From Bacteroidaceae bacterium (GTDB taxonomy: Bacteria; Bacteroidota; Bacteroidia; Bacteroidales; Bacteroidaceae), in contig JAFVTL010000016.1 of assembly GCA_017503235.1 (NCBI GenBank), positions 1-32,372 of the forward strand: a DNA stretch of 32,372 nt, in the 5' to 3' direction. A program made the position numbers and the translations under genes. The notes beneath the pieces were generated by a model, which worked only from the letters and a program-made list of their open reading frames with translations, made no database searches and was not told the DNA's origin. The stretch's first letter is position 1. The number at the start of each line of letters is the position of its first letter. Below are positions 1-32,372 of the stretch, piece after piece.

Positions 1-365
1 GTGCTGGCTGTGCTCTTTACACTCAGTAGCGCCAGGAGCATTGCTTCCAAGGATACATACTCATCGCCCAACCCTTTCGAGAGTTCCACCGATTTCTGTA
101 GAACCTCGTTCGATGTGCGGCTCAAATACGGTTCACCTCCCGTTACTTTGGGGAGTGAGGCTATTTGTTTGTCGAGTACGTTTGCTATTTGTGGTCCGTT
201 CATTCCCAACTTCTGAAACAGAAAGTTGGTTACGTTTTCACCTACTTTCAGTACTCCAGCCAACAAGTGCTCAGCCTCGATGGCCTGTTGTCCACGGTTT
301 TGTACCAATTGAATGGCTTGTTGTACCGCTTCTTGCGATTTGATGGTAAAGTTGTTGAAATTCAT
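1..365 (-). CDS. clpB: ClpB disaggregase, N-terminal part (runs off left edge)
   Basis: Only the first 121 codons lie in the window; the gene continues past base 1. The translation begins MNFNNFTIKSQEAVQQAI and continues through EAEHLLAGVL and DEYVSLEAMLLALL. This is the double-repeat Clp N domain (substrate-binding N-terminus) of the ClpB/Hsp104 AAA+ disaggregase, which works with DnaK to resolve protein aggregates in the cytoplasm. The ATG at 363-365 is chosen because the Clp N motif starts immediately after it and an AGGAG-like purine stretch lies upstream. Neither AAA+ module is visible, so ClpB rather than ClpC or ClpA rests on the MNFNNFTIKSQEA opening, which is typical of Bacteroidetes ClpB. 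Confidence 0.93.
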   Translation of the reverse strand, partial: MNFNNFTIKSQEAVQQAIQLVQNRGQQAIEAEHLLAGVLKVGENVTNFLFQKLGMNGPQIANVLDKQIASLPKVTGGEPYLSRTSNEVLQKSVELSKGLGDEYVSLEAMLLALLSVKSTAS

Positions 366-418
366 GTCTTTTATTCTCCTTTCTTTTAATTTGTCCTCGT
401 TCGAGAACACTTTAAGGC

Positions 419-435
419 TGCAAATAGTTTGCCAA
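419..435 (-). promoter_or_regulatory. sigma-54-like promoter candidate for clpB
   Basis: On the - strand the bases read TTGGCAAACTATTTGCA. This fits YTGGCAN6TTTGCW, with the -24 GG and -12 GC dinucleotides 10 nt apart as sigma-54 requires. The predicted start of transcription gives a leader of about 40 nt to the clpB ATG. The GR after TGGCA(C) is not kept. A sigma-54 activator is encoded about 3 kb away, but any link to it is inference. Confidence 0.4.
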
Positions 436-517
436 TCCCATTTAAGTAAGATTTGCGGACAAAATGACAGCTGATTATTCTTTCTTTGTGACGAAATGTC
501 TTGTTTGATTCTTTTCT

Positions 518-548
518 TTGTCATCCTTCACTCCGTTCAGAATGACAC
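518..548. repeat. short remnant of TGTCATTCAGA palindromic repeat
   Basis: TTGTCATCCTTCACTCCGTT is followed by CAGAATGACA. The outer arms match those of the longer palindromes at 3514-3605 and 4993-5103, but the 40-80 bp interior is missing. It lies 44 bp upstream of the gene at 592, just before its -7 box. Confidence 0.6.
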
Positions 549-563
549 ATGGAATTATTTTCT

Positions 564-571
564 TACCTTTG
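564..571 (+). promoter_or_regulatory. Bacteroidetes -7 box (TACCTTTG)
   Basis: TACCTTTG matches the Bacteroidetes -7 consensus TAnnTTTG and sits 20 nt before the ATG at 592. No convincing TTTG -33 element is seen at the usual spacing, where the repeat remnant lies. Confidence 0.45.
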
Positions 572-591
572 CACCTATAAACAAAAGAACT

Positions 592-1179
592 ATGATAATC
601 AACAATGAAATAAAGTTTGCCGAGAAGGTCGTTCTGATAGATGCTGCTTATATTAATAAGGTAACGGCCGATTTGAGCCACCATTTTGGTAGTATGATAG
701 GCCGTGAATTGCCTAAGGCCGATTTACCCATCTTCCTGGAGTGTGTGGCCATGGATGCGGCCATCCAACCCGGCGATAATGTGTTGCAGGTACTGTTTGT
801 GTACGATAAGGCACAGCCCCGTATGGATGCTTTCGTACCGGGAGATCTAAAGAAGGAACTGAACGATGTAGCTTTCAAGAGTCAGTTGGGCGAGTTCCAG
901 TTGAATACTTTTGAACCTTCGGATATGGCCAACCGTGAAGACTTCTTCCTCGAATCCGTCAAGTTGGTGGCCGATGCCAAGGAAGTGAAGCATCTGGTCA
1001 TCATCCCCTCCGAAACCGAGTATGCCGACAAGTTGCCCGAAATATTGGAAAAAGTCGATGGCAAGGATTCTATCCACATATTGGGTATGAATCCGTTGCC
1101 CGATTCGAAGGCCTTCCGATGGGAGATGCTGGGTTATGCCGTACTACAGGCGTTGGGTATTCGTGCCGACGAAATTTAA
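592..1179 (+). CDS. conserved hypothetical protein, 195 aa
   Basis: I do not recognise this family with confidence. The reading frame is open further upstream, but the ATG at 592 is preferred because it follows a TACCTTTG promoter box and the upstream codons fall inside a repeat remnant. The protein (MIINNEIKFAEKVVLIDAAY at the start) is soluble, acidic and without signal peptide or membrane segments. It has an alternating strand/helix pattern (e.g. VKHLVIIPSETEYADKLPEILE) suggestive of a small alpha/beta cytoplasmic protein. Its stop codon abuts the start of the YeiH-like gene with no gap, so the two are almost certainly co-translated and functionally coupled. No catalytic motif is evident. 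Confidence 0.8.
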   Translation: MIINNEIKFAEKVVLIDAAYINKVTADLSHHFGSMIGRELPKADLPIFLECVAMDAAIQPGDNVLQVLFVYDKAQPRMDAFVPGDLKKELNDVAFKSQLGEFQLNTFEPSDMANREDFFLESVKLVADAKEVKHLVIIPSETEYADKLPEILEKVDGKDSIHILGMNPLPDSKAFRWEMLGYAVLQALGIRADEI

Positions 1180-2166
1180 ATGAATATGATTGGTTTTATG
1201 AAAGCTAACAACAAAACTGTTTATGTGGCTGTGCTGGCCATTATGACGGTGTGCTTGCTGCTGGGTTATGTACCGGGCATGAGCGCCTTTGCCTCGTGGG
1301 TAACCCCTCCGGTAGCCCTATTCCTTGGTCTTGTCTTTGCCTTGCTGTGTGGCCAGGCCTATCCTAAATTCAACAAGAAGGTGTCGAAGAAACTCCTCCA
1401 GTATTCCGTAGTGGGACTGGGTTTCGGCATGAACCTCCATGCCTCCTTGGCTTCGGGTAAAGAAGGGATGATGTTTACCATCATTTCTGTTGTCGGAACG
1501 ATGGTAATCGGTATGTTTATCGGACGTAAGTTGCTGAAGATGAATCGGGATACCTCTTACCTCATCAGTTCCGGTACTGCCATTTGCGGAGGTAGTGCCA
1601 TTGCAGCCGTTGGTCCCGTCATCAAGGCGAAGGACAGCGATATGTCGGTAGCCCTTGCTACTATCTTCATTCTGAATGCCATTGCCCTGTTTATCTTCCC
1701 CGTGTTCGGTCAGTGGTTGGGCTTGAGCCAACAGGAGTTCGGTACCTGGGCAGCCATTGCCATTCACGATACCAGTTCGGTGGTAGGAGCAGGAGCCGCT
1801 TATGGCGAAGAAGCCCTTCAGGTGGCCACCACCATCAAGCTTACCCGTGCGTTGTGGATTATTCCTTTGGCGCTTGCCACTTCGTTTATTTTCAAGGGCG
1901 ATGGCAAGAAAGTCAGCATCCCTTGGTTTATTCTGTGGTTCATCGTTGCCATTCTGCTTAATACCTATGTGCTCGATGCTGTTCCCGAGGTGGGTAAAGC
2001 CATTGCCGGATTGGCTCGCAAGGGACTCATCATTACCATGTTCTTTATCGGTGCCTCCTTGTCGACCGATGTGCTGAAGTCGGTAGGGGTGAAGCCTTTG
2101 GTGCAGGGTGTGCTGCTTTGGCTCGTTATCAGTGTGGGGTCGCTGCTGTATATTCTCTATTTCTAA
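1180..2166 (+). CDS. YeiH/UPF0324 family putative sulfate exporter, inner membrane
   Basis: A 328-aa, strongly hydrophobic protein with about ten membrane segments. Family hallmarks are the glycine-rich stretch SSGTAICGGSAIAAVGPVI (about residues 126-144), the AIHDTSSVVGAGAAYG segment (about 193-208) and the C-terminal KGLIITMFFIGASLS. These identify the UPF0324 (YeiH) family, annotated as putative sulfate exporters; transport substrate in Bacteroides is not established. The ATG at 1180 directly follows the upstream stop codon; internal Met codons at residues 3 and 7 are alternatives because the first membrane helix starts near residue 13. It converges on the histidine kinase gene with only 15 bp between the stops. 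Confidence 0.88.
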   Translation: MNMIGFMKANNKTVYVAVLAIMTVCLLLGYVPGMSAFASWVTPPVALFLGLVFALLCGQAYPKFNKKVSKKLLQYSVVGLGFGMNLHASLASGKEGMMFTIISVVGTMVIGMFIGRKLLKMNRDTSYLISSGTAICGGSAIAAVGPVIKAKDSDMSVALATIFILNAIALFIFPVFGQWLGLSQQEFGTWAAIAIHDTSSVVGAGAAYGEEALQVATTIKLTRALWIIPLALATSFIFKGDGKKVSIPWFILWFIVAILLNTYVLDAVPEVGKAIAGLARKGLIITMFFIGASLSTDVLKSVGVKPLVQGVLLWLVISVGSLLYILYF

Positions 2167-2181
2167 GTCAGAACTTGAAAG

Positions 2182-3492
2182 TCAATTCAATATTACTACA
2201 AATGTTGTCCATTCATCGTTTCTGGGTAGTAATGAAATACTTCCACCCTGCAATCGCATCATTTGTTTGCTTATGCTGAGGCCGATGCCGCTTCCTTCTT
2301 CTTTAGTCGTGAAGAAGGGAATAAACATTTGTTCGGCTATTTCAGGGAGTATCTTTGGCCCATTGTTCGACACTTCAATATACACCATATCCTGTTCATC
2401 GCAATAGGCACGTAGGCGGATTTCCCCTTTCGGATTATCATCGATGGCTTGTATGGCATTCTTAAGCAGATTGGTCATGACTTGGGTCATCATGCTCTCG
2501 TCGGCATAAGCCATCAAGTCACTTTGTACTTCTTCCAAAATGATGCTGATAGGGGTAGACGGATGTTGATGATATGCCAATTGCACCATCCGTTCGAGGA
2601 AAGGACGCACGTCGAAGAGGGTGGGTTCTGGCGAAGGCAGACGGGTGAGCTTTCGATAGGACATCACGAAGTTTGCCAATCCTTTTCCCGTAGAATGGAT
2701 GGTTTCCAATCCCTGACGGAGTTCTTCATCCTTTTGAGCGTCGGTCAAGGTGAGGAGTGTTTCGCTGAGTGAAGTAATTGGTGTGAGTGAATTCATCATT
2801 TCGTGGGTGAGCACTCGGGTGAGGCGAATCCAGGAGTCGATTTCACGTTCGTCGAGTTCATGATTGATGTCGTTCAAGGCGATGATACGGAGAGCCTTGT
2901 TCTGAATGGTAATATCTGATACCTTCATGGATAGATTGACCATGCCCCGTTCGGTGGTGTATTCCACTTGTTGCTTTTGGCCCGGCAAGGCTTCTTGAAA
3001 GGCCTTCTTCAAGGTCTCAGATACTCGGGAAAGTTGCTTGACATGCGTCAGAATATCCAAACCAAAGAGTTTCAAAGCCTTCTGGTTCTTCTGAAAGACA
3101 TTTCCCTTGTCATCCAATACCACAATCCCAGTTTCCACAGAATCCATAATCAATTCGTAGTATTTTTCTCGTTGGGCAGTTTCTTTCTTGATGTTTTGAA
3201 GGAGACGGGCAATGCGGTTGAGTATCACGTTCACCTTCGATGCATCCTTGTCCACCACTTGTTCGTAGAAGTGTATGGCAGGGTCGTCGTTCTCGATGGC
3301 ATCGAGCAGGAAAGCCACCTTGCGGGTATGGTAGGTATAGAGGCGATAGAAGTTCCACACCGTCCAAATGAGGGTAGGCACGGCCACGGAGAGCCATAAC
3401 CAGTTGCGCTCGATGACGAACCATGCACAGAGGCTTGCCATCAGCAGGACAATGGCGAGGCGTGCCCAAAAGGTATTGAGGTATTTTTTCAT
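2182..3492 (-). CDS. membrane sensor histidine kinase (NtrB/AtoS-like)
   Basis: The 436-aa protein has two membrane helices (about residues 8-26 and 31-50), then a coiled linker, a PAS-like domain (about 110-220, MDSVETGIVVLDDKGNVF), the phospho-acceptor H box LTHEMMNSLTPITSL (about 228-242) and a GHKL ATPase domain. In the latter, the N box is TNLLKNAIQAID, G1 is VSNNGPKI, the F box is FIPFFTTKEEG and G2 is GSGIGLSI. The short loop between helices leaves almost no periplasmic sensor, so the stimulus is probably sensed in the membrane or by the PAS domain. It lies downstream of the response regulator on the same strand, across a 131-bp gap holding a palindromic repeat, and should phosphorylate that regulator. 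Confidence 0.93.
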   Translation of the reverse strand: MKKYLNTFWARLAIVLLMASLCAWFVIERNWLWLSVAVPTLIWTVWNFYRLYTYHTRKVAFLLDAIENDDPAIHFYEQVVDKDASKVNVILNRIARLLQNIKKETAQREKYYELIMDSVETGIVVLDDKGNVFQKNQKALKLFGLDILTHVKQLSRVSETLKKAFQEALPGQKQQVEYTTERGMVNLSMKVSDITIQNKALRIIALNDINHELDEREIDSWIRLTRVLTHEMMNSLTPITSLSETLLTLTDAQKDEELRQGLETIHSTGKGLANFVMSYRKLTRLPSPEPTLFDVRPFLERMVQLAYHQHPSTPISIILEEVQSDLMAYADESMMTQVMTNLLKNAIQAIDDNPKGEIRLRAYCDEQDMVYIEVSNNGPKILPEIAEQMFIPFFTTKEEGSGIGLSISKQMMRLQGGSISLLPRNDEWTTFVVILN

Positions 3493-3513
3493 ATTTCTTA
3501 GTCTTGAACATTC

Positions 3514-3605
3514 TTGTCATTCAGAGCGTAGCGAAGAATCTCGGGAGCATCCACGTGTATGTTATCGAGATTCTTCACTACACTTCGTTCCGTTCTGAAT
3601 GACAA
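3514..3605. repeat. palindromic intergenic repeat, TGTCATTCAGA family (92 bp)
   Basis: The outer arms TTGTCATTCAGA and TCTGAATGACAA are perfect inverted repeats. Inner arms such as GAAGAATCTCG and CGAGATTCTTC extend the palindrome. The element fills most of the gap between the response regulator and kinase genes and should form a long RNA hairpin in their shared transcript. A diverged copy is at 4993-5103 and a remnant at 518-548. Confidence 0.85.
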
Positions 3606-3623
3606 TATGTGGGGGATTTATAT

Positions 3624-4961
3624 TCACAATCCATACTTCTTCATCTTGTTATAAAGCGTCTGACGGGTAATGCCCAGTTGAGCTGCCACCGCCGAGAGGT
3701 TCCCATCGTGCTTGTCGATGGTCTTGCGAATCATCATCAGTTCCATGTCTTCCAAGGTTTCAGCTTCCGACTCCTGAGTAGGCGAAAGGCTCTTCTTCGG
3801 GAAGTGGAAGTGTGCATCGGTCAGCACACCACCGTCGCTGATGATGACCGCTTTCTCGATGGCGTGTTCCAATTCGCGGATATTGCCATACCATGGATGT
3901 TCCTTCAACTTCCGCTTGGCATCTTCGGAGAGTGTCATCGCTCCTTTGTCGTATTGCTTGGTGAAGCGTTCGATGAAAAGTTCCGCCAAGGGAATGATGT
4001 CTTCCTTGCGTTCGCGCAGGGGCGGTATCTCCAGGTGAATGGTGTTGATGCGATAGAGCAAGTCTTCACGGAATCTGTTTTGAGCGACTCGCTCATCGAG
4101 GTTGGCATTCGTGGCACATATCAGTCTGACATTCACGGGAATAGGCTCGTTGCTTCCTACTCGCACCACACTACGGCTTTGAAGTACGGTCAGTAGCTTG
4201 GATTGCAAGTGATAAGGCAGATTGCCGATTTCGTCGAGAAAGATGGTGCTTTCATGAGCTGCTTCGAACTTGCCGGAACGGTCGGCATGGGCATCGGTGA
4301 AGGCTCCTTTCTTGTGACCGAACAGCTCGCTTTCGAAGAGGGTCTCCGTCACGGCACCCATGTCCACCGTCACCATGTCGCGACGGAAGCGGTTGGAGAG
4401 GGCATGAATCTCCCTTGCCAACATTTCCTTGCCTGTACCGTTCTCGCCGGTGATGAGCACATTGGCATCCGTAACCGCAACCTTTTCCACCATCGAACGG
4501 AGTTCGCACATCGGCACACTGGCTCCCCAATACATCGCCGAGGGAGTCCGTTCTTCCTTCTTCTTCCGTCCCTTCGAGGTCTGTTCACAAGCCTTTTTCA
4601 GTGTCTCTATGAGTTTGGCATTGTCCCAAGGCTTTACCACAAAGTCAGTCGCTCCTTCCTTGATGCCCCGCACTGCCAGGTCGATGTCGCCATAAGCGGT
4701 GAATAGCACCACGGGTAGGGCAGGGTGCATCCGCTTGATTTCGTGTAGCCAGTAGAGGCCTTCGTTGCCCGAGTTGAGCGCATCGGTGAAGTTCATATCG
4801 AGCAGCACCACATCAGGATTTTCCATGCGGAGAACGGAAGGCAGGGTGATGGGTGATGGCAAGGCAATGATATGCTCGAAAGTGCCTTTCAGAAGCAACT
4901 TCAAGGCCGAGAGTACACCCCGGTTGTCGTCGATAATGAGTATGGTTCTTGGTTTTGCCAT
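3624..4961 (-). CDS. sigma-54-dependent response regulator (NtrC/AtoC-like)
   Basis: A 445-aa transcription activator. The receiver domain (about residues 1-125) opens MAKPRTILIIDDNRG and carries the likely phospho-acceptor Asp in DVVLLDMNF (about 55) and the conserved KPWD. The AAA+ domain shows Walker A GENGTGKE (about 166-173), Walker B TIFLDEIGNL, the arginine-finger region FREDLLYRIN and PPLRERKEDI. The C-terminus is a Fis-type HTH (VAAQLGITRQTLYNKMKKYG). The sigma-54 contact loop reads GAFTDA rather than GAFTGA. The start at 4961 is chosen over an in-frame upstream codon because the receiver fold begins there and the extra residues come from repeat-adjacent DNA. The adjacent kinase should be its partner; the divergent ABC operon with a sigma-54 promoter is the best target. 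Confidence 0.94.
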   Translation of the reverse strand: MAKPRTILIIDDNRGVLSALKLLLKGTFEHIIALPSPITLPSVLRMENPDVVLLDMNFTDALNSGNEGLYWLHEIKRMHPALPVVLFTAYGDIDLAVRGIKEGATDFVVKPWDNAKLIETLKKACEQTSKGRKKKEERTPSAMYWGASVPMCELRSMVEKVAVTDANVLITGENGTGKEMLAREIHALSNRFRRDMVTVDMGAVTETLFESELFGHKKGAFTDAHADRSGKFEAAHESTIFLDEIGNLPYHLQSKLLTVLQSRSVVRVGSNEPIPVNVRLICATNANLDERVAQNRFREDLLYRINTIHLEIPPLRERKEDIIPLAELFIERFTKQYDKGAMTLSEDAKRKLKEHPWYGNIRELEHAIEKAVIISDGGVLTDAHFHFPKKSLSPTQESEAETLEDMELMMIRKTIDKHDGNLSAVAAQLGITRQTLYNKMKKYGL

Positions 4962-4992
4962 AGTTCTTACAGTTTTTAATACTCCTGTCACC

Positions 4993-5103
4993 TGTCATCC
5001 AGAGCGAAGCGAAGGATCTCGGTAACATCCACTTGATGCATCCGGGATTTTTCGGGCGAGCCCTCAACAACTCGTCTTCTCCCTTCGGTCGTCTGAATGA
5101 CAA
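4993..5103. repeat. palindromic intergenic repeat, TGTCATYCAGA family (111 bp)
   Basis: It begins TGTCATCCAGAGCGAAGCGA and ends CGTCTGAATGACAA, so the outer arms are inverted. The left half closely matches the copy at 3514 (GAGCG, AGCGAAG, ATCTCGG blocks). The interior is longer and less symmetric. It sits just upstream of the response regulator, in its leader or promoter region. Confidence 0.75.
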
Positions 5104-5246
5104 AAAGAGAGCGAAGATTCTATCGACAAAAATAAGTAGAAACCTCTACTTCTCCTACAGGTTGTCTAATTTTCATACAGATATATTGTCGACAGGTGGC
5201 GGATGGGGAAATGGATTTGTTTATAAAAATTACCGTCATCGTAATG

Positions 5247-5466
5247 TAGCCTCCGGCAGGGGCGTGAACAGCCGCTACCAAAAGAGTACTTTCTTGGTGA
5301 CCAGGAGAATAATATGCTGATGACCAAGAGAAGCCTCTCCTGCTCGGTGGAAAAGCCGCTCTTGGTCGGAGGAAAGTAATATGCTCCGAGCAAGATATTA
5401 ATGCGTTGGTCGGAGCATGTTTTGATATACCAGGAGAGTATTCTCCTGCTCTTTTGGTGGATTTCA
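5247..5466. repeat. degenerate array of ten 22-bp units (array A)
   Basis: Cutting the sequence every 22 bp from 5247 stacks a purine-rich block near the same column, e.g. TCGGAGGAAAG in the unit at 5357, CTCGGTGGAAAAG at 5335, GTCGGAGCATG at 5401 and TTTTGGTGGAT at 5445. Several units carry TGCTC or TATGCT before it. Units are diverged, clearest from 5291 to 5466, and shift by 1-2 bp in places. There are no uniform spacers as in CRISPR. It lies between the divergent response regulator and ABC operon, just upstream of the GACAC/GTGTC sites. Function unknown. Confidence 0.7.
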
Positions 5467-5474
5467 TGAAACTT

Positions 5475-5567
5475 GACACGTATTGTTCGAATATTTCTTT
5501 GTTGTGAGTGCAGCAAGAAATACAACCACTTTAAACGAATCGTGTCTAATTCCTTGACACCTGTGTC
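5475..5567. promoter_or_regulatory. candidate upstream activating sites (GACAC/GTGTC repeats)
   Basis: TTGACAC occurs with its GACAC at 5475-5479 and 5556-5560, and GTGTC at 5542-5546 and 5563-5567. This gives the nested inverted repeats GTGTC-N9-GACAC and GACAC-CT-GTGTC. They lie about 70-160 bp before the sigma-54 promoter at 5634, the usual distance for an NtrC-type activator site. That the adjacent response regulator binds here is inference. Confidence 0.4.
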
Positions 5568-5633
5568 CAATAATCATACACATGCTGCATATCGGAGAAT
5601 TTGCAAAACGCTTGTAGTCAAGCAGATAAAAGT

Positions 5634-5650
5634 TTGGCATGGTTTTTGTT
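5634..5650 (+). promoter_or_regulatory. sigma-54 promoter of the ABC export operon
   Basis: TTGGCATGGTTTTTGTT aligns with YTGGCACGRNNNTTGCW at all informative positions except C to T in TGGCAC and C to T in TTGC. The GG at 5636-5637 and GT at 5648-5649 are separated by exactly 10 nt. Transcription would begin near 5660, about 25 nt before the ATG at 5685. A sigma-54 activator gene is the next gene on the other side. Confidence 0.6.
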
Positions 5651-5684
5651 ATATCATTTTTAGAAACGAATAAACAACAGCTAT

Positions 5685-7991
5685 ATGAAACAACTTTATT
5701 ATGTCGTTCAGACACTACTGCATGGCCGAAATGCCAACGTGATTAAAATCGTCTCTCTCGGCTTGGGGCTGATGATGAGCATACTGCTATTTTCAAGAGT
5801 AGCCTACGAGCAGAGCTATGATACTTGCTTCAAGGAGCATGAGAATCTTTATCAGTTATGGATGAGATACACCGTTGATGAAGAAAAGTACGACTGGCAG
5901 GAGCAATGCGTAGGGAAAATGGTCGGAGGAATGTTTGAAGCCTTCCCCGATATGATAGAAAGTGCAACCAGCACCGGTTTTTGGATGGTAAACAGACCGC
6001 TATACAATGGAAATACATGTTTTAAAGAAAAAAAGATTAGTGCCGATTCACTTTTCTTTCAAACAATGGGCATTGAGGTGACGAGCGGAAATCCAGTACA
6101 AGACCTCCAACAAGCAGATGTCATCTATCTCAGTGAACGATTTGCAAAACGAGTATTCGGTAATGAAAATCCGATAGGGAAAATCCTTAGTTATAATAAA
6201 GAAATCGACCTGATTGTAAAAGGAACGTATGCCACGATTCCTGACAACTGTACCATAAATCCCGAAGCCGTGGTCTCCATGCCTACCGTTTGGAAACGAA
6301 ACATTGGAAATTATTCATGGGACGGAGGAGACAGTTGGCTAAGCTACATCCGTATCAACCCCAATGTTGATATAGAAACATTGAACAAACGCTTCAATGC
6401 CATGATACAACAACAGATACCTGAAAACGAAAAATACAAATTGGAAGCTGAAGCACGCCCTATCCGAGACACCTATCGGGGATATGACGAAGTAAAGCGG
6501 ATGACTGTCATCATGAGTATACTTGGTGCATGTATCCTCTTTATTACCGCATTGAATTATACGTTGCTTTCCATTTCCTCGCTCAGCCGACGTGCAAAGG
6601 CCGTGGGAGTACACAAATGTAGTGGGGCAGAAAACGGAACCATCTTCGGCATGTTCCTTTGGGAAACGGGTATCATCATCGCAATATCCTTGTTCCTGAT
6701 GGGTTTCCTTGTCCTTAATCTCCAAGACTTTGTAGAAGATACGGCTTCTACAAAGCTTGCATCGCTTTTTGCCTTCGACCGCATTTGGGTACCTTTGTGC
6801 GTAACAGCTGTTCTTTTTTTGGTAGGAGGTATATTGCCGGGGCATATTTTCTCACGTATCCCTGTCACCCAAGTATTTAAGCGATATACTGAAGGAAAGA
6901 AGGGTTGGAAACGATCGCTCTTGTTCATTCAGTTTGCAGGAGTAGCCTTTGTTGGAGGACTGATGATTATCATCCTTATGCAATATCATTATGTATTGAA
7001 CAAGGATACAGGCTATAACCCTGAGCGGATTGCGATTGGTTCTAATGATGCTAAAGATTATAAAGGAACCATGGTCGCCAAACATTTCTATGAAAGTTTA
7101 CCGTATGTAGAAGCCGTTACTTCTTCGGTTTACAATCCAACGAGTGGTTATAGTGGTCAATTCGTACAAGACGAAACTGGAAAAACTTTATTCAATACCC
7201 GATATGATTATGTACAGGAAAATTACACTACCTTCATGGGTATTGGAGTAAAACAAGGCCGTACACCACGCGAGAACGGAGAACTGGCCGTTAATGAAAC
7301 ATGGTTGAAAATGCGTGGTTGGAGTGCAGATAAAGCCATCGGGCAAACCAGCCTAACGGAACAAGGAAGATTGAAGATTGTAGGTGTTATTAAGGATTTC
7401 CATCTCGGGAGTTTCTTTCAACAAACGCTTCCGTTTGTCATGCTCTATCATCCCTCATTCGGAAATAACGTCTATGTCAAACTGAAAGAACCATTCGCAG
7501 AGAACCTTCAGAAGTTGAACAAAGAAGCATCCGAAGCCTTCCACAAGAATATCGAATTTGAGAGCATGAAAACCATGATGGCAGACAATTACAACTCCGT
7601 CCGTGTCTTCCGAAACGCCACAATAGCGGCTACCTTCGTCATCCTCTTCATCACTTTGATGGGCTTGATAGGCTACACCAACGACGAAACCCAACGTCGC
7701 TCGAAGGAAATCGCCATCCGCAAGGTGAACGGGGCAGAAGCATCCGGCATCCTCGAACTCTTGGCGAAGGATGTGCTCGTGACGGCACTTCCGGCGGTAT
7801 TGCTCGGCACCTTGGCCTCGTGGTATGTAGGTGAACTATGGATGAGCCAATTCGCCACGACTATGGGTAGCACCATACCTTATTATATCATGACCGCCCT
7901 CGTGACCTTGTTGATGATTGTGGGTGTGGTCTTGGTGAAGACCTGGAAGATTGCGAATGAAAATCCGGTGATTAGTATTAAGAGTGAGTAA
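5685..7991 (+). CDS. FtsX/MacB-like ABC transporter permease, copy 1
   Basis: The 768-aa protein has an N-terminal membrane helix (about residues 20-40, VIKIVSLGLGLMMSILLFSR), a large extracytoplasmic MacB-PCD-type domain, three helices (about 275-390), a second anchor helix near 410-430, another periplasmic domain and three C-terminal helices. It is thus a tandem double FtsX permease of the kind common in Bacteroides. The motif RSKEIAIRKVNGAEASGI before the last helix pair is the usual coupling segment. It is the first gene of an operon with the ATPase at 8107 and a second permease at 8795. Related systems move lipoproteins, peptides or antibiotics or remodel the envelope; the substrate here is unknown. 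Transcription is probably from the sigma-54 promoter at 5634. Confidence 0.9.
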   Translation: MKQLYYVVQTLLHGRNANVIKIVSLGLGLMMSILLFSRVAYEQSYDTCFKEHENLYQLWMRYTVDEEKYDWQEQCVGKMVGGMFEAFPDMIESATSTGFWMVNRPLYNGNTCFKEKKISADSLFFQTMGIEVTSGNPVQDLQQADVIYLSERFAKRVFGNENPIGKILSYNKEIDLIVKGTYATIPDNCTINPEAVVSMPTVWKRNIGNYSWDGGDSWLSYIRINPNVDIETLNKRFNAMIQQQIPENEKYKLEAEARPIRDTYRGYDEVKRMTVIMSILGACILFITALNYTLLSISSLSRRAKAVGVHKCSGAENGTIFGMFLWETGIIIAISLFLMGFLVLNLQDFVEDTASTKLASLFAFDRIWVPLCVTAVLFLVGGILPGHIFSRIPVTQVFKRYTEGKKGWKRSLLFIQFAGVAFVGGLMIIILMQYHYVLNKDTGYNPERIAIGSNDAKDYKGTMVAKHFYESLPYVEAVTSSVYNPTSGYSGQFVQDETGKTLFNTRYDYVQENYTTFMGIGVKQGRTPRENGELAVNETWLKMRGWSADKAIGQTSLTEQGRLKIVGVIKDFHLGSFFQQTLPFVMLYHPSFGNNVYVKLKEPFAENLQKLNKEASEAFHKNIEFESMKTMMADNYNSVRVFRNATIAATFVILFITLMGLIGYTNDETQRRSKEIAIRKVNGAEASGILELLAKDVLVTALPAVLLGTLASWYVGELWMSQFATTMGSTIPYYIMTALVTLLMIVGVVLVKTWKIANENPVISIKSE

Positions 7992-7998
7992 TTTTAAC

Positions 7999-8072
7999 TC
8001 ACCACAGATTACACAGATTTCCACAGATAAATAATAAAAATAATCCGTGTTAATCTGTGTAATCCGTGGTGA
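7999..8072. repeat. palindromic intergenic repeat, CACCACAGATTACACAGA family
   Basis: TCACCACAGATTACACAGAT at the left is mirrored by ATCTGTGTAATCCGTGGTGA at the right, with an AT-rich centre. It separates permease 1 from the ATPase gene inside the operon. Related copies are at 11096, 14705 and 23611. Confidence 0.88.
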
Positions 8073-8106
8073 AATAAAACGATAACAACAAAAAAAACAT
8101 AAGATT

Positions 8107-8781
8107 ATGATTAAGATTGAAAACCTCAGTAAAGTATTCCGTACGGAAGAAGTAGAAACCGTAGCATTGAACGGTGTGAACCTCGAAGTAAGCGAAGGCG
8201 AATTTGTAGCCATTATGGGTCCTTCGGGATGTGGGAAATCGACCTTGCTCAATACCCTTGGCCTGCTGGACAACCCGACGGAAGGAAGTTACCAGCTCCT
8301 CGGTACCGAAGTGGCCAATCTTCAAGAAAAGGAACGTACCCGTTTGCGCAAGGGGGTGATAGGCTTCGTCTTCCAAAGCTTCAACCTCATCGACGAGCTG
8401 AACGTGTTCGAGAATGTGGAACTCCCGTTGACTTACCTCGGCATCAAGAAGGCCGAACGCAAGCAGATGGTGAACGACATGCTGAAACGCATGAACATCA
8501 GCCACCGCGCCAAGCACTTCCCGCAACAGCTCTCGGGGGGTCAGCAACAACGTGTGGCCATTGCCCGTGCCGTGATTACCAACCCCAAGCTCATCCTTGC
8601 CGATGAACCTACGGGTAACCTCGACTCCAAGAACGGCCTGGAAGTGATGAACCTCCTCACCGAGCTGAACAAGGAAGGCACTACGGTAGTCATGGTGACT
8701 CACTCCAAGCACGATGCTTCGTTTGCTCATCGCATCGTCCATCTGTTCGATGGTAGTGTGGTGGCGAATATTGTGGAATAA
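8107..8781 (+). CDS. ABC transporter ATP-binding protein (LolD/MacB type)
   Basis: A 224-aa cytoplasmic ATPase with a complete motif set: Walker [10 protein letters not shown] (about residues 39-47), Q loop [21 protein letters not shown] signature [14 protein letters not shown] (about 142-155), Walker [14 protein letters not shown] and the switch His in [11 protein letters not shown]. Length and the [16 protein letters not shown] pattern place it in the LolD/MacB/FtsE class, which drives mechanotransmission by FtsX-type permeases. It is the only ATPase in the operon and presumably serves both flanking permeases. Translation starts 35 nt after the palindromic repeat. Confidence 0.95.
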
Positions 8782-8794
8782 AGAATGATGTATC

Positions 8795-11086
8795 ATGAAA
8801 ACGATCTATTACGCTATACAGAACATTATCCGTGGAAAGGACTCCACCCTTATCAAGGTGGTTTCCCTTTCCTTGGGACTCTTTTTGTCAATCATTCTAC
8901 TTGCCCGAGTGGCATTGGAATTGAGTTTTGATACTTTTTATCAAGATTATGAGCAGTTGCATGTGGTACAAACCGCATGGGAAAACAAAGACGGAAAAGG
9001 CAAGCCAAGTCCCTATAACATCTATCCAAGCGGAGAGACACTGATGAAACATTTTCCGGAACATGTTGAATCTTCCACGGTGATATATACTTTCATCGGA
9101 CAGACTTTGAAACATGGAAATGAAAATTATTCATCAAAAATAGTTGCAGCCGATTCTCTTTTCTTCCAGACAATGGGCATCCCATTGATAAAGGGAAATG
9201 TCCTGGACTTGAATATACCCGATGCCATATTCCTGTCAAATACCCAAGCACGCAAAATCTTTGGCGATCAAGACCCTATGGGAAAAGTCTTGATATGGGG
9301 AGGCAGTTATGAAAAGGTAGTGAAAGGTATCTTTGCAGATGTGCCTGAAAATGTGACCATTCAAACCCAAGCTGTGCTTTCAATGAACAGTGTCACCAAC
9401 AGGAAAGGGTGGAATAGTGGAGGAAATTACCTCACGATGCTACGCATGAAAGAAGGAGCCGACATCGACTTCATCAATCAACGTACATCTGCCGTATTTG
9501 CCAACTATCTGCCTATCAATGACCATTACGGACAATACGGGATTAAAGGTATCGATATATCTGTCACACCTTTGAAAGGGTATCATTTGCTACAAAGCAA
9601 GGTAATGACCATGATTTATATCATGTCCTTATTGGCCATCGTATTGCTCCTTGCCTCTGCATTCAATTATGCGCTGATTTCCATTTCTTCCTTGGCAAAT
9701 CGAGCCAAATCCATTGCCATACATAAATGTAGTGGTGCAGAAGACATACACATTTTCAGCATGTTCTTCTGGGAAACACTTGTTGTCGTGATGGTAGCTG
9801 TTCTGATAGCCATTTTCCTTATTTTCAACTTTCAGACAAAGATAGAGGAACTGACCGATGCTACTCTCCAAAACATGTTCAGTTGGCAGAACTTATGGGC
9901 ACCATTGATGGCTATTGTCGTATTATTCATCATCGGATGTATTTTGCCCGGACGATTGCTTTCGTCTATCCCTGTAACTCAAGTCTTCCGCCGATACAAG
10001 AAAAACAGAAAGGGTTGGAAATATCCGCTATTGTTCATACAATTTACGGGGAGTGCTTTCTTGCTTTGCTTCGTGGCCCTCATCTTCTCCCAATATCATT
10101 ATACCCTAAACAAGAATTTGGGTTGGGATGCTGAACGGTTGGTTTATTGCTACCATTCTTTCGAGAATCCGCTGAACGGGCTTAGCAATCTCCGCAACTT
10201 GCCGTATGTAGAAGGAGCCGAGAATGCGAATACGGTTATATTGGAAGCTTATGCCCCTTTCTCTGTAAAAGATGAGAATGGTACTGTCTTGTTTTTCCCT
10301 CGAAGCAATTTCGCCAATACAGACTTCTGCAAAATGTTGAACATTAAACTGATAGCAGGGAAATACCATACTCAGCCCAATGAACTGGTCGTCAATCAAG
10401 CGTTCGTAAAGAAGATGGGGTGGACAAGCAATGGGATAGGAGAAGTAGTACCCGAAATGGGAACTGTAACGGGCATCATCGAATACTCGTTCCCTGACCG
10501 TGCAGAAATGGAACCTTATTGCATCCGTTGGTGGAATAATGAAGCAGAAACGGCTTGTCTTCACGTGAAATTGAAAGAACCTTTTGCCGATAATCTCCAA
10601 CGGTTGAATGAAGATATGAAAAAACTTTATCCGCAAGAGGAGATTGTCTTTAAACCCGTCGATGATGCTATGAGCAACATCTTCCGTTCTGCCCGTATCT
10701 TCAGGGATTCCGTACTTATAGCTTGTTTCGTTACCCTCTTCATCACCTTATTAGGAGTGATAGGCTACACCAACGACGAAGTACGCCGAAGAAGCAAGGA
10801 AATCGCCATTCGTAAAGTGAATGGGGCTGAGGTAGGTCATATCTTGCAGATGCTTTGTCGGGATGTAGCTATCATCGCCTTGCCTGCCGTAGTGATTGGT
10901 GTCTTGCTCGCGTGGCAGATAGGAAATGTATGGGTATCCTCCAACTTCAAGGACATACTTTCCATCAGCCCTCTTATATATATAGGTGTAGCTATCGTGG
11001 CATTGGCCTTCATCCTTGGTACAGTCATCGTGAAGTCATGGCGTGTGGCGAATGAGAATCCGGTAGTGAGCATCAAGAGTGAATGA
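8795..11086 (+). CDS. FtsX/MacB-like ABC transporter permease, copy 2
   Basis: A 763-aa paralogue of the permease at 5685, recognisably similar along its whole length. Shared landmarks are a first helix DSTLIKVVSLSLGLFLSIIL, DSLFFQTMGI, IAIHKCSGAE, KGWKYPLLFIQF and the C-terminal RSKEIAIRKVNGAEVGHI. It has the same tandem layout: anchor helix, periplasmic domain, three helices, second anchor, periplasmic domain, three helices. The gene begins 13 bp after the ATPase stop. Two divergent permeases with one ATPase suggest a heterodimeric exporter. The two periplasmic domains have diverged more than the membrane parts, as expected if each contacts a different partner or cargo region (inference). 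Confidence 0.9.
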   Translation: MKTIYYAIQNIIRGKDSTLIKVVSLSLGLFLSIILLARVALELSFDTFYQDYEQLHVVQTAWENKDGKGKPSPYNIYPSGETLMKHFPEHVESSTVIYTFIGQTLKHGNENYSSKIVAADSLFFQTMGIPLIKGNVLDLNIPDAIFLSNTQARKIFGDQDPMGKVLIWGGSYEKVVKGIFADVPENVTIQTQAVLSMNSVTNRKGWNSGGNYLTMLRMKEGADIDFINQRTSAVFANYLPINDHYGQYGIKGIDISVTPLKGYHLLQSKVMTMIYIMSLLAIVLLLASAFNYALISISSLANRAKSIAIHKCSGAEDIHIFSMFFWETLVVVMVAVLIAIFLIFNFQTKIEELTDATLQNMFSWQNLWAPLMAIVVLFIIGCILPGRLLSSIPVTQVFRRYKKNRKGWKYPLLFIQFTGSAFLLCFVALIFSQYHYTLNKNLGWDAERLVYCYHSFENPLNGLSNLRNLPYVEGAENANTVILEAYAPFSVKDENGTVLFFPRSNFANTDFCKMLNIKLIAGKYHTQPNELVVNQAFVKKMGWTSNGIGEVVPEMGTVTGIIEYSFPDRAEMEPYCIRWWNNEAETACLHVKLKEPFADNLQRLNEDMKKLYPQEEIVFKPVDDAMSNIFRSARIFRDSVLIACFVTLFITLLGVIGYTNDEVRRRSKEIAIRKVNGAEVGHILQMLCRDVAIIALPAVVIGVLLAWQIGNVWVSSNFKDILSISPLIYIGVAIVALAFILGTVIVKSWRVANENPVVSIKSE

Positions 11087-11095
11087 TTATTTTAC

Positions 11096-11168
11096 TCACC
11101 ACAGAGCACACCGAGTTCCATTGAGTAAACATTAAATCTCTGTGGAACTCGGCGTTACTCTGTGGTGA
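11096..11168. repeat. palindromic intergenic repeat, CACCACAGA family variant
   Basis: TCACCACAGAGCACACCGAG and CTCGGCGTTACTCTGTGGTGA form the arms; the inner CGAGTTCCA/TGGAACTCGG pair continues the stem. The ends match the other CACCACAGA copies but the inner sequence differs. It follows permease 2 and could act in 3'-end formation of the operon. Confidence 0.8.
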
Positions 11169-11303
11169 AACAAATAACAATAACGGGCACCAATATTTAT
11201 CTAAAGTGTCGTTTTTTGCTTTGTAAAGTGATGCTTGGCGGAAGATAAAGCGATGTTTTAAAAATAATCCCGTAATCATTCCTTTTTTTTTGAAATATTT
11301 CTT

Positions 11304-11311
11304 TACATTTG
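11304..11311 (+). promoter_or_regulatory. Bacteroidetes -7 box for the serpin gene (TACATTTG)
   Basis: TACATTTG is a full match to TAnnTTTG. The nearest TTTG (11289-11292) is only 11 nt upstream, too close for a normal -33. If used, the serpin mRNA has a leader of about 100 nt that includes the element at 11352-11400. Confidence 0.5.
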
Positions 11312-11351
11312 TATACCTGTACTGAATCTAATTTGAAGTTTTTTTAAAAAA

Positions 11352-11400
11352 AGTTCATTTAAGGATGCAGTCTTTTGGCTTTTCTGCATTTATATAGCAG
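11352..11400 (+). promoter_or_regulatory. conserved 5' element shared with gene at 27288 (copy 1)
   Basis: AGTTC, then GGATGCAGTCTTTTGG, then TTCTGCAT, then TATATAGCAG. ATGCAG (11365-11370) and CTGCAT (11384-11389) can pair; CTGC can instead pair with the following GCAG (11397-11400). A copy with the same internal spacing lies on the - strand at 27745-27793, upstream of another lipoprotein gene. By eye 30 of 38 bases from AGTTC to CTGCAT agree. It lies in the probable 5' leader, 33 nt before the ATG. Role unknown: a folded leader or protein site are both possible. Confidence 0.6.
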
Positions 11401-11422
11401 TAACCCATTAATTAGTATCATC

Positions 11423-12655
11423 ATGAAGAAATTCTTGTTTTTAGTAGGATTGCTTGGAATGCTTGGCTCTTGTCAGAACGAAGAGGAGAATCCTTATGAA
11501 CCTAAAGAGAGAAAAGACATTGTCATGTCTCGTTCGGAAGAGCAGATGACTGAAGAGTGTACGGAGTTTGCTTTCCGTTTTTTCAAACAAATCAATCAAA
11601 CTGAAGTAAAAGAACCCAATTGGATGGTGTCTCCACTTAGTGCATCGCTTGCATTGGGGATGATTACCAATGGAGCTGGCGGGAATACCTTGGATGAAAT
11701 GAAGAATACGTTGGGATTCAGTAGTTCGTCATTGGATGAAATGAATGCCTATTATCAGAAACTGACCCGTGAATTGCTCAATCTGGACAATAGTACGAGG
11801 GTTGGAATAGCCAATTCCATTTGGATTAGCGATGAATTCGATGTGTACAATTCTTTTGTAGATGTAAATAAGTCGATGTATAATGCCAAGGTTTCCAATT
11901 TGGACTTTTCATCTGCTAAAGCTCCCGGTGTCATAAACCGCTGGTGCTCTGACCAAACAAACGGCTGTATCGAAAAAGTTGTCAGTGAGATACCGAATGA
12001 CGCCCGCCTGTATTTGCTCAATGCACTTTATTTCAAGGGAATTTGGAAAGAGAAGTTTAAGGAGAGTAATACGAAATTAGAGTATTTTTATAATGCGGAT
12101 GGATCGAAATCTTACGTCAACATGATGCATCAGTCTGAAAAGTTCATGTATTCTTACGATGATATATTCTGTATGGCTGAATTCCCTTACGGCAATGAGG
12201 CTTTCAGTATGGTGATTGTGTTGCCGGACGAAGGAAAGAATTTGGACGATGTCCTGGATAAATTGACCTATGACTATTGGAAGGAGTTGAATCAGAATGC
12301 GTGTGAACAGGAATTAGGTGTTGCTCTTCCACGCTTTGAAATAAAGTATAAGAAGAATTTGAATGACGACATGAAAGCGATGGGAATGAAGGATGCCTTT
12401 GATGATAGTAAGGCTGACTTTTCTGCTATTTCTTCTTCTCCTCTTTATTTGAGTTTGTTGAATCAATCCACTTATATAAAAGTAGATGAGGAAGGAACAA
12501 AAGCGGCTGCGGTTACTTTAGGTGGTTTATGGGTGGGATCTCCAGGACCGTCTTCTTCCATTCTTCCTTTTTGGGTTGATCGTCCCTTTGCTTATCTGAT
12601 AAAGGAAAAGAGTACGGGTACCATCCTGTTTATGGGGAAAGTGACGAAACTATAA
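11423..12655 (+). CDS. serpin-family protease inhibitor lipoprotein
   Basis: The start at 11423 gives a lipoprotein signal peptide (MKKFLFLVGLLGMLGSC), so the 410-aa protein is probably exported and lipid-anchored. The body has serpin landmarks: NWMVSPLSASLALGMITNGA, RLYLLNALYFKGIWKEKF, FSMVIVLPDE, VALPRFEIKY, the hinge DEEGTKAAAVT (P17-P8 region) and the C-terminal signature FWVDRPFAYLIKE. Small residues at P12-P10 and the Thr at P14 predict a true inhibitor whose loop can insert. The reactive loop runs through LGGLWVGSPGPSSS; counting from the hinge puts P1 near the V-G-S segment, so an elastase-like target is plausible but unproven. Bacterial relatives such as miropin of Tannerella protect against host or self proteases. 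It converges on btuD with a 1-bp gap. Confidence 0.93.
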   Translation: MKKFLFLVGLLGMLGSCQNEEENPYEPKERKDIVMSRSEEQMTEECTEFAFRFFKQINQTEVKEPNWMVSPLSASLALGMITNGAGGNTLDEMKNTLGFSSSSLDEMNAYYQKLTRELLNLDNSTRVGIANSIWISDEFDVYNSFVDVNKSMYNAKVSNLDFSSAKAPGVINRWCSDQTNGCIEKVVSEIPNDARLYLLNALYFKGIWKEKFKESNTKLEYFYNADGSKSYVNMMHQSEKFMYSYDDIFCMAEFPYGNEAFSMVIVLPDEGKNLDDVLDKLTYDYWKELNQNACEQELGVALPRFEIKYKKNLNDDMKAMGMKDAFDDSKADFSAISSSPLYLSLLNQSTYIKVDEEGTKAAAVTLGGLWVGSPGPSSSILPFWVDRPFAYLIKEKSTGTILFMGKVTKL

Positions 12656-12656
12656 A

Positions 12657-13658
12657 TTAGGTTAACTGATTCAATAAGCTGTCAAAGGAGGAGTATGTTT
12701 GTACTTCTCCTTTTTGTGCCAGTATCAGTTCTTGGGCGGATACGGCTTTCAAATGCAGGTCATAATCCTCAGTCGGTGATAAGCATTGGTATCCATGCCT
12801 GTTCAAGGCGTTGATGGTCCAATGAAGGAGGGTTTTGTTTTCACACTCTACAGTTATTTTCTTCTCTCCGCCTACGGTAGGGTAGTACACTCCGTGGTCA
12901 TAGTCAAAACGGATATCCTTGTGGGTGAACAATTCATCCATGTGGTGGTTGAGTATGATGTCTTCCGTCACGCCACATTGCAACCCTTTCCCTTTGGTCA
13001 GTAACCAGAGCTTGTCGGCAAGTACGAGGGCTTGTTCGATGTCGTGTGTGGAGAGCAGGATGGCCTTGTTCTGCTCTACGGCCAGCCGATGAAGCAGATG
13101 CATGATTTCGATGCGGCTCACCACATCGAGGAAAGCGGTTGGCTCGTCGAGTAAGATGAGTGGACATTCCTGTACTAATGATTTGGCTATCATTACCTTC
13201 TGACGTTCTCCATCTGAAAGTTCGGCGGTATAGCTCTTGGCTTTATGGGCGATGCCTACGTTTTCCATGGCTTCTTCTACGATTCGCTTGTCCTCCTTGG
13301 TGAGGCGACCGAAGAAACCGGTATGTGGTTGGCGTCCCAATGCCACCAGTTCGTACACGCTCAATCCTCCGGCAAAAGTCTTGTCGGTCAGTACCACGCC
13401 GATGGTGCGCGAACGTTCCTTTTCGCTATAGTCCGACAGGCTTTTCCCCATCATCAGCAAGTCGCCTTCCAAAGCCGGTTGCGAGGCAGAGAGGGTACGG
13501 AGAAGAGTTGATTTTCCTGCACCATTGGCTCCTAACAGACAGGTCAGCTCGCCGGCATGCAATTCGAAGGAGAGGTGTTCATGCACTCGTTTTTCTTTCT
13601 TCCCGGTGCGATAGCCGATGCAGAGGTCTTGGGCGGATATGACAGTTCTCTTTTCCAT
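12657..13658 (-). CDS. btuD: cobalamin ABC transporter ATP-binding protein with C-terminal extension
   Basis: The true start is the ATG at 13656-13658 (MEKRTVISAQDLCIGYRTG), overlapping the permease stop by one base (ATGA); the frame is open much further upstream, but that part is antisense-frame noise over btuC. The 333-aa protein has Walker A LLGANGAGKSTLLR, signature ELSDGERQKVMIAKSL (LSDGE in place of LSGGQ), Walker B PLILLDEPTAFLDV and switch STHDIEQAL. That is the FecE/BtuD class that energises uptake of B12 or iron chelates. About 80 residues after position 250 (from TVECENKTLLHWTINALNRH) are additional to the usual roughly 255-aa ATPase. Cobalamin as substrate is inferred from the riboswitch and BtuB/BtuG neighbours. 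Confidence 0.88.
   Translation of the reverse strand: MEKRTVISAQDLCIGYRTGKKEKRVHEHLSFELHAGELTCLLGANGAGKSTLLRTLSASQPALEGDLLMMGKSLSDYSEKERSRTIGVVLTDKTFAGGLSVYELVALGRQPHTGFFGRLTKEDKRIVEEAMENVGIAHKAKSYTAELSDGERQKVMIAKSLVQECPLILLDEPTAFLDVVSRIEIMHLLHRLAVEQNKAILLSTHDIEQALVLADKLWLLTKGKGLQCGVTEDIILNHHMDELFTHKDIRFDYDHGVYYPTVGGEKKITVECENKTLLHWTINALNRHGYQCLSPTEDYDLHLKAVSAQELILAQKGEVQTYSSFDSLLNQLT
12684..12715 (+). terminator. serpin transcription terminator embedded in the btuD 3' end
   Basis: AAAGGAGGAGTA and TACTTCTCCTTT form a 12-bp stem with one mismatch and a 6-nt loop, followed on the + strand by TTTTT (12711-12715). It lies 28 nt past the serpin stop, entirely within codons of the convergent btuD gene. 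Confidence 0.6.
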
Positions 13659-14689
13659 CAGTTGAAGTATTGGATACGGCGTTGGTTGATGATGACATAG
13701 ATAATGACAGGCGCTCCCAATACTGGAGTGACGGCATTGAGCGGGATGATGCCCGATTCGCCTGGCAGGATGCAGATGAGGTTGCAAAGCAGCGCTATTG
13801 CACTTCCCGTAAGCAAGGTGACGGGAAGCAATGAATTGTGGTTGGAAGTACCCAGAAGCAAGCGTGCTATGTGAGGCACCGCCAAGCCGATGAACGATAC
13901 AGGCCCACAGAAAGCGGTGGTGACTGCGGTGAGGATACCGGTGGCGATGAGCAACAGATTGCGTGTCCGCTTGATGTTTACGCCCAAGTTCTCTGCATAC
14001 CTCGTGCCCAGCAACAAGGCGTTGAGCGGCTTGATCAATAGAATGGCCAGTGTCAATCCTGATAGCGTAAAGATGGCGAAGTAAGGCATCTGTTCGAGCG
14101 ATACGCCGCTGAAGTTCCCCATTCCCCAAATCATGTACGAATGTACCCCTTCCGCCGTGGCGAAGAAGTTCAGCAGCGAGATGGCGGAGGATGTGATGTA
14201 TCCTATCATTATCCCGGTGATGAGCAGCATGATGTTGCTTTTGATGAGGGTAGAGAAGAACAGAATCAATCCCATGACCACCATGGAACCGATAAAGGCA
14301 CCCAGCACGATGGAGAAGAATCCGGAGAGGGTAATGCCTGCCGTGGCGATGGTTCCTCCTCCTAACAGCATCACCAGTGCTACACCGAGGCTGGCTCCTG
14401 AATTGATGCCGAGAATGGAAGGACCGGCCAACGGATTGTTGAAGGCGGTTTGCAGCATGAGCCCCGAACCTGCCAAGGCGGCTCCACATAACAAAGCCGT
14501 GATGGCTTGTGGCACACGTGCTTCCCATACAATGAAGCTCCAACTGGCCTTTTCCACCTCTTCGCCCCAAAGACTACGGATTACCGCCTCGGCCGGTATG
14601 TCTACCGAACCGAAGAAGAGATTGCATCCCACTAGAAGTAGGATGATGATGCCTAGGATGAGGCTGTATGTGGTCCCTTTGTTATTCAT
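13658..14689 (-). CDS. btuC: cobalamin ABC transporter permease (FecCD/BtuC family)
   Basis: A 343-aa inner-membrane protein with about ten helices. Family motifs include VWEARVPQAITALLCGAALAGSG (about residues 54-75), LMLQTAFNNPLAGPSILGINSGA, CGPVSFIGLAVPHIARLLLG (about 260-280) and the terminal APVIIYVIINQRR. It pairs with the ATPase gene that begins inside its stop codon and with the binding protein upstream across a palindromic repeat. Family membership is certain; cobalamin rather than iron-siderophore specificity comes from context. Confidence 0.9.
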   Translation of the reverse strand: MNNKGTTYSLILGIIILLLVGCNLFFGSVDIPAEAVIRSLWGEEVEKASWSFIVWEARVPQAITALLCGAALAGSGLMLQTAFNNPLAGPSILGINSGASLGVALVMLLGGGTIATAGITLSGFFSIVLGAFIGSMVVMGLILFFSTLIKSNIMLLITGIMIGYITSSAISLLNFFATAEGVHSYMIWGMGNFSGVSLEQMPYFAIFTLSGLTLAILLIKPLNALLLGTRYAENLGVNIKRTRNLLLIATGILTAVTTAFCGPVSFIGLAVPHIARLLLGTSNHNSLLPVTLLTGSAIALLCNLICILPGESGIIPLNAVTPVLGAPVIIYVIINQRRIQYFN

Positions 14690-14704
14690 GCTCTTTTCTC
14701 TTTT

Positions 14705-14783
14705 TCACCACAGATTACACAGATTTTCACGGATTGAAATTTTATTATTAATAATCTGTGCGAATCTGTGTAATCCGTGGTGA
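14705..14783. repeat. palindromic intergenic repeat, CACCACAGATTACACAGA family
   Basis: TCACCACAGATTACACAGAT is mirrored by ATCTGTGTAATCCGTGGTGA, with TTTCACGGATTG and AATCTGTGCG inside. It occupies most of the gap between btuF and btuC, within the operon. Confidence 0.9.
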
Positions 14784-14788
14784 CTCTT

Positions 14789-15925
14789 TTATTCCGCTAA
14801 TTTACTAAAATATTTCAATTCATACTCCGGCAGGAGGGAAGGATGGAAGATTTTTATCAAATCCATCAACACTTTGTCGGGGTGGAAAGGGAAATCCTCG
14901 TAATAGGCCGCGTAGTTCGTATTGCATCCATATACTTGACCATCTTTGAATGCCTTGAACTGGGCGTATGGCGAATAATCCTTCCGGATACCGCTTAATG
15001 TCTTGTCGGTAGGCTGGTTGTACTTCATCAGCCATACATCGGCATCCTGTGCCTTGTCGAACACCGTTTCAAAGCTCAGGGGGACGGCACCGCTATTGGG
15101 GTAATGGTCGAACAGATAATCGCCTCCGGCATCATTGTAGAGCTTTCCCGTCGTGCTGTTTCCTCCCGGTACATACCATGCTGAGCCGCTCTTCAGCTCA
15201 CACATCACTTTCGGTTGGGTGGGCTGGGAGACGGCAAGGGCTTTCAGCTCGTTGTAATTCTTTTCGGCGATGGCGAAAATACTGTCTGCCTTGGCGCTCT
15301 GATGGAATAGTAAACCATAAAAACGTATCCATTCAGCACTGCCTAAAGCAGAGGTCTCCATATAGTCGGCACATTCGATGATGGGAATCTTCAACTTCTC
15401 CACTTGCCCATGTCCTCCGCTGTTCTCATAAGGGGACAATAACAAGGCATCGGGATGCAAGTCGATGATTTTCTCCATGTCGGGATTGGTTCCTTCGCCG
15501 GCATTGACAATGCTTCCGTTCCGACAACCTTCGATGATTTCGGGCACTTTGATGTATTGCAGCTCACAGATACCGCCAATGCTTTCTACGGCTCCCAATT
15601 CCTGGATGAGGTTGCAATGAACAGCGGTGTATACCAATACATTGCTTAACGGGGTGCGTACCAGTGTCCCTTCGGGCAGACGATTGGGCAACGGCTTGTC
15701 CTTCTCTACGAGAATGTAGGTGTGGAGTAATGCGGTGGTGTCCCACGGATTGCGGAGTCGGGCTTCGGTGTAACCTTCTCCTTTCACCAAGGTGAGGTTC
15801 TCGGCGTATTTCAAAGGAATGGTATCACTTTGTAAGGATGCCGAAGAAGTCTTGCTCCCACCGCCACAGGCGGCGAGGAGCAAGACGATTGTTACTATAT
15901 GGGCAGATAGTAGGATTTTCTTCAT
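14789..15925 (-). CDS. btuF: cobalamin-binding ABC lipoprotein (BtuF/FecB-like)
   Basis: A 378-aa lipoprotein; the signal peptide ends at the lipobox LLLAACGGG (Cys about 20). It belongs to the periplasmic binding protein class with two lobes and a helical hinge (helical backbone metal/cofactor receptor). Landmarks are ALLHTYILVEKD, RTPLSNVLVYTAVHCNLIQEL, INAGEGTNPDMEKIIDLHPDALLLSP-like segments and KVMCELKSGSAWYVPGGNST. It should pass cobalamin from the BtuB outer-membrane receptor to BtuC. It lies 45 bp after the btuG stop and upstream of btuC on the same transcript. Substrate assignment rests on the locus; sequence alone would also allow an iron-complex binder. Confidence 0.85.
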   Translation of the reverse strand: MKKILLSAHIVTIVLLLAACGGGSKTSSASLQSDTIPLKYAENLTLVKGEGYTEARLRNPWDTTALLHTYILVEKDKPLPNRLPEGTLVRTPLSNVLVYTAVHCNLIQELGAVESIGGICELQYIKVPEIIEGCRNGSIVNAGEGTNPDMEKIIDLHPDALLLSPYENSGGHGQVEKLKIPIIECADYMETSALGSAEWIRFYGLLFHQSAKADSIFAIAEKNYNELKALAVSQPTQPKVMCELKSGSAWYVPGGNSTTGKLYNDAGGDYLFDHYPNSGAVPLSFETVFDKAQDADVWLMKYNQPTDKTLSGIRKDYSPYAQFKAFKDGQVYGCNTNYAAYYEDFPFHPDKVLMDLIKIFHPSLLPEYELKYFSKLAE

Positions 15926-15943
15926 TTTCTATTTTCAATGAAA

Positions 15944-15964
15944 GTTGCGGGTTGCGGGTTGCGT
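15944..15964. repeat. three tandem copies of GTTGCGG
   Basis: GTTGCGG-GTTGCGG-GTTGCGT in the 45-bp gap between btuG and btuF. Too short to interpret. Confidence 0.6.
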
Positions 15965-15970
15965 TTTCCG

Positions 15971-17068
15971 TCAATCCACAAACACGATTGATTTGGGATT
16001 GATGCCACCCGAGTCGAACGAGCGGATGAGTTTGCCGCTTGCATCAAACTTATAGATGGTGCCGTTGGTCACATAGTCACTGGTTCCTACGTAAATGAAA
16101 TCTTGTTCACCGCCTACTTCCAACAAATAGATGACGGTTGAACTGAATGAACTCGGTGCATCCTGTAGGAATGAAGCTTCGCTGACATTTCCGTTCTTCG
16201 GGTTGTAGGTAAAGAACGAATTGACGGAATTCCAGTTCTCATCGTAAGTGGAGCGGATACCATAAATCAATCCATTGTGTCCTTCGGTAATCTTATCCAC
16301 ATCATTGAGAATGCTTTCGGAAGTGCCGGCTTTCGTATCAACGACTTGAAGAGCTGCTGGTATGGTGGTGTAATTGCCTTCTGAAATGACATAAATCCGG
16401 TCATTGATTTCGTATATTTTTACCGGATTCTCTACAACCGGAATGCTACCGGACTTAGTCATGGTCTTGGCGTCGATGACAAGCACTTCCTGGTTGTAGA
16501 TATAGTTGTTCGAACCTTCAAGCCTCCATGCATTGGCTACATAGAGCTTGCCGTCTTTCTCAACGATACCTTCCAGATTGTCACCACCCTTGAAGGTTGC
16601 AACCAATTCCAGTGTTTGTGCATCCAACTTGCTCACTTGTCCTCCGTGTTGGGTGATATAGATGTAATTGTCTTCCACATCTATGCAACGCGGTTCGCCT
16701 TCACCTTGCGGGAAAGCATACCGGGCTTGTTCTTCACAATTCAAGTTCAGGCGGACAACGTATTTGGAGCCACCTACAATGACGTAGATGTTGTCGTCTT
16801 CTTCGATGATGGAGTTGGCAAGGTCACCCAATGGCTTTCCGTTTACCTGCTTATAATAGTCACTCTCTGTCGATGTGTTGTAGGAAGGAAAGAAGCGGGA
16901 GATGTTGGCATTATTCCCTCCCCATGTTCCTTCATTCAGGATGTAAGCCGGATAATCTGCAGGGTCGATAATCGGTTCCGGTTCGTCATCATCATCGCTA
17001 CAAGCGGTGAAGCTCATGCCAATCATCAGCGAGCAGAGTGTTGTTAATAAAATACTTCTTGTTTTCAT
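15971..17068 (-). CDS. btuG: BtuG-like surface cobalamin-capture lipoprotein (beta-propeller)
   Basis: A 365-aa lipoprotein (signal peptide ending MSFTACSDDDDEP; the acidic stretch after Cys is a Bacteroidetes surface-export-type signal). The mature part is a repeating beta-propeller of the YncE/DUF5074 type: YPAYILNEGTWGGNNANISR, NIYVIVGGSKYVVRLNL, YIYITQHGGQVSKLDAQTLE, KLYVANAW, RIYVISEGNY, FIYVGTSDYVTNGTIYKFD. In Bacteroides a protein of this kind (BtuG) sits over BtuB and captures vitamin B12. Here it immediately follows btuB (12-bp gap) and precedes btuF, exactly the expected place. The BtuG call is therefore family plus context; direct ligand residues cannot be read off. Confidence 0.85.
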   Translation of the reverse strand: MKTRSILLTTLCSLMIGMSFTACSDDDDEPEPIIDPADYPAYILNEGTWGGNNANISRFFPSYNTSTESDYYKQVNGKPLGDLANSIIEEDDNIYVIVGGSKYVVRLNLNCEEQARYAFPQGEGEPRCIDVEDNYIYITQHGGQVSKLDAQTLELVATFKGGDNLEGIVEKDGKLYVANAWRLEGSNNYIYNQEVLVIDAKTMTKSGSIPVVENPVKIYEINDRIYVISEGNYTTIPAALQVVDTKAGTSESILNDVDKITEGHNGLIYGIRSTYDENWNSVNSFFTYNPKNGNVSEASFLQDAPSSFSSTVIYLLEVGGEQDFIYVGTSDYVTNGTIYKFDASGKLIRSFDSGGINPKSIVFVD

Positions 17069-17080
17069 TTCTTTATGGTT

Positions 17081-19102
17081 TTAAAAATTAAATGTTCCTG
17101 TCAGTCTCCACGAGCGTCCCGGCATGGGATAATACTTGATGACATCGTATTGTGCATCCGTCAGGTTGATGACTTCGGCTTGCAGACGCAATCCGCATTT
17201 CTTCCATTTGAACTCCCTCCAGAGGGTGGCCGTATGCTCGTTGTATCCTTCTATCTCATTGGCTTTGATGTTTTGTGCCATGTAATAGCGTTTGCCCACC
17301 ATGCTCATCGTATACCCGATGTTCACCCAGGGCGTTTCGAACGTGGCCGAAACATTGCCGTTATGTTCGGGGGTATAGGGAAGCTGGTGCTTGTAGTTCT
17401 TGGCTTCTTTGTTGGTTACATCGAGTGCCTTCTGCCAGGAGTAATTGCCTGACAGGTTCAGATTGACTTTCCGACCGAAAGGAATGGCGGTGGCCAGTGT
17501 CACATCAATCCCGGTGATGTGTACCTTTCCATAGTTCTGCATCTTCCATACATAAGTGCTGGGGAAAGCGATAATCTTGTCCTTCACCTCGTTGTAGTAT
17601 CCGTCCACGGTGATTGATACGAAATCGGTGAAGCTGAAAGGTGTACCGCTCCATGTCAAGCCGATGGTATATTCCGTAGCTTTTTCAGGTCTCAGGTTCG
17701 TGTTCCCCACGCGGAGGTAATAGAGGTCGCTGAAGGTCGGCACACGGAAGGTGTTCTTGTACAAGGCACGTACGAAGAACTGTTCCTCTTTCCAGGGCTG
17801 CCAAGAGGCCGACAGAGTGGGCGATAGGCGCTTGCGGTCGTCGGGGGTGTTTCCTGCCTTGACTTCTTCTGTGATATATGTCGCTACCAACGTACCGGAC
17901 ACTTTCAAACGTTTGCCTTGATAGCGGGCGTTCAGGGCGGTCAAGGAAGTGTATCGGGTGGGCTCCGGCGAATGGAGGCCGTTCGTATGCAAGTGGTTGA
18001 TGGCACCATCCTGCGAAACGGATACACTCAAACTTGGTAGTGGCTTGTACAATACGGATGCGGAAAGGTAATACTCATATTGACGGTTGGTGTCCGTTTG
18101 TTTGCCGCCTGTATACTCTACACCTGTATCTTCGTATTTGTTCCATGAATAGTTGTATTTGCCTTGTGCCTGAAATGTCCACTTCGGATTGAACGCCTTC
18201 TTGTATCGGGCTTGTGCAAAGAAGTTCTCATCCCAAAGGCGTTCATCCGATTCAGGATTGTATAGGATGACCGCACCGGGCAATCCGCGCTTGGAATGGT
18301 AGTAATAAGCTTTGGCGCTCAGTTCGCTTTCATCCTTGAATGTATGAAAGAGATTCATTTCGCCTTGATAGGATTCGATGTCCGAATTGATGCGCTTTTC
18401 ATTGCTGATGTAGTTTCCTTCCTTGATGGTAAACGGATAGTCACCTTCGGCATGCAGGTAGTTGGCATCTATCGTCAAGTAAGTTCGTTCGCCCAGTTTC
18501 TGCCAGTGCCGGAGGGCAGGAGTGAGGTAGCCGAAAGAACCGCCACGCATCTGTAGCTGGGTAAAGGTATTTCTTCCATCTTCCAAACGGGGCTTTTCGG
18601 TTTCGATGTTCAGAACACCGGCCGAAGCGAATAGTCGTGCCGATTGAAGCAGATTGTCATCATGTCCGATGGCAAGCGAAAGGTTCGATACGTTGTCCAA
18701 CGAGAATCGTCCGATGTCTATCTGTCCTGCCTGCGTGTTGCTGATGGCCACACCGTCATAGCTGACTGCTGTATGGGCTGCACCGAGATTGCGCACGGAG
18801 ACGGTCTTCAAGCCACCGATGCCGCCATAGTCGCGCACGTTGGTGCCGGCGAATCGCTTCACCGCATCGCCCATGTTCTGAAGGCCGAGGTTTTTCAAGT
18901 CCTCCTTACTCAAGACTTGTACGGAGGTGGCAGAGGTGATTTTGGCGGGCATACGTCGGGCGGTCACGGTGACGGCATCCAGTTGGTGCACTTTACCGCT
19001 GATGGAGTCCTTTTTCTCCTGAGCCGTTGCCATGGACCATGATAGGATGACCATAACAATCCGACATACCCATACACGAAAGGCTGGGTTCAGTTTCTTC
19101 AT
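17081..19102 (-). CDS. btuB: TonB-dependent outer-membrane cobalamin receptor
   Basis: The 673-aa protein (from the second ATG at 19102; an in-frame ATG at 19123 would add seven residues) has a signal peptide ending SMATAQ, a TonB-box-like LDAVTVTARR and a plug domain with KEDLKNLGLQNMGDAVKRFAGTNVRDYGG and GVLNIETEKP. A 22-strand-type beta-barrel follows, ending in the aromatic residue of RLTGTFNF. There is no CarboxypepD-like N-terminal extension, so it is a BtuB-type rather than SusC-type receptor. It is the first gene after the cobalamin riboswitch and lies directly upstream of btuG. It imports B12 across the outer membrane using TonB energy. Confidence 0.9.
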   Translation of the reverse strand: MKKLNPAFRVWVCRIVMVILSWSMATAQEKKDSISGKVHQLDAVTVTARRMPAKITSATSVQVLSKEDLKNLGLQNMGDAVKRFAGTNVRDYGGIGGLKTVSVRNLGAAHTAVSYDGVAISNTQAGQIDIGRFSLDNVSNLSLAIGHDDNLLQSARLFASAGVLNIETEKPRLEDGRNTFTQLQMRGGSFGYLTPALRHWQKLGERTYLTIDANYLHAEGDYPFTIKEGNYISNEKRINSDIESYQGEMNLFHTFKDESELSAKAYYYHSKRGLPGAVILYNPESDERLWDENFFAQARYKKAFNPKWTFQAQGKYNYSWNKYEDTGVEYTGGKQTDTNRQYEYYLSASVLYKPLPSLSVSVSQDGAINHLHTNGLHSPEPTRYTSLTALNARYQGKRLKVSGTLVATYITEEVKAGNTPDDRKRLSPTLSASWQPWKEEQFFVRALYKNTFRVPTFSDLYYLRVGNTNLRPEKATEYTIGLTWSGTPFSFTDFVSITVDGYYNEVKDKIIAFPSTYVWKMQNYGKVHITGIDVTLATAIPFGRKVNLNLSGNYSWQKALDVTNKEAKNYKHQLPYTPEHNGNVSATFETPWVNIGYTMSMVGKRYYMAQNIKANEIEGYNEHTATLWREFKWKKCGLRLQAEVINLTDAQYDVIKYYPMPGRSWRLTGTFNF

Positions 19103-19177
19103 AAACAAAATTAAATTATTCACAAAATTGCGCGCTCTTCCTGCTCTTTCCTCGAAAGCACGAAGCGTGACTTTTGT

Positions 19178-19358
19178 CTTGCAGGTCTTCTGACTTACCT
19201 CTGTTTACTTTGCCTTCCCACCTTTATATATAGGCAGTGGCTAAGAGAATTAAGTAAACTCAATCTGTAACGATGAGGCTTACAGCAGCGGGACTGTTCA
19301 GGACTTTCACCTGATTCCCTTTTCATCCGTTCCCTCGCTTAGTGGAGGTTGCGGAAAC
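19178..19358 (-). ncRNA. cobalamin riboswitch controlling btuB-btuG-btuF-btuC-btuD
   Basis: On the - strand the leader contains GGGAATCAGGTGAAAGTCCT, then ACAGTCCCGCTGCTGTAA, then GCCACTG, a GGGAAGGC segment and finally AGTCAGAAGACCTGC (19181-19195), the B12 box. These are in the order and spacing of a cobalamin riboswitch aptamer. A hairpin (AAAG(T)CACG/CGTGCTTT, 19155-19174) between aptamer and btuB may belong to the expression platform. No U-tract follows it, so control of translation is more likely than termination. Confidence 0.95.
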
Positions 19359-19367
19359 AAAACATTG

Positions 19368-19398
19368 CAAATGTAGGGAAAGATTTTTGATTGGCAAG
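19368..19398 (-). promoter_or_regulatory. promoter of the btu operon
   Basis: TACATTTG (- strand, 19375 to 19368) with CTTG 19 nt upstream (19398 to 19395; one mismatch to TTTG). The riboswitch begins about 10 nt downstream, as expected for its transcript. Confidence 0.65.
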
Positions 19399-19677
19399 AG
19401 TTTTGAAAAGAAAATATGGGAATATATGCCTGTTGATACAAAATTGTCATCCAAACGAAACTGATTTTTTTATTTTTATCAAATATGTAATTGAGTTTCC
19501 TTTTTTTATTGTTAGCTATTATTTTCTTATGGAGATGAATTCAAAAAGGATGTGGATGTTATCAAAAGGGTTTTTAAATTATTGAAGCGCAATAGAAAGA
19601 AAAATATAGTAAAACGAGATCAAATTTTACTTCATTGATTCTAACTAATAATTAATATTTCTTTTTAAGATTAGTTG
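19399..19677. other. AT-rich intergenic stretch, nothing recognised
   Basis: About 280 bp of low-GC sequence between the btu promoter and the promoter of the nuclease-like gene. It holds runs of T and A but no convincing gene, hairpin or repeat. The drop in GC starts here and continues through the next gene. Confidence 0.5.
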
Positions 19678-19708
19678 TTTGTAAATTTTGAATATAATGT
19701 TACTTTTG
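19678..19708 (+). promoter_or_regulatory. promoter of the nuclease-like orphan gene
   Basis: TTTG (19678-19681), then 19 nt, then TACTTTTG (19701-19708). This is a textbook Bacteroidetes -33/-7 pair. The leader to the ATG at 19770 would be about 50 nt. Confidence 0.7.
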
Positions 19709-19769
19709 TAAAATATCAAATAATTTGATACAAGTAGATCACGACTTTATTAACTATAATCCCTTTAGA

Positions 19770-20858
19770 ATGCAGATAAAAGAATTAATAGGAAACAAAC
19801 AATTGTTGGATGAAGAGAAAACTCTTTTTCTTTGTTCAAAGCATACTCCTTTTTCTTTGTATGATAGGATTTTTAATTGGGTGGAAACCTTAAATATTAA
19901 TGACTGCATCATGTGCTTTAATTCTTCTGAATTGGAAGAAGAGTTATTTAAGGCCTTATTGGTAAATAATATTCCAACGATACTATTTGTAATGAATAAG
20001 TTTGTAGGAAGTGATGACCTTCAGATAAAACTAGCCATGAGGGAAAATAGATTGTTGGTTGTTGTACTGAAAAGAGATGAACCTAAAGGTAAGGGACTGA
20101 CACCAAGACTGCGCAATGAATATGTAATTCAGAAAGCTAAAAATATTGTTTGTGGATATGTAAATCCTAATGGAAGTGTATTCCCAATGTTAGCAGGTTG
20201 GAAAAATGTTCGCTATTTGGAAAAGGAGTCTGAAAATGAAGTGGTAGCCGAATCATATGCAATGCACTATCATTGGATTGTTGGAGAAGACAAAACCTTA
20301 CTACGGATGTACTATGAAGATATGGGGCTTTATGCCATCAAAAAAAGAATAGGTCGGAGCTTTTTGGCTGTTAGAAACAGAATTCGATCTTTAGCACTTT
20401 CTGATGAGGTTTTGAAAGGACGGGAGTTTGAAGAGTATATTCTTGGATTGTTTAGAGTTGCTGATAAAAACGATTTTATATTGTTGGAATGGCGTGGTGA
20501 TAAAATGTTTGGTGATGTAAAACCGGAAAATAATAGTTATCCGGACTTTGTCATTAAGTGTAAAGTGAAAGGTTTAGATATAGCTGTCGAATGTAAATGG
20601 AGAAATGTTTTGCCTCGAAATATGAAAAAGTATCTTTTGACTGATAGTCAATATGAAAGATATAAAGAGTTTTCAAAAAGAAGGAATATTCCTGTATTTT
20701 TATTTCTAGGTATAGGTGGAGATGCTGCCCAACCCAAAGAACTCTATGTTATACCTTTGAATATAATACATAAAGTTGTGGAAGGGAAACTTGCCTTAAA
20801 TAAATTCAAAAAAGATTTAAGTCCCATTAGTTCTGAATTTTTTACTATTCATAATTAA
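19770..20858 (+). CDS. predicted DprA/SLOG-like domain + PD-(D/E)XK nuclease-like protein
   Basis: The ATG at 19770 is chosen; an in-frame TTG at 19725 would add 15 residues. The 362-aa protein is cytoplasmic. Its N-terminal half looks like a Rossmann-type SLOG/DprA fold: LFLCSKHTPFSLYDRIFNWV, then CIMCFNSSELEEELFKALL, IPTILFV, RLLVVVLKRDE and TPRLRNEYVIQKAKNIVCGY, similar in layout to the DprA segment with an RN pair before a strand. The C-terminal half has YPDFVIKCKVKGLDIAVECKWR, with D259, E274 and K276 placed as in PD-(D/E)XK nucleases. Base composition is far more AT-rich than the neighbours and the gene stands alone, which suggests transfer. A defence or DNA-processing role is inference; a remote restriction endonuclease is the other option. 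Confidence 0.65.
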   Translation: MQIKELIGNKQLLDEEKTLFLCSKHTPFSLYDRIFNWVETLNINDCIMCFNSSELEEELFKALLVNNIPTILFVMNKFVGSDDLQIKLAMRENRLLVVVLKRDEPKGKGLTPRLRNEYVIQKAKNIVCGYVNPNGSVFPMLAGWKNVRYLEKESENEVVAESYAMHYHWIVGEDKTLLRMYYEDMGLYAIKKRIGRSFLAVRNRIRSLALSDEVLKGREFEEYILGLFRVADKNDFILLEWRGDKMFGDVKPENNSYPDFVIKCKVKGLDIAVECKWRNVLPRNMKKYLLTDSQYERYKEFSKRRNIPVFLFLGIGGDAAQPKELYVIPLNIIHKVVEGKLALNKFKKDLSPISSEFFTIHN

Positions 20859-20930
20859 ATGGTAATCAAGATTTGAAGAAATGATTAACGCTGCCATTTC
20901 GTAACCACAAATTTTTATAGCGATTTTCCG

Positions 20931-21542
20931 TTATTTTAGTCTTGGCAGAATCTTCTCTTCGAACAAATCCCGACGGATAATGCGGTAATGTGGCTGGTAG
21001 CAGCTGTCGAATGCCTGGCTATGATGCACTACATACTTGCCTTGCTGCAACAATTCCGCCAGCCAAGTAGAGTCTTCCTGATAATTCTGAAGATGGGGAG
21101 CCACCACCCGTACGACTTGTTGGATTGCTGTCCATTCATGAATGAAAGTTGATGTCAGTGTGGTATCGATGCCGTTGGCACTTTCCATGAAGGCGTCGGT
21201 CAGTTCATCTGCAGTAATCCGTTGGTCCTTGATGGCTTTCAGATTGATGCGATAGAAATTGCCTTTCCATCCGCATGGTTCGTAGTATGCTCCTTCCAAA
21301 ACTTCGGCTTCCTCCAGTTCGTGTAGAATGTATCGCTTTACCGATTCTCGGTTGGTGAGCATGTGAGCCGGTCCGAACACGTCCTGAAAACTACCTTTAT
21401 AGATGTCCTGTAAGGTAGCTTGGGGATATTGTTGGATGAAATTTGCGATGTATTTCTGAATTTGTTCTTCTTTGCTTTCATGGCATGCCTGAAAAAATAA
21501 TCCAAGTACAACGACGATGATAGCGAGGGGTAGTTTCTTCAT
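20931..21542 (-). CDS. hypothetical lipoprotein, 203 aa
   Basis: I do not recognise the family. The N-terminus (MKKLPLAIIVVVLGLFFQAC) is a lipoprotein signal peptide with the Cys at residue 20. The mature part is mostly helical and charged (EEQIQKYIANFIQQYPQAT, YILHELEEAEVLEG) with a Cys in YEPCGWKGNFYRINL and another in FDSCYQPHYRIIRRDLFEEK. The two could form a disulfide. No catalytic signature is visible. It is transcribed divergently from the SGNH esterase, with a promoter (TTTG-N18-TACTTTTG) at 21572-21601, and ends 72 bp from the convergent nuclease-like gene. Confidence 0.78.
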   Translation of the reverse strand: MKKLPLAIIVVVLGLFFQACHESKEEQIQKYIANFIQQYPQATLQDIYKGSFQDVFGPAHMLTNRESVKRYILHELEEAEVLEGAYYEPCGWKGNFYRINLKAIKDQRITADELTDAFMESANGIDTTLTSTFIHEWTAIQQVVRVVAPHLQNYQEDSTWLAELLQQGKYVVHHSQAFDSCYQPHYRIIRRDLFEEKILPRLK

Positions 21543-21571
21543 TTCTGTCCGATTTTGATAAAATATGGCTA

Positions 21572-21601
21572 CAAAAGTAAGAATATTCTTCTTGAATCAA
21601 A
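21572..21601 (-). promoter_or_regulatory. promoter of the 203-aa lipoprotein gene
   Basis: - strand TTTG (21601 to 21598), 18-nt spacer, TACTTTTG (21579 to 21572), ending 29 nt before the start codon. Confidence 0.6.
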
Positions 21602-21644
21602 GCCTTTTTGTTAACTTTACCGAAAATTCTATGAAACCATAATT

Positions 21645-22757
21645 ATGAACAGACAAAGAATTCACCTTCTTCCCCTCTTGGTGTTGTTGGCACTAATGTC
21701 GGGAATCAGTGCCAAGGCACAACGTATCCAGTTAGAGGGAACGGTTGTCAAACCCAGCGATGAGCATATCCAGTACATCGGACGTTTCAGCTTCAAAAAT
21801 CCTGATTCACCGGCTTTTACCTATCCGGGGGTACAGATCAATGCCCGCTTTGAAGGTACTTCCTTGAAGATGCTGGCCAAGCCGATGAGTGGGTACTTCA
21901 TGGCGCAGATTGATAACGGAAAGCCGTTCAAGGTCGGTTTCAATGCTCCGAAGGATTCGGTGGTTTCTTTGGCCACATCCCTTCGAGACGAAGCGCACGA
22001 AGTACGTTTGATGTATGTGATAGAAGGTTATCAACGGATGCCGGAGTTTCGTGGCTTTATCCTCGATGAAGGCCGAAAATTGTTAGAACCTCCTTATTTG
22101 CCGGAGCGTAAGATTGAGTTTATCGGCAATTCCATCACTTGTGGGTATGGGGTGGAAAGCACGAACCCGAAGGAGGGATTCAGCGATGAAACGGAGAATC
22201 ATTACCTGACCTATGCGGCCATTACTGCCCGTAACCTGAAGGCTCAACACTTGGTTGTGGCGCGTAGCGGCATTGGTATCTATCGGAACTATGCAGGACC
22301 GAAAACCGGTAATCGGAATAGTATGCCGGCCATGTACGACCAGACTCTCTTTGGCGTGCAGAATGAAAAATGGGATTTCGCCAATTACACGCCGGATGTA
22401 GTGTGTGTCAACTTGGGAACCAATGATACAAGTACCGACCCTTATGACCGTCATTTGTTGGAAAGTGCCTACAAGAACTTCCTGACAACTTTGCGAAGCA
22501 ATTATCCAAAGGCTAAAATTGTTTTCCTGACCGGTTCCATGTTGACAGGACAACGGTTGGAGCATGTGAAGTATGCACTTGACAATGTGGTTCGCGAGGC
22601 TCGCAATCGAGGTGACAAGGAAGTGTATCGTTTCGATATGTCCTGGCAAACCGGTGACTTGGGCTTGGGTGCTGACTATCATCCCAGCATCTGGCAACAG
22701 GAAAAGATGGCGGGCGAGCTGACCTCGTATCTGCGAAGCCTGATGGGCTGGTATTGA
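21645..22757 (+). CDS. SGNH/GDSL esterase, carbohydrate esterase family 2-like
   Basis: A 370-aa secreted enzyme: signal peptide MNRQRIHLLPLLVLLALMSG..AKAQ, then an N-terminal beta-rich domain (about residues 25-145) of the kind preceding the catalytic domain in CE2 esterases, then an SGNH hydrolase domain. Block I is IEFIGNSITCGYG with the nucleophile Ser about 161; the block III Asn is in CVNLGTNDTS; block V is DYHPSIWQQ with the Asp-x-x-His dyad pattern. CE2 enzymes remove acetyl groups from plant polysaccharides in the periplasm or at the surface. An isolated gene with no SusC/D partner nearby; a weak TAACTTTA at 21612 may be its -7 box. Confidence 0.88.
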   Translation: MNRQRIHLLPLLVLLALMSGISAKAQRIQLEGTVVKPSDEHIQYIGRFSFKNPDSPAFTYPGVQINARFEGTSLKMLAKPMSGYFMAQIDNGKPFKVGFNAPKDSVVSLATSLRDEAHEVRLMYVIEGYQRMPEFRGFILDEGRKLLEPPYLPERKIEFIGNSITCGYGVESTNPKEGFSDETENHYLTYAAITARNLKAQHLVVARSGIGIYRNYAGPKTGNRNSMPAMYDQTLFGVQNEKWDFANYTPDVVCVNLGTNDTSTDPYDRHLLESAYKNFLTTLRSNYPKAKIVFLTGSMLTGQRLEHVKYALDNVVREARNRGDKEVYRFDMSWQTGDLGLGADYHPSIWQQEKMAGELTSYLRSLMGWY

Positions 22758-22788
22758 TGAATAAAAAAAGAACGAGTGCCTAAAAAAT

Positions 22789-22816
22789 AGTGGATGTGCA
22801 TTTCGACACACCCACT
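22789..22816. terminator. bidirectional terminator between esterase and tyrA
   Basis: AGTGGATGTG and CACACCCACT form a 10-bp stem with one mismatch and an 8-nt loop. T-rich bases follow on the + strand, and AAAAAA at 22782-22787 provides the U-run on the - strand. It can end both the esterase transcript and the Phe/Tyr operon, whose last codon lies 4 bp away. Confidence 0.75.
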
Positions 22817-22819
22817 TTT

Positions 22820-23593
22820 TTATTTGATTTTCTGGCGGATTCTGGTCAGAAAGGCTTTCATTGCTTCGGCATCCTTGCGGCTGATGATGTCCAGCAATTC
22901 GTTCAGTTCGGTGCGGATTCCTTCCACTTGAGCCGGTGTGCGAGGATTGAACAGAATTTCCTGTAACAAGTAGTCGTCTTCATTCAATACCCCCTTGGCT
23001 ATGGCCATGTGGCGTTTGAAGGTAGTACCCGGCGCATCTTGATGTTTCATCACCGCTGCAAAGACAAAGGTCGATACGAACGGGATGGACAAAGAGTAGG
23101 CAACCGTTTCATCGTGCTCTTCAAACGTGTATTCAAAGATGTTCAATCCCAAGTTCTGATACAAGTCCTTGAAGAATATCTTACCCATGTAGTCGCCTTC
23201 GCTGATGATGATGGCATTCTCGGAACTCAGCTTGTCGAGGTTGGCAAACGTAGGACCGAACATGGGGTGGGTGGATACATAGCGGAAGCCGCATTGTTCA
23301 TACCATTCCTTTAGCCCCGTCTTGACGGATGCAATGTCGCTGATGATACAATCCTTCGGAAGTGCGGGAAGCACTTGGTTGAATGCATCCAAGGTGTACT
23401 TTACCGTAGCGGCATTGATGACCAGTTCGGGCCTGAACTCACGAATTTCATCCAGTGTTGTATACCGATAGCAGTTGTACATGAAGCGCAACTTCTGTGG
23501 GTTTACATCGAATACGGCCGTTTCGTGCTTGAAACTCAATACGTCGGTAAAGAAAGAACCCATCTTACCGGCTCCTAAAATCAATATTCTCAT
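22820..23593 (-). CDS. tyrA: prephenate dehydrogenase (tyrosine branch)
   Basis: The ATG at 23593 (MRILILGAGKMGSFFTD) is chosen because the NAD(P)-binding glycine motif GAGKMG starts at residue 7; the frame stays open a little upstream from a non-ATG codon. The 257-aa protein has DVNPQKLRF, ELVINAATVKYTLDAFNQ, DIASVKTGLKEWYE and the substrate-binding YVSTHPMFGPTFANLD motif with its conserved His. It converts prephenate to 4-hydroxyphenylpyruvate. There is no ACT or chorismate mutase domain; the mutase is fused to the DAHP synthase upstream. It is the last gene of the attenuated Phe/Tyr operon. Confidence 0.9.
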   Translation of the reverse strand: MRILILGAGKMGSFFTDVLSFKHETAVFDVNPQKLRFMYNCYRYTTLDEIREFRPELVINAATVKYTLDAFNQVLPALPKDCIISDIASVKTGLKEWYEQCGFRYVSTHPMFGPTFANLDKLSSENAIIISEGDYMGKIFFKDLYQNLGLNIFEYTFEEHDETVAYSLSIPFVSTFVFAAVMKHQDAPGTTFKRHMAIAKGVLNEDDYLLQEILFNPRTPAQVEGIRTELNELLDIISRKDAEAMKAFLTRIRQKIK

Positions 23594-23610
23594 AATGCTT
23601 ATGCTTTTTT

Positions 23611-23732
23611 TCACCACAGATTACACTGATTTTCACGGATTGAAAATTAAAGTAGACAATAACTTGTGTTAACTAGTATATTCTTCTCAAATTCAATTTA
23701 TTGTCTGTGAGAATCTGTGTACTCTGTGGTGA
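23611..23732. repeat. palindromic intergenic repeat, CACCACAGATTACACTGA family (long form)
   Basis: TCACCACAGATTACACTGAT is mirrored by AATCTGTGTACTCTGTGGTGA. The interior is longer (about 80 bp) than in the other copies. It fills the gap between the DAHP synthase gene and tyrA. Confidence 0.85.
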
Positions 23733-23740
23733 GTAAAAAA

Positions 23741-24808
23741 TCACTTGTTGATAATCTCCATCTGTTGGCGTACACTTTCCTCGTGGATGGCTTCGAACAC
23801 CTTCTTGATGAATTCGGAACCCATACCGCAGAGCGCACCTTGTGCACCACGCTTGTCGAGGATTTCATTGTAACGTCCGGTTTGGAGGATGGTCATGTCG
23901 TGCTCCTTCTTGAAGGTACCGATTTCACGACATACACGCATGCGCTTGGCCAATACTTCGATTATCTGGTTGTCGCATTCGTCAATCTGGTTACGCAATT
24001 CGCCCAGACTTTCTGTGCTTTGCTTGCCTTCGCGGATAACCAGCAGGTCGAGGATGTAATTCAACACATCGGGAGTTACCTGTTGGGAAGCGTCACTCCA
24101 TGCACTGTCGGGGCTGCAATGGCTTTCGATGATGAGTCCGTCGAAGCCCAAGTCCATGGCTTGCTGACAGAGCGGAGCAACCAATTCACGCTTTCCACCA
24201 ATGTGGCTCGGGTCGCAGAAGATAGGAAGTTCCGGTATACGACGACGCAGTTCGATAGGGATGTGCCATTGCGGAAGGTTGCGGTATATCTTCTTGTCAT
24301 ACGAGGAGAAGCCGCGATGGATGGCTCCCAAACGCTTCAGACCTGCTCCGTTGATACGTTCCAATGCACCAATCCACAATTCCAAATCCGGATTGACGGG
24401 ATTCTTGACCAGTACGGGAATGTCTACACCCTTCAAGGCATCGGCTATTTCCTGTACGGCAAATGGGTTGGCAGTGGTACGTGCACCAATCCAAAGAATG
24501 TCGATACCTGCCTTCAAGCATTCGTATACGTGCTTGGCGGTAGCCACTTCGGTGGAAACCAGCATCCCGGTTTCTTCCTTTACACGCTTCATCCATGCCA
24601 GACCTTCCACACCGATACCTTCGAAACCGCCCGGCTTGGTACGTGGCTTCCAGATACCTGCACGGAATATCTTGGTACCTCTATTGGCCAGTGATTGGGC
24701 AGTAGTCATTACTTGTTCTTCGGTTTCGGCGCTACAGGGGCCTGCTATAACGATGGGACGTTCCTGCGGAACTCCGGGTAATGCTAAGGGTTGTAATTCT
24801 AATTCCAT
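23741..24808 (-). CDS. bifunctional DAHP synthase / chorismate mutase (AroQ type)
   Basis: A 355-aa fusion. Residues about 1-260 are a type I-beta (KDO8P-synthase-like) 3-deoxy-7-phosphoheptulonate synthase: IVIAGPCSAET, FRAGIWKPRTKPGGFEG, LVSTEVATAKH, LWIGARTTANPF, VLVKNPVNPD, FCDPSHIGGKRE and GLIIESHCSPD. Residues about 265-355 are an AroQ chorismate mutase: LGELRNQIDECDNQIIEVLAKRMRV and IGTFKKEHDM. It catalyses the entry step of the shikimate pathway and the branch-point rearrangement to prephenate, feeding both flanking enzymes of the operon. The mutase domain is likely also the route for prephenate feedback (known for such fusions; not visible here). Confidence 0.93.
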   Translation of the reverse strand: MELELQPLALPGVPQERPIVIAGPCSAETEEQVMTTAQSLANRGTKIFRAGIWKPRTKPGGFEGIGVEGLAWMKRVKEETGMLVSTEVATAKHVYECLKAGIDILWIGARTTANPFAVQEIADALKGVDIPVLVKNPVNPDLELWIGALERINGAGLKRLGAIHRGFSSYDKKIYRNLPQWHIPIELRRRIPELPIFCDPSHIGGKRELVAPLCQQAMDLGFDGLIIESHCSPDSAWSDASQQVTPDVLNYILDLLVIREGKQSTESLGELRNQIDECDNQIIEVLAKRMRVCREIGTFKKEHDMTILQTGRYNEILDKRGAQGALCGMGSEFIKKVFEAIHEESVRQQMEIINK

Positions 24809-24847
24809 AGTTTATATTTTTATGATTGTTATTATTTTTCATTAAGT

Positions 24848-24993
24848 AGTTAGAGGAGTTATCGCTTCGCTCGGAGTTAGAAGAGTTAAAGCCAAATGTT
24901 TTGTTTAATGTCTTCTGCTATCATCAGTCGATGCTATCGGCTTTAACTTCTTAGGCTCGAAGAGCCGATAACTCCTTTTAACTCCTCTAACTT
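24848..24993. repeat. palindromic intergenic repeat, AGTTAGAGGAGTT family
   Basis: AGTTAGAGGAGTTATCG and AGAAGAGTTAAAGCC on the left are mirrored by GGCTTTAACTTCTTAGGCTC, then CGATAACTCC, then AACTCCTCTAACTTCTTT on the right. The loop is about 50 bp. It is a different family from the other palindromes here and separates the aminotransferase from the DAHP synthase gene. Only one copy in the window. Confidence 0.8.
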
Positions 24994-24995
24994 CT

Positions 24996-26183
24996 TTATA
25001 GTTTCATCTTTTTAATTCTTTCCAAAGCTTCCGCCAACTTGTCTTCCTTGGCACAAAGCGAGATGCGGATGTATCGCTTGCCGTTGCTTCCGAAGATGAA
25101 TCCCGGAGTGATGAACACGCGGGCTTCGTGCAATACCTTTTCGGTCAGGTCTTCCACATCGTTGTACGAGTCGGGGATACGTCCCCAAAGGAACATGCCT
25201 ACTTGGTTGGTGTCGAAGGTACAACCTAATGTCCGCATGATTTCTTCGGCCAATTGGCGACGGCGGCTATATACGTTGATATTGGCTTCTTCGTGCCATT
25301 CGATGCTGTTGTTATAGGCCTGTGCAGCAGCCAACTGCATGGGGCGGAAGGTACCCGAGTCGATGTTGCTCTTTATCTTCAGTATCCATTGTACGAACTG
25401 GGCGTTAGTGGCCAACAGACCTACACGCCAGCCCGGCATGTTGTGACTCTTACTCATGGAGTTGAACTCGATGCAACATTCCTTGGCACCCGGTACGTTG
25501 AGGATGCTCAACGGTTTCTTGTTCAGAATGAGGCTATAGGGGTTGTCGTTTACAATCACAATGTTGTGACGGCGAGCGAAATCCACTAACTTCTCATACA
25601 GTTCCATGGTTGCATTGGCACCGGTGGGCATATTGGGGTAGTTGGTCCACATCAGCTTTACACGGCTCAAGTCCATCTTTTCCAGTTCCTCGAAATCGGG
25701 TTGCCAACCGTTGTCTTCACGAAGGTTGTAGTTTACTATTTCGCTTCCCAATATCTTGTTCAGTGAGGTGTAAGTAGGATACCCCGGATTGGGAACCAAT
25801 ATTTGGTCGCCCGGATTCACAAAAGCCAATGTCACGTGAAGGATACCTTCTTTCGAACCGATAAGCGGTTGGATTTCGGTAGCCGGGTCGAGGTCCACAT
25901 GGTACCAGCGCTTGTACCAATCGGCCATTGCCTTGCGAAGTTCGGGAATACCGACGGTAGGTTGGTATCCATGCACGTCGGCACGCTTGGCTTGTTCGCA
26001 AAGCACGTTGACAGTTTCTTCCGATGGAGGCATGTCCGGGCTTCCGATACCTAAGCTGATGACATTCTTGCCTTCAGCGTTCATTTGTGCCACTTCCTTC
26101 AGTTTGCGGCTGAAGTAATATTCGCTGACGTTTGACAGACGGTCGGCCGGCACGATATTATATGCTTGATTTTCCTTCTTCAT
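24996..26183 (-). CDS. class I/II PLP-dependent aminotransferase of the Phe/Tyr operon
   Basis: A 395-aa fold-type I aminotransferase: GIGSPDMPPSEETVNVL, GYQPTVGIPELRKAMADWY, ILVPNPGYPTYTSL, MWTNYPNMPTGA (substrate/cofactor Asn), VIVNDNPYSLI (Asp-x-x-Tyr), the PLP lysine in FNSMSKSHNMPGWRVG and the carboxylate-binding Arg in RYIRISLC. The start at 26183 overlaps the end of pheA by 26 bp, indicating translational coupling. Position between pheA and the DAHP synthase implies it aminates phenylpyruvate and 4-hydroxyphenylpyruvate. Sequence alone would not distinguish this from aspartate- or diaminopimelate-type enzymes. Confidence 0.9.
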   Translation of the reverse strand: MKKENQAYNIVPADRLSNVSEYYFSRKLKEVAQMNAEGKNVISLGIGSPDMPPSEETVNVLCEQAKRADVHGYQPTVGIPELRKAMADWYKRWYHVDLDPATEIQPLIGSKEGILHVTLAFVNPGDQILVPNPGYPTYTSLNKILGSEIVNYNLREDNGWQPDFEELEKMDLSRVKLMWTNYPNMPTGANATMELYEKLVDFARRHNIVIVNDNPYSLILNKKPLSILNVPGAKECCIEFNSMSKSHNMPGWRVGLLATNAQFVQWILKIKSNIDSGTFRPMQLAAAQAYNNSIEWHEEANINVYSRRRQLAEEIMRTLGCTFDTNQVGMFLWGRIPDSYNDVEDLTEKVLHEARVFITPGFIFGSNGKRYIRISLCAKEDKLAEALERIKKMKL

Positions 26184-27000
26184 ATTCTCCTAATACTTTA
26201 AGTTCTTTGGTCAAGGGTGATACGGCATCGATGCTCTGACGGAAGCGGAGGTAGTCGTTGAAGATGACATCCACATAGAACAGATATTCCCATTCGCGTC
26301 CGATGATGGGCAAGGATTGTATCTTGGTGAGGTTGATTTTATAGAACGAGAAGATGCTGAGCACTTGCGAGAGGCTTCCTTCGTTGTGGGGGAGGGAGAA
26401 CACGATGTTTGCCTTGTTCATCTTTGAGCGTTCACGCAGGTCGTCGGCTATCCAAGGATCGGCTACTATCAGGAAGCGGGTGAAGTTGTGCTTGTTGGTT
26501 TCGATACCTTCTTCCAGCACTTTCATGCCGTACAGCTCGGCGGCATATTGGGAGCAGATGGCGGCATGTCCGCGCATATTGCCTTTCTTGATGACTTCCG
26601 CACTCTTGGCCGTATCATCGGCTTCCACCACTTTCAAGTTGGGATGGCGCTTCAGGAACTGTTGACATTGTGCCAAGGCTACAGGGTGGGAGTTGATTTC
26701 GGTCAGTGTATCCCAGTCGTCTTCGGGCAGACATACGCAACTGTGTTTGATGCGGAGCTTGTGTTCGCCGATGATGGTGGCACCGCTGTCGCGAAGCAAT
26801 TCGTAGTTGTGCAACAGACTTCCGGCAATGGTATTTTCGATGGCAAGCATCCCAATGACGTTGCTGTCCTGCTTCATGTGTTCGAAGATTTCTTCGAATG
26901 TGTCGCAACAGATCAGTTCCAATTCTTCATTAGGAAAGAACTGATGGGCGGCAATGTCGTGGAATGAGCCGGGCACTCCTTGTATGGCTATCTTCTTCAT
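26158..27000 (-). CDS. pheA: prephenate dehydratase (phenylalanine branch)
   Basis: A 280-aa monofunctional enzyme. The catalytic PDT domain (about residues 1-180) has KIAIQGVPGSFHDIAAHQFF, GMLAIENTIAGSLLHNYELL, the ALAQCQQFL region, DDTAKSAEVIKKGN and the catalytic-loop TRFLIVA. An ACT domain follows (about 195-275, NIVFSLPHNEGSLSQVLSIF). The Phe-binding motifs of the ACT domain are altered: the usual ESRP reads QSLP (in NLTKIQSLPI) and GALA-like reads GSLS. It decarboxylates and dehydrates prephenate to phenylpyruvate. It is the first structural gene after the attenuator, 18 nt beyond the terminator hairpin. Confidence 0.93.
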   Translation of the reverse strand: MKKIAIQGVPGSFHDIAAHQFFPNEELELICCDTFEEIFEHMKQDSNVIGMLAIENTIAGSLLHNYELLRDSGATIIGEHKLRIKHSCVCLPEDDWDTLTEINSHPVALAQCQQFLKRHPNLKVVEADDTAKSAEVIKKGNMRGHAAICSQYAAELYGMKVLEEGIETNKHNFTRFLIVADPWIADDLRERSKMNKANIVFSLPHNEGSLSQVLSIFSFYKINLTKIQSLPIIGREWEYLFYVDVIFNDYLRFRQSIDAVSPLTKELKVLGEYEEGKSSI

Positions 27001-27012
27001 CTTGTTATAGTA

Positions 27013-27040
27013 ATAAAAAATCCCGCTTTCAAGCGGGATT
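27013..27040 (-). terminator. attenuator terminator of the Phe/Tyr operon
   Basis: On the - strand AATCCCGCTT-GA-AAGCGGGATT is a perfect 10-bp hairpin (27040 to 27019) followed by a run of T, between the leader peptide and pheA. The upstream sequence AAGCGGGA at 27098-27091, inside the leader peptide codons, is identical to the 3' arm. It can therefore capture the 5' arm TCCCGCTT (27038-27031) to form an antiterminator. Confidence 0.85.
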
Positions 27041-27071
27041 CGTTGTTTATTTCAAATGATTCATTTCTCAA

Positions 27072-27161
27072 TTAACGTACACATACAAACTCCCGCTTCA
27101 CTTTGTTGCTAAAGTAAAAGTAAAAGAAGAAGTAAAAATATGTATTGTACAAGGCTTTCAT
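27072..27161 (-). CDS. Phe/Tyr leader peptide of the attenuator, 29 aa
   Basis: A short gene, read on the - strand from ATG 27161 to TAA 27072. The peptide starts MKAL and continues YNTYFYFFFYFYF: five Tyr and six Phe codons within 13, then SNKVKREFVCVR. Such a run is the signature of a ribosome-stalling leader that senses charged tRNA-Phe and tRNA-Tyr. An AGGA lies 13 nt upstream of the ATG. The codons AAG CGG GAG (27098-27090) carry the antiterminator arm. When Phe or Tyr is scarce the stalled ribosome should leave this arm free to block the terminator; when plentiful the ribosome moves over it and the terminator forms. The open point is that a ribosome at the stop codon only just reaches the arm. 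Confidence 0.85.
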   Translation of the reverse strand: MKALYNTYFYFFFYFYFSNKVKREFVCVR

Positions 27162-27195
27162 GTAAAATTGTTCCTTTTTGTTGTTAAATATGATG

Positions 27196-27229
27196 CAAAT
27201 GTAATACTTTTCCGATAAAAACAAGCAAA
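27196..27229 (-). promoter_or_regulatory. promoter of the Phe/Tyr operon
   Basis: TACATTTG on the - strand (27203 to 27196) fits the -7 consensus. Upstream are CTTG (27225 to 27222, 18-nt spacer) and TTTG (27229 to 27226, 22-nt spacer); the former spacing is nearer normal. The leader ATG is about 35 nt downstream. Confidence 0.6.
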
Positions 27230-27287
27230 TGGTGAGATTTTTTTTGAGTTGGGATGATTTTTTTCCTTCTTATCCCTCTTCGTTTGG

Positions 27288-27698
27288 TTAGGTGCTGTGG
27301 CTTTCTGTATATAATTTAATGTCTGTAAGTTCCAAAGACTCATAGATTTCCCGATATCCGAAATTATTGAAACTGTCGTCCTTTATAAAATAAAGAGTTG
27401 TAGCAACCCCACTGAAATGAACTCTTTTTCCTTCAAATTCTTTGTATTCCTCTTTCATGTTTTTTATAATCATGATGATGGAGCTTTCGATGGACATTCC
27501 TTCCGGATGTATTACCCATTGTTTGTTCTCATAAAGAAGTGTTCCGATAGCATTGGTTATAATTTGAGGCTTTTTCTGTTCTTCCGTTGGGTACACCCTT
27601 TCATCACCGTCCGAACACCCTTGAAAGGCGAGTACAGTCACGGCAAGCATACAAACCAATAGGCTTGTAAATACTCTGTTTAAGTTGTTCTTTTTCAT
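27288..27698 (-). CDS. small lipoprotein sharing the N-terminal domain of the neighbouring protease
   Basis: A 136-aa lipoprotein. The signal peptide MKKNNLNRVFTSLLVCMLAV is nearly identical to that of the metalloprotease upstream (one K/R difference) and ends at FQGCSD. The mature part also resembles the region after the protease signal: NAIGTLLYENKQWVIHPEG against NEVGTLFYSESTNSWIIVSD, and FEGKRVHFSGVATTLYF against LIGEKVIFSGEYIG. It therefore looks like a duplicated pre/pro-domain standing alone. A role as inhibitor, chaperone or decoy for the protease is inference. It has its own promoter region, after the protease terminator, containing the 5' element also found before the serpin. Confidence 0.8.
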   Translation of the reverse strand: MKKNNLNRVFTSLLVCMLAVTVLAFQGCSDGDERVYPTEEQKKPQIITNAIGTLLYENKQWVIHPEGMSIESSIIMIIKNMKEEYKEFEGKRVHFSGVATTLYFIKDDSFNNFGYREIYESLELTDIKLYTESHST

Positions 27699-27730
27699 GG
27701 CTCAATGAGTTTTAAAGTGTTCATTCAAAT

Positions 27731-27752
27731 ATCTATCTATCTATCTGTCTAT
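27731..27752. repeat. ATCT tetranucleotide repeat in the 5' leader
   Basis: About five ATCT units, one altered to GTCT, lie between the conserved 5' element and the start of the 136-aa lipoprotein gene. The serpin leader lacks this insert. Slippage would change leader length, not the reading frame. Confidence 0.6.
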
Positions 27753-27793
27753 ATAATGCAGAATTTCCAAAAGACTGCATCCGTTGTCGAACT
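27745..27793 (-). promoter_or_regulatory. conserved 5' element shared with the serpin gene (copy 2)
   Basis: - strand: AGTTC (27793), GGATGCAGTCTTTTGG, TTCTGCAT, TATATAGACAG. The distances AGTTC to ATGCAG (13 nt) and ATGCAG to CTGCAT (19 nt) are identical to those of the serpin copy at 11352-11400. A near-match -7 box TACTTTTC lies 30 nt upstream (27831 to 27824), so the element is probably transcribed. Confidence 0.6.
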
Positions 27794-27845
27794 ATTTTTG
27801 TTTCGCGTTTATAATAGGTAGATGAAAAGTACTTGATGTGCTACG

Positions 27846-27885
27846 AAAAAAAACATAGAGGAGAGTAACCCACAGATTACCCTCC
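27846..27885 (-). terminator. terminator of the metalloprotease gene
   Basis: - strand GGAGGGTAA and TTACTCTCC form a 9-bp stem with one mismatch and an 8-nt loop (27885 to 27860), followed by TCTATG and eight T. It lies 11 bp past the protease stop codon. Confidence 0.8.
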
Positions 27886-27895
27886 TTCATAAAAC

Positions 27896-29893
27896 CTATT
27901 GTGTAACAAAAGATATGCTATCTTCTAATATTGAGATTTCAACATCGGTAGAATCTTCCAATGAATTCCATCCTATTTGCGAGCAAGGCAATACTTCTAC
28001 AGGGATTTGGAACATAGTCCCCATTCCGTTAATCATGAGTGAAAGCATGATTTTCCCGTTAGCGGGTGCTGTGGCATAAGGCTGGATTAGGAACACATGA
28101 TTGGCTCCGACTTCCTTTATCGCATTTAAGTTGTAAATTTCAAAATTGAACACATCGGTATCCGTATAAGAGTATGCACCACACACGTCTGTATAGTGGA
28201 AAGTCAGAATCCCACCTTTGTGAAGCTTGATGGTACTATTATTGGGAGTAGACATATTGATAGTACCCAAGTAATTTCCACAAGGACTTTCAGAGCTCCA
28301 GGTCAGTGTACCCGTTTGAATAGGATTGGAAATTTTATAAACGGTCTTGGTTGCATAATATTCATAACGTTGATTTCCCGAACCAATGTAGATTGTTGCA
28401 TTGATGACATACTTTTGCGACAAGGCATTGGGGTATCTGTTCTGCAAGGTAATGGTACTTCCCGTTCCTGAAACCGTGTATTTGTTTGGCGAACTGCTTC
28501 CCGAAGCATAACTGGAGCAGTCAATGCTCCACTGCACGGTTGCATTACTCGGTACATTAATGGTATAGGTGTAAGTGCTTGATGAACCGATTTGTGTAGG
28601 GCCTGTGATTTCTCTATTGGTTATTGTTGCTGCTAACTGATGTGCATTGGAATAACTAAGAACATGGTGCATACATTCTACTTGTTTCTGTGTAAAATGA
28701 TTGCGACATGTAAGAAAAGAATAAGCCATTAAATTGCTTGGATCTGGAACATATATATCACCATTGGCATCTCTATCCGTGCCATTATAAGTACATCCCT
28801 CCCAACTATAGGGATCTGCCGGAGTATCCGTAATATAATCTCCGCAAGTGGAAGAATTACTGCCATCTACTAATTCCATACATGAACCGCTTGGACGTTC
28901 ATTAGGACTTGTACCATGATGTGTATGATATAAGCCTAAACAATGTCCCATTTCATGAGAAATTGTAGAAAATTTGTAATAGTCCTTTACGACTAAAAAT
29001 GCTGTTCCTATGATTTGTTCACTTCTTGCTGATACATTATTCTCCAAATAAGGAGCTTCACTCATTACATAAATATTAATAGCATTAGACACCCTATTAA
29101 TAGACAGATAACTACTAATATCATTCTTAAAATCACTGACAGACATATTGACAAATGCATCTGAATCAATATAATCAGAGCCACTCAGAACAAATGAAAT
29201 ATTAGTATTGGCAAAATAAGTATTCAAATTATTAAGAATAGTGGATGAAACAGAAGCCTTTGTATATTCACTACTTGCGGATCCATTACTAGGTCTTACA
29301 ACATGCACAAACACATTCATTTGATAGGCTGATGTATAATCTATGCCTTCGGCAATTTCCCTACTGAAGAACCATATTGGGGGCATATTAGACTTAGTTC
29401 CACATTCTACTATCAATTCTTCTGTGTCAATTGAACGTGATTTAAACGAAGAAATTTCAACATGATTGAAACATCTAATATAATATCCATATCCTACCAA
29501 ATATGCGTAGTCTTGAGTCTTTCCAGCAGGTAATGGATGATTACCTATATATTCACCTGAGAAAATAACTTTTTCTCCTATCAAGTTATTATACTTTTCT
29601 CTTTCAGCCTCATCGATACCTGTATCAATTAATTCATATATAATCATTCTTTCAGAAAGAGTATCATTTGGCAATTGAATAATAGAATCTGAGACTATAA
29701 TCCACGAATTTGTACTTTCACTATAAAAAAGAGTTCCAACTTCGTTGTTGGTCTCATAAACAGGTACTACTAATTCTATTAAATAGCTATCATCTTCATT
29801 TTCATCCTTACATCCTTTAAGGACGAATGCACTCACGGCAAGCATACAAACTAATAAGCTTGTAAAGACTTTGTTCAGGTTGTTCTTTTTCAT
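27896..29893 (-). CDS. secreted M43-like (pappalysin-type) zinc metalloprotease lipoprotein
   Basis: A 665-aa lipoprotein (signal MKKNNLNKVFTSLLVCMLAV, lipobox FVLKGC). An N-terminal domain (about residues 35-170) is shared with the small lipoprotein downstream and is probably a prodomain. The metzincin zinc site HEMGHCLGLYH is at residues 313-323, with the Glu catalytic and three His as ligands; the Met-turn is SNLMAYSFLTC, followed by FTQKQVECMHHVL as in the M43 family. Cys-rich loops (SGSCMELVDGS, TCGDYITDTPADPYSWEGC) suit the same family. The C-terminus has an Ig/PKD-like domain (GPTQIGSSSTYTYTINV) and a further beta domain. It is 29 bp after a DUF3244-like gene and likely co-transcribed with it. 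Substrate unknown; host or microbial surface proteins are plausible. Confidence 0.88.
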   Translation of the reverse strand: MKKNNLNKVFTSLLVCMLAVSAFVLKGCKDENEDDSYLIELVVPVYETNNEVGTLFYSESTNSWIIVSDSIIQLPNDTLSERMIIYELIDTGIDEAEREKYNNLIGEKVIFSGEYIGNHPLPAGKTQDYAYLVGYGYYIRCFNHVEISSFKSRSIDTEELIVECGTKSNMPPIWFFSREIAEGIDYTSAYQMNVFVHVVRPSNGSASSEYTKASVSSTILNNLNTYFANTNISFVLSGSDYIDSDAFVNMSVSDFKNDISSYLSINRVSNAINIYVMSEAPYLENNVSARSEQIIGTAFLVVKDYYKFSTISHEMGHCLGLYHTHHGTSPNERPSGSCMELVDGSNSSTCGDYITDTPADPYSWEGCTYNGTDRDANGDIYVPDPSNLMAYSFLTCRNHFTQKQVECMHHVLSYSNAHQLAATITNREITGPTQIGSSSTYTYTINVPSNATVQWSIDCSSYASGSSSPNKYTVSGTGSTITLQNRYPNALSQKYVINATIYIGSGNQRYEYYATKTVYKISNPIQTGTLTWSSESPCGNYLGTINMSTPNNSTIKLHKGGILTFHYTDVCGAYSYTDTDVFNFEIYNLNAIKEVGANHVFLIQPYATAPANGKIMLSLMINGMGTMFQIPVEVLPCSQIGWNSLEDSTDVEISILEDSISFVTQ

Positions 29894-29922
29894 TACATTT
29901 TAATTTAATAGGTTAACATCCA

Positions 29923-30285
29923 TCATTCAATAACGAAATCTCCCGACAACACTTCTCCATCCGGGAGTACAATTTGCAGTTGATAATCTCCTTCGCCGTA
30001 AGTGCTGATGTCGAATGATTGCATCTGATTGGCGGGAAGAGATAAGGTGTAACTATCCATCACTCCGTTGCCACTGATGATTATCGTAACATTGGAGATG
30101 CCAAGATACGGAAGGAGTGAAAGGGTTACGTCATTCTCATAGGCTTCCAATAAGGTGGAAGAACGACCATCGTCGTTTTTGTCTTTCACTTTCTTTTCTA
30201 ACTTAATAGGTTTGTTCTCTTCAGCAAAAACCTGTGATATGTTAGCTGAACATAACACAATTAATAATAACAATAACTTTTTCAT
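29923..30285 (-). CDS. small secreted DUF3244-like protein
   Basis: A 120-aa exported protein: signal peptide MKKLLLLLIVLCSANISQVFA, an acidic linker, then a compact beta-rich domain (VTLSLLPYLGISNVTIIISG, SYTLSLPANQMQSFDIS, GDYQLQIVLPDGEVLSGDFV) that matches the pattern of DUF3244 proteins, small Ig-like modules frequent in Bacteroides next to secreted proteases. Family assignment is by pattern recognition. It is first in the transcript that continues into the metalloprotease and lies under the inverted-repeat promoter at 30294-30335. A role as companion or inhibitor of the protease is inference. Confidence 0.8.
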   Translation of the reverse strand: MKKLLLLLIVLCSANISQVFAEENKPIKLEKKVKDKNDDGRSSTLLEAYENDVTLSLLPYLGISNVTIIISGNGVMDSYTLSLPANQMQSFDISTYGEGDYQLQIVLPDGEVLSGDFVIE

Positions 30286-30293
30286 GATTCTAG

Positions 30294-30335
30294 ATTTTAA
30301 GTTTTACGACAAAAATAAAGAGTAAAACTTAAAAT
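30294..30335 (-). promoter_or_regulatory. 14-bp perfect inverted repeat around the -7 box of the protease operon
   Basis: ATTTTAAGTTTTAC (30294-30307) and GTAAAACTTAAAAT (30322-30335) are perfect inverted repeats 14 nt apart. The loop carries, on the - strand, TATTTTTG (30317 to 30310), a full TAnnTTTG box. No -33 TTTG is seen. The arrangement looks like an operator over a core promoter. The adjacent HTH regulator is the obvious candidate binder (inference). Confidence 0.6.
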
Positions 30336-30512
30336 GTTTCATAAAAGTGAGAGAAAATGCGATACATTGAAATGTGTTGATACTTAGTTAATTAGGTCGT
30401 TTTTATGCCTCGATTCGATACAAATCGAGTAGTTATTTTTCATATGTTTTTTAATGGTAAGAATGTTTCTGTGCTAACTTATCTATTTCGACAATGTTTG
30501 AGGAAACCAATG
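30336..30512. other. intergenic stretch with one small inverted repeat
   Basis: AT-rich spacer between the regulator stop and the protease-operon promoter. CTCGATT/AATCGAG (30409-30429) is a 7-bp inverted repeat, but the - strand after it lacks a U-run, so it is not a clear terminator for the regulator. Nothing else is recognised. Confidence 0.4.
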
Positions 30513-32177
30513 TCAATCCATCAATGAAGAATAAATATAGGCATAAAACGCTTTCTTACCACTCTCCTGAAGCTCTATTTCCTTACAGAAGCGGTTCATA
30601 TATTGCCGTACGGAAATATCACTTACACCCAACAGCTTTGCTATTTGTCGTACGTTAAGCCCTAATGCTGCAAGGTAACATACGTCTGCAATGCGATTCG
30701 GCATATTAGGATATTTTTTATCTAAAACATCCATAAATTGCTTGTGAGTGAGGGAAAGGCAGAATTTGAGTGATTCACGATCGGTGTTAGGATTGTATTG
30801 TTCTTCTTCTATTATTTTTCTGAGAACATACATACCATTGCTTTCCCTATCCTTGGTTGACAAAATATACTTATATTGTTTTTTCATTGCATTAAAATCC
30901 TTTTCTGTCTTTTTACGATGCTTTTCCAATTCACTTTTTAACAAGTCCTTTTCTTCCAAATAACTGGCCGAATGTGTCTTCTCTTCCAGAAGGGCCTCCT
31001 GCAAGAAGATAATATCTACTAACAGTCTTTTTTGACGTTTCTTGTAATATGCCCAGACAATACACGCCACAATCAATAAAGACATGCAAAAATACAACCA
31101 ATATCGTTGCGTACGAGAATTTTGAATTTCCAATGCAGCAAGATCATATTTGCGTTGTATTTCATCTATATTGATTTCATTTTCATAAGTATAATATTCG
31201 TCTGACAGACTGATGAAACTATCGGCATAATCTATAGCTTTGGCATAATTTTTCTGTTCCTTACTTTTCAAATATAAATCATAGTTTAATATTAACCTTG
31301 ACTCTAAATTTAATTGTTCTGAAATGCTATTGTACAAGGAATCAGCTTTTACATAATCTCTCATCTTCATATAGGCACTGGCCAAGCATGTCAAGGTTTT
31401 TTGTTCATGTTTTATTTCCAAAGCCTTTTGATAATAGCATATCCCCTTTTCTAACTGTCCTTGCATGTCAAAATAGTAGCCGACACAATGATATAAATTT
31501 GATAAGCGGTTCTTGTCTTTTACTTCGGAGGCGCTGTTTAATAGTTGTTTTACACAATATTCAGCACTATCGCATTCATCCATCTTAACGTAGGTGTTCG
31601 TAAGATTGATAAGATTGCTCACTTGGGATTCTATATCTCTTATCAATCTGTTGACATTCAATGCTTTTTGATAATAACCCTTTGCTTGATGGTAATAAGA
31701 TGCATCATCATTCACCAATCCCAAAGAATGATAAATCCTTGCTATCAAATAGTTGTCGTTCAGTTTTGGGATAAGAGCTTCGGCTTCTTTATAATAAGGA
31801 AGGTATTCTTCATGCGGACAGCCCATATCTTTGGCAAGTGCAGCCTTGTAGAACCAAGCGGTGGCCAGCTCGTCGGTCTTATCAGAACGACGTTGATAAT
31901 ATTCCAGAGCGATGTTTATCAGCGAATCGGATGTTGTCGGTATATAGCAGCGATAGCGGGCTTGCGAAAGTAGAAGAGCATGGCGGGCACGTGATTCTTC
32001 GTCAATCCGCTTGGAGGTTGGAAGGGCTTCCAACAATTGCAAAGCGGAATCGGGGGATTCCCATATCAGTGTCTCGGCACGGTCGAGAGTGGAGGACACT
32101 TCGGGTCGTTCCTTGCAACTGAATGTAAGGAGAGCCGACAGCAACAGCAGGATGTAAAGTAGGATTGTTCTCATCAT
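30513..32177 (-). CDS. membrane-spanning TPR regulator with cytoplasmic HTH
   Basis: The ATG at 32177 (or 32174, one codon on) is preferred; the longest frame begins at a TTG. The 554-aa protein has a lipoprotein-like signal (MRTILLYILLLLSALLTFSC), a long periplasmic TPR solenoid (about residues 25-330, e.g. DSALQLLEALPTSKRIDEES, YHQAKGYYQKALNVNRLI, LEKGICYYQKALEIKHEQKT), one membrane helix (about 355-378, YWLYFCMSLLIVACIVWAYY), a coiled coil (EEKDLLKSELEKHRKKTEKD) and a C-terminal LuxR-like HTH (YLAALGLNVRQIAKLLGVSDISVRQYMNRF). This is a one-component signal transducer: periplasmic sensing, cytoplasmic DNA binding. The divergent-free layout and the operator-like repeat downstream suggest it controls the protease operon. 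Confidence 0.85.
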   Translation of the reverse strand: MMRTILLYILLLLSALLTFSCKERPEVSSTLDRAETLIWESPDSALQLLEALPTSKRIDEESRARHALLLSQARYRCYIPTTSDSLINIALEYYQRRSDKTDELATAWFYKAALAKDMGCPHEEYLPYYKEAEALIPKLNDNYLIARIYHSLGLVNDDASYYHQAKGYYQKALNVNRLIRDIESQVSNLINLTNTYVKMDECDSAEYCVKQLLNSASEVKDKNRLSNLYHCVGYYFDMQGQLEKGICYYQKALEIKHEQKTLTCLASAYMKMRDYVKADSLYNSISEQLNLESRLILNYDLYLKSKEQKNYAKAIDYADSFISLSDEYYTYENEINIDEIQRKYDLAALEIQNSRTQRYWLYFCMSLLIVACIVWAYYKKRQKRLLVDIIFLQEALLEEKTHSASYLEEKDLLKSELEKHRKKTEKDFNAMKKQYKYILSTKDRESNGMYVLRKIIEEEQYNPNTDRESLKFCLSLTHKQFMDVLDKKYPNMPNRIADVCYLAALGLNVRQIAKLLGVSDISVRQYMNRFCKEIELQESGKKAFYAYIYSSLMD

Positions 32178-32243
32178 GTACAAAGCTATGAATTATTCTT
32201 TACATTTCCAAATAGTTCTTACAGGTTAGGGAAAAAGGACATA

Positions 32244-32372
32244 GAACATATTTCTGTGCCTCATGAAATATATTTGTATGCACCGTAGAATATATTTGTA
32301 TATGCAGCAGAATATAGTGCTATATGCAGCGGTAAATAGTGCTATATTCCGCTGTATATAGATCTATTTGCA
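32244..32372. repeat. array of 22-bp units (array B), cut by the window end
   Basis: Five full units and part of a sixth fit an exact 22-bp register from 32244: GAACATATTTCTGTGCC, AAATATATTTGTATGCACC, GAATATATTTGTATATGCAG, GAATATAGTGCTATATGCAG, GTAAATAGTGCTATATTCC, GTATATAGATCTATTTGCA (starts of each unit). Columns 3-8 are AT-rich and a TGCAG/TGCACC block recurs at columns 15-20. It lies 67 bp upstream of the TPR regulator start. The sequence differs from array A but the period is the same. Confidence 0.8.

Follow-up and report, generated by a model that had tools for sequence, protein, structure and literature searches.

The window analyzed here, a stretch of 32,372 nucleotides (nt) from a Bacteroidaceae bacterium (contig JAFVTL010000016.1), very probably contains an attenuator of the trp/phe type that senses both Phe and Tyr and precedes an operon for aromatic amino acid synthesis. 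From sequence comparison, we estimate a probability of about 0.93 that this element is a ribosome-mediated transcription attenuator responding to charged tRNA-Phe and tRNA-Tyr. The reading is built on a leader open reading frame (ORF), on RNA arms with their complementarity and spacing, on the conservation of these parts, and on a match between leader codons and downstream genes.

The candidate attenuator and its operon

The leader ORF is located on the minus strand between pheA and a short lipoprotein-like gene. It has 29 codons (27072 to 27161, including the stop codon TAA at 27074 to 27072), starts with the ATG at 27161, and encodes the peptide MKALYNTYFYFFFYFYFSNKVKREFVCVR. Its translation and comparison with relatives mark codons 5 to 17 (27111 to 27149) as the putative regulatory codons, with 5 Tyr and 6 Phe codons in 13; the first-pass annotation had given the same start, stop, and codon counts. 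Two boxes of a candidate promoter lie upstream on the same strand, a −33-like box TTTG (27226 to 27229) and a −7-like box TACATTTG (27196 to 27203), which together would fit the Bacteroides-type promoter consensus. Strings resembling TACATTTG were seen upstream in many relatives (by eye, uncounted). No Shine-Dalgarno sequence was seen by eye at the usual distance from the leader ATG, and protein family searches of NCBIfam and Pfam with two leader peptides returned zero matches.

An intrinsic terminator is found between the leader and the first gene, in the window as well as in relatives, and the window contains a single leader-terminator unit. The terminator stem consists of GAATCCCGCT (27041 to 27032), the loop TGAA, and AGCGGGATTT (27027 to 27018), followed by T's to 27015. 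The earlier description of a perfect 10-bp hairpin before pheA holds for the position and the ten pairs; the loop had to be adjusted to TGAA, and nine pairs are Watson-Crick and one is G.U. Three arms on the minus strand can be delimited: arm 2 (AAGCGGGA, 27091 to 27098, within codons 22 to 24), which is the 5′ strand of the antiterminator and contains a covarying pair with arm 3; arm 3 (GAATCCCGCTT, 27031 to 27041), which by sequence and covariation is common to the antiterminator (27038 to 27031) and the terminator; and arm 4 with the T-run (27015 to 27027), the 3′ strand of the terminator according to a terminator search and the relatives. The proposal that the leader codons at 27098 to 27091 hold a second copy of an arm, complementary to the 5′ arm of the terminator, was confirmed. 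The fold of this region of the window has a z-score of −3.1, and none of 200 shuffled sequences was equally stable. Minimum free energy folds, with partial comparative support, also suggest that the leader ORF may itself form a 1:2 (protector or pause) hairpin (27077 to 27150, minus strand), which would engage arm 2.

The operon downstream, likewise on the minus strand, comprises pheA for prephenate dehydratase (26158 to 27000; best NCBIfam match with E = 1.5e-58 and 198 bits, just below the cut-off of 219), a class I aminotransferase gene (24996 to 26183; Pfam Aminotran_1_2), a DAHP synthase/chorismate mutase fusion gene (23741 to 24808; E = 1.3e-55, below curated cut-offs), and a tyrA-like prephenate dehydrogenase gene (22820 to 23617; best NCBIfam match 5.6e-15, below the curated cut-off). 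A terminator-like hairpin found by the terminator search (22789 to 22816, minus strand) closes the gene cluster. Elsewhere on the minus strand of the window, a Cobalamin riboswitch (19163 to 19377, 94.7 bits) lies just 5′ of a gene at 17081 to 19123 that by eye resembles a TonB receptor gene. Two lipoprotein-like genes next to each other at 27288 to 27698 and 27896 to 29893 (both minus strand) share a near-identical N-terminus, MKKNNLN-K/R-VFTSLLVCMLAV, and are otherwise divergent; the larger of them (27896 to 29893) matches Peptidase_M43.

Proposed mechanism

Transcription probably starts near 27190, and the leader would be translated by a ribosome following close behind RNA polymerase. When Phe or Tyr is short, the ribosome would stall within codons 5 to 17 and leave arm 2 free just ahead of it; free arm 2 would pair with arm 3, the 3:4 terminator would be prevented, and the operon would be transcribed. 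When Phe and Tyr are both plentiful, the ribosome would cover arm 2, 2:3 pairing would come too late, 3:4 would form, and transcription would end near 27015. Once the ribosome has been released, self-pairing of the leader ORF (1:2) may sequester arm 2. Stalling, coupling, termination, and the amino acid response are predicted features of the element.

The footprint of a ribosome extends 15 nt from the first base of the P site. With this footprint, a stall at the last Phe/Tyr codon would place the ribosome edge just short of arm 2, which stays free. Fold simulations with the same footprint, which considered the RNA ahead of the ribosome alone, showed that 2:3 forms wherever the ribosome stalls before or at the last Phe/Tyr codon (pair fraction of at least 0.71) and disappears no more than about 3 codons past the run in 8/8 leaders (that of the window and 7 others). 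Untranslated RNA of the window up to arm 3 prefers 2:3 (0.83), as does that of 4 of the 7 other leaders, and in the untranslated RNAs of L046, L044, and L061, 2:3 is near 0; protection by 1:2 is therefore weak in the window. In a comparison of leaders, an outer 1:2 stem was found in 23/92 and an inner one in 17/92, with about 5 expected for each. In the long layout, in which the ORF extends beyond the arm, a ribosome that has reached the stop codon may leave arm 2 exposed again behind it.

Occurrence in the order, class, and phylum

The survey of the order used 295 evenly sampled genomes; PheA was found in 139, and the 137 loci with at least 200 nt upstream were used. The remaining 156/295 genomes gave no PheA match with the query and could represent auxotrophs, divergent enzymes, or missed genes. 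In a test that is independent of the RNA model, up to 450 nt upstream were searched for ORFs that begin with ATG and have 7 or more Phe/Tyr codons in 12. Such an ORF was present at 115/137 pheA loci, versus 0.9 in dinucleotide shuffles and 2/137 on the reverse strand, and absent at this threshold from 22/137. With at least 6/12, the counts were 120/137 for pheA, 12 for the reverse strand, and 4.35 for shuffles. A leader together with a terminator was found at 112/137 loci.

For the arm analysis, 121 leaders were considered (at least 6/12, one added by hand), 118 of which have a terminator by the rule used. Arm 2 matches arm 3 in 92/118 leaders such that at most 5/100 shuffles do equally well; the matched stretches in these 92 fall into 73 distinct strings, many of which have a core in common and vary in length, and the ORF stops before the arm end in 39 and after it in 53. 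Arm 2 starts 7 to 16 nt past the run in 112/118 leaders (29 expected), a range that was chosen after viewing the arm data.

The covariance model R1 matched in 95/295 genomes of the order sample, 34/247 of the class sample, and 22/198 of the phylum sample; the samples overlap, and those of the class and phylum include members of the order itself. Of 106 matches in the order, 104 were examined (G006 C88 and G199 C156 were left out), and 92/104 have both a leader of at least 6/12 and a downstream aromatic gene. Among the remaining 12, three have the gene without an ATG leader (G262, G086, and G198), two have a leader where the contig ends (G110 and G028), G240 has neither and ends with its contig, and six have neither a leader nor an aromatic gene (G293, G194, G243 C174, G209 C18, G128 C3, and G014 C25). 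The best 9 new R1 loci of the class sample showed leader and aromatic gene in 9/9. At 23 further class and phylum loci, both were present in 17, PheA without an ATG leader in one (L300), and neither in 5; at L303, a Tyr-rich leader accompanies tyrA-like and aroF genes without pheA.

Codon content and downstream genes

The Tyr share of the leaders, Y/(F+Y), follows the genes behind them. It has a median of 0 in 8 pheA-only leaders (exactly 0 in 5/8, maximum 0.2), of 0.40 in 113 joint-operon leaders (0.11 to 0.78, never 0), and of 0.56 in 16 tyrA/aroF leaders without pheA (0.36 to 0.75). Rank tests on the Tyr share gave 1.5e-6 and 1e-4, with kinship ignored and the pheA-only class made up of four families; leaders of the class and phylum samples stand outside these tests. 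The pheA-only class is defined by none of the three partner genes being found behind pheA; the pheA leader of G243 (5/12) was added to it by hand, and the lone Tyr of G213 was counted even though it lies outside the Phe run. In the joint class, 107/113 assignments were checked by coordinates or tblastn, and the other 6 stayed in the class. For the tyrA/aroF class, 16 leaders were chosen by inspection, leaving out G158 (an AroA-like gene with a chorismate mutase-PheA fusion), G028, and G073. Five genomes (G014, G024, G208, G089, and G243) contain both kinds of leader, which differ as expected. As an observation apart, L278 and L279 have a Phe-run leader, pheA, and then genes that by eye resemble ilv/leu genes.

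These data bear on whether the element might sense Phe only, like pheL, with Tyr codons as passengers retained by RNA pairing. That pheA is the first gene and that bases of the Tyr codons join the predicted 1:2 pairing would suit such a sensor, but Tyr occurs in all 113 joint leaders and is missing from 5/8 pheA-only leaders, and Tyr abounds in tyrA/aroF leaders, including those in the five genomes that have both kinds, so we regard Phe-only sensing as highly unlikely. The tracking of downstream genes by codon content supports joint sensing of Phe and Tyr, and with it the first-pass suggestion that a single leader serves the whole operon for both amino acids.

Trp codons occur within the run in 0/8 pheA-only, 16/113 joint, and 6/16 tyrA/aroF leaders. 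Since two or more base changes separate Trp codons from every codon for Phe or Tyr, the sensing of Trp as a third amino acid is plausible in some operons. Upstream regions were also scanned at 20 tyrA loci that are separated from pheA or sit on a different contig, and at the tyrA-aroF locus of G014. Among the 20, a leader of at least 7/12 was present in 7, none in 12, and a single unlikely ORF in G134. Of the 12 leaderless loci, 3 hold at most 302 nt, and those of G179 and G188 are aminotransferase-tyrA clusters without a leader.

Conservation in close relatives

The close set consists of the best 80 loci listed that encode a close PheA. An ATG leader with at least 9 Phe/Tyr codons in 13 was found at 77 of these 80 best-listed loci. 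One locus with the element, L010, belongs to the laboratory strain P. vulgatus ATCC 8482. The three exceptions are L063, in which the sequence starts 37 nt before pheA; L051, in which the run and arms are present and the start codon region is missing; and L077 (2935 to 3801), in which the leader is in frame with pheA, joined near codon 15, without a terminator. The L077 fusion may be an assembly artifact of a metagenome-assembled genome or a natural bypass.

The 77 loci and the window together give 78 leaders for comparison. The last Phe/Tyr codon and the AGCRGG arm motif are 13 nt apart in 75/78, and the leaders of the close set have lengths of 17 to 32 codons. The stop codon varies in position, from 8 nt ahead of the arm start to 32 nt past it, and precedes the arm in 17/78, in records titled Prevotellaceae, Bacteroidaceae, or Bacteroidales. 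A fixed run-to-arm distance with a free stop codon would be explained by a ribosome at the last Phe/Tyr codon just freeing arm 2. In the trp attenuator layout, the stop codon precedes the arm. With the stop sliding and located before the arm in 17/78, the device comes in two layouts, of which the in-frame arm is one, and the first-pass view of the in-frame arm as a special coupling geometry was rejected.

At the varying position between arms 2 and 3, the 78 leaders have A-T in 42, G-C in 32, G-T in 3, and A-C in 1. The 7-pair 2:3 core is intact in 76/78, with one core pair broken in L024 and L042; in L044, an internal G-to-A change in arm 2 is compensated in arm 3, with a wobble tolerated in the terminator. 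Pairing in the terminator varies more than in the antiterminator: 8/8 pairs form in 51/78 and 6 or 7 in 27/78 (ungapped match). Unguided RNAalifold on 57 sequences returned the 2:3 antiterminator and not the terminator; 22 of these sequences are changed on both sides at the covarying 2:3 pair, and terminator pairs show G-C for A-T in 12/57 and C-G for T-A in 6/57. When mapped on a tree of PheA for the close set, the base in arm 2 shows just 4 changes, and supported branches carry 1 independent pair, so that the covariation of the close set reflects few events. An alignment of the region upstream of pheA in relatives, as had been proposed earlier, recovers the Phe/Tyr run and compensatory changes in the arms.

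The last four codons of the run, TAC-TTT-TAC-TTT, are near-invariant, including third positions, among 73 distinct ORFs of the close set. This exceeds the needs of amino acid sensing and would be in line with arrest by the nascent peptide or direct ligand sensing (a TnaC-like peptide, a riboswitch, or a T-box) in place of stalling at hungry codons. In several leaders, however, the invariant bases can pair with sequence flanking arm 2, which may explain the invariance, and F and Y swap at run positions −5 to −9, the peptides vary widely between families, and neither the site nor 13 related loci give an Rfam match at or above a family's cut-off. A riboswitch or T-box was rejected for that lack of Rfam matches, and we consider arrest or ligand sensing as a whole to be barely tenable next to stalling at Phe and Tyr codons.

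Equally hard to defend is a constitutive terminator behind an expressed small, aromatic-rich membrane protein with an incidental arm repeat: the peptide is hydrophobic and the L077 frame continues into pheA, perhaps as an assembly artifact, but the composition is Phe/Tyr rather than I/L/V (other than F and Y, I accounts for 1, L for 6, and V for 9 of 1,495 run residues, which argues against a membrane helix), length, C-terminus, and stop vary while the arm spacing hardly does, the arms covary, and the residues follow operon content. Composition and free length were the grounds for rejecting such a protein.

Successive leader-terminator units

Two successive leader-terminator units were flagged at 22/137 pheA loci of the order, of which G273 was judged spurious. 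G080, G166, and G223 were added by hand, as were G089 and G243 by their leaders alone, giving a list of 26 genomes in 15 families that likely have serial double attenuators. In the clear cases G146, G054, and G080, both peptides are Phe/Tyr-rich and the arms differ between the units; in G190 the arms look alike, and G200, G205, G118, G011, and G020 have weak first members. Leader attenuators in series before pheA were also noticed at L119, L121 to L124, L159, and others, with arm sequences that differ in several. L263 and L265 have two successive Tyr-rich leaders before aminotransferase-tyrA-aroF genes; three of the four leaders have no or one Trp codon, and one unit per genome has Trp. In these two genomes, pheA is located elsewhere, with a Phe-dominated leader.

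Implications for aromatic amino acid synthesis

The retuning of codons across relatives and the serial units are most likely the results that would surprise a specialist. We lean toward a broader reading, in which aromatic synthesis in Bacteroidota is governed by a modular, phylum-wide attenuator whose Phe:Tyr:Trp mix is retuned by selection to the downstream genes (Phe alone where pheA stands by itself, Tyr-rich before tyrA, both where the genes are joined, and Trp as well in some operons that include DAHP synthase). Its frequent doubling into two successive units would make the switch steeper and multiplicative. If true, this reading would imply close transcription-translation coupling in Bacteroidota and offer a testable switch for aromatic amino acid synthesis in a major gut and environmental phylum. 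The attenuator would be a natural reporter of whether the ribosomes of Bacteroidota track RNA polymerase closely enough. Split operons provide a ready-made experiment, in which the leader codon mix predicts the inducing amino acid, and the serial units pose the question of what a second check adds.

Comparison with known systems

Phe leaders of the Escherichia coli type encode a Phe-rich peptide and form a terminator or antiterminator before Phe genes. The literature searched, which excluded most subscription papers, yielded no report of a Phe/Tyr leader peptide in Bacteroidota. The study of Lopatovskaya et al. from 2010, cited in PMC4833913, could include Bacteroidota.

The Rfam model Phe_leader (RF01859) shows a weak, full-length resemblance to the site (29 bits, E = 0.0077), which misses its gathering score of 55. 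The leader of the window differs from that family in having Tyr codons as well and in its arms, phylum, and operon. Bacteroid-trp (RF01692), a motif described in PMC2864571, is likewise a cis-regulatory element of Bacteroidota but concerns another amino acid and operon, and its model gave no match at the window site. The genome of the window has one copy of Bacteroid-trp over the cut-off on another contig, with the leader MKRLIINTTWWWYSLQSERS before a terminator; this copy (L298, around 1521 on contig 97 of G000) precedes a gene that by eye resembles that for the tryptophan synthase beta chain.

Clues for leader peptide attenuation of amino acid operons have been presented for a Flavobacterium (PMC9723704), and small ORFs reminiscent of leader peptides for Bacteroides thetaiotaomicron (PMC7366714). 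Phe/Tyr upstream ORF candidates linked to the shikimate pathway (PMC6429828) and uORFC-13-1 before aroF (PMC8632094) are similarly predicted to read Phe or Phe/Tyr near aromatic genes, in other genomes; no Bacteroidota member was found among them in the accessible parts of these reports. The tandem attenuators of Salmonella mgtCBR have two short ORFs in one leader that controls the operon (PMC3641672), whereas the serial units described here are aromatic-rich in both ORFs and, in front of pheA, have a terminator each. Closest to the window is a putative attenuator listed in 2005, from Merino's database, before the B. thetaiotaomicron operon pheA>hisHb>aroAI-beta-aroQ>tyrA (Table 7 of PMC1173090). 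Operon and kind of element are the same as in the window; the table lists presence alone, and the main text of that paper has 0 occurrences of "leader peptide." For B. thetaiotaomicron, an attenuator before this operon had already been predicted.
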